This document shows positions 1 through 64,000 of a DNA stretch of 64,000 nucleotides, one piece after another (position 1 is the first letter of the stretch; each line of letters begins with the position of its first letter). Under the pieces are notes generated by a model. The model did not search any database. It was given only the letters and a program-made list of their open reading frames with translations, and was not told where the DNA came from. This DNA is from an uncultured Clostridia bacterium (GTDB lineage Bacteria > Bacillota > Clostridia > Oscillospirales > Acutalibacteraceae). The DNA is taken from NCBI GenBank assembly GCA_947628665.1, contig CANRAU010000010.1, positions 1 through 64,000 of the forward strand, in the 5' to 3' direction. The position numbers were made by a program, and so were the translations under genes.

Positions 1-336
1 AAACATTGAAAAATTTTTTCAGCGGCAGTCGTACTTACTACCGGATCATGTCGAAAATTGCATAAATGATTTGTTTTGTATAATCGTGCAAATTTATTGC
101 ACACGGTGTTTAATAAGACGCGAAAAAACGCTCGAAAAAAGGCGGCTCGGATCGGCGAAATTCAGGAAAAATGGGCAATCGGGGGTTTGACATTCCAAGG
201 GGAATATCTTATAATATATTGATAAATCATAAAGTTCCAAAAAACGGAAATGCTGTGAAAGAACGCAGGGCTGACCTTTGGGAGGGTCGGCAAAAACGGG
301 GCGTTCCAAACGGATGTAAAAAGAAGGGTATCGTCT
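1..336. other. Non-coding stretch upstream of the D-Asp ligase operon
   Basis: I see no credible gene here. The stretch holds a consensus promoter at 187-215, and further upstream a TATAAT box (79-84) followed by the short palindrome GTGCAA-N5-TTGCAC (87-103). The rest is AT-rich and unremarkable. Reading frames that cross it run antisense into the first gene and lack ribosome sites. Confidence 0.7.
187..215 (+). promoter_or_regulatory. Sigma-A promoter of the D-aspartate ligase operon
   Basis: TTGACA (187-192) and TATAAT (210-215) are both perfect matches separated by 17 bp. The predicted start near 222 gives a leader of about 115 nt before the ATP-grasp gene. Confidence 0.85.
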
Positions 337-1548
337 ATGCATTTTGAAGAACGGGAGTTTCTGCCCGTCATTTTGGGGTCTGATATTACCGCGTATTCGC
401 TGGCGCGCAGCTTCCACGAGGCATACGCCATGAAGTCTTTGGTGTTGAGCGCGTCCAAACGCGGGTACATCGCCCATTCCTCCATTATCGAAAACCGCGT
501 TTGCTTAGGGCTGGAGAAAAAAGAGGTACTCATCGAGCGGCTTTTGGAGATCGGCAGAGAATTTGAAGGCAAAAAAAAGCTCATCGTGCTCGGCTGCGGC
601 GACTGGTATGTGCGCGCGCTCATCGAGAGCAAGGAAACGCTTTCGCCCTATTACATCGTGCCTTATGTGGACGAGGAGCTTTTGAACCGCATCGTTTTAA
701 AAGACAAATTCTATGAAATTTTCGAGGAGCTGGGGCTGGATTATCCCAAAACCTATGTGTACGAATGCGGCAAAGGGAACGATCTGCAGCTGCCTTTCGA
801 TTACCCCGTAATCGCAAAGCCCGCCAACAGCGCGCTGTATCACTATGCGAAATTCGACGGCAAAAGGAAGGTTTTCTCGTTCGAGAACGAGCAGGCGCTT
901 CGCGATATGCTCGAAAAATTGGAAGCGTCGTCTTACGATTATAAATTTTTGATCCAGGATAAGATCCCGGGCGACGATACCTGTATGCGCGTGCTGACCT
1001 GCTACTGCGACCAGAATTCCAAGGTGCGTTTTGCCGCCCTGGGGCGCACGCTTTTGGAGGAACACACCCCCACCGCCATCGGCAACCCTGCCGCGATCAT
1101 CAACGAGGTCAACCCCGACATCGTGGCGGCGGCGACCAAATTTTTGGAGCATATCGGGTATGTCGGGTTCGCCAATTTCGACGTGAAATACGATTGCCGC
1201 GACGGCAAATACAAATTCTTCGAGATCAATGTGCGTCTGGGTCGCAGCAATTTCTATGTGACGGGCAGCGGCTTCAACGCCGTGCAATGGATCGTGAACG
1301 ACTACATTTACCACGATCTGCCCGAATACACCGTGGCGGATCACGTCCATTTGTATACGGTCATACCCAAGGGCGTGATTTTAAAGTACGTTTCCGACCC
1401 CGCGCTCAAAGCGCAGGTGCGCGATCTTTACAAGGCGGGCGAAGTGTCGCAGCCGCTGTTTTACAAGGCGGACAAAAATTTGCTGCATTGGTTTCACGCG
1501 GCAAAGGCGTATTTCAATCAATACAGAAAGTTTCACAAGTATTTTTAA
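337..1548 (+). CDS. D-aspartate ligase-like ATP-grasp enzyme
   Basis: This 403-residue protein has the ATP-grasp layout: an N-terminal Rossmann-like part opening with EFLPVILGSD (7-16), an ATP-binding segment VIAKPAN (158-164), IQDKIPGDD (206-214), and the metal/ATP motif FEINVRLGRSN (295-305). From memory of the family, the opening (GSD..Y..ARSFHEAY) and this late motif closely resemble AslFm of Enterococcus faecium, which adds D-aspartate to the third residue of the peptidoglycan stem in the cytoplasm using ATP. The next genes encode an aspartate racemase and an asparagine synthase, which would supply and amidate D-Asp. That supports a cross-bridge role. Other amino-acid ligases of the same fold remain possible. 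Confidence 0.8.
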   Translation: MHFEEREFLPVILGSDITAYSLARSFHEAYAMKSLVLSASKRGYIAHSSIIENRVCLGLEKKEVLIERLLEIGREFEGKKKLIVLGCGDWYVRALIESKETLSPYYIVPYVDEELLNRIVLKDKFYEIFEELGLDYPKTYVYECGKGNDLQLPFDYPVIAKPANSALYHYAKFDGKRKVFSFENEQALRDMLEKLEASSYDYKFLIQDKIPGDDTCMRVLTCYCDQNSKVRFAALGRTLLEEHTPTAIGNPAAIINEVNPDIVAAATKFLEHIGYVGFANFDVKYDCRDGKYKFFEINVRLGRSNFYVTGSGFNAVQWIVNDYIYHDLPEYTVADHVHLYTVIPKGVILKYVSDPALKAQVRDLYKAGEVSQPLFYKADKNLLHWFHAAKAYFNQYRKFHKYF

Positions 1549-1591
1549 GGCGGCCGCCGACCGTGCGCTGCCTTCACGCTGAGGAGAGCCG

Positions 1592-2302
1592 ATGAAGGAA
1601 AAAATTTTGGGCGTTTTGGGCGGCGTCGGGCCGCTCGCCACGATCTATTTTGCCGATCTGGTCATCAAAATGACCGACGCCAAAAACGATCAGGAGCATA
1701 TCGCCATGGTGATTTTGAACCATGCGACCATCCCCGACCGCACGCAGTATATTTTGGACAACACAAAGCCCAATCCTCTGCCCGTGATGATCGAGGACGC
1801 GCGCAAATTGCAGGCGAACGACTGCGACTATATTGTCATTCCCTGCAACACGGCGCATTATTTCTTTGATGAAATTCAAAAGAGCGTGGACGTGCCGATC
1901 ATCAATATTTTGGAGGAAACGGTATCCTATGCCGAACGGACTGTGCCGAACTTAAAATGCGTCGGCATTTTGGCGACGGAGGGAACGGTCGTATCGGGCG
2001 CGTATCAGTCGGTTCTCGAAAAGCACGGTCTACAGTGCCGCGTACCGAGCGCGGAGGATCAAAAATCCCTGACCAACATCATTTACAATCAGGTCAAAGC
2101 GGGCGAGCGCGTGGACATCTGCGAATTTCTGCGCATCGTCGGGGAACTCAAAAAAGCGGGCAGTGAGGCGGTCATTTTGGGTTGTACGGAGCTTTCGGTC
2201 ATCAAAGAGGACTTCCATCTGTCGCGGGTCGATATCGTCGATTCCATGGAGTGTCTTGCCCGCGCGAGCATCCTGCTCTGCGGCAAAAAAATCAAAGCGT
2301 AA
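1592..2302 (+). CDS. Aspartate/glutamate racemase family protein
   Basis: The 236-residue protein has both cysteine motifs of the PLP-independent Asp/Glu racemase family: PCNTAH with Cys85 and GCTELS with Cys198. These act as the two proton-transfer thiols. The N-terminal GVLGGVGPLAT loop is typical of the aspartate racemase branch (COG1794) rather than MurI. It lies 43 bp after the D-aspartate ligase-like gene and 12 bp before asparagine synthase, so making D-aspartate for cell-wall branching is the natural role. The start follows GAGGAG with good spacing. Substrate preference for Asp is inferred from context. Confidence 0.85.
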   Translation: MKEKILGVLGGVGPLATIYFADLVIKMTDAKNDQEHIAMVILNHATIPDRTQYILDNTKPNPLPVMIEDARKLQANDCDYIVIPCNTAHYFFDEIQKSVDVPIINILEETVSYAERTVPNLKCVGILATEGTVVSGAYQSVLEKHGLQCRVPSAEDQKSLTNIIYNQVKAGERVDICEFLRIVGELKKAGSEAVILGCTELSVIKEDFHLSRVDIVDSMECLARASILLCGKKIKA

Positions 2303-2314
2303 CGAGGTAAAGCT

Positions 2315-4159
2315 ATGTGCGGATTTGTCGGATATGTAAACACGGCGGACGAAACGCAGGATAACGAGCAGATCATTCGGGCGATGGCGGATAGGATCGT
2401 ACACCGCGGCCCCGATCAGGACGACTACTATGTGGACGGCGACGTGTCGCTCGGCTTTCGGCGGTTGAGCATTATCGATCTGGACGGCGGCAGCCAGCCG
2501 ATCCGCAACGAGGACGGCACAAAGGTGCTGGTTTTCAACGGCGAAATTTACAATTTCCAACCCCTGCGCGAGGAACTGCTGGCGCTCGGCCACACGTTCA
2601 AGACCCGCACGGATTCCGAGGTGCTTTTGCATGGCTACGAGCAGTGGGGCAAAGACCTGCTTGGCCGTCTGCGCGGCATGTTCGCGTTCGTGATTTGGGA
2701 TAAGCGTGAAAAAAAGCTGTTCGGCGCGCGCGATATTTTCGGCATCAAGCCCTTTTTCTATTATCTGCACGAGGGCAATTTCCTGTTCGGCTCGGAGATC
2801 AAATCGTTTTTGTCGAATCCCTTATTTAAAAAGGAACTGAACATCGAGCGTCTGCCCGATTATCTTTGCTTTGAATACATCCCCACCACCGAAACGATGT
2901 TCCGCCATGTGTATAAAATGGAGCCGGGCGCGTATTTCACCTGGCAGAACGGGGAATTTTCGACCGAACGCTATTTTACGCCGACATATGCCATCGACGA
3001 CCAACCGACGCTTGCCGACTGGGAAACCCGGATCGATGCAACCTTTCGGGATTCCACCGAAGCGCACGGCATTTCCGACGTCGAGGTCGGCTGCTTTTTG
3101 TCGAGCGGCGTGGATTCAAGCTACGTCGTACACGAAATGGCGAAGCGCAACGACGTAAAGACCTTTTCGGTCGGCTATGCCGAAGAAAAGTATTCTGAGC
3201 TTTCGGCGGCGGTGGAATTCGCCGAAACCGAGGGCGTGCGCAACTACACCAAAAAAATTACGGCGCAGGAGTATTTCGACGCCGTGCCGACCGTGCAGTA
3301 TTATATGGATGAGCCGCTCCCCAACCCCTCCGCCATCGCATTGTATTTCCTGGCGGGGCTGGCGAGCGAGCAGGTGAAGGTGGTGCTTTCGGGCGAGGGC
3401 GCGGACGAATTGTTCGGCGGCTACCACTATTACCGCGAACCGCTCGATTTCGAGAACTATATGAAGCTGCCGCTCTCCTTGCGCAAGGCTTTGTCCGCCT
3501 TGGCCGAAAAGCTTCCGAATTTCCACGGCAAACGCTTTTTGATGCGCGGCAGTCATCCCATTGAGGAACGCTTTATCCGCAACAATTACGTATTTCGCCA
3601 CGGTGAGGTGCGGGATATTCTGGCAAAGGACATCCCCTCCTGCGACCCCGCCGTTTACACCAAGCCCGTTTTTGACGAAGCGCAGGGTTTGGACGATATT
3701 ACCAAAATGCAGTACGCCGATATCCGTACATGGCTCGTGCAGGATATTTTGGTCAAGGCCGACCGCATGAGCATGGCGCATTCTCTGGAACTGCGCGTGC
3801 CGTTTTTGGATCGGGAAATGCTGGCCGTCGCGCTGCAGATCCCGTCCAAATACCGTGTGAACAAAGAGACGACCAAGCTCGCGCTGCGCGGGGCTGCCGC
3901 CAAACAGCTCCCCGAAAAAACGGCCAAAATGCGCAAAACGGGCTTTTTGACGCCGCTCAATGACTGGCTGCGCCGCGACGAATACTACGAACGCGTGAAA
4001 AACACGTTTGCAAGCGACACTGCCGCCGAATTCTTCAACCAAAAGGCGATTTTAAAGCTGCTGGAGGATCATAAGGCGGGAACGGCGCACAATATGAAAA
4101 AAATCTGGTCGGTGTATTGCTTCCTGCTTTGGTATGAGAAGTATTTTATAGAAAACTAA
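2315..4159 (+). CDS. Asparagine synthase (glutamine-hydrolysing), AsnB/AsnH type
   Basis: The 614-residue protein begins MCGFVGYV, so Cys2 is the nucleophile of an N-terminal class II glutamine amidotransferase domain. RRLSIIDL and NGEIYNF belong to that domain. The C-terminal synthetase domain has the ATP-pyrophosphatase loop SSGVDSS at about 263-269. The general reaction is Asp + Gln + ATP to Asn + Glu. Being third in an operon with a D-Asp ligase and racemase, it may instead amidate the side-chain carboxyl of D-Asp in peptidoglycan precursors, as AsnH does in lactobacilli and lactococci. Sequence alone does not separate the two roles. Confidence 0.9.
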   Translation: MCGFVGYVNTADETQDNEQIIRAMADRIVHRGPDQDDYYVDGDVSLGFRRLSIIDLDGGSQPIRNEDGTKVLVFNGEIYNFQPLREELLALGHTFKTRTDSEVLLHGYEQWGKDLLGRLRGMFAFVIWDKREKKLFGARDIFGIKPFFYYLHEGNFLFGSEIKSFLSNPLFKKELNIERLPDYLCFEYIPTTETMFRHVYKMEPGAYFTWQNGEFSTERYFTPTYAIDDQPTLADWETRIDATFRDSTEAHGISDVEVGCFLSSGVDSSYVVHEMAKRNDVKTFSVGYAEEKYSELSAAVEFAETEGVRNYTKKITAQEYFDAVPTVQYYMDEPLPNPSAIALYFLAGLASEQVKVVLSGEGADELFGGYHYYREPLDFENYMKLPLSLRKALSALAEKLPNFHGKRFLMRGSHPIEERFIRNNYVFRHGEVRDILAKDIPSCDPAVYTKPVFDEAQGLDDITKMQYADIRTWLVQDILVKADRMSMAHSLELRVPFLDREMLAVALQIPSKYRVNKETTKLALRGAAAKQLPEKTAKMRKTGFLTPLNDWLRRDEYYERVKNTFASDTAAEFFNQKAILKLLEDHKAGTAHNMKKIWSVYCFLLWYEKYFIEN

Positions 4160-4173
4160 GGGGGGCGCGCCTT

Positions 4174-4905
4174 ATGGAATGCGTGAAGCGATTGGTTTTG
4201 CCGCACGCGGCAAATATCCGTGATATGGGCGGATTCGTGACCAAAAACGGCAAGGCGGTTCGCTGGAATCGGCTGTTTCGCGCAGATGCGCTCAGCGCCC
4301 TGACCGAGTCGGAATGGCAAATTCTTTGGGATAAGGGCGTTCGCACGGTCATTGACCTTCGAAGCGGCGCGGAAGTCAGGATGTTCCCCGACCGCGTGCC
4401 GCAGGGCATGACGTTTGCGCATTGCCCGCTGTTTGAGGACGACGTCGATATGCAGAATCTGGACACGGGCGCAGCTGCGGCCTTTCGCAAAAGCATGGTG
4501 GAAAGCTACATCGGTGTGGCGCGCGATACGCCTTGGCTCTTGGGCGCGGCGCTGCATACGGTATCCGAAGGCTTAAAAAGCGGCGCGGTGATTTTCCACT
4601 GCACGGCGGGCAAGGACAGAACGGGCATACTCGCCGCGACGATTTTGTATCTTTTGGACGCATATGCCTGCGACATTATGGCGGACTACGAGGTCTCCAA
4701 TACATACAACCGCGACGGCCTGCACAAATCCCTCGAATCGCAGGCCAATTACGACGAGCTGCTGCCGCTTTTAAACTCGAATCCCGACAACATCCGCGCA
4801 CTGCTACTCTACTATGAACAACAGGCGGATCTGCGCACGGATCTGTCGCTGAACGGCTTTTCCGAAGCGGACTTAGCCGATTTGCGGGCGGCTGTGCTGG
4901 AATAA
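4174..4905 (+). CDS. Tyrosine-protein phosphatase (Y_phosphatase3 family)
   Basis: The 243-residue protein carries the CX5R phosphatase loop HCTAGKDRTG, with nucleophile Cys143 and Arg149. It also has the family N-terminal pattern in which NIRDMGGF is followed by a strand and the VIDLRS element. This family hydrolyses phosphotyrosine or phosphoinositide-like phosphomonoesters, and no signal peptide is visible. It starts 14 bp after the asparagine synthase stop behind GGGGGGC, so it is probably cotranscribed with the D-Asp operon. The physiological substrate is unknown. Confidence 0.85.
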   Translation: MECVKRLVLPHAANIRDMGGFVTKNGKAVRWNRLFRADALSALTESEWQILWDKGVRTVIDLRSGAEVRMFPDRVPQGMTFAHCPLFEDDVDMQNLDTGAAAAFRKSMVESYIGVARDTPWLLGAALHTVSEGLKSGAVIFHCTAGKDRTGILAATILYLLDAYACDIMADYEVSNTYNRDGLHKSLESQANYDELLPLLNSNPDNIRALLLYYEQQADLRTDLSLNGFSEADLADLRAAVLE

Positions 4906-4927
4906 GGGGACTGTGGGGGGACAAGGT

Positions 4928-5536
4928 ATGAAACTGATCGACATTACCAACGATTTGCTCACGGCGGAGGTGTACGAGGGCGACCCCGTACCCGAGCTGC
5001 ACCCGTTTTGTTCCATGGAAAACGGCGACCTGTATAATTTGAACGTCTTGACGGCGGGACTGCACAACGGCACGCACATCGACGCGCCCCTGCATTTTTT
5101 GGAGGGGGCAGAGGATGTTTCGCAAATTCCGCTCGAAGCGTGCATCGGCCCGTGCCGCGTTTTGGAGGTCTCTCCGGGGATCATCACGGGCGAGCTTGTG
5201 GAAAACGCTTTCCCGCGCGGCTGCGAACGCCTTTTGCTCAAATCCGGCGGCCGCGCGTTCGTCCATGAAACCGCCGCCGAGGCCATGGCGTATTACGGCT
5301 GCAAGCTGGTCGGGACGGACGGGCTGAGCGTTGAACCGCCGCACGCGAACGGGGAAACGCACCGCGCCTTTTTAAATGAAAACGTCGTGCTGCTTGAGGG
5401 GCTGGATTTAACAGAGGCCGCCAACGGCGAATATTTCCTGTTCGCCCCGCCTTTGAAGATCGGCGGCGCGGAAGCGGCGTTTACCCGCGCGCTACTGATT
5501 GGCGATTACATCTTTTGGAGTGGAAAAAACACATGA
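4928..5536 (+). CDS. Cyclase-family metal-dependent hydrolase (kynurenine formamidase-like)
   Basis: The 202-residue protein has the cyclase-family (PF04199) metal motif HNGTHIDAPLHF, with metal ligands expected at His46, His50 and Asp52. Members include kynurenine formamidases and other amide- or ester-cleaving enzymes. No tryptophan-degradation gene is nearby, so the substrate is open. The ATG at 4928 follows a purine-rich GGGGGGACAAGG. A GTG at 4913 would add five residues but overlaps that ribosome site. It overlaps the next gene by ATGA. Confidence 0.8.
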   Translation: MKLIDITNDLLTAEVYEGDPVPELHPFCSMENGDLYNLNVLTAGLHNGTHIDAPLHFLEGAEDVSQIPLEACIGPCRVLEVSPGIITGELVENAFPRGCERLLLKSGGRAFVHETAAEAMAYYGCKLVGTDGLSVEPPHANGETHRAFLNENVVLLEGLDLTEAANGEYFLFAPPLKIGGAEAAFTRALLIGDYIFWSGKNT

Positions 5537-5727
5537 AACAGCCGCAAACACCCCAATCCCGCTGCGATTTCTGTGCATATTACGATTATGACGAGGAAAG
5601 CGAACAGTACGTTTGCGAGATCTCCTTGGATGAAGATGAAATGGCGGGCTTTTTGAGCTTCCATACCGAGAATTGCCCGTATTTTAACCCTTATGACGAA
5701 TACAAACTGGTGCAAAAGCAAAACTGA
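5533..5727 (+). CDS. Small Cys-rich acidic protein (DUF6472-like)
   Basis: The 64-residue protein has CDFC near the N-terminus and two later cysteines (VCEI and NCPYF), with an acidic middle. The spacing suggests a small metal site. It resembles short DUF6472-type proteins of Clostridia, which have no assigned function. The ATG overlaps the upstream stop as ATGA and has GGAGTGG about ten bases ahead, so it is probably translationally coupled. A TTG start six codons earlier is less likely. Confidence 0.7.
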   Translation: MKQPQTPQSRCDFCAYYDYDEESEQYVCEISLDEDEMAGFLSFHTENCPYFNPYDEYKLVQKQN

Positions 5728-5753
5728 CGGCGCAAGGCCGTAAAGGAGTATGT

Positions 5754-6467
5754 ATGGCGACAAACGATTCCGGCGCGAATGCCCGCGTACAGCGGCAGAA
5801 GCAAAAAGAGGAAGAACGCATTCAAAAATTGGAGGCGCTCGTGGCGGCGGGGGTCGAAATCCCCTGCTTTGACGGCATTTTGATCGACGGCGACGTGCGC
5901 ATCGGGCAGGGGACGACCATTTTGCCCGGGACGATTTTGCGCGGCAAGGTGGAGATCGGCGAAAACTGCATGATCGGCCCCAACAGTCTTATTGAGGACA
6001 GCACGGTGGGCGACAACGCCAAGCTCAACAGCACCCAATGCTATCAGTCCGTGGTCAAAAGCGGCGTCAACATCGGGCCGTTCGTGCATATCCGTCCGAA
6101 TTCCGTCGTGGGGGAGAACGTGCATCTCGGCAACTTCGTCGAGGTCAAGAATTCCACCATCGATACGGGAACGAAGGTGTCGCACTTGACGTATGTCGGC
6201 GACTCGGACGTCGGCAAAGGGGTCAATTTCGGCTGCGGCACGGTGACCGTCAACTATACGGGCAAGGCGAAATTCCGCACGACCATCGGCGATCACGCGT
6301 TCATCGGTTGCAATACCAATCTGGTCGCGCCCGTTACCGTGGGTGAGGGCGCTTATACCGCGGCGGGTTCGACCATTACCGAGGACGTTCCCGCAGACGC
6401 GCTCGGCATTGCGCGCGCACGGCAGGTCAATAAGCTTGGCTGGTGTCTGCGCGACGACAGAAAATAA
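5754..6467 (+). CDS. GlmU-type acetyltransferase domain protein, uridylyltransferase half absent
   Basis: The 237-residue protein is a left-handed beta-helix with hexapeptide repeats (IGQGTTILPG, IGENCMIG, VGENVHLG). It contains the GlmU acetyltransferase signatures SHLTYVGD (catalytic-type His at 144) and GCGTVTVNY. Full GlmU is about 450 residues and also makes UDP-GlcNAc. Here only a coiled N-terminal stretch of about 35 residues precedes the helix. The reaction expected from the family is acetyl-CoA-dependent acetylation of glucosamine-1-phosphate. It precedes pth and mfd, where full-length glmU sits in many Firmicutes, so the partner pyrophosphorylase must be elsewhere or the role has changed. 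Confidence 0.85.
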   Translation: MATNDSGANARVQRQKQKEEERIQKLEALVAAGVEIPCFDGILIDGDVRIGQGTTILPGTILRGKVEIGENCMIGPNSLIEDSTVGDNAKLNSTQCYQSVVKSGVNIGPFVHIRPNSVVGENVHLGNFVEVKNSTIDTGTKVSHLTYVGDSDVGKGVNFGCGTVTVNYTGKAKFRTTIGDHAFIGCNTNLVAPVTVGEGAYTAAGSTITEDVPADALGIARARQVNKLGWCLRDDRK

Positions 6468-6480
6468 CGAAAACGGCAAT

Positions 6481-6502
6481 TTCGGGGCGTTCGCGCCCCG
6501 AA
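6481..6502. other. GC-rich hairpin between the GlmU-like gene and pth
   Basis: TTCGGGGCG (6481-6489) pairs perfectly with CGCCCCGAA (6494-6502) across a four-base loop. No U-tract follows on either strand, so it is more likely an mRNA stability or spacer hairpin than a terminator. Confidence 0.5.
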
Positions 6503-6542
6503 TCGACCTGAAAAACAGAAGCTACCGAACAGAGGAAACTGT

Positions 6543-7151
6543 ATGTACAGAAAACTGTATGCCCAAAAGCTGTCGGTCGGCGCACCTGAATTTATCGTGG
6601 CGGGGCTTGGCAATCCGGATCGGAAATACGCCTTTACACGACATAATTCGGGCTTTTTGTGCGTAGACGCGCTCGCCGACCGATACGATTTTACCGTCAA
6701 AAAGCTCAAATTCCGTTCGCTCGTGGGCGATGCGCTCATCGGCGGCCACCGCTGCCTTGTGATGAAGCCGCAGACCTATATGAACAACAGCGGCGAAGCG
6801 GTTCGCGACGCGGCGGAGTTTTATAAAATCCCCCCCGAAAAAATCATCGTCCTGTTTGACGATATTTCGCTCGACGTCGGCAAGGTGCGCGTTCGCCGTA
6901 AGGGGACGGACGGCGGACAAAAGGGCGTGCGTAGCATCATTTACCATTTGAACAGCGACAACTTCCCCCGCGTCAAAATCGGGGTGGGGCATAAACCGCA
7001 TCCCGATTACGATCTCGCCGACTGGGTGCTTTCCGAATTCCGTAAGGAGGAGGAAGCCCCCTTAAAAGAGGCGCTTACGCACGCCTGCGCGGCGGTGGAG
7101 CTGATGCTCGACGGCAAGATCGACGAGGCGATGAACTTATATAACGCATAG
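6543..7151 (+). CDS. pth: Peptidyl-tRNA hydrolase
   Basis: The 202-residue enzyme recycles tRNA by cleaving peptidyl-tRNA in the cytoplasm. Visible family motifs are IVAGLGNPDRKY, TRHNSGF with the catalytic-type His34, MKPQTYMNNSG, LFDDISLDVG, and GGQKGVRSII. The protein carries about 17 residues before the usual VAGLGNP start. This extension is retained because the ATG follows GAGGAAA and no in-frame start lies closer. It sits just upstream of mfd, as spoVC does in Bacillus. Confidence 0.95.
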   Translation: MYRKLYAQKLSVGAPEFIVAGLGNPDRKYAFTRHNSGFLCVDALADRYDFTVKKLKFRSLVGDALIGGHRCLVMKPQTYMNNSGEAVRDAAEFYKIPPEKIIVLFDDISLDVGKVRVRRKGTDGGQKGVRSIIYHLNSDNFPRVKIGVGHKPHPDYDLADWVLSEFRKEEEAPLKEALTHACAAVELMLDGKIDEAMNLYNA

Positions 7152-7234
7152 GCAATATAAGGTATGCACCATGCGCCTCAAACGGGCGCAAGCTAAAAAA
7201 TCTCAGCAATTTTTCACAGGAGACAAATTTTACG

Positions 7235-10200
7235 ATGTCGGCATTTCGAGAGCCGTTAAAAGGCTCGCCCGAATACAAAACGCTGTGCGCGGCCGTGCAA
7301 AATCGGCGACTGCCTGTCGGCGTTTTGGGACTTTCGGGGATTCATAAAGCACATTTGATCGATACGCTCTGCGGCAATTTAGGCCGTCGGGCGCTTGTCC
7401 TTATGCCCGATGAAGCATCGGCGACCAAGCTCACGCAGGACTTGCAAACCTTCGGTATGTCGGCGCTTCTGTACCCCGAGCGGGAATTCGTGTTCCATAC
7501 CGCGACCGAAAGCCGTTCGCATGAATACGAGCAGCGCCGCTTGAAAGCGCTCACGGGGCTGCTGGCCAACACGGCGCAGGCGGTGGTCTGCTCTGTGGGT
7601 GCGGCCATACAGCGTACCATCCCGCCCGAGGAGCTGCGGCGGCGCGCCGTCACCGTGCGCGTGGGGACGCAAACGCGCATCCAAACGATTACTGAGGTTT
7701 TGCTCGCCGGCGGCTATGCACGTTGCGATATGGTCGAGGGCGTGGGGCAGTTTTCCCTGCGCGGCGGCATTTTAGACCTGTTTTCGCCCGATGAAGACCG
7801 CCCCGTGCGCATCGAATTTTTTGGCGATACGGTCGAGACGATGTCGTATTTCGATTTGCAGAGCCAGCGGCGCAACGGAAAATTAGAGGAATTCACGCTG
7901 ATGCCCTCTACAGAAATTTTGTTTGCCGACGACGACACGCTCTGCGCGCGCATCGAAGCGCTGGCGGCATCTCTCAAAGGCAAACACGCCGCCAAACAGC
8001 GCGAAGCGCTTTACAGGGATGTGGATCGTATCAAAAGCGGCGTGCGGCTCAATTCCGTCGACAAATATCTGCCGTTGGCGTACGAGCAGGCCGCCACGGT
8101 GTTCGAGTATACGGATGCAGACACCCTTTTGATCGTCTGCGACAGCGTCAATGTCAAGGAGCGGGCGGCCAATGCCGCGAAGCTCCTGCAGGAGGAGATC
8201 AAATCCCTGCTCGAAGAAGGGACGCTGTGCAAGGGATTAGATAATTTCTGCCTATCGCAGGCGGAGCTATTCACGCAATACGAAAAAGGGCAGACGCTGT
8301 ATTTGGACAATTTCGCGCGCGGCAGCTTCGACACGCCCGTTCGGGAACTGGTGACCTTTACCGCCACACAGCAGCCCGGGTGGAATGGGCAGCTGCAAGT
8401 GCTTTGCGACGACGTCGCGCCGATTCTGCAAAAGGACGCGGCGGTCGTGGTCATGGGCGGCACGCCGAAGGCGGCGAAAACGCTTGCGGAGGATTTGGAG
8501 AACGAGGGGATTTCCGCGCTGTATTTTCCCGTGACCCCCGCCGAATTCCCAAAAGGGCGCGTCTCGGTCTTGGCAGGCACGCTGTCCTACGGCTTTTCGT
8601 ATCCGCATGAAAAATTTTACGTTTTTACGTATGGGTATGCCGCCGTGCGCGCAAAGCGCAAAGCGCAAAGCGGCTTTAAAAAGGGGCAGGGCTTTCATTC
8701 GCTTGACGAGTTGCACAAGGGCGATTACGTCGTGCACGCTTCCTATGGCATCGGCGTGTTTGACGGCATTCAAAAATTAGAGGTCGGCAAGATCACCAAG
8801 GATTATATGAAGATCCGCTATGCCAAAAGCGACGTGCTGTATGTCCCCGTGACGCAGTTGGATCTGGTCTCCAAATACATCGGCCCGCATGAGGACAGCG
8901 GCAAAACGGTTAAGCTCAACCGCATCGGCGGCAAGGATTGGGAAAAAACGCGTTCGCGCGTGCGCGCGGCGGTCAAGGATATGGCCGATCAGCTTATCGC
9001 CCTGTACGCCAAGCGGCAGTCGCTTGCGGGACACGCGTTTTCGCCCGACATCGATATGCAAAATGATTTTGAGCGGCGTTTCCCCTATGACGAAACGGCG
9101 GATCAGCTGCGTGCCATCAACGAGATCAAGGGCGATATGGAAAAGCCCTATCCGATGGATCGGCTGCTGTGCGGCGATGTGGGCTTCGGCAAGACCGAGG
9201 TCGCCTTGCGCGCGGCGTTCAAATGCGTGGCGGACGGCAAGCAGTGCGCCATTTTGGTGCCGACCACAATTTTGGCGCTCCAGCACTACCGCACGATCCT
9301 CAACCGCTTTGAGGGCTTTCCCGTCAATGTCGAAATGCTCTCGCGTTTTCGCACCGCGAAGCAGCAGGAGAAAATCTTAAAAGACCTGCGGCGCGGCAGT
9401 CTCGATTTGATCGTCGGCACGCATCGGCTTGTGTCCAAGGATGTGCAGTTTAAAGATTTGGGGCTGCTGATCGTCGATGAAGAGCAGCGCTTCGGCGTGG
9501 CACAAAAGGAAAAACTGAAAGAGCTGTTCCCGACGGTGGACGTCCTCACGCTGTCGGCGACGCCGATCCCGCGCACACTCAATATGGCGATGACGGGCAT
9601 CCGCGATATGTCCACCATCGAAGAAGCCCCGCAGGATCGGTATCCCGTGCAGACCTATGTGCTGGAATACGATATGGGCGTTCTTTTGGAAGCCATGGAA
9701 AAGGAACTGCGGCGCGGCGGGCAGGTGTATTTCCTGCACAACCGTGTGGAGACGATCGACAAACGCGCCGCCGAGATCGCCGCGCTGCTCCCCGAAGCGC
9801 GCGTCGCGGTCGCGCACGGCAAAATGGCCGAGGAGGAGCTGAGCGATATTTGGCGGCGGCTGCTCGAAGGCGAGATCGACATTCTCGTCTGCACCACGAT
9901 CATCGAAACGGGTGTGGACGTTCCCAACTGCAACACGCTCATCATTGAAAATGCGGATCACATGGGGCTTGCGCAGCTGCACCAGATTCGCGGCCGCGTG
10001 GGCAGAAGCGCGCGGCGGGCAAGCGCGTATTTCACGTTTACGCGCGGCAAGGAGCTTTCCGAGATCGCAAGCCGCCGGCTGTCCGCGATTCGGGAATATA
10101 CCGAATTCGGCTCGGGCTTTAAGATCGCCATGCGTGATTTGGAGATACGCGGCGCGGGCAACGTCCTCGGCGCGCAGCAGCACGGCCATATGGAAGCGGT

Positions 10201-10705
10201 CGGCTACGATATGTATTTGCAGTTGCTCGGCGAAGCGGTCAGCGAGGAAAAGGGCGAGCAAAACCCCATGCGGCAAAAGGAATGCCTGATCGATATGCAG
10301 ATCGACGCGCATATCCCCGAACACTATATTGACAGCATCCCCCAGCGTCTTGCGATCTATCGCCGCATTGCGGATATCCGAAATCGGGTGGATGCGCAGG
10401 ACGTGCGCGACGAACTGCGCGACCGATTCGGCGAAATTCCGCGCGCGGTCGAGGGCTTGATCGACATTTCTCTGCTGCGCAATTCCGCGGCCGCCAAGGG
10501 GATTTATGAGATCGGGCAAAAGGCGCAGAGCGTGTATTTGTATGTGCGAGAGATCGACACCTCCGCCGTACTCAGCCTCTCCGCCGCGCTACGCGGCAGG
10601 GTAGGCGTGGCGGATTACGGGAAAAAGCATATTTCGGTCAAAATCGCCGAAGACCAAATGCCGCTCGATACGCTCCGTGAGATATTCCAAGTGCTGGGCG
10701 AATAA
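7235..10705 (+). CDS. mfd: Transcription-repair coupling factor
   Basis: The 1156-residue length is normal for Mfd. The N-terminal third is UvrB-like and includes the GVGQFSLRGGILDLF element. An RNA-polymerase-interacting domain begins near residue 490 (HKGDYVVHASYGIGVF). The translocase has Walker A GDVGFGKTE (647-655), the DEEQ box (748-751) and SATPIPRT. The C-terminal TRCF domain follows. It displaces stalled RNA polymerase and recruits UvrA. The pth-mfd order is conserved in Firmicutes. The ATG is preceded by CAGGAGAC. Confidence 0.97.
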   Translation: MSAFREPLKGSPEYKTLCAAVQNRRLPVGVLGLSGIHKAHLIDTLCGNLGRRALVLMPDEASATKLTQDLQTFGMSALLYPEREFVFHTATESRSHEYEQRRLKALTGLLANTAQAVVCSVGAAIQRTIPPEELRRRAVTVRVGTQTRIQTITEVLLAGGYARCDMVEGVGQFSLRGGILDLFSPDEDRPVRIEFFGDTVETMSYFDLQSQRRNGKLEEFTLMPSTEILFADDDTLCARIEALAASLKGKHAAKQREALYRDVDRIKSGVRLNSVDKYLPLAYEQAATVFEYTDADTLLIVCDSVNVKERAANAAKLLQEEIKSLLEEGTLCKGLDNFCLSQAELFTQYEKGQTLYLDNFARGSFDTPVRELVTFTATQQPGWNGQLQVLCDDVAPILQKDAAVVVMGGTPKAAKTLAEDLENEGISALYFPVTPAEFPKGRVSVLAGTLSYGFSYPHEKFYVFTYGYAAVRAKRKAQSGFKKGQGFHSLDELHKGDYVVHASYGIGVFDGIQKLEVGKITKDYMKIRYAKSDVLYVPVTQLDLVSKYIGPHEDSGKTVKLNRIGGKDWEKTRSRVRAAVKDMADQLIALYAKRQSLAGHAFSPDIDMQNDFERRFPYDETADQLRAINEIKGDMEKPYPMDRLLCGDVGFGKTEVALRAAFKCVADGKQCAILVPTTILALQHYRTILNRFEGFPVNVEMLSRFRTAKQQEKILKDLRRGSLDLIVGTHRLVSKDVQFKDLGLLIVDEEQRFGVAQKEKLKELFPTVDVLTLSATPIPRTLNMAMTGIRDMSTIEEAPQDRYPVQTYVLEYDMGVLLEAMEKELRRGGQVYFLHNRVETIDKRAAEIAALLPEARVAVAHGKMAEEELSDIWRRLLEGEIDILVCTTIIETGVDVPNCNTLIIENADHMGLAQLHQIRGRVGRSARRASAYFTFTRGKELSEIASRRLSAIREYTEFGSGFKIAMRDLEIRGAGNVLGAQQHGHMEAVGYDMYLQLLGEAVSEEKGEQNPMRQKECLIDMQIDAHIPEHYIDSIPQRLAIYRRIADIRNRVDAQDVRDELRDRFGEIPRAVEGLIDISLLRNSAAAKGIYEIGQKAQSVYLYVREIDTSAVLSLSAALRGRVGVADYGKKHISVKIAEDQMPLDTLREIFQVLGE

Positions 10706-10760
10706 CAAAGTACCGAATTTTCACCACCTTTTTTCTCTCTCACTTCCCGAAAGCCACAAG

Positions 10761-11100
10761 AAAAGTTTTTCGCCCGCCTTTTTTCAAAAAGGCGGTGAGG
10801 TGTCGGAGCGAAGCTCTGACTCGCGTCCCGCAGGACGCGAAATCCCAAAGCGCCGCATTTGGAAGAGAGCGCCGTGCTTGCATAACGGTGTACTTTTCCC
10901 GCAGAAGCTCTGCGTGTGTTTTTCTTCGATGAGACTGTGGGTTACCGTAGAAAGTTGCGTAAGTAAGTTGCCCCCTCTGACGAGGGGGCTGTCGCCGTAG
11001 GCGACTGGGGGAGAGATTTTTAGTTTTTCTCTCCCTCCGTCACGGCTTACGCCGTGCCCAGCTACTCCACTACCTTTTGAAAAAGACGGACGAAAATTTT
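10761..11100. repeat. Hairpin-rich intergenic repeat with imperfect terminal inverted repeats
   Basis: This fills most of the gene-free stretch after mfd. The left end (10761-10795) contains CCGCCTTTTTTCAAAAAGG. The right end (11073-11100) is an imperfect reverse complement of it, giving MITE-like ends about 28-30 bp long. Inside are perfect or near-perfect hairpins: GTCGGAGC/GCTCTGAC, TCGCGTCC/GGACGCGA, GCCCCCTC/GAGGGGGC, GTCGCC/GGCGAC and CACGGC/GCCGTG. The left end matches a module in the repeats at 49005 and 58659. No protein is credible. It may also provide termination after mfd. Confidence 0.7.
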
Positions 11101-11140
11101 ATTGTTGTAACCATAATGACCACGGAAAGGGGAAACTTTT

Positions 11141-11731
11141 ATGGATAGTCAAAAATTATCTAAACAGTTTACGTTCTTAAAGGAAATCGACGCCATGAAA
11201 ACCATTCTGCGCCAGAATTGGGTCATCGGCAAATCGCATCGCGAGGACGACGCGGAGCATTCGTGGCACGCGGCGATGATGGCGATGACCTTTGCGGAGT
11301 ACGCCAAGCCCACGGTCCATACCGACCGCGCGATCAAAATGCTGCTGGTGCATGATCTGGTCGAAATTTATGCGGGGGATTCCCCTTGCTTTGATGCGGA
11401 CGTGGTCGCGACGCAGGCCGCGCGTGAAAAAGCTGCGGCGGAAAAGCTCTGTGCGCTGCTGCCCGACGAACAGGCCGACAGCTACCGTGCGCTGTGGGAG
11501 GAATTCGACGCCGCCGAGACCGACGACGCGCAGTATGCCGCCGCAATCGACCGTTTGCAGCCGCTGCTTTTAAATCTGTATACCGACGGCGCGTCCTGGC
11601 AAGGCCGTACTGTGACGCGCGAACAGGTTTTTCGCCGCAATGCGCTGACCAAGCAGGTCTTGCCCGCGCTTTGGCCTTTCGTGGAATACGCCGTGCAGGC
11701 CTGCTATGAAAAAGGACTGCTCGCGGAATAA
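11141..11731 (+). CDS. HD-domain phosphohydrolase (YfbR-like)
   Basis: The 196-residue protein has the HD-superfamily pattern: His40 in EDDAEHSWHAA and His71-Asp72 in LLVHDLVEIYAGD. Length and motif order fit the COG1896 family of 5'-deoxynucleotidases and related hydrolases, which act on nucleoside monophosphates with a divalent metal. It stands alone behind GAAAGGGGAAAC and upstream of the ribosomal operon leader. Substrate identity is not visible. Confidence 0.8.
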   Translation: MDSQKLSKQFTFLKEIDAMKTILRQNWVIGKSHREDDAEHSWHAAMMAMTFAEYAKPTVHTDRAIKMLLVHDLVEIYAGDSPCFDADVVATQAAREKAAAEKLCALLPDEQADSYRALWEEFDAAETDDAQYAAAIDRLQPLLLNLYTDGASWQGRTVTREQVFRRNALTKQVLPALWPFVEYAVQACYEKGLLAE

Positions 11732-11932
11732 CGTCCGCCGAATTTGCCGATGCCGATTGGGTTGCCTATACTTATTTATATATATAAATCATTTGTGCCG
11801 CAGACTTTCCGCCCGTCGGGACGGCTGGCGGCACAACATCTTGTGGGAAAAATCGCAGGAAAAACAATTTATTGGATCACGGTAGATCACGCCAAAATTT
11901 TCGGCTGTTTTTACGAATTTTTCTTAAAAAAG
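11732..11932. other. Intergenic region before the ribosomal leader
   Basis: No gene is supported. There is an AT-rich tract (11768-11790) and a long-armed hairpin, TTGTGCCGC (11793-11801) with GCGGCACAA (11828-11836). It could end the HD-hydrolase transcript, but no U-tract follows it. Confidence 0.5.
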
Positions 11933-11936
11933 TTGT

Positions 11937-11964
11937 TGCATTTTCATAAACACTGTGTTAGAAT
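11937..11964 (+). promoter_or_regulatory. Promoter of the S10 ribosomal operon
   Basis: TTGCAT (11937-11942; an alternative TTGTTG starts at 11933) lies 16 bp before TAGAAT (11959-11964). A TG dinucleotide at 11956-11957 makes an extended -10. The start near 11971 would give a leader of about 300 nt before rpsJ. Confidence 0.65.
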
Positions 11965-11974
11965 ACTAAGGCAC

Positions 11975-12272
11975 GCGTGGAAAAGGGTGAGCCATGCCCT
12001 TTTTTAGGCGATTGATATGCGATGATGCGGTAGGTGGCTGCACCTGGATGCAGGGAATTACCGCGGAGTATGTCCGATTACAAACCGGGCGACTTATACG
12101 GTGTTCATCTTGGCCGCGTACCCCAACTGCGCCGCCGGACACGGGAACACTCTGCGCTTTTTGCGCCGTCCGAAAGACGTTTTGTTTTTCGGTTTTTTCA
12201 TGCGGCGGGCTTGAACACCCGGCGCGGTTGCAAAAAACGCTTGCCCTTTAAGGAAAAAGGAGGCAAACAAAC
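11975..12272 (+). promoter_or_regulatory. Structured 5' leader of the S10 operon, candidate r-protein attenuator
   Basis: GCGGTA (12027-12032) pairs with TACCGC (12059-12064). The enclosed GGTG-GCTG-CACC and CTGCA..TGCAG segments offer competing hairpins. Further down, GCGC-T5-GCGC (12154-12166) and CGTC-CGAAA-GACG (12167-12179) run directly into a T-rich tract (12180-12199), like a terminator ahead of rpsJ. S10 operons are often autoregulated by L4 through attenuation, so such a device is expected here. The exact RNA class is not established from sequence alone. Confidence 0.55.
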
Positions 12273-12590
12273 ATGGCAGCAGCAAAAGGAAAGAAAATCA
12301 GAATCAGGCTCAAAGGGTATGACCATGACCTGGTCGACAGAGCGGCAGAGCGGATCGTAGAGACCGCCAAGCGCACGGGCGCGCAGGTTTCCGGCCCCGT
12401 TCCGCTGCCGACCGAAAAAGAAGTGGTCACCATTCTCCGCGCCGTCCATAAGTATAAGGACAGCCGCGAGCAGTTCGAGCAGAGAACGCACAAAAGGCTC
12501 ATCGACATCCTCAGACCTTCAAATAAGACCGTTGAAGCGCTGACCGGCCTTGAGCTTCCCGCAGGCGTGGACATCGAGATCAAGCTGTAA
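12273..12590 (+). CDS. rpsJ: 30S ribosomal protein S10
   Basis: The 105-residue protein contains [20 protein letters not shown] and ends with the PAGVDIEIK stretch typical of S10, which joins the 30S head and also serves as NusE in antitermination. It is the first gene of the ribosomal superoperon and follows AAAGGAGG with ideal spacing. Confidence 0.98.
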
Positions 12591-12655
12591 TCTCGACGGC
12601 ACGCTTACAGGTCATGTTGGCGAGAGCCAACCAATAACCAAAGGAGGAATCAACA

Positions 12656-13288
12656 ATGCAAAAAGGTCTTATCGGTAAGAAAATCGGCATGACACAGCTG
12701 TTTGACGAAAGCGGCAAGGTCATTCCCGTAACCGTGGTGGAGGCAGGCCCCTGCGTGGTCGTCCAAAAGAAAACCGCGGAGAACGACGGCTACGAGGCCG
12801 TTCAGGTCGGCTTCGGCGATATTAAAGTCAGCCGCGTGAACAAGCCCCTCGCAGGCCACTTCAAGAAAGCGGACGTCGCGCCCAAAAAGGTGCTTCGCGA
12901 ATTCCGGCTGGCGGATACCTCCGCGCTGAACGTCGGCGACATCCTGAAGGCGGACGTGTTCGCCGTCGGCGACAGAGTGGACGTCGTCGGCACGAGCAAG
13001 GGCAAAGGCACGGCAGGCGCGATCAAGAGATGGAATTTCTCCCGCTTAAAGGAATCCCACGGTACGGGCCCCGTCGCAAGACACGCAGGTTCTCTGGGTG
13101 CGTGTTCCGATCCTTCGAGAGTCTATAAGGGCAAAAAGCTCGCGGGTCATCTCGGCGCGGAGCGTGTGACCGTTCAGAATCTTGACGTCGTCAAGGTAGA
13201 CACCGAAAACAATCTGATCGCCGTAAAGGGCGCGATTCCCGGCCCTAAGGGCGGCATCGTCGTCCTCGCGGACACGGTGAAGAAATAA
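12656..13288 (+). CDS. rplC: 50S ribosomal protein L3
   Basis: The 210-residue protein begins [16 protein letters not shown] and contains the [15 protein letters not shown] loop that reaches toward the peptidyl-transferase centre. It is an early assembly protein of the large subunit. It lies 65 bp after rpsJ behind AAAGGAGG. Confidence 0.98.
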
Positions 13289-13305
13289 AGGAAGGGGTGT
13301 TTGAA

Positions 13306-13929
13306 ATGACGAAACTGGCAGTACTCGACAAAACAGGTAAACAGGTTTCCGACGTGGAGCTTTCCGACAGCATTTTCGCGATCGAGCCCAACGAATCGGC
13401 CATGCACCTGATGGTCGTCAATTATTTGGCAAATCAGCGTCAGGGCACGCAGTCGACCCTCACTCGTTCCGAGGTGTCCGGCGGCGGCAAAAAGCCCTGG
13501 AGACAAAAGGGCACAGGTCGTGCAAGACAAGGCTCGACTAGAGCGCCCCAGTGGACGCACGGCGGTATCGCGCTCGGCCCGAAGCCCCGCAGTTACCGTT
13601 TTGATGTCAACAAAAAGGTCAGAAGACTGGCTATGAAGTCCGCGCTTTCTTCCAAAGTCGCGGCGCAGGAAATGATCGTTCTCGACGATTTCGGCATGGA
13701 TGCGATCAAAACGAAGGAGATCGCGGGTGTGCTTTCCGCCATCAAAGCGGACAAAAAGACCCTGATCGTGCTTCCCGAAAAGAACGACGTGATTTATAAG
13801 AGCGCGCGCAACATCGAGGGGACTCTCGTCACGCTCGTCGGCACGCTGAATGTCTATGACATCCTCAACTGCAACACCATCGTGGTGCTCAAGGATGCCG
13901 TAGCCAAGATCGAGGAGGTCTATGCATAA
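13306..13929 (+). CDS. rplD: 50S ribosomal protein L4
   Basis: The 207-residue protein has the exit-tunnel loop [19 protein letters not shown] and the normal L4 length. In well-studied bacteria L4 also represses its own operon through the leader RNA. The ATG at 13306 is chosen because AAGGAAGGGG lies just upstream. The GTG at 13297 falls inside that site. Its stop overlaps the rplW start (TAATG). Confidence 0.97.
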
Positions 13930-14222
13930 TGAAACTCGCACAAGATATTATCCTCCGTCCCGTGATCACAGAAGAAAGCATGATGGGTCAGGCTCTGAAG
14001 AAATATACCTTTAAGGTGGATAAGAAGGCCACCAAGCCCGAGATCAAGGCGGCTGTTGAAAAGCTGTTCGGCGTCAAGGTGCAGAAGGTCAACACCCTGA
14101 ACGTAAAAGGTCACCTCAGAAGATACGGCCGTTACGAGGGCTATACCTCGGATTGGAAAAAGGCCGTCGTCACGCTGACGGAGGACTCCAAGACCATCGA
14201 GTTCTTCGACGGGCTCATGTAA
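13929..14222 (+). CDS. rplW: 50S ribosomal protein L23
   Basis: The 97-residue protein has [11 protein letters not shown] at its start and the [13 protein letters not shown] segment of L23. L23 sits at the tunnel exit and docks trigger factor and SRP. The start overlaps the rplD stop by one base, indicating coupled translation. Confidence 0.97.
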
Positions 14223-14286
14223 TTCCCGACGATAATGTATGGAGTCCGACATGCTCCGCTAAATCGTTTTAAGGAGAGTGAATCAA

Positions 14287-15117
14287 ATGTCGATCAAAGT
14301 CTACAAGCCGACGACCAACGCAAGACGCAATATGTCGGTTACAGATTATACCGAGCTTTCCAAGGTCGCGCCCGAAAGAAGCCTGCTCGCGCCCTTGAAC
14401 AAGAAAGCCGGCCGTAACAGCTACGGCAGAATCACCGTTCGCCACAGAGGCGGCGGCAACCGCAGAAAGTACCGTATCATCGATTTCAAGCGTGATAAGG
14501 TCGATATGCCCGCAACCGTGCTCACCCTGGAGTACGATCCCAACCGCTCGGCGCACATCGCGCTCGTGCAGTACACTGACGGCGAGAAGAGATACATTCT
14601 CGCACCCGCAGGCCTGAAGGTCGGCGACGTCATCGAAGCGGGCGCGGGCGTGGACATCCGCGTCGGCAACGCCCTGCCGCTTGCCAACATCCCGACCGGT
14701 ACGATGATCCACAACGTGGAAATGTATCCCGGTCGCGGCGGCCAGCTTGCCCGTGCGGCAGGCAACGCCGCACAGCTCATGGCAAAGGAAGGCGCATACG
14801 CGCTGTTGCGTCTGCCCTCCGGCGAGCTTCGCAACGTACCCGCACAGTGCATGGCGACCATCGGTACGGTCGGCAACGCCGACCACGAAAACGTCAAGCT
14901 CGGCAAAGCGGGTCGTACCCGTCATTTGGGCATACGTCCGACCGTCCGCGGTTCGGTCATGAACCCGAACGACCACCCGCACGGCGGCGGCGAAGGCAAA
15001 TCGCCTGTCGGTCGTCCCGGCCCCTGCACCCCATGGGGCAAGCCCGCGCTTGGATATAAGACCAGAGCCAAGAAGAGTTCCGATAAGTTGATCGTAAGAC
15101 GCCGTAACGGCAAATAA
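14287..15117 (+). CDS. rplB: 50S ribosomal protein L2
   Basis: The 276-residue protein shows [15 protein letters not shown] and the C-terminal [15 protein letters not shown] block containing the conserved peptidyl-transferase-region histidine. L2 is needed for subunit association and peptide-bond formation. The ATG at 14287 follows AAGGAGAGTG. The GTG at 14278 lies within that ribosome site. Confidence 0.98.
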
Positions 15118-15134
15118 GTCGAAAGGAGTAGAGT

Positions 15135-15416
15135 ATGAGCAGAAGTATTAAAAAAGGACCTTACGTTGCACCGAAACTGCTCGCAAGGGTTCGCGAAATG
15201 AACAAGAACGGCGAAAAGATCGTTCTGAAAACCTGGAGCCGCAGCTCGACGATATTCCCGGACTTTGTCGGACACACCTTTGCCGTCCATGACGGACGCA
15301 AGCATGTGCCGGTATACGTTACGGAGGATATGGTAGGCCACAAGCTCGGCGAATTTGCGCCGACGCGCACGTTCAGAGGCCACGCCGGTTCCAAGACTTC
15401 CAACAACGGTAAATAA
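15135..15416 (+). CDS. rpsS: 30S ribosomal protein S19
   Basis: The 93-residue protein contains [15 protein letters not shown] and the [14 protein letters not shown] tail. S19 pairs with S13 in the 30S head near the A-site finger. It is preceded by GAAAGGAGTAG. Confidence 0.98.
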
Positions 15417-15438
15417 GCGGCAAAGGAGTGTATAACGA

Positions 15439-15771
15439 ATGGAAGCAACTGCAAAAGTGACCCATGTGCGAATTGCGCCCCGCAAAGTGCAAATCGTTCT
15501 GGATCTCATCCGAAACAAGCCTTGCGACGAGGCTGCGGCGATCCTTAAGTACACGCCGAAGGCTGCGTGTGAACCGCTTGGAAAGCTGTTGAAATCCGCA
15601 ATGGCGAACGCCGAAATGAAGGATATGGATACAACGCGTCTGTATGTCGCCGAGTGCCGTGTCGACCAGGGCCCGACCTTAAAGCGCATCCGTCCGAGAG
15701 CGCAGGGCCGCGCCTACAGAATCAACAAGAAGACTTCGCACATTTCCCTTGTGCTCAAAGAAGCAGAATAA
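15439..15771 (+). CDS. rplV: 50S ribosomal protein L22
   Basis: The 110-residue protein has [16 protein letters not shown] and the loop [13 protein letters not shown], which lines the peptide exit tunnel. It is the standard gene between rpsS and rpsC. Confidence 0.98.
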
Positions 15772-15790
15772 GCGAGGAGGAGGTCATACT

Positions 15791-16462
15791 ATGGGACAGA
15801 AAGTAAATCCCACCGGTCTGCGTATCGGTGTTATTAAAAACTGGGATTCTCGTTGGTACGCCAACAAAAAGGATTTCGGCGACACGCTTGTCTCCGACAA
15901 CCAGCTCCGTAATTATCTCCTGAAGACCCTCGCTCCGGCGGGCGTCCCGAAGGTGGAAATCGAGAGAGACGCAAAGAGAGTCCGCATCAACATCCACTGC
16001 GCCAAGCCCGGCATGGTCATCGGCAAGGGCGGCTCGGAAATCGAAAAGCTCAAAGAGACCTGCAAAAAGAAGCTCGGCGGCGAAAAGGATGTTTACATCA
16101 ATATCGTGGAGATCAAGCAGCCCGATTTGAACGCGCAGCTCGTTGCGGAGAACATCGCTTCGCAGCTTGAACGCAGAATTTCGTTCCGCCGCGCGCTCAA
16201 GCAGAGTATCGGCAGAACCATGCGTTTGGGCGCCAAGGGTATCAAGACGCAGGTCAGCGGCAGACTCGGCGGCGCGGAGATCGCGCGTTCCGAGCATTAC
16301 CATGAAGGCACGATTCCGCTGCAGACCATCCGTGCGGACATCGACTACGGCTTTGCGGAGGCAAAGACCACCTACGGCCGCATCGGCGTCAAGGTCTGGA
16401 TCTACAAAGGCGAAGTGCTGCATGACAACCGCAAGCCTCAGAAGGAAGGAGGCACAAAATAA
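15791..16462 (+). CDS. rpsC: 30S ribosomal protein S3
   Basis: The 223-residue protein begins [13 protein letters not shown] and has a KH domain with [15 protein letters not shown]3 binds 16S rRNA in the head and lines the mRNA entry channel. The start is set by GAGGAGGTC eight bases upstream. The stop overlaps the rplP start. Confidence 0.98.
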
Positions 16463-16896
16463 TGTTAATGCCTAAAAGAGTGAAATACCGCAGAGTCCAC
16501 AGAGGCCGCCTGACCGGCAAAGCCTCCAGAGGTACCAAGGTCACCTACGGCGACTACGGTCTTGTGTCTCTGGAACCCGCGTGGATCACATCCAATCAGA
16601 TCGAAGCCGCCCGTATCGCCATGACGCGTTACATCAAGCGCGGCGGTCAGGTCTGGATCAAGATTTTCCCCGATAAGCCCATCACCGAGAAGCCGGCGGA
16701 GACCCGCATGGGCTCCGGTAAAGGCTCGCCCGAATACTGGGTCGCCGTGGTCAAGCCCGGCAGAGTGATGTTTGAAATTGCAGGCGTACCCGAGGAGACC
16801 GCACGCGAGGCCATGCGTCTTGCCGCGAACAAGCTCCCGGTCAAATGCAAGTTCGTGACCAAAGCACAACAGGATGAGGAAGGTGAGCAAGCATGA
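16462..16896 (+). CDS. rplP: 50S ribosomal protein L16
   Basis: The 144-residue protein contains [12 protein letters not shown] and [19 protein letters not shown], the L16 hallmarks. It organises the A site of the large subunit. The ATG at 16462 has AAGGAGG nine bases ahead. An ATG two codons later is too far from that site. It overlaps both neighbours (TAATG and ATGA). Confidence 0.97.
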
Positions 16897-17096
16897 AAGC
16901 AAGTGAGATCAAAAAACTTTCCCCCTCGGAGTTGGATGCTAAACTCCTGGAGCTGAAGGACGAACTTTTCAAGCTGCGCTTCCAGCAGGCCATCAACCAG
17001 CTCGACAACCCGATGCGCATCAGTGCCGTCAAGAAAGATATCGCCCGCGTCAAAACCGTCCAGCGCGATATCGAACTGCACGGCGCGCAGTCGTAA
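16893..17096 (+). CDS. rpmC: 50S ribosomal protein L29
   Basis: This 67-residue helical protein includes [20 protein letters not shown], the conserved L29 core near the tunnel exit. The ATG overlaps the rplP stop as ATGA. Confidence 0.96.
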
Positions 17097-17116
17097 GGAA
17101 AGGGAGGGTATCTTAG

Positions 17117-17374
17117 ATGAGCGAAAGAAACCTCAGAAAAACGCAGGTCGGTCTGGTGACCAGCGATAAAATGGACAAAACCGTTGTGGTCAGCATCAAG
17201 GACAGAGTGCAGCACCCGCTGTACAAGAAGATCGTCAACCGCACGGTGAAAATCAAAGCCCATGACGAAAACAACCAGTGCGGCGTAGGCGACAAGGTTC
17301 TCGTTATGGAAACCCGCCCTCTTTCCAAGGACAAGAGATGGCGCGTAGTCGAGATCATCGAGAAAGCGAAGTAA
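17117..17374 (+). CDS. rpsQ: 30S ribosomal protein S17
   Basis: The 85-residue OB-fold protein has [14 protein letters not shown] and [17 protein letters not shown], typical of S17. It is an early 16S rRNA binder. It is preceded by AAAGGGAGGG. Confidence 0.97.
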
Positions 17375-17395
17375 TTTTCTAAGGAGGCTATTACT

Positions 17396-17764
17396 GTGAT
17401 TCAACAACAGACTTACCTCAAAGTAGCCGACAACACCGGCGCGAAGGAAATTATGTGCATTCGCGTTCTCGGCGGTTCCGGCAGAAGGTATGCAAATATC
17501 GGCGACGTGATCGTAGCTTCGGTCAAAAAGGCAGCACCCGGCGGCGTTGTCAAAAAGGGCGATGTGGTCAAGGCGGTCGTCGTGAGAACTGCCAGCGGCG
17601 TTCGCAGAGACGACGGTACGTATATCCGTTTCGATGAAAACGCGGCGGTACTGATCAAAGAAGACAAAAACCCCAGAGGCACCCGTATCTTTGGGCCGGT
17701 TGCAAGAGAGCTTCGCGACAAGGACTACATGAAGATCCTCTCTCTTGCTCCCGAAGTACTGTAA
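17396..17764 (+). CDS. rplN: 50S ribosomal protein L14
   Basis: The 122-residue protein begins [19 protein letters not shown] and includes [15 protein letters not shown]14 lies at the subunit interface. It uses a GTG start behind AAGGAGGC. Confidence 0.98.
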
Positions 17765-17779
17765 CGGAGGTGCAGGAAG

Positions 17780-18097
17780 ATGAATAAAGTGCATGTAAAA
17801 ACCGGCGATACCGTCGAAGTTCTCAGCGGTAAAAACCGCGGCAAGCGCGGCAAGGTCATGCAGGTCGCACCCGCCGAGGGTAAAGTCATCGTAGAGGGCG
17901 TCAATATCGTAACCAAGCACGTCAAGCCCCGTAAAATGGGCGAAGCGGGCGGCCTTATCAAGGCGGAAAGCGCATTGTATGCCGATAAGGTTCAGCTTGT
18001 CTGCCCGAAGTGCGGCAAGGCGACGAGAGTCGGCCGCACGGGCGTCGGCAGAGACAAGAAACGCGTCTGCAAAAAATGCGGCGCACAGTTTGAATAA
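17780..18097 (+). CDS. rplX: 50S ribosomal protein L24
   Basis: The 105-residue protein has the KOW segment [19 protein letters not shown]. It also has a C-terminal CPKCGK...CKKCGA pair of cysteine knuckles that may bind zinc. L24 initiates 50S assembly. Confidence 0.97.
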
Positions 18098-18114
18098 GGG
18101 AGGGACATAACAGT

Positions 18115-18657
18115 ATGGCAGCAAGAATGAAAGAAAAATATCTGGCTGAGGTTGCTCCGGCGCTTCAGAAAAAATTCGGCTATAAAAGCGTTATGCAAAT
18201 CCCGAAACTCGAAAAGATCGTGGTCAACGTCGGCTGCGGCGAGGCGAGAGACAACTCCAAGGTCATTGAAGCCATCACCCGCGACCTTTCGCAGATCACC
18301 GGCCAAAAGCCCGTTCCCTGCAAGGCGAAGAAGTCCGTTGCGAACTTCAAGCTGCGCGAGGGCATGGTCATCGGCGCGAAGGTCACGCTGCGCGGCGACA
18401 GAATGTATGAGTTTTTAGACAGATTCTTCAATCTCGCGCTCCCGCGCGTCCGCGACTTCCGCGGCATCAACCCCAACTCCTTTGACGGCAGAGGCAACTA
18501 CTCCATGGGCGTTCGCGAACAGCTGATTTTCCCCGAGATCGATTACGATAAGATCGACGCGGTTCGCGGCATGGACATCTGCTTTGTAACCACAGCGAAC
18601 ACGGACGAAGAAGCCAGAGAGCTTTTGACGCTCATGGGCGCACCGTTTGCGAGATAA
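18115..18657 (+). CDS. rplE: 50S ribosomal protein L5
   Basis: The 180-residue protein includes [20 protein letters not shown] and [20 protein letters not shown], which are L5 signatures. L5 binds 5S rRNA and contacts the P-site tRNA. Confidence 0.98.
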
Positions 18658-18669
18658 GGAGGGTTTACA

Positions 18670-18855
18670 GTGGCCAAAACATCTATGAAAGTCAAGCAGG
18701 CGAGACCTGCAAAGTATTCGACAAGAGCGTACAACAGATGTAAGATCTGCGGCCGGCCGCATGCTTATCTGCGCAAATACGGTGTTTGCCGTATCTGCTT
18801 CAGAGAACTGGCGCACAAGGGTGAAATTCCCGGCGTGAAGAAAGCAAGCTGGTAA
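18670..18855 (+). CDS. rpsZ: 30S ribosomal protein S14, zinc-binding type
   Basis: The 61-residue short form carries CKICGRPH and CRICF, the four-cysteine zinc site of type Z S14. Low-zinc alternatives lack this site. It uses GTG behind AAGGAGGG. Confidence 0.97.
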
Positions 18856-18882
18856 GAGAGCAATTGCAAAGGAGGCAAAAGT

Positions 18883-19281
18883 ATGCAAATCACGGATTCC
18901 ATCGGTGATATGCTCACCCGGATTCGCAATGCGAGTTCCGCGAAGCATGACACGGTAAAGGTTCCTGCGTCCAACATGAAGAAAGCGATTGCTCAGATTC
19001 TTGTGGATGAGGGCTATATCAAGAGCTTTAAAGTGGAAGACGACGGGAAACAGGGCATTATGGAGATCACGCTGAAATACGGCGCGAACAAAGCCCCCGT
19101 TATCACCGGCTTGCGCAGAGTTTCCAAGCCGGGGCTTCGTATGTATACGAATTGCGAGGATATGCCGAAGGTCATGAGAGGCCTTGGCGTCGCAATTCTT
19201 TCCACATCCAAGGGCGTTATGACAGACAGAGAAGCGCGCAAAGCCAATGTCGGCGGCGAGGTTCTCGCATATATCTGGTAA
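18883..19281 (+). CDS. rpsH: 30S ribosomal protein S8
   Basis: The 132-residue protein starts [15 protein letters not shown] and ends with [14 protein letters not shown] and [10 protein letters not shown], diagnostic for S8. S8 nucleates the 30S platform. It is preceded by AAAGGAGGC. Confidence 0.98.
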
Positions 19282-19293
19282 GGAGGTTTCAGT

Positions 19294-19839
19294 ATGTCCA
19301 GAATTGGCAGACAGCCCATCGCTGTTCCCGCGGGCGTCAATGTGAAAATCGACGGCAGTACTGTTACCGTGAAAGGCCCGAAAGGCACGCTTACCGAAAC
19401 AGTACACCCCAATATGCAGGTCGCCGTGGAGGGCGCGGAGATCCGCGTGACCCGTCCCGATGACAGCAATCTCAACAAATCCCTGCACGGGCTTACCCGC
19501 ACGCTGATCCACAATATGGTCGTCGGCGTGACCGAAGGCTTCAAGAAGGAACTGGAAGTCAACGGCGTTGGCTACCGTGCGGCGAAGCAGGGCAAGGACC
19601 TGGTCATGAATATCGGCTATTCGCACCAGGTGACCGTGTCGGAGGTCGACGGCATCACCATTGATGTTCCCGCACCGAACAAAATCATCATTTCCGGTCC
19701 GAACAAACAGCAAGTCGGTCAGTTTGCAGCGGAAGTACGCGAAAAGCGTCCGCCGGAGCCTTATAAGGGCAAGGGTATCAAGTATGCCGACGAACACATC
19801 CGCCGCAAAGAGGGTAAAGCCGGCAAGGGCGGAAAGTAA
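19294..19839 (+). CDS. rplF: 50S ribosomal protein L6
   Basis: The 181-residue protein includes [14 protein letters not shown] and the C-terminal [21 protein letters not shown]6 supports the GTPase-associated region of the large subunit. Confidence 0.98.
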
Positions 19840-19854
19840 AAGGAGTGATATTCA

Positions 19855-20214
19855 ATGGTTAACAGACCTGACAGCAATAAGGCAAGACGCAAGCGCCATG
19901 CCAGAGTCCGCGCGAAAATTTCCGGCACCGCTGCGTGCCCCCGTCTTGATGTTTTCCGTTCACTCCAGCATATTTATGCACAGTTGATCGACGACGTTGC
20001 GGGTGTCACCCTGGTTGCGGCATCCACGACCGAGAAAGACTTTACAGAGTACGGCGGAAACAAAGCGGCTGCACGCGCAGTCGGCAAGCTGCTTGCAGAG
20101 AGAGCGGCCGAAAAGAACATCAAAGACGTAGTGTTCGACAGAGGCGGTTACGTGTATCACGGCCGCGTGGCAGAGCTCGCCGAGGGTGCCCGTGAGGGCG
20201 GCCTGAACTTCTAA
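19855..20214 (+). CDS. rplR: 50S ribosomal protein L18
   Basis: The 119-residue protein has an [12 protein letters not shown]-like basic start, [17 protein letters not shown] and [15 protein letters not shown]18 binds 5S rRNA with L5. Confidence 0.97.
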
Positions 20215-20230
20215 GAAAGGAGAACTGAAA

Positions 20231-20734
20231 ATGGCTACAAGAATCGACACATCCACAATGGAACTCGAAGAGAGAGTCGTTGCGATCAATCGTGTCTCCA
20301 AAACCGTTAAGGGCGGCCGTATCATGAAATTCTCCGCTTTGGTAGTTGTAGGCAACGGAAACGGCATCGTGGGCTTCGGCCTCGGCAAATCGGGCGAAGT
20401 ACCGGACGCTATCCGCAAAGGCATCGAAAATGCAAAGAAGAACCTGATTCAGGTTGCGCTCAAGGGAACCACCATCCCGCATGAGATCACCGGCAAATAC
20501 GGCGCGGGCGTCGTGCTGATGAAGCCTGCCGCACCCGGTACAGGCGTTATCGCGGGCGGCCCGGTTCGTGCGGTCGTGGAAACGGTCGGCATCAAGGACA
20601 TCCGTTCCAAGGCGTTGCGTTCCAACAACCCCTGCAACGTCGTCCGTGCGACCATCGACGGGCTTTCGAGACTCCGCAATGCGGACGAGGTTGCCGCGAT
20701 CCGCGGCAAGTCCGAAAAAGAGATTTTAGATTAA
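20231..20734 (+). CDS. rpsE: 30S ribosomal protein S5
   Basis: The 167-residue protein has [19 protein letters not shown] and [18 protein letters not shown], the S5 double-stranded-RNA-binding signature. S5 affects decoding fidelity and mRNA entry. Confidence 0.98.
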
Positions 20735-20746
20735 GGAGGGGCAGCA

Positions 20747-20926
20747 ATGGCAAACGTAGTTGTTACACTGAAAAAGAGCCTGATCGGCAGCAAACAGGAT
20801 CAGATTGCCACGGCCCATGCACTTGGTCTTCAAAAAATCGGGGATAAGGCTACCCAGCCCGACAACCCGCAAACACAGGGTAAGATTCGGAAGATTGCGC
20901 ATCTTATCGAGGTTACGAAAGCTTAA
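20747..20926 (+). CDS. rpmD: 50S ribosomal protein L30
   Basis: This short gene encodes 59 residues: a [11 protein letters not shown] start, then [10 protein letters not shown] and a RKIAHLIEV end, matching L30. It lies between rpsE and rplO as in nearly all spc operons and has GGAGGGG just upstream. Confidence 0.97.
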
Positions 20927-20939
20927 GGAGGTGCGAAGG

Positions 20940-21386
20940 ATGAAACTGCATGAACTTTCACCGGCGGCCGGCTCCAAAAAGAGCGTAAAGCGCATCGGCA
21001 GAGGCGCGGCGTCGGGTCAGGGCAAAACCGCAGGCAAGGGGCATAAGGGTCAAAAAGCCCGTGCGGGCAGAGGTATGCGCGCCGGATTTGAAGGCGGCCA
21101 GATGCCCTTGCAAAGACGCGTTCCCAAGCGTGGCTTCAACAACATTTTCGCGAAAGAGATCGCAACCGTGAACGTCGCCGCTTTGGATAAGGCTTTTGAG
21201 GACGGCGCTACCGTAACGGTAGACGCATTGCTTGAAAAGGGTCTTATCAAAAAGGCGCTGGACGGCGTTAAGGTATTAGGCAACGGCGAAATCAACAAAA
21301 AGCTGACTGTTCAGGTAAATAGCTTTTCCGATTCGGCGAAGCAGAAAATCGAAGCAGCCGGTGGGAAGGCTGAGGTGGTCGCATAA
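20940..21386 (+). CDS. rplO: 50S ribosomal protein L15
   Basis: The 148-residue protein begins [20 protein letters not shown] and has the Gly/Lys-rich [16 protein letters not shown] stretch of L15. The ATG at 20940 follows AAGGAGG. Its stop overlaps the secY start by one base. Confidence 0.98.
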
Positions 21387-22717
21387 TGTTCCGAACGCTT
21401 GTTAACGCTTGGAAAATTGCGGACATCCGCAAAAAGCTGCTGTATACGGCTTTGATCATTTTGATTTTCCGTATCGGCGCGGCGCTTCCCGTTCCCTTCG
21501 TGAATATTTCCGAGGGACTGATCACCGACGCGAATGCCAATAACTTTATGACGTATCTGAGCATGATGACCGGCGATGCGTTTAACTACGGTACGCTGTT
21601 CGCCATGTCCATTACGCCGTATATCAACGCGTCCATCATCCTGCAGCTGCTCACCGTGGCCATTCCGGCCTTGGAGCGCCTTGCCAAAGAGGGCGAGGAG
21701 GGGCAGAAGAAGATCTCGGAGATCACCCGTTATCTTGCCGTCGGCCTTGCGCTTCTGCAAAGCACCGCGTATTATTTCTACATCCGTTCGCAGAACTATT
21801 TGGCTCTGGACGCCAACGGTGCGAAATATACCGGCTTCGCGGCGGTATTTCAGGCAATCGTTATTATTCTCTGCTATACGGCGGGCGCATCCTTGATCAT
21901 GTGGCTCGGCGAGCAGATCAATGACAAGGGCATCGGCAACGGGATCTCGATCATCCTGTTCGCAGGTATCGTCTCGCGCATGCCCACGACGCTTTACAAT
22001 CTCTATCGGTATATCGACAGAGGCGGCGCGTACTTCGCGCTCATCCCGATTGCCTTTGTCTCCATGATTTTGATGATCGCGTATATCGTTTGGATGGATA
22101 ACGCCGAACGGCGTATCCCCGTGCAGTATGCGAAGCGCGTGGTCGGCCGTAAAATGTACGGCGGTCAGAATACGCACATCCCGATCAAGGTCAATATGTG
22201 CGGCGTTCTGCCGATCATTTTCGCGTCGTCCATTCTTTCGCTTCCGCCCACGATCCAGATGTTCGTAACGCTCGACCCGGAGAACAGCAAGGCCGACGCC
22301 TTCTGGCAGGGCTTCTTCAACGTGTTCAGCACCGATCACTGGGCGTATGCGCTGATCTATTTCGTACTGATCATTTTCTTCGCGTATTTCTATGCGACGA
22401 TCCAGTACAACCCCATTGAAATGGCCAACAACATCCGCAGAAACAGTGGCGCGATCCCGGGAATTCGTCCGGGCAAGCCCACGTCGGATTACATCTTCAA
22501 GATTTTGAACAGAATCACGTTGCTCGGCGCTCTGCTGATCTCGGTCATCGCCCTGTTCCCGATCCTGTTCTCGCAAATCACCGCGCTGTTTGACAAGCAG
22601 GTCAACCTGAGCCTCGGCGGTACGTCCATTATCATTATGGTCGGCGTCGCGCTGGAGACCGTGAAACAGCTCGAGAGCCAGATGATGATGCGCCATTACA
22701 AAGGCTTCCTGGATTAA
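21386..22717 (+). CDS. secY: Protein translocase subunit SecY
   Basis: The 443-residue polytopic membrane protein has the ten-helix SecY pattern. It includes FRIGAALPVPFV, the MSITPYINASIILQLL segment, and NPIEMANNIRRNSGAIPGIR. It forms the export channel in the cytoplasmic membrane. Translation is coupled to rplO by a TAATG overlap. Confidence 0.98.
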   Translation: MFRTLVNAWKIADIRKKLLYTALIILIFRIGAALPVPFVNISEGLITDANANNFMTYLSMMTGDAFNYGTLFAMSITPYINASIILQLLTVAIPALERLAKEGEEGQKKISEITRYLAVGLALLQSTAYYFYIRSQNYLALDANGAKYTGFAAVFQAIVIILCYTAGASLIMWLGEQINDKGIGNGISIILFAGIVSRMPTTLYNLYRYIDRGGAYFALIPIAFVSMILMIAYIVWMDNAERRIPVQYAKRVVGRKMYGGQNTHIPIKVNMCGVLPIIFASSILSLPPTIQMFVTLDPENSKADAFWQGFFNVFSTDHWAYALIYFVLIIFFAYFYATIQYNPIEMANNIRRNSGAIPGIRPGKPTSDYIFKILNRITLLGALLISVIALFPILFSQITALFDKQVNLSLGGTSIIIMVGVALETVKQLESQMMMRHYKGFLD

Positions 22718-22733
22718 TAAAAGGAGGAAACGT

Positions 22734-23366
22734 ATGAACCTGATTCTGCTCGGCGCGCCGGGCGCGGGAAAAGGCACGCAGGCCGAAAAGATCTGCGAAA
22801 AGCTCTCTATCCCCGCGATCTCCACAGGCAATATGCTTCGTGAGGCCATGGCGAACGGAACCGAAATGGGGCTTCAAGCGAAATCCTTTATCGACGCCGG
22901 CAAGCTCGTCCCCGACGAAGTGGTGATCGGCATCATTCGGGAGCGGCTCACAGCAGAGGATTGCCGAAACGGCTTCATCCTCGACGGCTTTCCGAGAACC
23001 ATTCCGCAGGCGGAAGCGCTCGACAACATGGGCGTGCGCATAGACAAGGTCATCGATATTGAAGTACCGGATGAAAAAATCGCGGCCAGACTTTCGGGCA
23101 GACGCGTATGCCTGAAATGCGGCGCGACCTATCATACCGAATACAAAAAGCCGAAGACCGAAGGTGTCTGCGACGTCTGCGGCGACGAACTCGTCCAACG
23201 AAAGGACGATATGCCCGAAACGGTGCTCGACCGTCTCAAAACGTATCATGAGCAGACCGAGCCCTTGAAGGGCTACTACGAGAAGAAAGGCATTCTTCGC
23301 GTGGTGGAGGGTCAGGAGGACGTGGCGGATACCACGGCGCTGACCTTTAAGGCTTTGGAGGATTAG
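22734..23366 (+). CDS. adk: Adenylate kinase
   Basis: The 210-residue enzyme has the P-loop GAPGAGKGTQAEKI and the DGFPRTIPQAEAL segment. Its LID holds CLKCG and CDVCG, a four-cysteine zinc site typical of Gram-positive Adk. It interconverts AMP + ATP and 2 ADP. It lies 16 bp after secY. Confidence 0.98.
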   Translation: MNLILLGAPGAGKGTQAEKICEKLSIPAISTGNMLREAMANGTEMGLQAKSFIDAGKLVPDEVVIGIIRERLTAEDCRNGFILDGFPRTIPQAEALDNMGVRIDKVIDIEVPDEKIAARLSGRRVCLKCGATYHTEYKKPKTEGVCDVCGDELVQRKDDMPETVLDRLKTYHEQTEPLKGYYEKKGILRVVEGQEDVADTTALTFKALED

Positions 23367-23367
23367 C

Positions 23368-24120
23368 ATGATCGTGCTGAGAACTGCCAGAGAGATCGAG
23401 CTGATCCGAAAGGCTTGTATTCTGTCGGCAGAGGCATTACAGTTGGCGGGGGAAGCGGTCAAACCGGGCGTCACCACCTATGAGATCGATCAAATCGCTT
23501 ACGATTATATTAAGAAGCACGGTGGCGAACCGAACTTCCTGCATTTGTATGGCTTCCCCGCCACAGCATGTATTTCCATAAATGACGAGGTCATTCACGG
23601 AATCCCGAGCAAAAAGCGCGTCATCCGAGAGGGTGACATAGTCAGCATCGACCTTGGCGCCAAGGTCGACGGCTATAACGGCGACAACGCTGCTACTTTC
23701 GCGGCCGGCACAATCAGTGCGGCGGCGAAGCGGCTGTGCGACACGACCCGCGAGAGCCTGTATAAAGGCATCGAGCAGGCGATCGCAGGCGGCAGGATCG
23801 GCGATATAGCCTCTGCGGTACAGCGCTATTGCGAGGAACGCGGGTACGGCGTAGTGCGTGAGTATACCGGGCACGGCGTCGGCGCCAAGCTCCATGAAGA
23901 CCCCAGCGTACCGAATTTCGGCACACCGGGACGCGGTGTGCGCCTGTTGCCGGGCATGGTGATTGCCATTGAGCCCATGATTACCGCGGGCGACAAGGCG
24001 ATCCGACAGTTGTCCGACGGTTGGACCGTAAAAACCAAAGACGGCAGTTTGGCCGCACATTTTGAGCATACCGTTGCCATTACCGCGCAAGGGCCTCAGA
24101 TCCTGACACAGTTGGGGTAG
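23368..24120 (+). CDS. map: Methionine aminopeptidase, type I
   Basis: The 250-residue protein has the metal ligands of the pita-bread fold in order: VSIDLGAKVDGYNGDNA, GHGVG, and later IEPMITAG and HFEHTVAI. It removes initiator Met from nascent chains. It starts one base after the adk stop and is likely coupled. Confidence 0.97.
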   Translation: MIVLRTAREIELIRKACILSAEALQLAGEAVKPGVTTYEIDQIAYDYIKKHGGEPNFLHLYGFPATACISINDEVIHGIPSKKRVIREGDIVSIDLGAKVDGYNGDNAATFAAGTISAAAKRLCDTTRESLYKGIEQAIAGGRIGDIASAVQRYCEERGYGVVREYTGHGVGAKLHEDPSVPNFGTPGRGVRLLPGMVIAIEPMITAGDKAIRQLSDGWTVKTKDGSLAAHFEHTVAITAQGPQILTQLG

Positions 24121-24128
24121 GAGAGAGC

Positions 24129-24371
24129 ATGGAATGGGAAACGGGCGCAGTCGTGGTCAGCACACGCGGCCGCGACCAAGGCAGGAAAATGTGTGTGGTC
24201 GGCAAAAAACAGGGGTATGTACTCGTGTGCGACGGAAAGGAACGCCCTTTGGAGCGTCCGAAGCGTAAGAACCCCAAGCATCTCGAGCATACCGCCCTAC
24301 AGCTCAGCGCCGCGCAAATGCGGTCAAACCGGGCAGTCAAGCAAGCGTTAAAGGGAAATCCGGAGGCTTAA
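24129..24371 (+). CDS. KOW-domain RNA-binding protein (L14e-like)
   Basis: The 80-residue basic protein starts with a KOW-like segment ([20 protein letters not shown]) followed by an [14 protein letters not shown] stretch. Such proteins sit between map and infA in many Clostridia and resemble eukaryotic/archaeal L14e. A ribosome-associated role is inferred. No experiment-based function is known to me. Confidence 0.8.
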
Positions 24372-24375
24372 ACGT

Positions 24376-24594
24376 ATGTCAAAACAGGACATGATTGAAA
24401 TTGAAGGTACGGTCGTTGAAGCGCTGCCGAACGCACAGTTTCAGGTAGAGCTTGAAAACGGTCACCAAATTTTAGCCCATATTTCCGGCAAGCTGCGTAT
24501 GAATTTCATCCGCATTCTGCCGGGCGACAAAGTGACGGTCGAAATGTCGCCATATGACCTCACGCGCGGGCGGATTACATGGCGTTCCAAATAA
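24376..24594 (+). CDS. infA: Translation initiation factor IF-1
   Basis: The 72-residue OB-fold protein has the hallmark [20 protein letters not shown] and GRITWR end. It binds the 30S A site during initiation. It follows the KOW gene by four bases. Confidence 0.98.
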
Positions 24595-24634
24595 CAAGAT
24601 TCGTTCCTCGATTCTTAATGAAGGAGGTATTCCA

Positions 24635-24748
24635 ATGAAAGTCAGACCTTCTGTCAAAAAAATTTGCGAAAAGTGCAAAATCATCAAACGCAAGGGAAAA
24701 GTCATGGTGATTTGTGAAAATCCCAAGCACAAACAGCGTCAGGGCTGA
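24635..24748 (+). CDS. rpmJ: 50S ribosomal protein L36
   Basis: The 37-residue protein [14 protein letters not shown]... contains the zinc ligands Cys-X2-Cys, Cys and His of type C+ L36. The ATG follows GAAGGAGGT. Longer in-frame starts reach back into infA and have no ribosome site. Confidence 0.97.
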
Positions 24749-24764
24749 GAACCTGCGCCTTATC

Positions 24765-24793
24765 GTTGTTAAAGATCTAAACAACGATACCAT
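24765..24793 (+). other. Hairpin in the rpmJ-rpsM gap
   Basis: ATCGTTGTT pairs with AACAACGAT across a ten-base loop. It is the only clear structure in the 161 bp between rpmJ and rpsM, the longest gap inside the ribosomal operon. No U-tract follows, so a pause, processing or r-protein site is as likely as a terminator. Confidence 0.5.
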
Positions 24794-24909
24794 GCGTTTC
24801 GCATTTTTCGGGTAAACAAGGGAAAACGAAGCGAAAGCGGCGTTTCACCCGCGTTTACAAAGCGCTCAAGGATAGAAATTACCGTATCAAAGTGGAGGTG
24901 CTAAAAGCT

Positions 24910-25278
24910 ATGGCACGTATTTCAGGTGTTGATTTACCGAGAGACAAGAGAGTCGAAATCGGCCTCACGTATATCTACGGTATCGGCAGAAAAACGGCAA
25001 GCGACATCATCGCAGCAACCGGCGTCAATCCCGACACTCGCGTAAAGGATCTGACCGAAGAGGACGTTGCGAAGCTTCGTGAATACATCGAGCATAACGT
25101 CAAGGTCGAGGGCGACCTGCGCCGTGACGTGGCATTCGATATCAAAAGACTGATCGAGATCGGCAGCTATCGCGGGTCTCGTCACCGCAAGGGTCTCCCC
25201 GTTCGCGGACAGACTTCCAAAAACAACGCGCGTACCCGCAAAGGTCCGAAAAAGACCATCGCGAACAAGAAGAAATAA
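24910..25278 (+). CDS. rpsM: 30S ribosomal protein S13
   Basis: The 122-residue protein starts [20 protein letters not shown] and ends with the basic [16 protein letters not shown] tail. S13 bridges the head to the 50S. The ATG at 24910 is chosen for the family start; GGAGGTG lies 11 bases ahead. Confidence 0.97.
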
Positions 25279-25293
25279 GGGAGGGTATGTTAA

Positions 25294-25692
25294 ATGGCTA
25301 CCGCCAAAAGAGGTGCGGCGACCCGTCGTCGCCGTGAACGCAAAAACATTGAAAAAGGTGCAGCGCATATTCAATCCACCTTCAATAACACGATCGTCAC
25401 CATCACCGACGTGCAGGGCAACGCGGTTTCGTGGGCGAGCGCGGGCGAAATGGGCTTCCGTGGCTCCAAAAAATCCACGCCCTTTGCCGCGCAGACCGCT
25501 GCCGAGACTGCGGCGAAGATCGCCATTGACCACGGCATGAAAACCGTGGAAGTCTATGTCAAGGGCCCCGGTTCAGGCCGTGAAGCCGCGATCCGCGCTT
25601 TGCAGACCGCAGGCTTGGAAGTAACCATGATTAAAGACGTTACCCCGATCCCGCACAACGGCTGCCGTCCGCCCAAGAGAAGAAGAGTATAA
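25294..25692 (+). CDS. rpsK: 30S ribosomal protein S11
   Basis: The 132-residue protein has [16 protein letters not shown] and the C-terminal [18 protein letters not shown], both S11 signatures. S11 lies on the platform near the E site. Confidence 0.98.
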
Positions 25693-25712
25693 GGTTTTTG
25701 GAGGTGTAATTT

Positions 25713-26339
25713 ATGGCAAGATATACAGGTGCGGTTTGCAAGCTTTGCCGCCGTGAAGGCAAAAAGCTCTTTTTGAAGGGTGAACGCTGCTATACCGGCA
25801 AATGCTCCGTTGACCGCCGCAGCTATGCGCCCGGACAGCACGGTCAGGGTCGCAAGAAAACTTCCGAATACGGCATGCAGCTTCGCGCGAAGCAGCAGGC
25901 TCGCCGTTATTACGGCATTCAGGAAGGGCAGTTCCACAAATATTTCCTGATGGCGGAGCGCCGTCAGGGCATCACCGGTGAAAACCTGCTGCGGATCTGC
26001 GAAAGCCGACTGGACAATGTTGCGTATCTGCTCGGCTGGGCTTCTTCCAGAGCGGAAGCAAGACAGCTTACCACGCATGGGCATTATCTCGTCAACGGCA
26101 AAAAGGTCAATGTCCCGTCTTACCTTTTGAAAGCGGGCGACGTCGTCTCCGTAAAGGATAAGAGCCGCGACAGCGATAAGCTCAAGGCCGTGATCGAAGC
26201 GAACGGCTCTCGTCCCGTTCCCGAATGGCTGGATAAGAATGCGGAAGACTTGACCGCGAAGGTCGTCAAGCTGCCTGACAGAGAGCAGATTGAAGTTCCT
26301 GTTGAAGAACATCTTATCGTCGAGTTCTATTCCAAATAA
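25713..26339 (+). CDS. rpsD: 30S ribosomal protein S4
   Basis: The 208-residue protein has [15 protein letters not shown] with a Cys cluster (also [14 protein letters not shown]), probably a zinc site. An S4 RNA-binding domain follows ([20 protein letters not shown]). S4 nucleates 30S assembly and can act as a translational repressor of alpha operons. Confidence 0.98.
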
Positions 26340-26382
26340 TCGAAACGTGCTCGTGATTTTCAAGTACGAATATATGCTATTT

Positions 26383-26401
26383 TTCGGGCATTTTGCCCGA
26401 A
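26383..26401 (+). other. Hairpin upstream of rpoA
   Basis: TTCGGGC pairs perfectly with GCCCGAA across a five-base loop, 23 bp before the rpoA start and just ahead of its ribosome site. There is no U-tract. It may tune rpoA translation or protect a processed end. Confidence 0.45.
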
Positions 26402-26423
26402 TCCCACGATAGGAGGGTTTTGC

Positions 26424-27374
26424 ATGATAGGAATTGATAAACCCAGCATTGAAGCATTCGATTTATCTGCGGACGGCACATACGGTAAATTTACCATGGA
26501 ACCGCTGGAAAGAGGTTACGGCACAACGCTCGGCAACTCTCTGCGGCGCGTATTGCTGTCGTCCCTGCCGGGTTATGCAATCACCTCGGTAAAAATTGAC
26601 GGCGTTTTGCATGAGTTCTCGACAGTTCCGGGCGTAAAAGAGGACGTTACGGAAATCGTTTTGAACCTGAAAGGCGTCATCCTGAAAATTCAGGGCGACG
26701 GTCCCAAAACGCTGTATGTGGAAGCAAGCGGCAAATGCGAAGTGACCGCAGGCGACATCAAAACCGATTCCGAGGTTGAAATTCTCAATCCCGACCATTT
26801 GATCGCAACGCTGTCCGAGGACGCGACGCTCAGCATGGAGCTGACCGCCGACCGCGGCAGAGGCTATGTTTCTGCGGAACGCAATAAGCAGATGATGCAG
26901 CCTGCTATCGGCGTTATTGCGATTGACTCGATCTACACACCCGTGTTAAAGGTGAATTACACGGTGGAAAACACCCGTGTAGGGCAGATCACCGACTACG
27001 ACAAGCTTACCCTGGAGATTTGGACGAACGGCACCATTTCCGCGAAGGAAGCGGTTTCGCTCGGCGCCAAGATCCTCACTGAGCACCTCAACCTCTTTGT
27101 CGATCTCTCCGAAGAGGCCGGCAATACGGAGGTCATGGTCGTGAAAGACGACAACGGGAAAGAAAAAGCACTCGAGATGACCATTGAGGAGCTTGACCTG
27201 TCTGTTCGTTCCTTTAACTGCCTGAAGAGAGCAGGCATCAACACGGTGGAAGATTTGATCAGCAAGTCCGAAGAAGATATGATGAAGGTGCGCAACCTTG
27301 GCAGAAAATCTCTGGAAGAGGTCATCGCCAAGCTTGAGTCCCTGAATTTCACTCTCCGTAAGGAAGATGAGTAA
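26424..27374 (+). CDS. rpoA: RNA polymerase subunit alpha
   Basis: The 316-residue protein has the assembly domain motif [20 protein letters not shown]. The C-terminal domain contains [20 protein letters not shown] and [12 protein letters not shown], which contact UP-element DNA and activators. It is the standard penultimate gene of the alpha operon. Confidence 0.98.
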
Positions 27375-27389
27375 GAAGGAGTGATTTAG

Positions 27390-27749
27390 ATGCCCGGAAC
27401 CAGAAAGCTCGGCAGAGCCACGGATCACCGCAAGGCGATGCTCAGAGGCATGGTTACGTATCTGCTGGAAAACGGCAAGGTAGAAACCACCGTTACCAGA
27501 GCGAAAGAAGTTCGCTCCATGGCAGAGAAAATGATTACCATTGCAAAGGATAACACCCTGCAGGCAAAGCGTCAGGCATTTGCGTATGTTACCAAGGATG
27601 CGGTCGTCAAAAAGCTGTTTGATGAGATCGCGCCGAAATATAAGGATGTCAACGGCGGTTATACCCGCATCATCAAAACAGGCACGCGCAGAGGCGATGC
27701 GGCGGAAATGTGCATCATTGAGCTTGCAGAGCCGAAAGCGGCGGAGTGA
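27390..27749 (+). CDS. rplQ: 50S ribosomal protein L17
   Basis: The 119-residue protein has [17 protein letters not shown] and ends with [18 protein letters not shown], typical of L17. It is the last gene of the ribosomal block and is followed by a strong terminator. Confidence 0.98.
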
Positions 27750-27769
27750 TCCGCTCCAACGAAAAGAAG

Positions 27770-27807
27770 CCCCGCACAGGAGGAAAACTTCTGTGCGGGA
27801 TTTTTAT
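27770..27807 (+). terminator. Intrinsic terminator of the ribosomal superoperon
   Basis: CCCGCACAG (27771-27779) pairs with CTGTGCGGG (27791-27799) and is followed by ATTTTTATTT. The U-rich tract and perfect stem make this a confident call. Confidence 0.9.
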
Positions 27808-27894
27808 TTGTGCGAAACGCCGGCGCTTCGTCCCGTCTTTTTCCGGAATTTTTGCCATATACTGGTAAAAACGGCAAACAGGGGAGGAGTATGG

Positions 27895-28671
27895 ATGAAT
27901 TATCTTTTGCTGACCCGGCGGACGCTTCGGACGGCGTTTGTGTTTCTGCTTTGCGCCGTGCTGGTGCTGGCGGGGCTGTCCCGACAGTACGAGAGCCGCG
28001 CCGCGGCCAAAACACAGACGCGCAAAATCCCGATCTATTGTGTGGACACGCCGGAAAAAAAGGTCGCGTTGACCTTTGACGCGGCATGGGGCGCGGAGGA
28101 TACGCAGACGCTCTTGGATATTTTGGCGCAGTACAACGCAAAGGCGACGGTATTTGTCGTCGGGGATTGGGCGCGCAAATATCCCGACGCCGTAAAAGCC
28201 TTTTATAAGGCGGGGCACTGCATCGGCAACCATTCCGACAGCCACAAGGCCTACAGCAAGCTCTCCTTGGAGGAGATCACGGCGGACATACAGGCGTGCA
28301 ATGAAGCGATTAAGCAATGCACGGGACAAACGCCGAAGCTGTTGCGCGCGCCGTCGGGCGACTATACGAACGATGTGCTGACCGCCGCCGAGGGGCTTTC
28401 CATGTACACTGTCCAGTGGTCGGTCGACAGCCTCGATTGGCAGGGCTTAGAGGTGGAGGAAATGGTCAAGCGCGTCACGGGCGCGGCGGAAAACGGCTCA
28501 ATTATTTTGTTCCACAACGATGTAAAGAACACGCCCGAAGCGCTGCGGCAGATTTTGGCGGTCTTGTCCGAAAAAGGCTACAGCTTCGTGACGGTCGAGG
28601 AACTGATCTACACCGAGCATTATCGGATTGACGCCACGGGCAAGCAGTACGCGCTTACGGGCGACGCCTGA
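27895..28671 (+). CDS. Polysaccharide deacetylase family protein (PdaB-like)
   Basis: The 258-residue protein has one N-terminal membrane anchor (about residues 12-27), so the enzyme domain lies outside the membrane. NodB-homology motifs are KVALTFDAAWG (motif 1), GNHSDSHKAY (HxxxH, motif 2), RAPSGDYT (motif 3) and ILFHND near the end. In motif 1 the usual TFDDG is TFDAAWG, so the second catalytic aspartate is replaced by Ala, as in PdaB-type sporulation proteins. The substrate is expected to be peptidoglycan or another glycan. GGGGAGG precedes the ATG. Confidence 0.85.
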   Translation: MNYLLLTRRTLRTAFVFLLCAVLVLAGLSRQYESRAAAKTQTRKIPIYCVDTPEKKVALTFDAAWGAEDTQTLLDILAQYNAKATVFVVGDWARKYPDAVKAFYKAGHCIGNHSDSHKAYSKLSLEEITADIQACNEAIKQCTGQTPKLLRAPSGDYTNDVLTAAEGLSMYTVQWSVDSLDWQGLEVEEMVKRVTGAAENGSIILFHNDVKNTPEALRQILAVLSEKGYSFVTVEELIYTEHYRIDATGKQYALTGDA

Positions 28672-28720
28672 ACCGCGAACGCAGGCGCGGCGCACTTTAC
28701 AAATGGAATCATATACGCCT

Positions 28721-28766
28721 AAAACGGGTGCGGGAAACGAAAAACGCGGTTTCTCGCACCCGTTTT
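28721..28766 (+). terminator. Long hairpin terminator after the deacetylase gene
   Basis: AAAACGGGTGCGGGAAAC (28721-28738) pairs with GTTTCTCGCACCCGTTTT (28749-28766) along 18 positions with one G-U. The A-rich left arm and T-rich right arm let it work in both directions. Confidence 0.8.
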
Positions 28767-28843
28767 GTTGAAAGACGCGGCCTGCACACCGCCGCACCGC
28801 GCGGCGCATGGCGGAAAACCGACTTTTCGCGCGAGAATGCGGC

Positions 28844-28872
28844 TTGTCAAACGCCCAAGAATGTTGTATGAT
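28844..28872 (+). promoter_or_regulatory. Promoter for the small membrane peptide and GPH transporter
   Basis: TTGTCA (28844-28849) and TATGAT (28867-28872) are separated by exactly 17 bp. The start near 28879 leaves a short leader containing GGAGGTGAT. Confidence 0.75.
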
Positions 28873-28901
28873 ACAATCGGAAATAACATGGAGGTGATCG
28901 T

Positions 28902-29021
28902 TTGAAAACCTTTAAAATCCTTTCGGCGGCTGTTTTGGCGGTGATGTCCTTCGTGACCACCGTGCTGTGTATGCGCGACGCTGTCGAAGCGGCGAAAGAG
29001 ATGCAAAACGAGCGGAAATAG
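28902..29021 (+). CDS. 39-residue putative membrane peptide
   Basis: This short gene begins with TTG and has an almost perfect GGAGGTGAT ribosome site six bases upstream, directly behind a good promoter. The product opens MKTFKILSAAVLAVMSFVTT, with a single hydrophobic helix at about 4-23, and ends in a charged tail (RDAVEAAKEMQNERK). It could be a small transmembrane peptide or a very short secreted peptide. It lies 49 bp before the transporter gene. No family is recognised. Confidence 0.6.
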   Translation: MKTFKILSAAVLAVMSFVTTVLCMRDAVEAAKEMQNERK

Positions 29022-29070
29022 GCGGTTCGCGCTCTGCCTTTTCCCAAAAAATCAGGAAGGAGCGTCTTCC

Positions 29071-30594
29071 ATGAAAGAGAAAAGCGGCATAAAATCCATT
29101 CGCGCGTTCTTAGACAGCAAAATCGTCAAAAAGGACGTCGGCGAAGAAACGTATTTGACATGGAGAGAAAACATTTCTTACGGGCTGGGACGCGGCGCGC
29201 AGGGCATGAGCACCTCTATGACAAGCTCCAAGTACATCAACTACTTTTTGACCAATATTCTGTTTCGTAAGCTCCAAGACCCCATGGGCGTGGCTTCGCG
29301 CATCCGCTTTTTCTGCGGCATTTTTGACGCGATCAATGACCCGATGATGGGCGTTATCGTCGACCGTACCCGCAGCAAAGAAGGGCAGATGCGGCCGTAC
29401 ATTCGCTGGGCGCCGATTTTCGTTTCCATCGTGATGGTTCTGTTTTTTATCGGCAGCGGCGACGCACCCGCGTGGCTCAATATCGCATGGACGACCTTTT
29501 TGTTTGTCGCGCTGGACGTGACTTATACCGCGTTTGACATCCCGATGGGCGCGCTGGCATTTTCGATCACCCCGAACGGCGTGGAGCGCACCAAGCTCTT
29601 CGGGACAGGCTCTATTTTGCGCTCCGTGGTCGGCGCGCTGCCCATGGTTTTTGTGGCGGGCGCGAGCTGGCTGCCATATTTCAAAGACCATACCCCGCAG
29701 GCGTATTTGACCTCCGCCGTGTTTTGCGCGGTCGGCATCTTCTTTTTAACGCGGCTGACCTATCGCAACACCCGCGAACGTGTGCCGCACCATGAGGACA
29801 TTCCTTCGGTGCGGGAATGCTTTGCGCTGCTTCTGAAAAACCGCCCGCTGTTTATGCTGTTTATCGCCAATATTTTCTTCCTTTTGGTCAAAATTACCGA
29901 ACAGGTCTCGTTTTACTTTGTCGCCGATTTGATGTTCACGACCAAATACAACATTTTTATTGATATTGTGAAATTCCCCGGCTTTTTGGTCGCGGGGATC
30001 GGCGTGCCGAAAATCATCGAACATATGGGCAAAAAGGCGGACTCCAAACGCTTTTATCAGATCTGCTGCATCACGGCCATTGTGTTGCACATTCTGTTTG
30101 CGCTGTGCTGCTGGCACGGCTTGATGGGCAAGACCCCCGGCACGGCGGTATCGCTGCCGGTCGGCATTCTGATCGTGCTGTTTACGGGACTTACATCCAT
30201 TCCGCTGGAATGCAAAAATCTCATTCAAAAGGAAATGGAAGCCGAGACCGTCGATTATGTCGAATGGAAAACGGGCAAGCGCGTAGACGGCATTATGCTC
30301 TCCATTATGTCCTTTACGGGCAAAATCGAAAATACCTTTTCCGCCTCCATCGGTTTGTTTGTTTTGGGATTGACGCACTATCAGGCGCATGAAAACGGTT
30401 CTCTGGTGCAAAACGACGCGACGAACTGGGCGTTGTTTTTGCTGACGACCGTTGTTCCCGCGATCGGCTATTTGCTTATGCTCATCCCCATGCATTTCTA
30501 CAATATCACGGGAGAGGGACACCGCCGCATGATTCGGGAAATTCAAGAGAGAAATGCGCAGGACACGGGAGCATTGCATGAAACCGACGTATAA
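29071..30594 (+). CDS. GPH-family cation:sugar symporter (MFS)
   Basis: The 507-residue protein has about 12 membrane helices and GPH-family (COG2211) features: DAINDPMMGVIVDRTRSKEG after helix 2, and DYVEWKTGKRVDGIMLS in the second half. The family takes up glycosides, pentosides or hexuronides with Na+ or H+. No glycosidase is adjacent; the next genes are a phosphoesterase and a flavodoxin, so the substrate is unclear. It overlaps the phosphoesterase gene by 17 bases. Confidence 0.85.
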   Translation: MKEKSGIKSIRAFLDSKIVKKDVGEETYLTWRENISYGLGRGAQGMSTSMTSSKYINYFLTNILFRKLQDPMGVASRIRFFCGIFDAINDPMMGVIVDRTRSKEGQMRPYIRWAPIFVSIVMVLFFIGSGDAPAWLNIAWTTFLFVALDVTYTAFDIPMGALAFSITPNGVERTKLFGTGSILRSVVGALPMVFVAGASWLPYFKDHTPQAYLTSAVFCAVGIFFLTRLTYRNTRERVPHHEDIPSVRECFALLLKNRPLFMLFIANIFFLLVKITEQVSFYFVADLMFTTKYNIFIDIVKFPGFLVAGIGVPKIIEHMGKKADSKRFYQICCITAIVLHILFALCCWHGLMGKTPGTAVSLPVGILIVLFTGLTSIPLECKNLIQKEMEAETVDYVEWKTGKRVDGIMLSIMSFTGKIENTFSASIGLFVLGLTHYQAHENGSLVQNDATNWALFLLTTVVPAIGYLLMLIPMHFYNITGEGHRRMIREIQERNAQDTGALHETDV

Positions 30595-31999
30595 ATTTAC
30601 CGTGGTCGCCGACCCGCATTATTATGACGCATCCTTAGGGGTGACGGGTGAAAGCTATGCCCTTCGCAGCGGCTCCGATCAAAAATGTCTTGCCGAGACG
30701 GGCGCGCTTTTGGACGCGGCGTTCAGGAAGCTCGCCGCAAGCGATACGCAGGCGGTTTTGATTGCGGGCGACCTTACCAACGACGGCGAACGCGTCTGCC
30801 ATGAAAAAATGCTCGAAAAACTGCGGGCGTTAAGACTGAAAAAGCCCGTTTACGTGACCACCGCCACACATGACTGGTGCTGTGACCAAAATCCGCGCCG
30901 TTTCGACGGGGACAAGGTGTATCATGATGTGGAAACGGTGTCGTCCGAAGAATTGTATGCGCTCTATGACGAGTTCGGCACGGGAGCGGCGCGCGACCGC
31001 TTTGTGACCCACCTCGGTACGGCGTCATACCTTGCCGATCTGTCGGAGGACGTTGTTTTGTTGGCGCTCAACGACGATCAGAACGGGAAGGGCAGGGCAG
31101 GCTACACGCCCGCACATTTGAATTGGATACGAAAAACCATCCGCCGCGAATCCGAAAACGGCAAAACCGTGATCGCCATGCAGCATCACCTTTTGTATCC
31201 GCATTTGTCCCCGCTGCTGACCGAACACGCCTGCTGCGGGGATCATGAGGAATTGCTCCGGCTTTTGAGCGAAGCGGGACTTCGCTTCTTGTTTGTCGGC
31301 CACTCGCATTTGCAGCGGATCGACCGTTATGTCTCCCCCAAGGGGCGGGAGCTGTACGAGATCAACGTCGGCGCTTTGTGCGGCTATCCCGCGCCGATGG
31401 TCGAGGTCACGCTCACAGAGGACAGCGTTTCCATCGATACCGTACATCCCGATACCTTTTGTTACGGCGGTGCGACCTACGATGTGCAAAGCTATTTGGA
31501 GATACACGCGGTACATATGCTCGGCGGTCTGCTGGACGTCCTGGCGCATGGCACGCGCGAACAGGCGGCCAAGGGGCTTGCGGCATTCAATATCCGAAAC
31601 AGCGAAGCGATCGTGCGGCGATACGGCGCGCTGCTTCGCAAGGCGTCTATGATCGTGCAGACCACGACCGTAGGCAGCGTCGGAAAACATTTGAATCGCT
31701 TGCCCGGCGGTCCGTTTTTTGACAAAGCGGATCTTAGGGCTTTGGCGAAAGTACCGCTGACCGACACGATTTACGCATTCTTCCTGTCCGCGCTGTCGGG
31801 CGAACCCGTCGAAACCGGCCAAAGCGCCGCGTATACGCGCGTTTTGCGCGCGGCGGCGGGCATTCCCCGCATATGCCTTGGAAAATGCGGCAAAAAGGCC
31901 GAGGCGGTGGGCGAAGAACTTGAACGTGCGCTGTGTGAAATTCTGACGGGCGGGGAACTCGACAACAATCATCTTACAGTGAAAAGGCGGCAGATATGA
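30578..31999 (+). CDS. Calcineurin-like metallophosphoesterase
   Basis: The 473-residue protein has the ordered metal motifs of the family: VVADPHYYD, GDLTNDGE, a THD in ATHDWC where GNHD is usual, MQHHLLY and VGHSH. About 200 C-terminal residues form a helical extension of unknown role. No signal peptide is visible. It starts inside the transporter gene behind CGGGAGC, so the two are coupled. Candidate substrates are phosphodiesters or nucleotides. Confidence 0.85.
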   Translation: MKPTYKFTVVADPHYYDASLGVTGESYALRSGSDQKCLAETGALLDAAFRKLAASDTQAVLIAGDLTNDGERVCHEKMLEKLRALRLKKPVYVTTATHDWCCDQNPRRFDGDKVYHDVETVSSEELYALYDEFGTGAARDRFVTHLGTASYLADLSEDVVLLALNDDQNGKGRAGYTPAHLNWIRKTIRRESENGKTVIAMQHHLLYPHLSPLLTEHACCGDHEELLRLLSEAGLRFLFVGHSHLQRIDRYVSPKGRELYEINVGALCGYPAPMVEVTLTEDSVSIDTVHPDTFCYGGATYDVQSYLEIHAVHMLGGLLDVLAHGTREQAAKGLAAFNIRNSEAIVRRYGALLRKASMIVQTTTVGSVGKHLNRLPGGPFFDKADLRALAKVPLTDTIYAFFLSALSGEPVETGQSAAYTRVLRAAAGIPRICLGKCGKKAEAVGEELERALCEILTGGELDNNHLTVKRRQI

Positions 32000-32490
32000 A
32001 AACTTTGATCGTGTATGCGACCCACAACGGCTCTACCGAAAAGGCGGCGAGGCTGATCGCGTCCAAGCTTCACGGGTGTGACGTAAAAAACATCGCAAAA
32101 GAGTGTTTTGACCTTTCTTCATATGATCGGGTGCTGGTGGGCAGCAATATCCGCATGGGTACGATAGACCGCAAGATCCGTCAGCTGCTGCTCTCCGAGA
32201 TCGGCACGCTGCTGAAAAAACAGCTTGGGCTGTTTCTCTGCTGTGCCTTTTATGAGAACGGGGAATTGTATTTTCGCAACAACGTCCCCGAACAGCTTTT
32301 ACGCCACGCCAAAGCCGCAGAGACGCTCGGCGGCGCGTTCGACGTTCAAAATTTAAGGGGCTTGGATAAGATCGCCGGCAAAATGGTGCGCAAGGCCGAT
32401 CACGACCGGGGGATTTTGCGAACCTTCTCTTTACAAATCGACAGAATCGACGCGTTTGTTCAGAAACTCGGGGATGCAACCGATAGTTGA
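31996..32490 (+). CDS. Flavodoxin-domain protein (HemG-like)
   Basis: The 164-residue protein starts with the FMN phosphate loop TLIVYATHNGSTEKAA and has VGSNIRMGTI at the second flavin loop. This fits the flavodoxin_5 family, which includes menaquinone-dependent protoporphyrinogen oxidase HemG. No haem genes are nearby, so a general redox role is equally possible. It overlaps the upstream stop as ATGA. Confidence 0.8.
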   Translation: MKTLIVYATHNGSTEKAARLIASKLHGCDVKNIAKECFDLSSYDRVLVGSNIRMGTIDRKIRQLLLSEIGTLLKKQLGLFLCCAFYENGELYFRNNVPEQLLRHAKAAETLGGAFDVQNLRGLDKIAGKMVRKADHDRGILRTFSLQIDRIDAFVQKLGDATDS

Positions 32491-32680
32491 TAAACGATCG
32501 CAACCGTAAGTTGCCGCAAAATGTGCTTTGCAAGGCGAAGTGGATAGCGCAACCGCAGGAAAAAGAGTAGGATTGGGATTGGAACGAAGCATTTCGACAT
32601 GTAAAAGAAAGGAACGGTACGAAGCGCGGCACAGAGGCTTGATCGGCTGACGGGAGCGGTCGTACCAAAGGGAAATTCCA

Positions 32681-33352
32681 ATGAGCTATTTAGACAAAAT
32701 CACACTGCACGCGTATTCCCGCAAAGAGGATTGGCTGAATTCCATTTCGCATATGGTCGGCGGCGGACTTGCCGTTTTGGCGCTGCTTTTGTGCCTTATA
32801 CGCGCGATCATTGTGCGGCGGTGGGATTATGCGCTTTTGAGCCTGCTTTACGGGATTACCATGATCGCCATGTATGCCTGCTCGTCGGTGTATCACGCGC
32901 TGCGGCCGAACCGGGGCAAAAAAGCGATGCGCATGGTGGATCACGCCATGATCTACCCCATGATCGCAGGCACGATCACACCGTTTGCGGTGCTGGTGAT
33001 CGTACCCGTGCGCCCTCTGCTCGGGTGGGTGCTGGTCGCGGTCGCCTGGGTCGTGGTGGCGGCGGCTGTCCCCGTGACGCTGACGCTGTTCAACAAAACC
33101 AAAATTATACAGATCGTTTTGTATCTGGCGCTCGGCTGGATGATCGTTATGGCCGTTCGGGTGCTGTGGCAACAGTTGGATCGGACGGGGCTGTGGCTGC
33201 TGTTGAGCGGCGGGATCGCGTATACGGTGGGCGCGTTGCTGTACGGGCTCGGTGCAAAAAGAGCGTATCTGCACAGCGTGTTCCACTTTTTCGTGCTCAT
33301 CGGTTCGATTTTGCATTTTCTGTCTTTGTACCTGTATGTTTTTGTCAAATAG
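32681..33352 (+). CDS. Hemolysin III / PAQR family membrane protein
   Basis: The 223-residue protein has seven predicted helices and the PAQR ligands: NSISHMVGG early, SSVYHALRP, DHAMIYPMIAGTITP, and HSVFHFFVLIG near the end. The His/Asp set forms a metal site in this family, where hydrolase activity toward ceramide-like lipids has been suggested. The name hemolysin III is historical. The 190 bp upstream holds no clear gene. Confidence 0.88.
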   Translation: MSYLDKITLHAYSRKEDWLNSISHMVGGGLAVLALLLCLIRAIIVRRWDYALLSLLYGITMIAMYACSSVYHALRPNRGKKAMRMVDHAMIYPMIAGTITPFAVLVIVPVRPLLGWVLVAVAWVVVAAAVPVTLTLFNKTKIIQIVLYLALGWMIVMAVRVLWQQLDRTGLWLLLSGGIAYTVGALLYGLGAKRAYLHSVFHFFVLIGSILHFLSLYLYVFVK

Positions 33353-33387
33353 GCAGGATTTTTCCCTGCCGAATTTAGAAAAAACGG

Positions 33388-33416
33388 TTGACAAGGGTTG
33401 ACAATTTTGATAAAAT
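33388..33416 (+). promoter_or_regulatory. Promoter of rplU-prp-rpmA
   Basis: TTGACA (33388-33393) and TAAAAT (33411-33416) are separated by 17 bp. A second TTGACA at 33398 is too close to serve as the -35. Confidence 0.88.
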
Positions 33417-33422
33417 ACCCTT

Positions 33423-33510
33423 TGCCGCATATTAGGGGGCGGTATATTTGTATGCCGCAAGTGGATTTTCCCGCCTCCGATAGCGAGTCTATAGTAAAGC
33501 AGGTCAAACT
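33423..33510 (+). promoter_or_regulatory. Candidate L21 leader RNA
   Basis: The leader of about 88 nt contains GCGGTAT..(A/T loop)..GTATGCCGC, then AGTGGATTTTCCCGCCT. Firmicute rplU genes commonly carry a conserved L21 leader used for autogenous control, and position and size fit. I could not align it to the known consensus. Confidence 0.5.
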
Positions 33511-33822
33511 ATGTACGCAGTAATCGAAACCGGCGGCAAGCAGTACAAGGTACAGCCCGGCGACGTTATTTTCGTCGAGAAGCTTGCGGTCGAAGAAAAC
33601 GCAGAAGTCACCTTTGACAAGGTGATCGCAGTCGGCGCAGACGATGGGATCAAGGTCGGCAAGCCCTATGTGGAGGGCGCGACCGTGACCGCGAAGGCGC
33701 TGAAAAACGGCAAGGGCAAAAAGATCGTGGTGTTCACCTATAAGCCCAAGAAGAACGAAAAGCGCAAAAAAGGCCATCGTCAGCCCTATACGAAGGTTGA
33801 GATCGCCGAGATCCGCGCATAA
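33511..33822 (+). CDS. rplU: 50S ribosomal protein L21
   Basis: The 103-residue protein begins [20 protein letters not shown] and ends with [17 protein letters not shown], diagnostic for L21. It is the first gene of the three-gene operon with prp and rpmA. Confidence 0.98.
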
Positions 33823-34140
33823 ATGATCGTTGCAAAATTTTGTTTCGGGGAGAACGGCGGCGCGGCGGGCTTTACCGTGCGCGGCCACGCGGGGAACGCG
33901 CCTGCGGGCGAGGACATCGTCTGTGCGGCGGTTTCTTCGGCGGTCTATATGGCGGCCAACACCATTACGGAGGTGCTTCGGCTAACGCCTTCGATCACCG
34001 AGCGCGAGGGGCTTTTGACCCTGTGCCTTGGGGCGGAGCAAACCGAGGCGGCGCAGGTGATCCTGCAAGGTCTTTGGCTGCACTTGACCGCACTTTCCGA
34101 GCAATATCCCGATTTTATCCAAGTTGAAAGAGGTGCTTGA
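33823..34140 (+). CDS. prp: Ribosomal-processing cysteine protease Prp
   Basis: The 105-residue protein has the Prp pattern GHAG (catalytic His) followed by EDIVCAAVS (catalytic Cys). It starts immediately after the rplU stop and sits directly before rpmA. In Firmicutes, Prp removes the N-terminal extension of L27, and the L27 here carries that extension. Confidence 0.95.
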
Positions 34141-34142
34141 TA

Positions 34143-34427
34143 ATGCTTAAGATCAATATTCAGTTATTTGCACACAAAAAAGGTATGGGTTCCACCAAAA
34201 ACGGCCGTGATTCGGAATCCAAAAGACTCGGCGTGAAGCGCGCGGACGGGCAGTTCGTTTTGGCGGGCAACATTCTCGTCAGACAGCGCGGTACGCATAT
34301 CCATCCCGGTGAGAATGTCGGCAAAGGCTCCGACGACACGCTCTTTGCCAAAGTGGACGGCACGGTGCGCTTTGAGAGAATGGATAAGGATCGTAAAAAG
34401 GTCAGCGTTTACGCCGTCGAGCAGTAA
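34143..34427 (+). CDS. rpmA: 50S ribosomal protein L27 with cleavable N-terminal extension
   Basis: The 94-residue protein begins [20 protein letters not shown]. The LFA/HKKG junction matches the Firmicute processing site, where Prp cuts after the FA to expose the tail that reaches the peptidyl-transferase centre. The ATG at 34143 is chosen; a TTG two codons earlier is also in frame. Confidence 0.97.
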
Positions 34428-34454
34428 CGAAAAACCGAAAACCGAGAACCGCAA

Positions 34455-34482
34455 GGGCAGAGGATTCCTCTGCCCCTTTTTT
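34455..34482 (+). terminator. Intrinsic terminator after rpmA
   Basis: GGGCAGAGG (34455-34463) and CCTCTGCCC (34467-34475) form a perfect stem with a three-base loop, followed by CTTTTTT. Confidence 0.92.
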
Positions 34483-34586
34483 AAACGCGGCGAAGATTTG
34501 CTCTTCGGTGCGGCAAAGGCGAAAACGAAAGATAAAGATTGATTTTTGTCGAAAGACCATATATACTATAAACAGAGGGAAATACC

Positions 34587-35702
34587 ATGGATATCCGATT
34601 TGCAGCGCCGTGTCTGTTTGGGCTGGAAAGTTTGGTCGCCGACGAGCTGCGCGACATGGGCGCACGGGAGGTCGCGCCGGAAAACGGACGGGTCTTTTTT
34701 TCGGGAGACGAAGCGCTCCTTGCCCGCGCCAACATCTGTTCGCGCTATGCCGAACGGATTTTGGTGGTGCTGGGCAACTTTACGGCGCATACCTTTGAAG
34801 AGCTGTTTCAGGGCGTGAAGGCTTTGCCGCTGGAACAATGGATCGGCGAATACGACGAATTTCCGGTCAAAGGGCATACGCTGAAATCCGATCTGCACAG
34901 TGTCAGCGACTGTCAGGCCATCATCAAAAAGGCGGCGGTGCAGCGGCTGCAAACCTGCTATCACACCGATTGGTTTGAAGAAAGCGGCCCGCGCCACCGT
35001 TTGGAATTCTCTGTTTTGAAAAACAGGGTGCATTTGTTTTTGGATACGACGGGCGCACCGCTCTATAAGCGCGGCTATCGGCAGGAGACCAACGCCGCGC
35101 CGCTGCGCGAGACTTTGGCGGCGGCGCTGTGTGCGCTCTCCCGCTTGCGGCCGTATCACACGCTGTACGATCCGATGTGTGGTTCGGGTACGATCCTCAT
35201 TGAGGGCGCGATGCTCGCCATGCACATAGCGCCGGGGCTGAAACGCCCGTTTGCAGCGGAGCGGTTTGAACAGATCCCGCAAGCCGTTTGGGAAGAAGAA
35301 CGCGAAAAAGCGGCGGCTGCGGCGATCCCCGCCCCCGACTTTCACGCATACGGCGCGGATATTGACCCCGAGGCACTGCGTTTCACGCGGGAAAACGCCC
35401 TGCGCGCGGGGGTCTCGGACAAAATTTCGCTGTCGCGTGCCGACATACGGGATTTCAAGCCCCAAACCGAGCGCGGTACGGTGATCACAAATCCGCCCTA
35501 CGGCGAACGCTTGCAGGACACGCGCACCGCAGCAGAGCTTGTGCGCATCATGGGCGAAGTGTTCCCGCGTGTACACGGCTTCAGCTACAGCATCATCAGC
35601 CCCGAAGCGGACTTTGAAACGCTTTTCGGCAGAAGCGCGGACAAACGCCGCAAGCTCTATAATGGTATGATTCCTTGTCAGGTGCATATGTATTTTAAAT
35701 AG
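34587..35702 (+). CDS. THUMP-domain 23S rRNA (guanine) methyltransferase (RlmL/YpsC-like)
   Basis: The 371-residue protein has an N-terminal THUMP region. A class I methyltransferase follows with the SAM motif YDPMCGSGTILIEGAML and the catalytic NPPYGERL typical of N2-guanine methylation. It matches the short Gram-positive YpsC/RlmL form without the RlmK fusion. It has its own promoter-like region 160 bp after rpmA. Confidence 0.88.
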   Translation: MDIRFAAPCLFGLESLVADELRDMGAREVAPENGRVFFSGDEALLARANICSRYAERILVVLGNFTAHTFEELFQGVKALPLEQWIGEYDEFPVKGHTLKSDLHSVSDCQAIIKKAAVQRLQTCYHTDWFEESGPRHRLEFSVLKNRVHLFLDTTGAPLYKRGYRQETNAAPLRETLAAALCALSRLRPYHTLYDPMCGSGTILIEGAMLAMHIAPGLKRPFAAERFEQIPQAVWEEEREKAAAAAIPAPDFHAYGADIDPEALRFTRENALRAGVSDKISLSRADIRDFKPQTERGTVITNPPYGERLQDTRTAAELVRIMGEVFPRVHGFSYSIISPEADFETLFGRSADKRRKLYNGMIPCQVHMYFK

Positions 35703-35767
35703 GCATAGACTGACCCTCCGAGACGGTCAGCCAAGAACCATTTTGCAAAGGAATAGGTGAGCGATTT

Positions 35768-36694
35768 ATGAAGTATTGTTTTGTAGTCAACCCTACTTCC
35801 GGAAAGGGAAAATCCGCCCCGGAGTTCATCCCGAAGATCCAGGCGTATTTTGCCGCGCATCCTGAGTTGTCGTGGGATCTGTATGTCACGCCGGCAAAGG
35901 GCAGCGGGCAGACGTATGTCGAGAAAATTGCCGCAGAGGGCGAACCCGTGCGCTTTTACGCCTGCGGCGGCGACGGCACACTGTATGAGGTCGTCAACGG
36001 CGCATACAAATACCCGAACGCCGCAGTCGGGATCATCCCCTTGGGCTCGGGCAACGATTTTGCGCGTGTTTTCGGCGGCAGCAAAAAGCTGTTCGATATT
36101 GACGCGCAGGTCAATGGCGAAACGCGGAAATTTGATTTGATCGATGCGGGCGGCCATGTCGCGATCAACCAATGCTCCATGGGCATCGACGCGGAGGTGT
36201 GCGCCAAACAGGCGTATTTCAAAAAAATCCCGGGCATCGGCGCGGAATTTGCCTATACCGTGTCGCTGTTTTATTGCCTGTTCCGTCGCCTGAACAACGA
36301 ATTCAAGGTCGTCGTTGACGACGGCGAGACCGATGAGGGTACCATGCTGTTTTCTCTTTGCGGCAATGCCCGTTGGTACGGCGGCGGCTACAAGGGCGCG
36401 CCGAAAGCGCTTCCCGACGACGGCCTTTTGGATTTCATCATCGTCCGCAAAACCGTCGGCCGCTTAAAACTGGCGGGGCTGATCAACAAATATAAGCGCG
36501 GCGAGCATTTGGGATGGGATTTCACCAACTTCGTCCGCGGCAAGAAAATGCAGATTTTCAGCAAAGCTCCTGCGGCGGTCAATGTGGACGGCGAATGCGA
36601 GTACGTGACCGAAAGCACATTCCGCATTTTGGAATCCGCCATAGATTTCATTATCCCCGATGTCGAGGCTTATGAAGCGACCATGCGCAAATAA
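35768..36694 (+). CDS. Diacylglycerol kinase-family lipid kinase
   Basis: The 308-residue protein starts CFVVNPTSGKGKSA, then has the ATP motif CGGDGTLYEVVNG and PLGSGNDFAR, the YegS/BmrU/DagK family signature. It phosphorylates a lipid such as diacylglycerol at the membrane surface. A paralogue lies at 49396. It is transcribed alone between a methyltransferase and a transporter with its own promoter. Confidence 0.88.
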   Translation: MKYCFVVNPTSGKGKSAPEFIPKIQAYFAAHPELSWDLYVTPAKGSGQTYVEKIAAEGEPVRFYACGGDGTLYEVVNGAYKYPNAAVGIIPLGSGNDFARVFGGSKKLFDIDAQVNGETRKFDLIDAGGHVAINQCSMGIDAEVCAKQAYFKKIPGIGAEFAYTVSLFYCLFRRLNNEFKVVVDDGETDEGTMLFSLCGNARWYGGGYKGAPKALPDDGLLDFIIVRKTVGRLKLAGLINKYKRGEHLGWDFTNFVRGKKMQIFSKAPAAVNVDGECEYVTESTFRILESAIDFIIPDVEAYEATMRK

Positions 36695-36756
36695 GCGAAG
36701 CGTCCGCTTTGTGAAAATGACGGAAAACGCGCGGCTTAGTTTGTACGAAATGCACA

Positions 36757-36785
36757 TTGCGCTTTGAAAAGCATTGCGGTATAAT
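36757..36785 (+). promoter_or_regulatory. Promoter of the second GPH transporter
   Basis: TTGCGC (36757-36762) lies 17 bp before a perfect TATAAT (36780-36785). Transcription would begin near 36792, about 13 bases before a terminator-like hairpin. Confidence 0.78.
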
Positions 36786-36804
36786 AGCTATGATTCGGAA
36801 AGAG

Positions 36805-36827
36805 GCGTCTTTCACAGACGCTTTTTT
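36805..36827 (+). terminator. Leader terminator/attenuator before the GPH transporter gene
   Basis: GCGTCT and AGACGC pair across a five-base loop and are followed directly by TTTTTT. It lies between the promoter and the gene start at 36874, so it would cut most transcripts unless bypassed. Confidence 0.6.
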
Positions 36828-36873
36828 CCATTTTAAACCTACCGAAAGCGATTTCGGGGAAATGGGGGATTTT

Positions 36874-38340
36874 ATGAAGAAATACATGAAAAAGTCCGAG
36901 GTGTGGACCTACGGGATCGGACTTTTCGGCGTTGCCCTTTTGACGGGCTGGATGCCGGATTACACCTACACCTTTTTTAACGATTTTGCCTTTAAAGGCA
37001 CGAGCATCAATCCCGAGACCATTACCGGCGTGTTGGCGCTTGTATTCGGCGCGGCGGGCATTGTCGGCGCGGCGTGCGAGCTGATCATCGGTATTTTGGT
37101 GGACCGCACCCGCACCAAGTGGGGCAAGATCCGTCCGTGGTTTGGCTTCGGCGTGATCCCGCTGGCGGTCATCGCTTTTTTGGTGTTCCTGCCGCCGAAA
37201 ACCAACAATCCTACCGTGGCGATCGGCTGGATGTTCGTGATTTATGCATTGTACACGGCGGCCAGCTGTGCGGTGGAAAGTCCGTGCAACTGCTTCGGCG
37301 CGTGCTGCACACCGAATCCGCAGGAGCGCGGCGACGCGATCTCTATCGCCAGCATTTTCCGTTCCGTCGGGCAGTCCGGCGGTATGGCAATTATTTTTGT
37401 TGTTGGCGCGCTCATGAAACTGACTATGGGCAAGCAACAGTACAAAACCGCCGAAGGGCAGGGCTTGGATCTGGTCATTTCTACCGCGATCTGTGTGCTC
37501 GGCTGTGTGCTGTTCGTGATGATCTTCTTCTTCAACAACCGCGAGCGCGTACCCTATACGGCGGAAAAGGTCAGCCTGCTTGAAAGCCTGAAGTTCGTTT
37601 TCACCAACAAAAACCTGCTTATGGTCTCTCTGACCAAATTCACGGGCTTCGGCCGCGGCGTGTATTCTACGGTCAGCTTGTACATAGCGGTTTATCTGCT
37701 CGGCTCCAAGGATTTGAAACTCGGCCTGCTTTTGCCCATGGGTATCGGCACGGCGGTCGGTATGCTGATTGTGAAAAAGCTCCTGAAAATGTGGGATACG
37801 CGCAAGGTGTATATCGTCTGTTGCCTGTACGGCGCAGCCAGCCTCGGCGTGCTGTATGTCCTCTCCAAGATCATCGGTTTTAACCCCTCGGTGTTGATGA
37901 TCCCGTTCCTGATCGTCAACTTCTTCGTCGGTCTCCAACATGGCAACACCAATTTGACGCCCAACGTCATGATTGCGGACTGCGTAGACGAGATCGAATG
38001 GAAAACTGGCAAACGGCAGGAGGGTCTTTGCTATGCGGGCTACGGCTTCTTTGCAAAGGTCGCCGCAGCGCTGACCAAATCCTTCGGGCCTGCCCTTGTG
38101 TTGTGGTCGGGCTATAAAGTGTCCACCGACATCAACGTGGCTTATGCGACGCAGACGACGGATACCTTAAACAAACTGTTGATGATCTACACCCTGATCC
38201 CCGCCATTTTCGTCATCGGGCAAATGCTTCCGATCCTGTTCTATGATCTGACGGGCGAGAAGAAAGAAAGAATCACCAGAGAATTGCAGGAGCGTCGCGG
38301 ACTTTCCGAAACGAATGCAAGCACAGCGGAGGAGGCGTGA
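36874..38340 (+). CDS. GPH-family cation:sugar symporter (MFS)
   Basis: The 488-residue protein has about 12 helices with the GPH signatures GILVDRTRTKWGKIRPW and DEIEWKTGKRQEGL. It is a paralogue of the transporter at 29071, though clearly divergent. The ATG at 36874 is chosen because GGGGGA precedes it; earlier in-frame ATGs lie in the terminator-bearing leader. A membrane-anchored protein follows four bases later. Confidence 0.87.
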   Translation: MKKYMKKSEVWTYGIGLFGVALLTGWMPDYTYTFFNDFAFKGTSINPETITGVLALVFGAAGIVGAACELIIGILVDRTRTKWGKIRPWFGFGVIPLAVIAFLVFLPPKTNNPTVAIGWMFVIYALYTAASCAVESPCNCFGACCTPNPQERGDAISIASIFRSVGQSGGMAIIFVVGALMKLTMGKQQYKTAEGQGLDLVISTAICVLGCVLFVMIFFFNNRERVPYTAEKVSLLESLKFVFTNKNLLMVSLTKFTGFGRGVYSTVSLYIAVYLLGSKDLKLGLLLPMGIGTAVGMLIVKKLLKMWDTRKVYIVCCLYGAASLGVLYVLSKIIGFNPSVLMIPFLIVNFFVGLQHGNTNLTPNVMIADCVDEIEWKTGKRQEGLCYAGYGFFAKVAAALTKSFGPALVLWSGYKVSTDINVAYATQTTDTLNKLLMIYTLIPAIFVIGQMLPILFYDLTGEKKERITRELQERRGLSETNASTAEEA

Positions 38341-38343
38341 GCA

Positions 38344-39144
38344 ATGGCAGTAAAAACCAAGACCCCCAAGCAGACGCAGGAAGAAAAGGACACGACCACC
38401 AAACGGTTTGACTCCATCTATATGACGGTTTGCATTTGCGCGGCTGTTGTGATTTTGACCGCGGCGTGCATCGGCGTCGTGCGCGGTAAGTTCGTCATGT
38501 TCCACCCCGACCGCGTGGCCAAACAGTATTGCGACAGCGCGGTGGTCGGCAAAGACCCCTTTAATTCGCTCAAATACACCACGCTCATCAAGAACAACTA
38601 TCTCGGCGACTATTTTCGGAATAATTATGTAAAGCCGCAGCTCACAGAGGGCGTCAAAGTCAAAGAGCGCACGCCCGAGGAGCTCGGTAAGCTCAAAGGG
38701 CAGCTTGCCGACATCATGGATGCGTTTTACGCCGACATCGTTGCGACCAATACGGACAAAACGCTGGACGGGGTGTTAAAGCAATACACGGCGAAATACG
38801 CGGAAGCCTATCAGGAGGTGTTCGGCGAACCCGCATCCTCCGAGGACGATATGGTGACCTGCTTTGAAGCGAGCGTAAGCAATTACAGCAGCAAAAACGC
38901 GCTTGCGGCGCAAAACGCCGAGAGCGAGGTCACCAAGGAATATTCCGACGAGGAGGTCGCAAGCTATAAAGCCGGACTTTCCGAAGCGGCAAAGGCGCAG
39001 TATACCAAGTTCAACCTTTCGCCCGAGGACATTCAGGCGGTTTGCGAAGTCACCTACACCTACACGGTAGACGGACAGGCGCAAAGCGAGGTTTGCACCG
39101 TCGTGCAGATCGGCGCACAGTGGTACGTGGATATTTCCGCATAA
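38344..39144 (+). CDS. Membrane-anchored protein of unknown function
   Basis: The 266-residue protein has a charged cytoplasmic tail of about 22 residues (many Lys/Thr), one membrane helix (about 25-46), and an external acidic domain without cysteine motifs. The domain is mixed helix and strand and ends in a TYTYTVDGQAQSEVCTVVQI strand-rich stretch, like some NTF2-like or DUF-type extracellular domains. It starts four bases after the transporter stop, so it is cotranscribed and may assist it. No family is recognised. Confidence 0.75.
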   Translation: MAVKTKTPKQTQEEKDTTTKRFDSIYMTVCICAAVVILTAACIGVVRGKFVMFHPDRVAKQYCDSAVVGKDPFNSLKYTTLIKNNYLGDYFRNNYVKPQLTEGVKVKERTPEELGKLKGQLADIMDAFYADIVATNTDKTLDGVLKQYTAKYAEAYQEVFGEPASSEDDMVTCFEASVSNYSSKNALAAQNAESEVTKEYSDEEVASYKAGLSEAAKAQYTKFNLSPEDIQAVCEVTYTYTVDGQAQSEVCTVVQIGAQWYVDISA

Positions 39145-39162
39145 ATTTTTTGGATTTTTTCA

Positions 39163-39198
39163 AAAGACGCAGACAGCCGCAGCGCTTTCTGCGTCTTT
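39163..39198 (+). terminator. Terminator after the membrane-anchored protein gene
   Basis: AAAGACGCAGA (39163-39173) pairs with TCTGCGTCTTT (39188-39198), followed by CTTTAT. It closes the transporter operon and separates it from the sigma-factor module. Confidence 0.85.
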
Positions 39199-39230
39199 CT
39201 TTATGAAAAGGATCCGAAAGGAGCATTTAT

Positions 39231-40097
39231 ATGAAGTTTATGAATCAAGCCGTTTGCGATCTGCGCGGCTATAATTCTCCCACGACCGCCGGCCAAATCA
39301 AATCCATTACCAACGCAGCGCTTGTGATCTTGCCGAAGGATGCCGACGAACAAACCCGCGCAGCCTTCGCTAAAATCAAAATGCGCAACGTCGCCTCTAC
39401 CGTATATTGTGATACACAGACGGAGATCCACCAGTGCAACGGCGATACGATACTTCAGAACGGCAACGTCCCCGACGGCGAAAGTATGTATGTCATCAAC
39501 GGCAAAGCGCGCATCATGCCGCTTTCCGAAGAGAAGCACGTCAGCCTGATCATCAACGGCGATGTGCTGTATGACGAAGGCAATGCACATGTGCAATTGC
39601 TGACGGTCAACGGCAAAGCAAGACCTGTAGATTTCCGCCATTCGGAAATTTTGCCGGATGAAGCCATTTTAACGGCGGAACGGTTTGTCGGCGAGGGGGA
39701 TCATGCCTATTGCGCCGAAAGCATCGCGGTCGTGCAGGCAGTTCCGCCCGAAGCGCACGGGAAACTGCACGCAGACGTTATTTTGGCGCATCTGAGCGTG
39801 CAAAAAAGCCAAATCGTGCCGGACGCAGATACCATATGGTACGCAGAGGATCTCGACAACGTCATTTTTCGGAAAAACAGCAGCAAATTTACACTGACCC
39901 GCTCGCTTTTACAGGATCTGCCGGGCAAATTGGTGGTGGCAAATGTTGCGTCGCTGTATATCGATAAGGCGGTAGACGCCGCGCTTTTGCGCGAAAAGGT
40001 GCTTATGCTGTTGCGTGTCGGCAAGGTACACGCCCCGAAAGCCGCCCGTGATACGGTACAAATGCTTTGCTGTCAGGTAGGGTCGGTCGGCAGATGA
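39231..40097 (+). CDS. Unknown protein coupled to an ECF sigma factor
   Basis: The 288-residue protein has no signal peptide or obvious membrane helix. Its middle contains repeated short strands with glycine turns (MYVINGKARIMPL, VSLIINGDVLYDEGN, QLLTVNGKARPV) suggesting a beta-rich, possibly beta-helical, fold; bactofilin-like is a guess. It overlaps the sigma factor start by ATGA, so the two are translated together. It could sense or bind the sigma factor, but it is not a recognisable anti-sigma factor. Confidence 0.7.
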   Translation: MKFMNQAVCDLRGYNSPTTAGQIKSITNAALVILPKDADEQTRAAFAKIKMRNVASTVYCDTQTEIHQCNGDTILQNGNVPDGESMYVINGKARIMPLSEEKHVSLIINGDVLYDEGNAHVQLLTVNGKARPVDFRHSEILPDEAILTAERFVGEGDHAYCAESIAVVQAVPPEAHGKLHADVILAHLSVQKSQIVPDADTIWYAEDLDNVIFRKNSSKFTLTRSLLQDLPGKLVVANVASLYIDKAVDAALLREKVLMLLRVGKVHAPKAARDTVQMLCCQVGSVGR

Positions 40098-40591
40098 GCC
40101 GCAGCGATCCAATCCAAACCTTTGACGCGGTATATGCGGCGCTGTTTAACGATGTGTACGCCTATTTTTGCCTGTGCTTCGGCGAACAGGCGGCACAGGA
40201 CTTGTCACAGGAGATTTTTCTGCGGGTGTGGCAGGCGATCGACCGGGCGCGCGAGCCGGAAAATTGGCGCGCGTGGGTGTTCCGTTGCGCGGTCAATTTA
40301 AAAAACGATTTCCTGCGCCGACGATATGCCGAAAATCATGCACAGGAAACCGTCGAGCCGCCCCCGCCGCCGTCCGTTGCCGACGGCGACAGCAGGATCG
40401 CCGTTGCCAAGGCTTTGGCGGCGCTGCCCGAAGAGGAACGCGAACTGCTGATTTTCAAAAATGCGGGTCTTAGCAGCCAAGAGATCGGCGAGACGCTGCA
40501 CATTAGCGCTTCTGCGGTGCGCACACGGCTGCAAAAGGCGAAGCAGGACTTTAAACAACGATTGGAAGCGGAGGGTATAACAAATGCTTGA
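40094..40591 (+). CDS. ECF-type RNA polymerase sigma factor
   Basis: The 165-residue protein has sigma region 2 (about 8-47, AAQDLSQEIFLRVWQAI). Region 4 (about 105-157) contains LPEEERELLIFKNAGLSSQE and the helix-turn-helix GETLHISASAVRTRLQKA. Region 3 is missing, as in ECF factors. It directs RNA polymerase to a stress or envelope regulon that cannot be read from this window. It is sandwiched between an unknown protein and a 64-residue protein by overlapping starts and stops. Confidence 0.88.
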   Translation: MSRSDPIQTFDAVYAALFNDVYAYFCLCFGEQAAQDLSQEIFLRVWQAIDRAREPENWRAWVFRCAVNLKNDFLRRRYAENHAQETVEPPPPPSVADGDSRIAVAKALAALPEEERELLIFKNAGLSSQEIGETLHISASAVRTRLQKAKQDFKQRLEAEGITNA

Positions 40592-40778
40592 TACCGAAAA
40601 AGCGCTGCGCGATGCGATTTCGGCGTATTATCCGAGCACGGCTGTCCGCGCGGCGGTGAAACGGCGCATTCTGCCCCATTCGAGCGGCATTCAGCTCGTG
40701 TCGGTACACCAAAACAGTGCGGCGATCATGCGAAAGATCTTTCGTCGCTGCGACAAACTGATGCGGAATATCGCCTGA
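40584..40778 (+). CDS. Small protein following the ECF sigma factor
   Basis: The 64-residue basic protein overlaps the sigma gene by eight bases. Its first 30 residues (DTEKALRDAISAYYPSTAVR) are helical. There is no membrane helix, zinc-binding motif or asiatactic feature, so a classical anti-sigma factor is not visible. It may be a truncated or minimal partner. Confidence that it is translated comes from the coupling and coding-like composition. Confidence 0.55.
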   Translation: MLDTEKALRDAISAYYPSTAVRAAVKRRILPHSSGIQLVSVHQNSAAIMRKIFRRCDKLMRNIA

Positions 40779-40824
40779 TGGGTACGCATGAAAAAATAGT
40801 TAAAAATTATCTATTTATATTTGC

Positions 40825-40871
40825 ACAAAAAAACAGACCGATGGCAGGGTTTCCGAATGCCTCGGTCTGTT
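40825..40871 (-). terminator. Terminator of the TetR-type gene, possibly bidirectional
   Basis: AACAGACCGA (40832-40841) pairs with TCGGTCTGTT (40862-40871), and GGCA/TGCC extends the inner stem. Read on the minus strand it runs into TTTTTTTGTGC, so it mainly ends the minus-strand gene. On the plus strand it may stop the sigma operon less efficiently. Confidence 0.8.
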
Positions 40872-40944
40872 GGATTATTTATAGGTTTGGACGCTCCGGC
40901 TTGAACGCCCGCAAGAGGAGAAACAGCCTGCGATCAAGCGGCTT

Positions 40945-41598
40945 TCAGCCGACGTGGGACTGCGTCTGCGCGGCGTTTTCAAGCTCCCAGCCCCGCATCC
41001 AAATGTGCAGTACTTTTTGAAAGGTCTGTTCGCGCTCGTGCAAATGGGTCTCTAAATTTTCGGGGTACAAATCGCTTTTTTGCAGACCGCTCCCCAAAAT
41101 CACATCGTCAAGGAGTGACATAAGCAGCGTGACGAGCGCCGTACCGGTCGCGTCGTCGGAAATATGCGCATGGATCACGTCCTGCAAAATCTTCTGCAAA
41201 TTTGCCGAGAGAACCCTTTGCCGAATGGCGCTGAGCTTCGCCTGCAATCCGGGCGGCGGCACGGCGCGCGCCCCGATGATGACCTTGATCTGCTCGGGGT
41301 GCATACGGAAAAAATACAGCCAAACGCGATACAAATGCAGCAGATCGGTTTCCAGATCGGCCGCCGCATCGGTTCGGAACTGCTGCAAATGCGCCGACAA
41401 CTGTGTATACGCCGCCTCCACGCAGGCGACGTACAGCACCTCTTTGCTTCGGTAAACGCGGCGAAGGCGGGCGGGGGTAAATCCGCCCATTTCACAAATC
41501 CGCCGCAAAGAAGCGTAAGCAAAGCCGTATTCGCCGAAATCGTGCATGGCGGCTTGCAGGACCTGTTTTTTGTCTATTTCCAATGGCTGCTGTCTCAT
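40945..41598 (-). CDS. TetR/AcrR-family transcriptional regulator
   Basis: The 217-residue protein has an N-terminal helix-turn-helix: QAAMHDFGEYGFAYASLRRI followed by CEMGGFTPARLRRVYRSKEVLY. The rest is helical with no cysteine or metal motif, as expected for a ligand-binding domain. The start at 41598 is chosen because GGCGGTGG precedes it and a promoter occupies the sequence upstream, including a longer in-frame start. It could regulate itself or the adjacent lipoprotein gene. Confidence 0.82.
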   Translation of the reverse strand: MRQQPLEIDKKQVLQAAMHDFGEYGFAYASLRRICEMGGFTPARLRRVYRSKEVLYVACVEAAYTQLSAHLQQFRTDAAADLETDLLHLYRVWLYFFRMHPEQIKVIIGARAVPPPGLQAKLSAIRQRVLSANLQKILQDVIHAHISDDATGTALVTLLMSLLDDVILGSGLQKSDLYPENLETHLHEREQTFQKVLHIWMRGWELENAAQTQSHVG

Positions 41599-41644
41599 CG
41601 TTCCACCGCCCAATGTCAGATTTTTCGTATGGGAATGTATCTCT

Positions 41645-41673
41645 ATTTTAGCACGCATTGTAAAGTTTCGCAA
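41645..41673 (-). promoter_or_regulatory. Promoter of the TetR-type gene
   Basis: On the minus strand TTGCGA (41668-41673) lies 17 bp before TAAAAT (41645-41650). It gives a leader of about 40 nt and rules out the longer protein start. Confidence 0.75.
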
Positions 41674-41720
41674 CCCGCAAAATGCCGCAATGCATGCGTT
41701 CGGTATCCGTCAAAGGTTCG

Positions 41721-42626
41721 TCAAAAGTCGATTCGCGCCGACACGCAGTAGTGGTCGGAAACAAAGGTATCGTCGATTTTCTCCCGATGGATCGTATATG
41801 CCGTTGCAGTGCCGTCGACACTTGAAAAGATGAAGTCGATCGGCTCGCCCTCGGTGTACTGTCCCCAGTCGTGATAACTCGCGAAATGCGCCCCGTCCCC
41901 CGCCGAATCCGCCGCGCTGACAAAGCCGGCGTCGTGAAGCGCTTTGCACACCGTTCCGCTTGCATCCTGGTTAAAGTCCCCCGTGATGACGGTGGGGAGC
42001 GTACCGCCGTATTTCTTTCCGATTTGTACCGCGCGTTCGAGGATCAGCTGTCCGCCTAAGGTGCGCGCATCTTCGCTGACGTTATCAAGATGCGTGTTGA
42101 AATGCGCATATGTAAATCCCGTCTCGCGGTTTTTCAGCACCACATAGGAGCATACGCGGTTGCAGCCCGCGTCCGGATATTTCGATTCCGTATCGGGCGT
42201 GTCCGAGATCCAAAATGTCCCGCTTTCGCACAGGTCATATTTTTCCCGCAAATAGAAAATACCGCTCATTTCCGAGGTCTTTTCGTTTTTGTCGCCGCCG
42301 CGCGGCACACCGTAGTAGGCGTAATCGGGCAGCAGCGTTTCCATTTTTTCGACCCAGTCGCTGTTGATCTCCTGCACGCCGAAGGAATCGGGCGCAATGT
42401 CGGCCATCTGCTTGGCAAAAAGCGGCGCGCGCTTTCCGGAAGACGTCCCTTTCCAAAGACTGCCCCACGGCGCGGCGGTATTGTAGGTCGCAATGACGGG
42501 TGAAGCACTGTTTTCGGCAAGCCTTGCGCGGACGGATTCGGTTTGCTCTCCGGCGGTCTGCGCCCCGCAGGATGAAAGCAACAGCACAGCTAAAAGAATA
42601 GCGGGTAAAATTCTGCGTTTACGCAT
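41721..42626 (-). CDS. Endonuclease/exonuclease/phosphatase-family lipoprotein
   Basis: The 301-residue protein begins with a lipoprotein signal whose lipobox is LLSSC (Cys20), so it is anchored outside the cell. The EEP-fold motifs are present: a VQEINSD glutamate site, THLDN (FNTHLDNVSEDA), GDFNQDASG, and DHYCVSARI. These fit a metal-dependent phosphodiesterase acting on DNA, sugar-phosphate or phospholipid head groups. AAGGAGGAAC precedes the ATG. Confidence 0.85.
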   Translation of the reverse strand: MRKRRILPAILLAVLLLSSCGAQTAGEQTESVRARLAENSASPVIATYNTAAPWGSLWKGTSSGKRAPLFAKQMADIAPDSFGVQEINSDWVEKMETLLPDYAYYGVPRGGDKNEKTSEMSGIFYLREKYDLCESGTFWISDTPDTESKYPDAGCNRVCSYVVLKNRETGFTYAHFNTHLDNVSEDARTLGGQLILERAVQIGKKYGGTLPTVITGDFNQDASGTVCKALHDAGFVSAADSAGDGAHFASYHDWGQYTEGEPIDFIFSSVDGTATAYTIHREKIDDTFVSDHYCVSARIDF

Positions 42627-42662
42627 ATCTGTTCCTCCTTAAACGGGTGAAATACTGTTTTT

Positions 42663-42691
42663 AGCATACCACATCGCGTGCGGAAAAACAA
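42663..42691 (-). promoter_or_regulatory. Promoter of the EEP lipoprotein gene
   Basis: On the minus strand TTGTTT (42686-42691) lies 17 bp before TATGCT (42663-42668), giving a leader of about 30 nt. Confidence 0.7.
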
Positions 42692-42761
42692 GCGTTTTGC
42701 AAGGCGTCGGTCACCGCGCCGTCTTTCCCGGTTTTTCCAAAGGGTACGGCGGGAATTTCGA

Positions 42762-42790
42762 TTGACAAGCAGAAAAAATGCGCATATACT
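42762..42790 (+). promoter_or_regulatory. Promoter of the L,D-transpeptidase gene
   Basis: TTGACA (42762-42767) and TATACT (42785-42790) are 17 bp apart. The leader is about 100 nt. It is divergent from the lipoprotein promoter. Confidence 0.85.
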
Positions 42791-42895
42791 GTTTGTATAA
42801 AAATTTTGCTTGCGCCATTGCGGACGTTTGGAAAAGCCGAACGCGCGGGGACGCGACCCGTTTTGGGGCAGTACCGTAAGAATTGAGGAAAGAAC

Positions 42896-43900
42896 ATGGA
42901 ATTTTCGTCCAGCTATAAAAAAAGAACGCCGCCGAGAGGCAGAAAGCCCAAAAGACGCGCGAATAAGCGCGTGCTGTACATTATCCTGATATGCATCGCC
43001 GTGATCGCGCTGGCGGTCGGCGGTTTTTTCGGAATTCGGCATTACAAAGCGGCGCATCCGGCAGGCGGCCGTGTTTTTGAGCCTGTCGCGTCCACCGAGG
43101 CTCCTGCGCAGACTGCCCCCGTTTCCACAGAACCGCAAACGGACGCCCCGGAGAAGGTCGGGGATGTGGAAATAACGCCGTACACCGCGACCGTGTATTC
43201 CACGGTGGTGACCCTGAATGTGCGCAGTACCCCGTCTGCGGACGGCGATAAGCTCGGCATGGTCGGGCAGGACACGCCCCTTTCCGTAACGGGTCGCTGT
43301 TCAAACGGCTGGTATCGGATCGATTACAACGGCGGGACGGGCTATGTATCGGGTGAGTATGTCGCCCAAAAGGAAGGGGACACCGCAAACGCCAACGCCC
43401 CGTATCAGCTCAAGGTGAACCGCAAGCAGAATATCGTGATCGCCTACAGCAAGGACGCGGACGGCAAATATACCGTGCCGGCCAAAGCGATGGTCTGCTC
43501 GGTCGGTACGGACAATTTGACGCCGACGGGGACTTACAACACCAGTGACCGCTATGCATGGCGGCTGTTGTCGGGCAATGTGTACGGACAGTACGCGACG
43601 CGCATTTCCGGACCGTATCTGTTCCACTCCGTACCGTACAACACCCAGCAAAAGGACGATTTGGAATACGAAGAATACAACAAATTGGGACAGGCCGCCT
43701 CGCTTGGGTGTATTCGCCTGTCGGTCGAGGACGCAAAGTGGATCTATGACAACTGCCCCAAAGGCACCACGGTCGTCATTTATGACAGCGACGCAAAAGA
43801 GCCGCTCGCCAAGCCCACGCCCATACACATTGACCGGCAGGACAGCCGACGTGGCTGGGATCCCACCGATCCCGATCCCAAGAACCCTTGGAAGCAGTAA
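42896..43900 (+). CDS. Membrane-anchored L,D-transpeptidase with SH3 domain
   Basis: The 334-residue protein has a basic cytoplasmic tail (1-25), one membrane helix (about 26-47), a Pro/Thr-rich linker, and a bacterial SH3 domain (about 105-156). A YkuD catalytic domain (about 170-298) follows. The active-site segment is ASLGCIRLS with Cys272; the usual SHGC reads SLGC, a variant seen in other Firmicutes. It would make 3-3 peptidoglycan cross-links or attach proteins outside the membrane. Enterococcal Ldt acts on D-Asx-branched stems, which is relevant to the operon at 337-4159. Confidence 0.88.
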   Translation: MEFSSSYKKRTPPRGRKPKRRANKRVLYIILICIAVIALAVGGFFGIRHYKAAHPAGGRVFEPVASTEAPAQTAPVSTEPQTDAPEKVGDVEITPYTATVYSTVVTLNVRSTPSADGDKLGMVGQDTPLSVTGRCSNGWYRIDYNGGTGYVSGEYVAQKEGDTANANAPYQLKVNRKQNIVIAYSKDADGKYTVPAKAMVCSVGTDNLTPTGTYNTSDRYAWRLLSGNVYGQYATRISGPYLFHSVPYNTQQKDDLEYEEYNKLGQAASLGCIRLSVEDAKWIYDNCPKGTTVVIYDSDAKEPLAKPTPIHIDRQDSRRGWDPTDPDPKNPWKQ

Positions 43901-44214
43901 GCTCCGGCGCGGCCTTTGCGGGATAGGAAAAACAGAACAGACGGCTTCTTTCGGATGGGCGAAGGAAGCCGTTTTTTCTGCTCTCTTTTGGGGCATTCTT
44001 GCTCCTGCGGGGGCAAAAGCCGCGCCTGTATGAATTTCAAGAAAAGGACTACAGGAAAGATGGAAAAACAGCATATCTTGTCAAAAACCGCCGTATTTTC
44101 CGCTATTTGCCACAAAATATAGTGTTTTGTTTTATCACTTTTTCACAAACAGAACTTTGGTTCGTTCCGCTCCCCCAAGCGCGGCTTACAATATAACCAA
44201 AGGGGGAGACGAAC
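43901..44214. other. Intergenic region between L,D-transpeptidase and Xre genes
   Basis: Apart from the terminator at 43941-43977 I see no gene or repeat. The 3' half is AT-rich. A TACAAT at 44187-44192 could be the -10 of the Xre gene, but no convincing -35 accompanies it. Confidence 0.5.
43941..43977 (+). terminator. Terminator of the L,D-transpeptidase gene
   Basis: ACGGCTTCTTTCG (43941-43953) pairs with CGAAGGAAGCCGT (43960-43972) with one mismatch and is followed by TTTTTCTG. Confidence 0.9.
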
Positions 44215-44454
44215 ATGATGAAACTGCAAAGCTTTGCGGATGCACTGTGTTTCGCGCGTATGAACAGGGGGCTTACGCAAAAACAGACGGCCGATGCTGT
44301 CGGGCTATCGTCGCGGCAATATCGGGATCTGGAACTCGGAAAAGCGGATCCGAGGCTCTCAACGGCAATTCGACTGGCCGTTTTTTTAGACATCCCATTG
44401 GACAAGATGGAAAATGGGGAACAGATACATGCGGCGCACATACACCCCGAGTAG
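44215..44454 (+). CDS. Xre-family helix-turn-helix protein
   Basis: The 79-residue protein is almost only an HTH_3 domain: FARMNRGLTQKQTADAVGLS and SRQYRDLELGKADPRLSTAI are the recognition region. It is a DNA-binding regulator with no added sensor. GGGGGAGAC precedes the ATG. Its end overlaps the next gene in another frame, implying cotranslation. Confidence 0.82.
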   Translation: MMKLQSFADALCFARMNRGLTQKQTADAVGLSSRQYRDLELGKADPRLSTAIRLAVFLDIPLDKMENGEQIHAAHIHPE

Positions 44455-44680
44455 GGAGTGGTGCGTGCATGCGCATGGTATATATCGAACCTACGGTATG
44501 CGTTGCTTTCACGCGTATCGCGGTCGAAAAAAGCTGGTTTGCGTGTTTCATGATGTAACGACCGATCCGCTGTTTGCCGTGCGATTGGCGTATTTGTGCA
44601 CAAAGGAGCAGGTGGAGCTGTGCCATTTTCGCGATATTGTGTACGATCTAACCGATTTATCGCCGCCGAAAATTCCGTAA
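44429..44680 (+). CDS. DUF6514-like small protein
   Basis: The 83-residue protein opens MRRTYTPSREWCV and contains VCVFHDVTTDPLFAVRLA and HFRDIVYDL. This is the pattern of DUF6514-type proteins (a D(V/I)(T/S)xD segment and a C-terminal HxxDxVxD segment). Function is unknown to me. The start at 44429 overlaps the Xre gene by 26 bases; an ATG five codons earlier (44414) is also possible. Confidence 0.65.
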   Translation: MRRTYTPSREWCVHAHGIYRTYGMRCFHAYRGRKKLVCVFHDVTTDPLFAVRLAYLCTKEQVELCHFRDIVYDLTDLSPPKIP

Positions 44681-44715
44681 TGTACCGCGGCTATAGGAAA
44701 AATGGAAAAGGGCGG

Positions 44716-44758
44716 ACAGCCTGCGGCAGGATAGAATTCCCCGCAGGCTGTGTTTTTT
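44716..44758 (+). terminator. Terminator of the Xre/DUF6514 unit
   Basis: ACAGCCTGCGG (44716-44726) pairs perfectly with CCGCAGGCTGT (44741-44751), followed by GTTTTTT. Confidence 0.9.
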
Positions 44759-44833
44759 ATCTGATGACCCCCGTGCGGCGCGCCTGCCAAAAAATGCACA
44801 AAAACACCCTATGATTTTTCTACACCGTGTTGC

Positions 44834-44862
44834 TTGCTTTAGGTGTGCAGTCGTGATACCAT
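44834..44862 (+). promoter_or_regulatory. Promoter of the DUF2804 gene
   Basis: TTGCTT (44834-44839) lies 17 bp before TACCAT (44857-44862), with TG one base ahead of the -10 (extended form). Confidence 0.6.
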
Positions 44863-44896
44863 AAGAATAGATAGAAAAGATAAAGGAGTGTTTGCT

Positions 44897-45922
44897 TTGG
44901 AACAGTACCGAATTACCGAACGCGGGCCGCTTTTGGACGAAAAGGGCGGGATCGGCCGCCCCGGCTGGGCGACAGAACTGCTGTATGCCTATGACCCGAA
45001 GGCCGTCAAGGCGAATAAGCTGCGCATCAAGGAATGGGATTATTACATCATGCTCAGCAACACGGGGGAGTATGCGCTGTCGCTGTGCATTGCCGACAAC
45101 CGCTATATGGGGCTTGCGGACGCGGCGTTTTTGGACATCAAAAACGGCGTAAAGCATGACTTCCTGATTCCGATGATCCTGCCCATGGGCAAGCTGCATA
45201 TGCCGACCGACAGCAGCGCCGGCGACATCATTTACCGCAATCCGTTTTGCGATTTCCGCTATATTCTGACCGAGGGCGGCAGGCGGCTGCTGTGCGATTA
45301 CCGTCTGCCCGGGAACAAGAATTTTTCCTGCGATATATTCCTTAGCCAGCCCAAAATGGACACGATGGTGATCGCAACGCCGTGGCAGGAGGACAAAAAA
45401 GCCTTTTATTACAACCAGAAAATCAACTGCATGCGCGCCGACGGCTATTGCACCGTGAACGGGCAGCGGTATACCTTCTCGCCCGAGACCGACTTCGGTA
45501 CGCTCGACTGGGGCAGAGGCGTCTGGACGTATGACAACACTTGGTATTGGGGCTCGGGCAACGCCGACGTTGACGGACACGCTTTCGGCTACAATATCGG
45601 CTGCGGCTTCGGCGACACCTCCGCCGCGAGCGAAAATATGCTGTTCTATGATGGCGTCTGCCATAAGCTGGAGCGTGTGGAATTCCAAATCCCCGAGGAC
45701 GACCTCATGAAGCCGTGGAAATTCACCGAGACAAACAAACGCTTTGAAATGGATTTTGTGCCGCTGTATGACAACCGCACCGATCTTTCGGCGATCGTGA
45801 TCTCGCAGGACGCGCACCAGGTGTTTGGCCGCATGACGGGTACGGCGGTACTCGACGACGGGCGCGAGATCCATTTAAAGGATCAGCTGGTGTTTGCCGA
45901 GCGCGTACACAATCGCTATTGA
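44897..45922 (+). CDS. DUF2804-family protein
   Basis: The 341-residue protein matches the DUF2804 layout as I know it. It starts with a RGPLLDEKGGIGRPGWAT segment. The middle has a DWGRGVWTYDNTWYWGSGNA block and the C-terminal half has strand-rich GYNIGCGFGDTS. Related proteins include lipid-acting or AttH-like domains, but no reaction is established. The TTG start at 44897 is chosen because AAAGGAG lies eight bases ahead. The stop codon lies inside the -35 box of the next promoter. Confidence 0.75.
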   Translation: MEQYRITERGPLLDEKGGIGRPGWATELLYAYDPKAVKANKLRIKEWDYYIMLSNTGEYALSLCIADNRYMGLADAAFLDIKNGVKHDFLIPMILPMGKLHMPTDSSAGDIIYRNPFCDFRYILTEGGRRLLCDYRLPGNKNFSCDIFLSQPKMDTMVIATPWQEDKKAFYYNQKINCMRADGYCTVNGQRYTFSPETDFGTLDWGRGVWTYDNTWYWGSGNADVDGHAFGYNIGCGFGDTSAASENMLFYDGVCHKLERVEFQIPEDDLMKPWKFTETNKRFEMDFVPLYDNRTDLSAIVISQDAHQVFGRMTGTAVLDDGREIHLKDQLVFAERVHNRY

Positions 45923-45947
45923 CATTCCGACGGCGGTATGCTATACT
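45919..45947 (+). promoter_or_regulatory. Promoter of the TPP-riboswitch operon
   Basis: TTGACA (45919-45924) and TATACT (45942-45947) are 17 bp apart. The TGA of the -35 box is also the stop codon of the preceding gene. Confidence 0.85.
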
Positions 45948-45968
45948 GCAACCATAAAATTCCATCTA

Positions 45969-46061
45969 CAGGGGTGCTGGCGCGAAAGCCGGCTGAGAGT
46001 AAGAATGTATGCTTCTTTGACCCTTTCAACCTGATGCGGGTAATGCCGCCGTAGGAAGTTT
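45969..46061 (+). promoter_or_regulatory. TPP (THI-box) riboswitch
   Basis: The conserved elements occur in order: GGGGTGC at the start, CTGAGA (45993-45998) that binds the pyrimidine, GACCCTT, AACCTGAT (46028-46035), and GGGTAATGCC (46038-46047) with the closing GTAGGAAG. An intrinsic terminator follows at 46081, so thiamine pyrophosphate should stop transcription of the transporter genes. Confidence 0.97.
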
Positions 46062-46080
46062 TGGAGAGCAAATTGCAAAC

Positions 46081-46125
46081 AAAAGCCTTACGGTCTCATG
46101 CCTGATTCCGCAAGGCTTTTTATTT
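46081..46125 (+). terminator. Riboswitch-controlled intrinsic terminator
   Basis: AAAAGCCTT (46081-46089) pairs with AAGGCTTTT (46112-46120), with CGG/CCG inside, followed by TATTTT. It is the expression platform of the TPP riboswitch. Confidence 0.9.
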
Positions 46126-46144
46126 TGATTTGGAGGTAAAAATT

Positions 46145-46444
46145 ATGCAAGCAAGCGTAGCCATTCAGGTTCTGCCGGGTGTGCAAAGTACGGACGAGGT
46201 CGTGCGGATCGTGGATGAAGTCATCGACTACATCAAAAGCACGGGTTTGCACTATTCTGTCGGGCCGTTTGAAACGACCATCGAGGGCGAAAGCTATGAC
46301 CAATTGATGGATATTGTCAAGGAATGTCAGCATGTTGCGATACGCGCGGGTGCGCCGTCGGTTTCCGCCTATGTCAAAATTGCGTATCGACCTGAAGGCG
46401 GTGTTTTGACCATTGACCAAAAGGTTACCAAGCATCATCAGTAA
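46145..46444 (+). CDS. MTH1187/YkoF-like thiamine-binding protein
   Basis: The 99-residue protein belongs to the UPF0045/MTH1187 family: it starts SVAIQVLPGV and has GLHYSVGPFETTIEG. The family is a small alpha/beta fold related to one half of YkoF, which binds thiamine or its HMP moiety. Being first after the TPP riboswitch and cotranscribed with an ABC importer, it likely handles the imported pyrimidine or buffers thiamine. GGAGGT precedes the ATG at 46145. Confidence 0.88.
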   Translation: MQASVAIQVLPGVQSTDEVVRIVDEVIDYIKSTGLHYSVGPFETTIEGESYDQLMDIVKECQHVAIRAGAPSVSAYVKIAYRPEGGVLTIDQKVTKHHQ

Positions 46445-47189
46445 GCTCTCGCCTCTCATCGCCCTCGCGGTCATGGTGCTGGTGTGGGGAACGGCCACGG
46501 GGCTTCAGTGGGTACCCGCTTTCATGCTTCCGTCACCGCAGGCAGTCGTCAAGGCGTTTGTCACGGATTTCCCCCTGCTCATGCAGCACGCGTCGGTGAC
46601 GCTTACAGAGGCGTCTATCGGACTTCTGCTGGGCGTTGTGCTTGCCTTTCTGCTTGCAACGCTTATGGACTGTTTTTCGGGACTCTATCAGGCGCTTTAC
46701 CCGCTGTTGGTCGTTACGCAAACCATTCCGACCATCGCCATTGCGCCGCTTTTGGTGCTTTGGCAGGGCTTCGGCATGGCGCCCAAGATCACGTTGGTCG
46801 TGATTACGACCTTTTTCCCGATCACCGTAAGTCTTTTGGACGGGTATCGGGACGCGGACGCAGACGCGATCCGCTTACTGCACAGCATGGGCGCGGGGCG
46901 TATGCAGATTTTCCGCTATATCAAGTTCCCGTCTGCGCTCGGTTCTTTTTTCGCGGGACTGAAAGTGTCGGCGTCCTATGCGGTGGTCGGCGCTGTTGTG
47001 GCGGAATGGCTCGGCGGATTCGAGGGCTTGGGCGTGTATATGACGCGCGTGCAAAAGGCCTATGCCTTTGACAGAATGTTTTCCGTGATTTTACTGATCG
47101 TACTCATCAGTTTGCTTTTGATGTGGGGTGTGACCCTGCTTCGGAAGCTCTCTATGCCCTGGACAAAAAAGGAGAAAGAAACAAAATGA
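46413..47189 (+). CDS. ABC transporter permease, thiamine-precursor type (ThiX-like)
   Basis: The 258-residue protein has about six membrane helices and the cytoplasmic EAA-type loop (LLHSMGAGRMQIFRYIKFPS) that docks the ATPase. It matches the SsuC/TauC/ThiX permease group, and the riboswitch assigns it to thiamine precursor uptake. It appears to start with TTG inside the preceding gene behind GAAGGCGGT; no ATG is near enough. It overlaps the binding-protein gene as ATGA. Confidence 0.88.
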   Translation: MTKRLPSIISKLSPLIALAVMVLVWGTATGLQWVPAFMLPSPQAVVKAFVTDFPLLMQHASVTLTEASIGLLLGVVLAFLLATLMDCFSGLYQALYPLLVVTQTIPTIAIAPLLVLWQGFGMAPKITLVVITTFFPITVSLLDGYRDADADAIRLLHSMGAGRMQIFRYIKFPSALGSFFAGLKVSASYAVVGAVVAEWLGGFEGLGVYMTRVQKAYAFDRMFSVILLIVLISLLLMWGVTLLRKLSMPWTKKEKETK

Positions 47190-48202
47190 AAAAGCAACTT
47201 AAAAAGTTAACGGCCGTACTGCTGTGCGCCGTTTTGCTCTTTGGCCTTGCCGCCTGCGGCGGAAAAGAGGATGCGGACGCATCCGAAAAAGCGGAGATCG
47301 TCCTGTCTCTCGACTGGACGCCGAACACCAACCACACGGGGATTTATGTCGCACTGGCGAAAGGCTATTTTGCCGACGCGGGATTGAACGTGACCGTCGT
47401 ACAGCCGTCGCAAAACGGCGCGGCGGCCATGTGCGCGGCGGGACAGGCACAGTTTGCCATTGAAGCGCAGGATACGCTTGCGGCGGCTCTGATCGGTGAT
47501 GCGCCGCTTGGCGTGACGGCGGTCGCGGCGCTTTTGCAGCACAACACTTCGGGGATCATTTCCCGCAAGGGCGAGGGCATGGATACCCCGAAGGGACTTA
47601 CGGGGCATACCTATGCCACCTGGGATTCGCCCATTGAGCAGGCGATGCTCAAATATGTCGTCGAAAAGGACGGCGGGGATTTTTCCAAGATCAAGCTGAT
47701 TCCGAACAATATCACCGACGAAGCAGGCGCGCTGCGTGAACACCTGACCGACGCGGTTTGGATCTTCTACGGCTGGGGCGGCATTGCCGCAAAGGTGTCG
47801 GGTTTGGAATTCGATTATTTCAGCTTTGCCGACATCGATAAGGTGTTTGACTATTACACGCCGATCCTCATCGGCAACAACGCCTATCTCGAGAGCCACC
47901 CCGACGAGACCCGCGCGCTGCTGGATGCGCTCGAAAAGGGCTACACCTACGCCATCGAACACCCCGAGGAGGCCGCGCAGATCCTCATTGACGGCGACAC
48001 CACAGGTTCTTTGCGCGATTCCAAAGAGCTGGTTACCGAAAGCCAGAAGTGGATCTCCGCGCAGTATAAGGCGGACGCACAGCAGTGGGGCTATATCGAC
48101 CCCGCGCGCTGGGACGGGTTCTATCAATGGCTTTGGGACAACCACCTGATCGAGGAAGAACTGCCCAAGGGAACGGGGTATACCAATGCCTATCTCTCCT
48201 GA
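47186..48202 (+). CDS. Thiamine-precursor substrate-binding lipoprotein (NMT1/THI5-like)
   Basis: The 338-residue protein starts with a lipoprotein signal ending LAAC (Cys24). The mature domain begins with the NMT1/THI5 motif LDWTPNTNHTGIYVALAKGY, seen in proteins that bind formylaminopyrimidine or HMP. It delivers the ligand to the permease outside the cell. It overlaps the permease stop and the ATPase start. Confidence 0.92.
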   Translation: MKKQLKKLTAVLLCAVLLFGLAACGGKEDADASEKAEIVLSLDWTPNTNHTGIYVALAKGYFADAGLNVTVVQPSQNGAAAMCAAGQAQFAIEAQDTLAAALIGDAPLGVTAVAALLQHNTSGIISRKGEGMDTPKGLTGHTYATWDSPIEQAMLKYVVEKDGGDFSKIKLIPNNITDEAGALREHLTDAVWIFYGWGGIAAKVSGLEFDYFSFADIDKVFDYYTPILIGNNAYLESHPDETRALLDALEKGYTYAIEHPEEAAQILIDGDTTGSLRDSKELVTESQKWISAQYKADAQQWGYIDPARWDGFYQWLWDNHLIEEELPKGTGYTNAYLS

Positions 48203-48932
48203 CACTGCCCTGCTGCGCGCCGAGGGGATCGCCAAGCGGTTCGGGGACAATACCGTGCTTTCGGATGTGGATCTTGCGATCGGCAAGGGCGAGCTTGTGT
48301 GCCTGATCGGTGTGAGCGGTTCGGGGAAAACCACGCTGTTCAATATCCTTTCGGGGCTGATGCAGCCCGACGCAGGGCGTGTGTACCTGCGTGACGAAGA
48401 GATCACGGGACGCCCGGGCAAGATCAGCTATATGCTGCAAAAGGATCTTTTGCTGCCCTACCGCACGGTGGTTGATAACGTCGCTTTGCCGTTGCTGATC
48501 CGCGGGACGCCGAAAAAAGAGGCGCGCGAAAAAGCCGCGTCGTATTTCGGAAAATTCGGGTTGAGCGGCACGGAAAACAAGTACCCCGACAAGCTGTCGG
48601 GCGGTATGCGTCAGCGAGCGGCGCTGCTGCGCACCTATCTTGCGTCTGACGGTGTCGCGCTGCTCGACGAACCGTTCAGCGCGCTGGACGCGATCACCAA
48701 AAGCGCCGTACACGAATGGTATTTGGACATTATGCGGGAGATCGAATTGACCACGCTGTTTATTACGCACGATATGGATGAAGCGGTCAAGCTATCCGAC
48801 CGCATTTATGTGCTGTCGGGGCATCCGGGGCGGATCGCGCGTGAAATCCCTGTGACCGAACCGCGTCCGCGCGCGCACGATTTTTCGCTGACGCCCGAAT
48901 TTCTCGCCTACAAACGGCAGCTTGTGCTGTGA
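48186..48932 (+). CDS. ABC transporter ATP-binding protein (ThiZ-like)
   Basis: The 248-residue ATPase has Walker A GVSGSGKTT, the signature LSGGMRQRAALLRTY, and Walker B GVALLDEPFSALD, then a THDMDEAV switch. It powers the thiamine-precursor importer and is the last gene of the riboswitch operon. It is followed by a hairpin and an intergenic element rather than by thiamine-synthesis genes. Confidence 0.93.
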   Translation: MPISPDTALLRAEGIAKRFGDNTVLSDVDLAIGKGELVCLIGVSGSGKTTLFNILSGLMQPDAGRVYLRDEEITGRPGKISYMLQKDLLLPYRTVVDNVALPLLIRGTPKKEAREKAASYFGKFGLSGTENKYPDKLSGGMRQRAALLRTYLASDGVALLDEPFSALDAITKSAVHEWYLDIMREIELTTLFITHDMDEAVKLSDRIYVLSGHPGRIAREIPVTEPRPRAHDFSLTPEFLAYKRQLVL

Positions 48933-48960
48933 ATGTTCGGATGAAACAAAAACTGTAAAC

Positions 48961-49004
48961 CCAAAACGGTCTGCGACCCGTATATTGCGGATCGCAAGCC
49001 GTTT
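48961..49004 (+). repeat. Terminator-hairpin duplication, left copy (44 bp)
   Basis: AAACGG..TGCGACCCG pairs with CGGATCGCA..CCGTTT to form a long hairpin after the ThiZ-like gene. No U-tract follows. The same 44 bp occurs again at 49328-49371 with one mismatch. The two copies bracket the element at 49005-49327. Confidence 0.9.
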
Positions 49005-49327
49005 CATTCTGTCGATCAACTGTTTTTTAACAGCAAAACAATCAAAAGTTTTCGCCCGCCTTTTTCAAAAGGCGGCAGGGGTCACGGGGACAGCGTCACC
49101 GTGTCGCAGCCCGCAGGCTGCGACATCTCTTTGCCTAAAGAAGCGCAGGAGGGGCGAAAAACAGTCCGGTGGACTGTTTTTCGGTGGGGATTCTCGCCTG
49201 CCGGCTCGGTCGGTGCTTCTGCCTTCGGCAGAGGTGTCCACCGGACACCCGCACCCCTCGCCGGGGGTTCCCCATAATCTTACTTCTTTTGGACATTTTG
49301 CCAAGTAGCATATACTTTTTCTACACA
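49005..49327 (+). repeat. Hairpin-dense intergenic element, copy 1 (323 bp)
   Basis: This non-coding element opens TCTGTCGATCAACTGTTTT just after the left hairpin and ends in ATACTTTTTCTACAC. It contains the CCGCC-TTTTTC-AAAAGGCGG module (49057-49075) and hairpins GTCGCAGCC/GGCTGCGAC (49103-49124), AAAAACAGTCC/GGACTGTTTTT (49157-49181), CTGCC/GGCAG (49219-49231) and GGTGTCC/GGACACC (49233-49249). Positions 49143-49284 match the inverted copy at 58708-58849 in 140 of 142 bases. Open frames inside lack ribosome sites. Confidence 0.88.
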
Positions 49328-49376
49328 CCAAAACGGCCTGCGACCCGTATATTGCGGATCGCAAGCCGTTTTTATG
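49328..49376 (+). terminator. Terminator-hairpin duplication, right copy with U-tract
   Basis: This is the second copy of the 44-bp hairpin (49328-49371), here followed by TTTTTATG, so it can terminate plus-strand transcripts. On the minus strand it lies just after the lipid kinase stop and may serve that gene too. Confidence 0.88.
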
Positions 49377-49395
49377 TATGGGATTCAAGCCGGAT

Positions 49396-50364
49396 TTACG
49401 CTTCGTGCGGTTCTTCGACAAAGTCGTGTTCCTCATTTTCCTCCAAGGAGATCCATTCGGGACGCTGCACCATGATCTTGACGGCATGCTTGAGGGTGGC
49501 CGCCTCCACCGAAGTGTGCTCGCCGCCGAATTCCCCGTCGAGCGTAAAGGGCGTTGGGTCGTCAAATTCAAATCGGATGTGCTTGCAGTGGCGAATGGTG
49601 ACGATCGGATTGTCGCTAACGGTCTTATTGACCATGTCGTTGGCAAGGGAAAGCAATTCCATGGGGTTCTTAAACATATTCACAAGGATCAGCTCATGCA
49701 GGCCGTCGTCAAATTCCACCCCCATGTTATGCAGCACCGGCATGCCGGCAATGCCATAGGAATTGGAGGCTGCCCCGTAGAAGTAATCGCCCTCAAAAAA
49801 TTCGCCGTCCGCTTCCACGCGCGCATGATACGGTTTCATGCGAAAGAAATCCGCCACCGCCTGCATATAATACGCGTTTTTCCCCAACGCGTTTTTGAGC
49901 TTTTGGTTGCACGAATACGAGATCGCGGTAAAGTTGCCGAACGCCGCGACGTAAATAAAGAATTCCTCGCCGAATTTGCCGATGTCCACGGGCTTCGGCT
50001 CGCCGTTGATAATGGCTTCCACCGCGTCGTGTACGTCGGTGGGAATGCCCATGGACTTTGCAAAATCGTTGGTCGAACCCATGGGCAGATACCCTATGGG
50101 AATATCCAGCCCCAACTGCATAATGCCGCAGACGGTTTCTTTGAGCGTGCCGTCGCCGCCGCAGCAGACCACAATGTCAAACTGGTGCGCACGGTTCATC
50201 ACAATGTCGTACGCGTTTTTGTTGATTTGCGTGCAGCAAGCGGTCACGTTATAGCCCGCCTGGTCAAAGCGATTGATCATCCGCATCATGTACTGCTTTG
50301 CCAGCTTTTTGCCCGATACGGGATTTACGATCAAAAGCATTTTTTGATTGCGAACATTCGCCAT
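49396..50364 (-). CDS. Diacylglycerol kinase-family lipid kinase
   Basis: The 322-residue protein has LLIVNPVSGKKLAKQYM, CCGGDGTLKETVCGI and LPMGSTNDFAKSMG, the lipid-kinase family motifs. It is a divergent paralogue of the protein at 35768. It follows glyQS by 26 bp on the minus strand and is probably cotranscribed. The lipid substrate is not determined. Confidence 0.88.
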   Translation of the reverse strand: MANVRNQKMLLIVNPVSGKKLAKQYMMRMINRFDQAGYNVTACCTQINKNAYDIVMNRAHQFDIVVCCGGDGTLKETVCGIMQLGLDIPIGYLPMGSTNDFAKSMGIPTDVHDAVEAIINGEPKPVDIGKFGEEFFIYVAAFGNFTAISYSCNQKLKNALGKNAYYMQAVADFFRMKPYHARVEADGEFFEGDYFYGAASNSYGIAGMPVLHNMGVEFDDGLHELILVNMFKNPMELLSLANDMVNKTVSDNPIVTIRHCKHIRFEFDDPTPFTLDGEFGGEHTSVEAATLKHAVKIMVQRPEWISLEENEEHDFVEEPHEA

Positions 50365-50390
50365 AATGCCACCCCATTTTTTCCATTTGA

Positions 50391-51773
50391 TCAGAATTGA
50401 ATTTTTTGTGTCAGGAAATCCTGAAGTCCCTCGATAGGCATACGAATTTGTTCCATGGTGTCGCGGTCGCGCACGGTCACACAGCCGTCCTGCTCGCTTT
50501 CAAAGTCATACGTGATGCAATAGGGCGTGCCGATCTCATCCTGCCGACGATACCGTTTGCCGATAGACCCCGTTTCGTCAAAGTCGATCATAAAGTGTTT
50601 GCTCAGATCGGCGTAAACGGTCATAGCCTGCTCGGACAGCTTTTTGGAAAGCGGCAGTACGGCGGCTTTGTACGGCGCGACGATGGGGTGCAGGTGCAAA
50701 ACGACGCGCGTGTCGTTCTTGGCTTCGTCGAGAACTTCCTCATCGTATGCCTCGCACAGCAGCGCGAGCACCGTGCGATCCAGCCCATAGGTGGATTCGA
50801 TGATGTACGGCACGAATTTCTCGTTGGTCTCGGGGTCAAGATACTCCATTTTCTGTCCGCTGTATTCCTGATGCCTTGTTAAATCGAAATCGGTGCGGTT
50901 GTGCGTGCCGTTGATCTCGCCCCAGCCGAAGGGGAACAGGAATTCGATATCGCACGCCGCTTTCGCATAGTGCGCCAGTTTTTCGTGGTCGTGGAAGCGC
51001 AGATGCGAAGCGGGAATGCCGAGATCGATGAAATACTGCAACCCGTAATTCTTAAAGTAGTCGTACAGTTCGCCGTCCGTTCCGGCCTTGCAGAAGGTTT
51101 GGAACTCCATTTGCTCGAATTCGATGGTGCGGAAGGTGAAATTGCCGGGCGTGATCTCGTTGCGGAACGCCTTGCCGATCTGCCCGATGCTGAACGGCAG
51201 TTTGGCGCGCATGGTGCGCTGTACGTTCAGGAAATTCACATATTCGCCCTGCGCGTTTTCGGGGCGCAGGTAGATCACGCTTTTGCTGTCGGCGGTCACG
51301 CCGCGATAGGTTTGGAACATCAAATTGAATTCACGGATGTCCGTAAAATCGTGCTTGCCGCAGTTGGGACAGGGGATGTGATGATCCTTGATGTATTGGA
51401 ACATCTCCTCTTTGGTCATGCCGTCCGCGCGAGCGGAGGGGTCGAAATCGTCGATCAGATTGTCCGCCCTGTGGCGCATTTTGCACGCCTTGCAGTCCAA
51501 AAGCGGGTCGGAGAACGAAGCGACGTGACCGCTTGCCTCCCAAACCCTCGGGTGCATGAGAATATCCGCGTCCAGCTCATAGCTGTTTTTGCGCTCCTGA
51601 ATAAAACGCTTGCGCCAGGTATCCTTTACGTTGTTTTTGAGCCTTGCGCCCAAAGGACCGTAGTCCCAGGTGTTGGCAAGGCCGCCGTAAATCTCGCTTC
51701 CGGGGAACACAAACCCGCGATTTTTACAAAGCGCGACGATTTTATCCATGGTTTTTTCGGTAGCATTCAGCAT
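50391..51773 (-). CDS. glyQS: Glycyl-tRNA synthetase, single-chain dimeric type
   Basis: The 460-residue class II enzyme begins with [20 protein letters not shown] and [12 protein letters not shown], typical of the single-polypeptide GlyRS found in Gram-positive bacteria. [10 protein letters not shown] zinc-like segment lies near residue 150. Class II motifs follow, with [14 protein letters not shown] as motif 2. The start at 51773 is chosen because longer frames run back over the promoter. The leader of about 85 nt is too short for a T-box. Confidence 0.95.
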
Positions 51774-51864
51774 ATAATCATCCTTTTTTCGTCTTACAGA
51801 CAAAGAAAGCCGACCCCCGCAAACCGATTTGCCCCATGAAGAGCCGACCAACTTCTAACATAAA

Positions 51865-51893
51865 ATATTAGCCCATATCCCAAACGATGTCAA
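51865..51893 (-). promoter_or_regulatory. Promoter of glyQS
   Basis: On the minus strand TTGACA (51888-51893) and TAATAT (51865-51870) are 17 bp apart. Confidence 0.82.
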
Positions 51894-52033
51894 GGAAAAT
51901 CCTGCATTTTCACAAAGGCTTCACGCGCAAAAATACGCGAGACCACAAAGCGGGTCGTGTGCGTTTTTTGTATGCAGGCGTCGGCTTTGGACATACTGAT
52001 ACCGATACCATATAAAAAATCCCGGTGGAATTC

Positions 52034-52062
52034 TTGACAAACCGCCGCACGCGGTATATAAT
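52034..52062 (+). promoter_or_regulatory. Consensus promoter of rpsO
   Basis: TTGACA (52034-52039) and TATAAT (52057-52062) match consensus perfectly with a 17-bp spacer. Confidence 0.92.
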
Positions 52063-52069
52063 ACATAAG

Positions 52070-52177
52070 CCGATTCGGTATGCACGGATTTGGGGCTATA
52101 CCTGACAGATACGCCGGGTGTTCACCTGACCTTTTTCTGTGCTGCGCGACAGGCAAATATCAAATGAGGTGAAAAAC
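52070..52177 (+). promoter_or_regulatory. rpsO leader with possible S15 site
   Basis: The leader of about 108 nt has a small GGTG-TT-CACC hairpin (52117-52126) followed shortly by TTTTT (52132-52136). S15 represses its own mRNA in several bacteria through unrelated leader structures, so a site here is plausible but not shown. Confidence 0.35.
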
Positions 52178-52441
52178 ATGACCAAGGAAGAAAAGCAGGC
52201 CATCATGGCCGAATACGCCACCCACGAGGGCGATACCGGTTCGCCCGAAGTACAGGTCGCCGTGCTGACCAAGCGCATCAACGACCTGACCGAGCATTTA
52301 AAGACCCACAAAAAGGATCACCACTCCAGACGCGGCCTTTTGATGATGGTCGGTCACAGACGTAACCTTTTGGCGTATCTGCAAAAGACGGATATTGAGA
52401 GATACCGTACACTGATTCAGAGACTCGGCATCCGCAAATAA
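52178..52441 (+). CDS. rpsO: 30S ribosomal protein S15
   Basis: The 87-residue protein has [20 protein letters not shown] and [20 protein letters not shown], diagnostic for S15. S15 binds the central domain of 16S rRNA. The ATG at 52178 follows TGAGGTG. It precedes pnp, a conserved pair. Confidence 0.98.
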
Positions 52442-52451
52442 TTTCGGCGTT

Positions 52452-52481
52452 AAGGCAAGCGGCCGCAAGGCTGCTTGCCTT
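52452..52481 (+). other. Hairpin between rpsO and pnp
   Basis: AAGGCAAGC (52452-52460) pairs perfectly with GCTTGCCTT (52473-52481). No U-tract follows, so read-through into pnp is likely. In other bacteria this gap holds an RNase III processing hairpin that controls pnp. Confidence 0.6.
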
Positions 52482-52627
52482 GAATTGCATTTGCGTATCG
52501 GCATCCAAACGGGGCGATTCTGTCGTTTTAGCGGTAAATAGAGCCTTTCGCCGTCGGGGCGAACAGTTGTATTTATTGCTAAAAACGGGACTGCCTCGAG
52601 GAAATACAGAAAAAAAGAGGTAAAGCG

Positions 52628-54805
52628 ATGTTTTTCAAGGATTTCAAAGTATTTGAAACCGAACTTGCCGGCAGATCCTTGCAGGTCGAGGTCGGCAAAA
52701 TGGCGCAGCTCGCAGGCGGTTCCTGCTTAGTGCGCTATGGGCAGACCGAGGTGCTTTGCACCGCGACGATGTCCGCAAAACCGCGTGAGGGCGTGGATTT
52801 CTTCCCGCTTTCGGTGGATTTTGAAGAAAAGCTCTATTCCGTCGGCCGCATTCCCGGCTCGTTCCTGCGCCGTGAGGGCAGAGCGAGTGAAAAGGCGACG
52901 CTCGCCGCGCGCGTGATCGACCGCCCCATTCGTCCGCTGTTCCCCAAGGATATGCGCAACGATGTGGGCGTCGTGGCGACGGTGATGTCCGTTGACCCCG
53001 ACTGCCTGCCCGAAATCACGGCGATGATCGGCGTTTCGGTGGCCATCAGCATTTCCGAAATTCCGTGGGACGGCCCCATCAGCGGCGTCAGCGTCGGTCT
53101 GGTGGACGGCGAATACGTCATTAACCCCACTGCGGAGCAGCGCGCAAAGTCCGACATGGCGGTGACCGTTGCTTCGACGGATACTTTGGTCGCCATGATC
53201 GAAGCGGGCGCGAACGAAGTTCCCAACGACGTGATGTACAACGGCATCATGTTCGGCCATGAGACCAACCAGAAGATCGTGGAATTCATTAAGGGCATCC
53301 GCGATGAAGTCGGCAAGGAAAAGATCGACTTCCCCTCGAACGATCCCGATCCCGCGATGTACGAGGCCATCCGCGATTTCGCAATCGAGGACGTCCGCGC
53401 GGCGCTCGACACCGACGACAAGCGTGTCCGCGACGAGCGTTTGAAACCGATTTACGACGCGGTGCATGCAAAATTCGATGAAGAATATCCCGATGACATT
53501 GCCAAAATCGAGGATTGCCTGTATAAATTGCAGAAATATATCGTCCGCCGCTGGCTGCTTGACGAAGGCAAGCGCGTGGACGGGCGCGGCATCGACGAGA
53601 TCCGTCCGCTCAATGCCGAGATCGATCTGCTTTCGCGCGTACACGGCTCGGGGATGTTCACCCGCGGGCAGACACAGTGCCTTTCCGTAACGACCCTCGG
53701 CCCTATGAGCAGCGCGCAGTTGCTTGACGGCATCGACTCCGAGACCGAGAAGCGCTATATGCACCATTACAATTTCCCGTCCTATTCCGTGGGAGAGACC
53801 AGACCCTCCAGAGGCCCCGGCAGACGGGAGATCGGGCACGGCGCTTTGGCGGAGCGGGCGCTGCTTCCCGTAATCCCCTCCGTGGACGAATTCCCCTACT
53901 GCATCCGTGTGGTATCCGAGGTGCTTTCCTCCAACGGCTCTACGTCGCAGGGCTCGATCTGCGGCTCTACGCTGTCGCTGATGGCGGCGGGCGTGCCGAT
54001 CAAAGCGCCCGTTGCGGGCATTTCCTGCGGCCTTATTACCGAGGGCGACCGCTTTATGACCATGGTCGATATTCAGGGGCTTGAGGATTTCTTTGGCGAT
54101 ATGGACTTCAAGGTCGCGGGTACGAAAAAGGGTATTACCGCCATTCAGATGGATTTGAAAATTCACGGCCTTACGCCCGCGATCATCCGCGAGGCGCTGG
54201 ACAAAACCTATGCCGCAAGATGCTATATTCTCGATGAGATCATGCTGCCTGTGATCGCCGAACCGCGCAAGGAGCTTTCCCCGTGGGCGCCGAAAATGCT
54301 TACCACGCGGATCGATCCCGATAAGATCGGCGATGTCATCGGCAAGCAGGGCAAGGTCATTCAGAAGATCTGCGCAGAATGCGACTGCAAGATCGACGTC
54401 AACGAGGACGGGCAGGTGTTCGTATCCTCTTTGGATGTCGACAATGCGCAGAAAGCGATTTTCATTGTGGAAACCATTGCGAACGGTCCGGAGATCGGCG
54501 CGATCTATAAGGGCATCGTGACCCGCTTGATGAGCTTCGGCGTGTTTGTGGAGATTGTGCCGGGCGTAGAGGGCATGGTACACATCAGCCATTTGGACGT
54601 CAAACGCACCGAAAAGGTGGAGGACGTCGTCAATGTCGGCGATGAGATCATTGTCAAGGTGCTGCCCAAAGATGAGCAGGGCAGATTGAACCTCTCCCGC
54701 CGCGAGGCATTGATTGAGGTAGAGGGCCTTACACCCGAAAATGAAATTTCGGAGCGTCGCCCCGCGCCGCGTCGGGATTTCCGCCGTCCGCGCCGCGATA
54801 AATAA
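52628..54805 (+). CDS. pnp: Polyribonucleotide nucleotidyltransferase (PNPase)
   Basis: The 725-residue protein has two RNase PH-like halves (VRYGQTEVLCTATMS and VTTLGPMSSAQLLDG). The catalytic-type GDMDFKVAGTKKGITA follows. A KH domain (IGKQGKVIQKICAECDCKID) and an S1 domain (GIVTRLMSFGVFVEIVPGVE) lie at the end. It degrades RNA by phosphorolysis in the cytoplasm. Length and order are standard. AAAGAGGT precedes the ATG. Confidence 0.98.
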   Translation: MFFKDFKVFETELAGRSLQVEVGKMAQLAGGSCLVRYGQTEVLCTATMSAKPREGVDFFPLSVDFEEKLYSVGRIPGSFLRREGRASEKATLAARVIDRPIRPLFPKDMRNDVGVVATVMSVDPDCLPEITAMIGVSVAISISEIPWDGPISGVSVGLVDGEYVINPTAEQRAKSDMAVTVASTDTLVAMIEAGANEVPNDVMYNGIMFGHETNQKIVEFIKGIRDEVGKEKIDFPSNDPDPAMYEAIRDFAIEDVRAALDTDDKRVRDERLKPIYDAVHAKFDEEYPDDIAKIEDCLYKLQKYIVRRWLLDEGKRVDGRGIDEIRPLNAEIDLLSRVHGSGMFTRGQTQCLSVTTLGPMSSAQLLDGIDSETEKRYMHHYNFPSYSVGETRPSRGPGRREIGHGALAERALLPVIPSVDEFPYCIRVVSEVLSSNGSTSQGSICGSTLSLMAAGVPIKAPVAGISCGLITEGDRFMTMVDIQGLEDFFGDMDFKVAGTKKGITAIQMDLKIHGLTPAIIREALDKTYAARCYILDEIMLPVIAEPRKELSPWAPKMLTTRIDPDKIGDVIGKQGKVIQKICAECDCKIDVNEDGQVFVSSLDVDNAQKAIFIVETIANGPEIGAIYKGIVTRLMSFGVFVEIVPGVEGMVHISHLDVKRTEKVEDVVNVGDEIIVKVLPKDEQGRLNLSRREALIEVEGLTPENEISERRPAPRRDFRRPRRDK

Positions 54806-54815
54806 GAAATACTTT

Positions 54816-54853
54816 GACCCGCTGTTTTGTATCCGGCAAAACGGCGGGTCTTT
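54816..54853 (+). terminator. Terminator after pnp
   Basis: GACCCGCTGTTTTG (54816-54829) pairs with CAAAACGGCGGGTC (54837-54850) with one G-G mismatch, then TTTCTC. Confidence 0.85.
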
Positions 54854-54985
54854 CTCACAAAACGCGGATGTGCTTAGACGTTCGCATCTTTTCATATAAT
54901 AGGAATAAGGCAGACATTTCCGCCGTAGGGAAAATGCGGGCTTAGCGACCGAGATAGCTCGCTTGAAACGGAAAGGAATCAAGCC

Positions 54986-56650
54986 GTGCGTTTTGCGCGC
55001 GGTAAAACGGTACGGAATATGGTATTGACGCAACTTTTAGGTCTGTTCGGCGGCCTCGCGCTGTTTTTGTACGGGATGCAAATGATGGGCGCGGGCTTGG
55101 AAGCCGCCGCGGGCAACCGCCTGAAACGGATTTTGGAACGCCTGACCGCCAATCGGTTTTTGGGGGTGCTTGTCGGCGCGGGCTTTACCGCCGTGATCCA
55201 GTCGTCCTCCGCGACGACTGTCATGGTGGTCGGCTTTGTCAACTCCGGTATGATGACGCTGCAAAGCGCCGTTTGGTTGATCATGGGCGCGAACATCGGC
55301 ACGACGATCACCGGCCAGCTCATCGCGCTGGACGTCGGCGTACTCGCCCCGATCTTCGCTTTTATCGGCGTGCTGCTGATCGTGTTCTTTAAGCGCCCCG
55401 CCGCGCACCATTACGGGCAGATCATCGCGGGACTGGGGATTCTGTTCATCGGCATGACCATGATGAGCGATTCCATGGCGTTCTTAAAGGAATCCGAATT
55501 CTTCGCCTATTTGCTGACCACCTTCCGTAATCCCTTCATCGGCATTTTGGCGGGCGTGCTGTTTACGGCGGTCATCCAATCCTCTTCGGCCTGCGTCGGT
55601 ATTTTGCAGGCGCTGTCTCTCGGGGGCTTGATCGGTCTGCCCGGCGCGGTGTATGTGCTGTTCGGGCAGAATATCGGAGCTTGCGTGGCGGCCGTACTCG
55701 CGTCGGTCAACACGGGGCGCAACGCCAAGCGCGCCACGCTCATCCACATTTTGTTCAATGTGATCGGCACGGTCGTTTTTACCGTGCTTTGCATGACGAC
55801 GCCGCTCGTCTCGCTCGTGGAGTCGTTCACACCCGAAAATCCCGCCGCGCAGATCGCCAATATGCACACGCTGTTCAATGTGGCGACGACGCTGCTCCTG
55901 TTCCCGTTCGGTACGGCGCTCGCCAAAGTCGCCGAGCGCATTTTGCCCGATCGGGCGGCGGATGAAACCGAAAAGCAGCACCTTTTGTATTTGCAGCCGC
56001 TCGATTTTTCGCGCGAGCATCAAATCGGCCTTTCCGCCATTGCGCTCAACGGCGTGCGCAAAGAGCTGGAACGCATGGCGGATATGACGCGGCAAAATGT
56101 GACGCGGAGCTTTACGGCGGTGCTGGAGGGCAGCTCGAAACGTTTGGCGGACGTCAACGAACGGGAGGAATACATCGATTATCTCAACAAAGAAATTTCG
56201 CACTATATTTCGGATGTGATCGCAATCGAGGCCAACGAGGCGGATTCTACCCGTATCGGTTTGTTGTTCAAGATCGCGGGGAATTTGGAGCGCATCGGCG
56301 ACCACGCCGTAAATATTTGCGAGTATACCAAGTTGATGGAAGAAAATCAAATGCGGTTTTCGGACGAAACGCAGGAGGAGATTCGCGAAATGCGGCGGGT
56401 CAGCGACTATGCGCTCGCGCTCATCTGCCGCTTGGAGGAGATCGACAATTCGCGCTTTGCCAAGGTGGCGGCCGTCGAACAGCAGATCGACGATATGGCC
56501 GAATTGTATCGAAACAACCAAATGCACCGCTTGCGCAAGGACGGCTGCTTCGACCAAACCTGCGTGATTTACTCCGAAATGCTGACGGACTTTGAGCGCA
56601 TCGGCGACCATATTCTCAATATCGGCGAAGCCGTCGCCGGTATGCCGTAA
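54986..56650 (+). CDS. Na+/phosphate cotransporter with PhoU-like domain
   Basis: The 554-residue protein has the duplicated Na/Pi cotransporter core with two QSSSA motifs (AVIQSSSATTVMVVG and AVIQSSSACVGILQAL) in eight or nine membrane helices. A PhoU-like helical domain occupies about residues 345-554. It imports phosphate with sodium, and the PhoU part may sense or regulate. It probably starts with GTG at 54986, since AAAGGA lies at the right distance; an ATG at 55019 is the alternative. Confidence 0.92.
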   Translation: MRFARGKTVRNMVLTQLLGLFGGLALFLYGMQMMGAGLEAAAGNRLKRILERLTANRFLGVLVGAGFTAVIQSSSATTVMVVGFVNSGMMTLQSAVWLIMGANIGTTITGQLIALDVGVLAPIFAFIGVLLIVFFKRPAAHHYGQIIAGLGILFIGMTMMSDSMAFLKESEFFAYLLTTFRNPFIGILAGVLFTAVIQSSSACVGILQALSLGGLIGLPGAVYVLFGQNIGACVAAVLASVNTGRNAKRATLIHILFNVIGTVVFTVLCMTTPLVSLVESFTPENPAAQIANMHTLFNVATTLLLFPFGTALAKVAERILPDRAADETEKQHLLYLQPLDFSREHQIGLSAIALNGVRKELERMADMTRQNVTRSFTAVLEGSSKRLADVNEREEYIDYLNKEISHYISDVIAIEANEADSTRIGLLFKIAGNLERIGDHAVNICEYTKLMEENQMRFSDETQEEIREMRRVSDYALALICRLEEIDNSRFAKVAAVEQQIDDMAELYRNNQMHRLRKDGCFDQTCVIYSEMLTDFERIGDHILNIGEAVAGMP

Positions 56651-56697
56651 GGGCAAATCCAAGGCTTAAATCCAAAATATTCGTTGTACAACAAAAC

Positions 56698-56738
56698 GGG
56701 GCTTCGGCAGATTTTTCCGCCGAAGCCCTGCATTTTTT
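56698..56738. terminator. Bidirectional terminator between convergent genes
   Basis: GGGCTTCGGC (56699-56708) pairs perfectly with GCCGAAGCCC (56719-56728), followed by TGCATTTTTT on the plus strand. The phosphate transporter and the M23 peptidase gene converge on it. Confidence 0.88.
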
Positions 56739-56756
56739 ATGGAAACCCATGCGCAC

Positions 56757-58457
56757 TTATCGGAGATACGGCATGGGGTTGACGCGCTTGCCGCTGACGC
56801 GCACCTCAAAGTGCAGGTGCGGCCCCGTTACATTGCCCGTCGAACCGATATTCCCGATTGCCTGCCCCGCCGAGACGTGCTGCCCTGCGGAAACCTTTAA
56901 AGAGCCTTTCAGCATATGCGCATACAGGGTAGAGAGGCCATCGCCGTGGTTGATCACGACATGATAGCCGTAGCTGGAATGGTATCCGGCGGTAACGACC
57001 GTACCGCTTGCCGCCGCGACCACCAGCGCACCCGTGCTGTGTCCGCCGGGCTTGACAATATCCACACCGCCGTGATAGCCCGACCGCCGATAGCCGAAGC
57101 CGGAAGAAGTGGAGTAGGCACCGACCGCCGGCCAAATGAAGCGTTTGCCGTAGCTGGTCGTGGAGTACGACCCCGTGTAACCCGAAACGGCCTTTTTCGT
57201 GCCGACCTGCACGACCTCGTTTACGGGCGCTTTGGTGGTTTGACGGGAGACTTCCTTGACCGAGGTGCGCACGCCGTCCACATAGGTGACCAGCTCCGTA
57301 ACGATCTGTTCGCCGTTTTGCCCCTTGGTCTTGGTGCGTTTGGTACCCGAATACAGACTTGCCGTTTTTTCCTCCACGGTTTCATACGGGATGGATACGG
57401 TACGTGTTTCCGTTTTGGTCACCTGCACCTGAATGTAGCTGACCTCTCTGGAAAGCAAAAGTTGCTGCCCGATATGGATATTTTCGTTTAAACCCGGATT
57501 GAGCGCAAACAGCTGCGAGGTGGCCATTTTGTACTTCTGCGCAATGCCCGAAACGGTATCGCCCGCCTGCACCGTATAATACTGCGCCGCGCTCTTTTTG
57601 GAATTCAACTGCTCGGTAAGCCGACCGGCGTCCCAAACCGTCTCGTCGCTGTCGGGATAAAGCCCCTGTACATAGGCAATATCCTCCACAAACCCCACAA
57701 CGGCGTTTTTGTCGTCGGTTTTGTAATTGCGCAGGATGTTGTCGAATACGCTGGTCGCGTCCGTTTCATTCTTGACCGCGCAGAGAAATACATCGTCCAC
57801 ATAAATGCCGCAGGCGTTGGTGATTTTGCGGTTGCTGTGCTCGATGATCTCATCGCAAAGCACGGCCGCATCCTGAATTTCGCTGCGCTTGACGGGCTTG
57901 ATTGCATAGCTTGTGGATTCCGTCACAGGGGCGGAATCCACCTTGGCGGCGGTGGACAGCCGCACGGATGCCAGCTCCTGCGCTTCGTGGTATACCGCCT
58001 CGGATTCCACATAGCCGATCACTGAACCGTTGTAATTGACCTCTAAGGCCAGGGTGCGACCCGAATAGCTGCTGACGGTCAGGCATAAAAGCACAAAAGC
58101 CAAGACCGGCAGCCCCGTATTGACCGCGAAGCGGATCACGACGCCATGCCTGCTGACCGCCTTTTGCGCATAGGTGCGCAAAAGGGCAAGCGCGCTTTTG
58201 CGGTCGGTTTTCAAAAGCTTCCGAAGATGCCCGCGAACGCGGCGAAAGTCGGCAAGCAGTTCCTTTGCCTCGCGCAGAAGCGCCGAAAATGCCTTGCGGA
58301 TCGCTCCGGCGGCCATAAAGAACGCCGCCGCAAGCACCGTCCAAATCGCTTTCAACGGGATTTGGAGCTTGTGCAGAAGCCAGCGGACGGCATTGCGCAT
58401 CTTATAGCCGCTTTTCAAGCCCAAATAATATAAATTTCGATAGATTTTATCCAACAT
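56757..58457 (-). CDS. M23 peptidase with LysM and G5 domains
   Basis: The 566-residue protein has an unusually long N-terminal part of about 110 basic, helical residues before a membrane helix (about 112-130). An extracellular region follows, with LysM (about 293-336), G5 (about 342-420) and a C-terminal M23 endopeptidase whose zinc ligands are HGGVD (His462, Asp466) and HLHFE (His549). It should cut peptidoglycan cross-bridges or stem peptides while bound to glycan. The start at 58457 follows GAGGTC. A hydrophobic stretch at 38-52 may be a second membrane-associated segment. Confidence 0.9.
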   Translation of the reverse strand: MLDKIYRNLYYLGLKSGYKMRNAVRWLLHKLQIPLKAIWTVLAAAFFMAAGAIRKAFSALLREAKELLADFRRVRGHLRKLLKTDRKSALALLRTYAQKAVSRHGVVIRFAVNTGLPVLAFVLLCLTVSSYSGRTLALEVNYNGSVIGYVESEAVYHEAQELASVRLSTAAKVDSAPVTESTSYAIKPVKRSEIQDAAVLCDEIIEHSNRKITNACGIYVDDVFLCAVKNETDATSVFDNILRNYKTDDKNAVVGFVEDIAYVQGLYPDSDETVWDAGRLTEQLNSKKSAAQYYTVQAGDTVSGIAQKYKMATSQLFALNPGLNENIHIGQQLLLSREVSYIQVQVTKTETRTVSIPYETVEEKTASLYSGTKRTKTKGQNGEQIVTELVTYVDGVRTSVKEVSRQTTKAPVNEVVQVGTKKAVSGYTGSYSTTSYGKRFIWPAVGAYSTSSGFGYRRSGYHGGVDIVKPGGHSTGALVVAAASGTVVTAGYHSSYGYHVVINHGDGLSTLYAHMLKGSLKVSAGQHVSAGQAIGNIGSTGNVTGPHLHFEVRVSGKRVNPMPYLR

Positions 58458-58540
58458 ATATTGACCTCGTGACCCGTCCTGCATCGGGAACGCCTTTTTG
58501 CAGGTCGGAAATCTGCGATTTTGCTATGTTTTCTGCGGGT

Positions 58541-58569
58541 ATTTTACCACAAATCTTTCCAAAATTCAA
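58541..58569 (-). promoter_or_regulatory. Promoter of the M23 peptidase gene
   Basis: On the minus strand TTGAAT (58564-58569) lies 17 bp before TAAAAT (58541-58546). Confidence 0.72.
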
Positions 58570-58619
58570 GTGCGGCGGCTTCCCGCCCCTGCAAGCTCGC
58601 ATTAACGCTCCAAAAAAAG

Positions 58620-58658
58620 GCAAAAAACACAAAAACGGGGGACGCCGAAAAGCGTCCC
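58620..58658 (-). terminator. Terminator-hairpin duplication, distal copy with U-tract
   Basis: GGGACGC-TTTTC-GGCGTCCC (58636-58658), read on the minus strand, is followed by CCGTTTTTGTGTTTTTTG. It probably was the original terminator of argS. The same 23 bp occurs at 58983-59005. Confidence 0.85.
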
Positions 58659-58982
58659 TCGTAGCGTGTAGAAAAAGTATGTGTCGCTTGGCAATATGCA
58701 CAAAAGGAGTAAGATTATGGGGAACCCCCGGCGAGGGGTGCGGGTGTCCGGTGGACACCTCTGCCGAAGGCAGAAGCACCGACCGAGCCGACAGGCGAGA
58801 ATCCCCACCGAAAAACAGTCCACTGGACTGTTTTTCGCCCCTCCTGCGCTCTTTTGGAACAAAAATTTCGCAGCCTGCGGGCTGCGATGAGGGCGCCGCC
58901 CCTCAACCCCGCCGCCTTTTGAAAAAGGCGGGCGAAAACTTTTCGTTATTTTGCTATCGCAAAACAGTTTATCGACAGACTG
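58659..58982 (-). repeat. Hairpin-dense intergenic element, copy 2 (324 bp, inverted)
   Basis: This is the reverse-oriented counterpart of 49005-49327 and almost the same length. The strongest match is 58708-58849 (140/142). The CCGCC/AAAAGGCGG module lies at about 58911-58932. The proximal end at 58961-58980 reads, on the minus strand, TCTGTCGATAAACTGTTTT. The middle shows more divergence. It sits between argS and the M23 gene. No credible protein is encoded. Confidence 0.88.
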
Positions 58983-59005
58983 CGGGGGACGCCGAAAAGC
59001 GTCCC
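58983..59005 (-). repeat. Terminator-hairpin duplication, proximal copy (23 bp)
   Basis: This 23-bp hairpin sequence is identical to 58636-58658. It lies 19 bp past the argS stop. On the minus strand it is followed by CGCAGTCTG, not a U-tract, so it is probably a poor terminator by itself. Confidence 0.9.
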
Positions 59006-59024
59006 CCCCAAACAGCCGATATGC

Positions 59025-60767
59025 TTACATACTCTCCGGCGCGGAGATTTTAAAGGCGGTCAAAATATTGACCATCACGCTGCGCACCGCCAGGCAGAGA
59101 TTCAACCGCGCCTGCATCAGGCTCTCGTCCGCCACGCCGATTTTGCAGGCGTTGTAATATTTGTGGAACAGCGTCGCCAAATTGATCGCATAACGCGTGA
59201 TTTTGGCGGGGTCATAATGGGTCGCCGCCAACACGACCTCGTCCGTCAGCGATGCCAAATGCCGAATGAGTTCGCGCTCCTCGGGCGCATGCAGCTGTTC
59301 GAGTTCTTTTTCGGTACAGGCGCGCGGCGCAATACCGTCCGCCGCCAGCTTTTTCAAAATGCTGCAAATGCGCGCGTTGGCATACTGGCAGTAATACACG
59401 GGATTTTGCGCATTCTCGCTCACGGCAAGTCCCAAGTCAAAATCAATGGTCGACCCGGGTTCGCGCAGATTGAAGAAGAAGCGCGCTGCGTCTATGGGTA
59501 CTTCCTCCAGCAGATCGACCAGCGTGACCGCGTTGCCCGTCCGCTTAGACATCCGCACAGGCTCGCCGTCCTTCATCAGATTGACCAGCTGCATCAAAAC
59601 CACGTCCAAAGCCGAACCGTCCAGGCCGATGGCGTCCAGCGCGCCCTTCAGCCGCGCCACATGGCCGTGATGATCCGCGCCCCACACGTCGATGGCCTTT
59701 TGAAAGCCGCGCGTGACCAGCTTGTTCTTGTGATAGGCAATATCCGCCGCAAAATAGGTCGGGTTGCCGTTTTGGCGGATCAGCACATCGTCCTTCAGCT
59801 CCAGCTTGTCGATCTGCTCCTGCGTTTTGCCCTGCGCAAGCAGCTTCTCGGTCTGCACTTCGATATTTTTGTACCACAGCGCGCCGTCTTTTTCATACGT
59901 CTTGCCGTTTTCGGTCAGGGTGTCGATCACCTCGCGGATCGCGCCCTTATGCAGTTCGCTTTCGTGGAACCACTCGTCGTACGCAATGCGGTATTTCGAG
60001 AGATTTTCACGCATATTCTCGATATTTTTCGGCAGCGCAAACGCCACGAGCGCCGCACGGCGTTCCGATTCGCTCTTTTGCAGGAACGCGTCGCCGTAAA
60101 GGTCGGCGAATTCCTTTGCGCGCGCCGTAATATCCGCGCCGTGATAGCTGTCCTCGGGCAGCTCGGGCGCGTTTTCTCCCAAAAACAACTGCTGATAGCG
60201 AATGTCCAGCGAAAGGCCGAATTTGTCGATCTGGTTGCCCGCGTCGTTGATATAAAATTCCCGCGTAACGCTGTACCCCGCCATTTCCAGCACCGCCGCG
60301 AGGCAGTCGCCAAGCGCGCCGCCGCGCGCATTGCCCATATGCATAGGGCCTGTGGGATTCGCCGAAACGAATTCGACGTTGACGCGCTTTCCCTTCCCGA
60401 AATCACTCCTGCCGTACGCTTCGCCTTTTTCCAGCACGTCCAGCAGAATATCGGCATAGAACCGGTCACTCAGGCGGAAATTGATAAAGCCCGCCCCCGC
60501 GACGGAGCATTCCGAAAAATAGCTGTCGCCAAGGTCAATGTATTTGGCGATCGCCTGCGCAATTTTGATAGGCGCGGTATGAAAGCACCGCGCGCCGGCA
60601 AACGCCACGTTGGTGGCATAATCGCCGTTTGCCCGATCCTGCGGGATCTCCACATGAAACGCGGGCAGCGCAGCTTCGGGCAGTTCTCCCGCCGCGATGG
60701 CGCGGCCGATCGCTTCCAAAATAAGACTGTGCAGCGCGTTTTCCGTTTCTTTGACAAGTTTAGACAT
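59025..60767 (-). CDS. argS: Arginyl-tRNA synthetase
   Basis: The 580-residue class I enzyme has VSANPTGPMHMGNARGG, the HIGH-like site, and VRMSKRTGNAV, the KMSKS-equivalent segment. The N-terminal Add1 and C-terminal DALR domains (ACKIGVADESLMQARLNL) fit the family. The start at 60767 is set by GGAG eight bases upstream. It is the last gene of the ddl-DUF1934-argS operon. Confidence 0.97.
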   Translation of the reverse strand: MSKLVKETENALHSLILEAIGRAIAAGELPEAALPAFHVEIPQDRANGDYATNVAFAGARCFHTAPIKIAQAIAKYIDLGDSYFSECSVAGAGFINFRLSDRFYADILLDVLEKGEAYGRSDFGKGKRVNVEFVSANPTGPMHMGNARGGALGDCLAAVLEMAGYSVTREFYINDAGNQIDKFGLSLDIRYQQLFLGENAPELPEDSYHGADITARAKEFADLYGDAFLQKSESERRAALVAFALPKNIENMRENLSKYRIAYDEWFHESELHKGAIREVIDTLTENGKTYEKDGALWYKNIEVQTEKLLAQGKTQEQIDKLELKDDVLIRQNGNPTYFAADIAYHKNKLVTRGFQKAIDVWGADHHGHVARLKGALDAIGLDGSALDVVLMQLVNLMKDGEPVRMSKRTGNAVTLVDLLEEVPIDAARFFFNLREPGSTIDFDLGLAVSENAQNPVYYCQYANARICSILKKLAADGIAPRACTEKELEQLHAPEERELIRHLASLTDEVVLAATHYDPAKITRYAINLATLFHKYYNACKIGVADESLMQARLNLCLAVRSVMVNILTAFKISAPESM

Positions 60768-60788
60768 CCGATTTTCTCCGATCTTCAA

Positions 60789-61226
60789 TTATGCGGACGG
60801 CTCTGCGTCCAAATGCACCGTCAGCGACATGGAATTTTCTATGGCGAAGCGGCTGTTAAAATCCGTCGTGTAGCAGAATTGCAAACGACCCCCGCTGCCG
60901 CGCAGGGCGTTTTCCACGCTTTTGGTGTATACGCCCAAAAGCATTTCCCCGTAGGGCGTGGCATATACGGTGCTGTTGCGTTTGCCGACTTCAAACTGCA
61001 TTTCGCTGCCAAAGTCGCCTTTGCGCGTCACATAGACCGCTTCCTGCCCCACGACCCGAACCGTCGTTTGAAAACGGTTGGCGTTTTCGTCGTATTCGGT
61101 GTATTCAAGCAAAAATCCCTCGGGGGTTTCGAGCAGTGTGCCGAAAACCCGCATTTCAATGCGTTCCGCATTGCCGTCTATGATCTGCACATTGCAAATA
61201 TCGACGGCGACCGCCTGTTTTTCCAT
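60789..61226 (-). CDS. DUF1934 beta-barrel protein (YwiB-like)
   Basis: The 145-residue protein is strand-rich and matches DUF1934 by length and by the GTLLETPEGFLLEYTE and YATPYGEMLLGVYT segments. The family is a calycin-like small barrel of unknown role, and Bacillus ywiB lies beside argS in the same way. It starts six bases after the ddl stop. Confidence 0.85.
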   Translation of the reverse strand: MEKQAVAVDICNVQIIDGNAERIEMRVFGTLLETPEGFLLEYTEYDENANRFQTTVRVVGQEAVYVTRKGDFGSEMQFEVGKRNSTVYATPYGEMLLGVYTKSVENALRGSGGRLQFCYTTDFNSRFAIENSMSLTVHLDAEPSA

Positions 61227-61232
61227 GGTCTG

Positions 61233-62294
61233 TTATTTCTCCTGCGCGAGCTTGAATAAACGGTCCAAGAGCTTGCCGTAAGGAACGCCGCTTTGCTCTA
61301 AGAGCTTCGGGTACATGCTGATGGGCGTAAACCCGGGAATGGTGTTGATCTCGTTAAAGAGAACGCGCCCCGTTTTCTTGTCGGCAAAAAAGTCCGCGCG
61401 AGCAAGCCCCTGACAGCCGAGCGCCGTGAACATTTGGATCGCCGCCTCGCGCACGGCGTTCTGCGTTTCCAGGGGAACTTGCGCGGGGATTTGCAACTCG
61501 CTGTCCGCTTGTATATATTTGGCTTCATAGGTGTAAAATTCATCGCACGGCACGATGCCGCCGACGACCGACGCCATGGGGTCGCCGTTGCCGATCACGG
61601 CGCATTCGACCTCCAGCGCATTTTCCACGGATTCCTCGACGACGACCTTTTTGTCCTCCCGAAACGCCGTCTCCATAGCGTCGAAAAACGCATCGCGGGA
61701 TTTTACTTTGGTGATCCCTACCGAAGAACCCGCGTTTGCAGGCTTGACGAATACGGGAAAGCCCAAATATTCCTCTGCGCGTTTTCGGAAGGCGGACGGA
61801 TCCTTTTGATAGTCGTGCGCCGTTACGGACAGCCATTTTGCCTGCGGCACGCCCACAAAATCCGCTATCAGATTGGTCACGGCCTTATCCATGCACATCG
61901 CGCAGGAGAGGGTGTCGCAGCCGACATACGGCATGCCCGCGATCTCCAAAAGTCCCTGCAAAGTGCCGTCCTCCCCGTTTTTGCCGTGCAGTACAGGAAA
62001 GACTACATCGATCGAAAGATGCTCTATGCCGCTTTCGCGAAAGACCAGCAGGCCGTGATCCGTGCGGTCGGGGGAAAGCACCGCCTTGGTACAGCGTCCG
62101 GAGGCGAGCCACCGATCCTCGGGCAGCAAGGCCGTATCGCCCTCATACAAAAGCCATGCGCCCTCTTCGGTAATGCCGAGCATGTATACCGCGTATTTGT
62201 CGCGGGGGATATTTTCGATCACGGCCGCCGCGGATATGCAGGAAACCGCATGTTCGCTCGAAACACCGCCGAAAATCACCAATGCGTTCTTCAT
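61233..62294 (-). CDS. ddl: D-alanine--D-alanine ligase
   Basis: The 353-residue ATP-grasp enzyme starts ALVIFGGVSSEHAVSCISA. It has HGKNGEDGTLQGLLEIAG, the ATP segment FVKPANAGSSVGITK, and the late FNEINTIPGFTPISMYP metal motif. It joins two D-alanines for peptidoglycan stem peptides. A D-Ala-D-Ser or D-Lac preference was not assessed. The start at 62294 is chosen because upstream sequence is promoter. Confidence 0.95.
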   Translation of the reverse strand: MKNALVIFGGVSSEHAVSCISAAAVIENIPRDKYAVYMLGITEEGAWLLYEGDTALLPEDRWLASGRCTKAVLSPDRTDHGLLVFRESGIEHLSIDVVFPVLHGKNGEDGTLQGLLEIAGMPYVGCDTLSCAMCMDKAVTNLIADFVGVPQAKWLSVTAHDYQKDPSAFRKRAEEYLGFPVFVKPANAGSSVGITKVKSRDAFFDAMETAFREDKKVVVEESVENALEVECAVIGNGDPMASVVGGIVPCDEFYTYEAKYIQADSELQIPAQVPLETQNAVREAAIQMFTALGCQGLARADFFADKKTGRVLFNEINTIPGFTPISMYPKLLEQSGVPYGKLLDRLFKLAQEK

Positions 62295-62326
62295 AAAATC
62301 ACCCCAAGATACACATATACAAAAAC

Positions 62327-62355
62327 AGTATAGCATATGCACCGATTTTTCACAA
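62327..62355 (-). promoter_or_regulatory. Promoter of ddl-DUF1934-argS
   Basis: On the minus strand TTGTGA (62350-62355) and TATACT (62327-62332) are 17 bp apart. Confidence 0.75.
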
Positions 62356-62377
62356 TTCCAAATCCAAAAAAATTTTA

Positions 62378-62406
62378 ATGACAAATGCAAAATACTATGC
62401 TATACT
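62378..62406 (+). promoter_or_regulatory. Promoter of the unknown 301-residue protein
   Basis: ATGACA (62378-62383) and TATACT (62401-62406) are 17 bp apart. It is divergent from the ddl promoter. Confidence 0.72.
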
Positions 62407-62440
62407 AATACCGTATTTTAATAAGACAGGTCGTGACACA

Positions 62441-63346
62441 ATGACTTTTGAGGAAGCGCTCACCCTGCTCCTTGCGGGAACAAACGAGACCTTACAGAAA
62501 AACGGATTTTCCGCCGTGATCCCCGACAACGTCGAAAAGGACGCGTTGCCGCTGTCCTCGGACGGCGAGCATACCTATATGGACTTTACGGGCGATAAGG
62601 GCAGAGTTCGCTTTGATTTTTGCGGCACGCAGGCGGTGTTGCTCTGCGGCGACGCGGACGCGCAGGACGAGCAGCTTACCAAAGTCTCGACAAACTATTT
62701 TGACCCCGAGGAGTTTACCCAGCGCGATATAAAGTCCCTCTGCAACGAATTTAACGATACGCTGGATTCCAAGTTTGCAGAGAAAAATGGGAATAAGAGC
62801 AAAAGCACCAAAATGCCTGCGCCCGTTTCGCGTTCTGCCGTGAAAAACGGGTCGCAGAGCTATGACGGCAACACGCTTGCAAACCGTCTGCTCGCGCTGT
62901 ATCCCGACCTCAAAGAGCCGTACCGTGCGAATTACGAGACCTACGGCGAATTCTTGCCTGAGACGTTTTTTATCGAACACGCGACCGCGCGTGTGATCGG
63001 GACGATCCGTTCCGGCTCTCGGCAGGAATGCACCAAGCTGTTCCGAATCCTCAATGATATTTATGAAAACGGCTCGAACGATACGCAGGGGCTTATCGCC
63101 GTGACGATCCTCGGCGAGATGCACAATGACCCGAAGCTGTGCGAGACCGCCGAGCAATATATGTGCGAGGATATGCACGACACGGTGCTGCTCATTAATC
63201 GGTATCTCGAATCCTCCAAGGGCAAACGGATGCGCGAAAAGCTGCAGAATCCCCCCGCCTACAAGCCGAAAAAGGAAAAGAAGCCCGGCATGTTTGCACA
63301 GGCTCTGGCAGGCTCCGGCGGCGCAGGCACGCCCCCGATGGCATAA
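62441..63346 (+). CDS. Unknown cytoplasmic protein
   Basis: The 301-residue protein begins MTFEEALTLLLAGTNETLQK. It has a compact N-terminal domain (about 1-115), a Ser/Lys-rich linker (about 115-145, GNKSKSTKMPAPVS), a helical C-terminal domain, and a basic tail ending in PKKEKKPG and a Gly-rich stretch. There is no signal peptide, membrane helix or catalytic motif I recognise. It has its own promoter and terminator. A weak AGG lies before the ATG. Confidence 0.75.
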   Translation: MTFEEALTLLLAGTNETLQKNGFSAVIPDNVEKDALPLSSDGEHTYMDFTGDKGRVRFDFCGTQAVLLCGDADAQDEQLTKVSTNYFDPEEFTQRDIKSLCNEFNDTLDSKFAEKNGNKSKSTKMPAPVSRSAVKNGSQSYDGNTLANRLLALYPDLKEPYRANYETYGEFLPETFFIEHATARVIGTIRSGSRQECTKLFRILNDIYENGSNDTQGLIAVTILGEMHNDPKLCETAEQYMCEDMHDTVLLINRYLESSKGKRMREKLQNPPAYKPKKEKKPGMFAQALAGSGGAGTPPMA

Positions 63347-63396
63347 ACGCCCGTTTCCGAAAGCCTATAAACAAAGCCAATCATTTTCGACAAACC

Positions 63397-63432
63397 AAGG
63401 GAGACGCTTTTTATGAAGCGTCTCCCTTTCTT
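63397..63432 (+). terminator. Terminator of the unknown-protein gene
   Basis: AAGGGAGACGCTT (63397-63409) pairs perfectly with AAGCGTCTCCCTT (63416-63428), followed by TCTT. Confidence 0.85.
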
Positions 63433-63509
63433 CGCATCCAAAAGGAGCGGATGCATACAGGCATAAAAGACTTTCTGCACGCATAAACCGTTACATGGGG
63501 GGTGAGCTT

Positions 63510-63971
63510 TTGAAAATTCAATGGAGAAAATTGCTGCTTTGCCTTGCCGTGCCGCTCGGCGTCGGCGTGCTTGCGGCGCTTTTGACATCGGGCGGCATGG
63601 AGACGTTTGCGGCGCTGCAAAAACCGCCGCTGTCGCCGCCGGGATGGCTGTTTCCCGTGGTGTGGACGATTTTGTATATCTTCATGGGGATCGCGTCCTA
63701 TTTGGTGTTGACCTCGGGAAAACCGTATAAAACAGCGTTGCGCGTATACGGATTGCAGTTGCTTTTTAATTTCGTCTGGCCGCTGTTGTTCTTCAATTTG
63801 TCGCTGTATTTGACCGCGTTTGTCTGGCTCGTTCTGTTGTGGCTGCTGATTTTGGCTAATACCGTTTTGTTCGGGCGCATCTCGAAGCCCGCAGGCATTT
63901 TGCTGCTACCGTATCTGTTGTGGGTGGCTTTTGCGGGATATTTGAATCTGTCTGTGTATTTTCTGAACTAA
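63510..63971 (+). CDS. TspO/MBR-family membrane protein
   Basis: The 153-residue protein has five predicted helices and the TspO hallmark PPLSPPGWLFPVVWTILYIF, then LNFVWPLLFF. Bacterial TspO binds porphyrins or sterol-like ligands in the membrane, with roles in stress or tetrapyrrole control. TTG at 63510 is preferred because GGGGGGTGAG lies right upstream; an ATG at 63495 would add five residues. Confidence 0.87.
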   Translation: MKIQWRKLLLCLAVPLGVGVLAALLTSGGMETFAALQKPPLSPPGWLFPVVWTILYIFMGIASYLVLTSGKPYKTALRVYGLQLLFNFVWPLLFFNLSLYLTAFVWLVLLWLLILANTVLFGRISKPAGILLLPYLLWVAFAGYLNLSVYFLN

Positions 63972-64000
63972 AAAGTGCGGGATTCGATGGAAAAATCGAA

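Follow-up and report, generated by a model that had tools for sequence, protein, structure and literature searches.

A short mobile repeat inserts at the terminator hairpins of bacterial genes and is flanked by a complete hairpin copy at either end

DDE transposases as a rule generate a target duplication of fixed length that is set by the geometry of the protein. The closest described systems are IS1272 and TnSha1 of Staphylococcus, members of the IS1182 family and hence of the family to which we assign the putative helper of the element described here. According to the accessible parts of two reports (PMC4923244, PMC5678879), they are, like our element, directed to hairpins without a primary-sequence consensus, several of which are mapped terminators; unlike at our element, which duplicates the whole hairpin, the target hairpin is wholly or partly deleted and no duplication arises. 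The accessible text of PMC5678879 also draws the duplication of a whole stem-loop as a hypothetical alternative (pathway b), states that DDE transposition proceeds by an attack of the element's 3' ends on the target, and cites Siguier et al. (2015) for the targeting of palindromes by some IS1182 members. In the literature searched, in part available as partial text and with ISfinder and most subscription papers outside its scope, we came across no account in which the duplication of whole hairpins had been observed as a rule. Short, multicopy, structured intergenic repeats such as BOX, RUP, SPRITE and BrickBuilt resemble our element in these respects, and boxB varies in copy number, as does a 63-bp inner unit of our element; however, the accessible parts of PMC3049150 and PMC4596501 mention no target duplication of hairpin length for these repeats, which sets them apart by description rather than by sequence. 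Here, we describe a short mobile repeat that lands on the hairpins ending bacterial genes, after which a copy of the entire hairpin stands at either side of it. With a probability of roughly 80%, we take it to be a miniature element (MITE) that is moved by a DDE transposase of the IS1182 family and joined to the 5' feet of an extruded DNA hairpin, which is then copied by gap filling.

The window, i.e. the whole stretch of 64,000 nucleotides that was analysed, harbours two copies of the element in opposite orientation, which are 88% identical (Table 1). The first-pass annotation had described identical 23-bp hairpins on both sides of the copy downstream of argS (copy 2), and all of its coordinates are exact to the base: CGGGGGACGCCGAAAAGCGTCCC, which forms a terminator hairpin, can be read directly at both 58636-58658 and 58983-59005, and once the ends are set by the family the duplication amounts to 25 nt with one mismatch. 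It had further assigned a U-tract exclusively to the argS-distal hairpin, which is confirmed both by the sequence, where CCGTTTTTGTGTTTTTT directly follows this hairpin on the minus strand, and by a terminator scan, which lists the argS-distal hairpin (58658-58639) and not the argS-proximal one. As the hairpin alone is duplicated, the distal position of the U-tract does not represent a separate clue. At copy 1, the two 44-nt flanking hairpins are 98% identical to each other and, as had also been noted, unrelated in sequence to those of copy 2. Compared to shuffled sequences, copy 2 including both flanking hairpins folds better by 7-9 standard deviations. The left end of copy 2 contains AAAAGGAGTAAGATTATG (58702-58719), which resembles a ribosome binding site with a start codon and is perhaps a remnant of a lost gene. 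Elsewhere in the window, a TPP riboswitch is located at 45960-46074 (RF00059, 63 bits).

Table 1. Positions of the two element copies, their flanking hairpins and the neighbouring genes in the window.
Feature	Position	Strand	Remarks
ABC transporter ATPase-like gene	48186..48932	+	converges on copy 1; 25 of 189 matches listed, all below cut-offs
Hairpin copy abutting the right end of copy 1	48961..49004	.	44 nt; 41-nt duplication with family ends
Copy 1 of the element	49005..49330	-	inverted relative to copy 2
Hairpin copy abutting the left end of copy 1	49328..49371	.	44 nt; 41-nt duplication with family ends
Lipid kinase gene	49396..50364	-	converges on copy 1; TIGR00147, 149 bits (cut-off 119)
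Gene downstream of copy 2	56757..58484	-	peptidoglycan hydrolases as best NCBIfam matches, none of which reaches its cut-off
U-tract	58622..58635	-	adjoins the argS-distal hairpin only; sequence and terminator scan
Left copy of the duplicated hairpin	58636..58660	.	argS-distal; U-tract on the minus strand
Copy 2, MITE-like element	58662..58982	+	321 bp; boundaries set by family ends; left end TAGCGTGTAG, right end ATCGACAGACTG
Right copy of the duplicated hairpin	58983..59007	.	argS-proximal; without U-tract on the minus strand
argS, upstream gene of copy 2	59025..60788	-	TIGR00456, 384 bits (cut-off 262)

Relatives were inspected at both sites. Downstream of argS, 18 loci were looked at out of 30 fetched, the window's own genome included; they have another terminator or a close gene at this position, and an exact empty site was not among them. 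An exception is locus L477 of a sister species (G002), where an element-like sequence with a diverged left end follows argS, due to either shared ancestry or a second insertion. At the gene adjoining copy 1, eight loci inspected by eye revealed a single terminator hairpin at six and an ambiguous arrangement at two, and none of the eight was an exact empty site. With respect to the state before insertion, both comparisons are indirect.

The family has the consensus ends CAGCGTGTAGAAAAAG and CAGTCTGTCGATAAAC, which are identical to each other at 11 of 16 positions (counted by eye). The window's genome (G000) contains 26 left-end and 25 right-end matches, and a search of it with the 370-bp stretch returned 81 matches, many of which are fragments or the inner hairpin matching itself. 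Allowing up to three mismatches, 48 left ends are present in G002 and two each in G001, G035 and G061, while no left end is present in 34 of the 39 genus genomes examined; with the exact right-end pattern, one of 147 genomes of the order matched, namely G000. Median identity among copies is 94% in G000 (16 copies) and 90% in G002 (45 copies). The interior is a chain of hairpins, with compensatory changes at 10 of 61 predicted pairs among 26 aligned copies. The features that characterise a MITE are all present: the element is short (109-576 bp), multicopy, bounded by terminal inverted repeats and flanked by target duplications, and it is free of a transposase, the window element of 321 bp having three stops in the single frame tried and the longest of 70 copies measuring 576 bp. 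The 63-bp inner unit is arranged in tandem, minisatellite-like, at L023 of G000 (C33:5725-6164), with four further complete units and another that is truncated at the end of the contig. A short form of 109 bp occurs in G002 (L157, L158, L183) and seems to have arisen from the long form by a deletion between two CGCAAAACAG-like repeats. The hairpin-rich core is present with different ends at five loci of G000 (L011, L014, L025, L028, L029), and some match to the element exists in the genomes of 32 of 59 relatives; thus, the core seems to be common to several repeat families. Two smaller structures of G000 are located directly after a hairpin, i.e. a 39-bp element consisting of two facing ends of the CAGCTTGTCGAAAAAGGA type (L203:3971-4009) and a near-perfect palindrome of about 60 bp that starts with CAGCATGTAGAAAAA (L201:4005-4064). 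At L195 of G001, two MITEs (4150-4511 and 7290-7650) lie about 3 kb apart; one of them adjoins one hairpin at one end and, at its other end, a hairpin core of about 21 nt that recurs next to the second MITE, an arrangement that a simple reciprocal inversion does not explain. Searches of plasmid and phage DNA with the element returned just short core fragments, in one and two records, respectively, and in viral contigs the loci matching the left (8) or right (16) MITE end were not MITE-like beyond the pattern.

To compare flanks across the family, as the first-pass annotation had suggested, we compiled 70 copies with both ends and flanks, 16 from G000, 45 from G002, two from G001, four from G061 and three from G035. 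Copies with one end, with ends beyond the mismatch limits or at contig ends were left out, as were the right-end-only G002 copies among L204-L212. The same hairpin is present on both sides of 53 of the 70 copies when gaps are allowed, and none of 1500 shuffled flank pairings passed the identity threshold. The other 17 copies have one hairpin (9), none (5) or two (3), and by eye two of the three in the last group (L012, L179) look like diverged copies of a single hairpin. A gapless duplication score of at least 12 was reached by 48 of the 70 true pairs and by none of 4830 pairs in which the two flanks came from different copies. Hence, the behaviour is not confined to the two sites in the window, and coincidence, against which these two sites had originally been put forward, is excluded.

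The genes on both sides could be classed at 62 of the 70 sites by a codon-usage heuristic, the eight sites with an unclassified side being left out. The element lies between convergent genes at 32 sites, between tandem genes at 15 and 12 sites according to its direction, and between divergent genes at three; if convergent and divergent sites were equally likely, the difference would have P = 2e-7. Insertion is at the 3' ends of genes. IS1182 is, among other families, over-represented between convergent genes in the accessible part of PMC9208149. It had been proposed that the same end of the element faces the upstream gene, which as worded is correct for the two sites in the window; however, copy 1 is situated between convergent genes, so that its left and right ends are each turned towards the 3' end of a gene, and at tandem sites the direction is random (15 versus 12, p = 0.70; G000, 3 versus 3; G002, 12 versus 7). 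The argument from orientation therefore falls, and the absence of a preferred direction is expected from a symmetric hairpin target. Among the 48 gapless cases, at least five T in eight positions are found outside on the right at 31, at least five A in eight outside on the left at 36, and either tract at 45. These tracts and the strong preference for convergent gene ends would suit a guide that is provided by transcription, such as a paused RNA polymerase, the RNA hairpin of the terminator or an R-loop, in place of a DNA cruciform. We regard such a guide as unlikely, since orientation is unbiased and since a few copies reside in AT-rich sites where a terminator hairpin is missing, examples of their duplications being ATTATTTAAAA, AATTAATT and 23 nt made up of A and T only; in G002, such sites include L158 (11 nt) and L175 (23 nt), although the shortest of the AT-rich duplications (6-8 nt) could be due to chance. 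TnSha1, which carries IS1272, likewise hit a hairpin in a coding region at one of seven sites, as stated in the accessible part of PMC4923244. The AT-rich sites also indicate that 'hairpin-guided' is a better description than 'terminator-guided'. Thus, targeting with hairpin duplication (53/70 copies; tracts at 45/48) stands as initially proposed, whereas the orientation rule and a strict limitation to terminators do not.

The ends of the element also led to insertion sequences. The end variants CAGCTTGTCGAAAAAG (42 stretches) and CAGDYTGTCGAAAAAG (at least 120 stretches) pointed to L234 and L334. L334 is an insertion sequence of 1593 bp with the ends CAGACTGTCGAAAAAG and CAGACCGTAGAAAAAC, which encodes an IS1182 transposase (Pfam DDE_Tnp_1_6 and DUF772; NF033551, 408 bits versus a cut-off of 270) and is flanked by two different hairpins; at L415, from a Clostridia MAG, whose protein is 78% identical to that of L334, the hairpin AAATGAGCCGTTCCGGGGTTGGAACGGCTCATT is present on both sides. 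L234, from a viral collection, holds an element of 300 bp whose interior is unrelated but which has similar ends and the hairpin on both sides, and at L265 of the same collection an element of 173 bp is bordered by a hairpin on just one side. In 29 of 394 genomes of the order, an IS1182 match exceeded the cut-off, and exact hairpin duplications of 27-39 bp occur at 8 of the 30 IS1182 loci returned from the order's genomes. In total, 40 loci were examined, including 12 plasmid loci picked by hand from 363 records, and 29 were kept; eight with chance-like end pairs (L434-L440, L442), two without an end pair (L430, L519) and one without a flank (L514) were left out. Not entered were L441 and L443-L448 (below the cut-off or truncated), L427 and L452 (identical to the copies L449 and L423, respectively) as well as L413, L416 and L417. 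Among the 29 elements, which have recognisable CAG..CTG ends, 18 have one hairpin duplicated, ten are flanked by two different hairpins, finished plasmids included (L414, L334, L419, L420, L422, L426, L449, L515, L516, L525), and one, ISEfa7 (L524), exhibits neither pattern. The duplication at L429 is an exact one of 39 bp, although the script set the element end inside the hairpin. In G237, a duplicated hairpin is found at two of the three copies and two different hairpins at the third. Some of the duplicating elements reside on plasmids of Sutcliffiella, Peribacillus, Cytobacillus, Salinivibrio, Rhizobium and Brevibacillus, so that more than a single lineage displays the behaviour. Thus, the replacement of the hairpin that characterises IS1272, i.e. 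its loss without duplication, is not what is found at the 53 MITE copies and 18 insertion sequences that duplicate it.

Autonomous IS1182 elements (L415, L421, L423, L517, L518 and others) share with the window element the ends, of the CAGNCTGTCGAAAAA or CAGNCTGTAGACAAA type, and the duplicated hairpin flanks, but contain a transposase of about 445-540 aa, compared to a total length of 321 bp; beyond the ends, nothing common to the MITE and the IS1182 elements was found. Compared with 18 IS1182 ends, from which the best was chosen, each MITE end agrees with its closest counterpart at 14 of 16 positions, while none of 894 plus-strand 16-mers of the window starting with CAG reaches 14 of 16, the window's own element ends not being CAG-initial on that strand. 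With regard to a derivation from IS1182, the ends thus agree and a helper in the same genome is missing: neither NF033551, PF13751 nor DDE_Tnp_1 (PF01609) has a match in G000 or G002, both of which are drafts of about 99% completeness, and the MITE is therefore an orphan in these assemblies, whose helper has to be deduced. PF13751 and PF01609 each matched one of the 39 genus genomes, in both cases G010, and the corresponding locus (L220) showed no convincing matching end at up to three mismatches. The absence of an IS1182 or DDE_Tnp_1 match from G000 and G002 might speak for a helper unrelated to IS1182, such as a transposase of the Y1 or RAYT type or a retroelement resembling group IIC introns, which insert at terminators. 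Group IIC introns, though, insert after the hairpin and are not known to duplicate it, different from the duplication at 53 of 70 copies, and Y1 transposition is not known to leave a target duplication. In addition, the Rfam scan of the window at the gathering threshold lists the TPP riboswitch only, so that a group II ribozyme was not detected, and a reverse transcriptase is too large for 321 bp. Given also that IS1182 elements have similar ends and the same hairpin duplication, an unrelated helper appears improbable, slightly more so than a transcriptional guide; the two estimates are not mutually exclusive, the one concerning the helper and the other the guide.

What is duplicated is the hairpin itself. 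The 48 gapless duplications are 19-41 nt long (median, 26.5 nt), begin with A in 42 cases and end with T in 32, and their length follows the span of the hairpin (r = 0.97; within 2 nt in 45 of 48), which shows that the target is a hairpin and not a fixed stagger. The junction is similarly precise, as a hairpin score of at least 7 is obtained at the junction of 58 of the 70 copies, at 23 upon a shift of 5 nt and at one to nine upon shifts of 10-120 nt; scores of at least 8 are reached on the right side of 51 and on the left side of 50 copies, compared to 2.5% of random window positions (n = 3000). Most copies hence adjoin terminator-like hairpins rather than lying away from terminators, and together with the duplications and the T- or A-rich tracts this identifies the usual target as the hairpin of an intrinsic terminator, copied as a whole. 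It might be argued that an ordinary transposase with random targets would leave the same distribution if copies survived just at harmless terminators, gene 3' ends being the least harmful place (32 convergent versus 3 divergent sites). We consider purifying selection as the sole cause very unlikely, since harmlessness can neither adjust the length of a duplication to that of a hairpin nor place the junction at the foot of the stem. That both hairpins belong to the element or stem from later recombination or gene conversion, as their near-identity within each site might suggest, can be dismissed almost entirely, because their sequences vary from site to site and match within a site only (none of 1500 cross pairings).

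Our preferred reading, movement of the MITE by an IS1182-family transposase, might proceed in three steps. Each strand of a palindromic terminator would extrude into a hairpin, the most likely form being a DNA cruciform; on either strand, the element's 3' end, CTG-3' in the consensus at both ends, would be joined to the 5' foot of the hairpin of that strand; and fill-in of the two single-stranded hairpins would yield one full hairpin on each side. The junctions fit pathway b of PMC5678879, with the right end of the element next to the 5' foot of the hairpin on one strand and the left end next to that on the opposite strand. We infer that the hairpin is one of DNA rather than RNA, as well as the chemistry of strand transfer and the identity of the transposase that moves these copies. 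Among the findings that count against this proposal are the lack of a helper match in G000 and G002, the agreement of the MITE and the insertion sequences at their ends only, and the lack of an exact empty site among the loci inspected. Further points are the following: 10 of the 29 insertion sequences, L334 included, have two different hairpins, which a simple duplication does not explain and for which recombination between copies or adjacent deletion are guesses; 17 of the 70 MITE copies lack the same hairpin on both sides; and ISPse1, a known IS1182 member, is tabulated with a 4-bp duplication in the accessible part of PMC3281130. In a more general form, which we hold to be likely, if with somewhat less assurance, one branch of IS1182 and its MITEs would operate without a fixed target stagger: the transposase would read the shape of the target and join the element at the 5' foot of the hairpin on each strand, the duplication would comprise exactly one hairpin of any length, terminators would be doubled instead of destroyed, and IS1272 would differ only in the foot that is attacked.

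After an insertion of this kind, a hairpin without U-tract would come first in the transcript of each neighbouring gene, followed by the structured element and then by the full terminator. Each flanking gene would retain a hairpin with its U-tract on the far side of the element, and insertion should thus do little harm; judged from the sequence, termination of the neighbouring genes is probably preserved. Related IS1182 elements in other bacteria often likewise leave a whole hairpin on each side. As the length of the duplication is here set by the structure of the target, the insertions offer a record, left by nature, of hairpins extruded in living bacteria, and the system provides a test of structure recognition by a transposase, which may also be of interest to designers of a terminator-directed insertion tool. 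For the IS1182 family, the findings suggest a common target rule with two outcomes, duplication or deletion, and for the organism they suggest how a repeat reaches dozens of copies without breaking genes or terminators. If this is true, a shape-reading IS1182 transposase makes intrinsic terminators safe landing sites.
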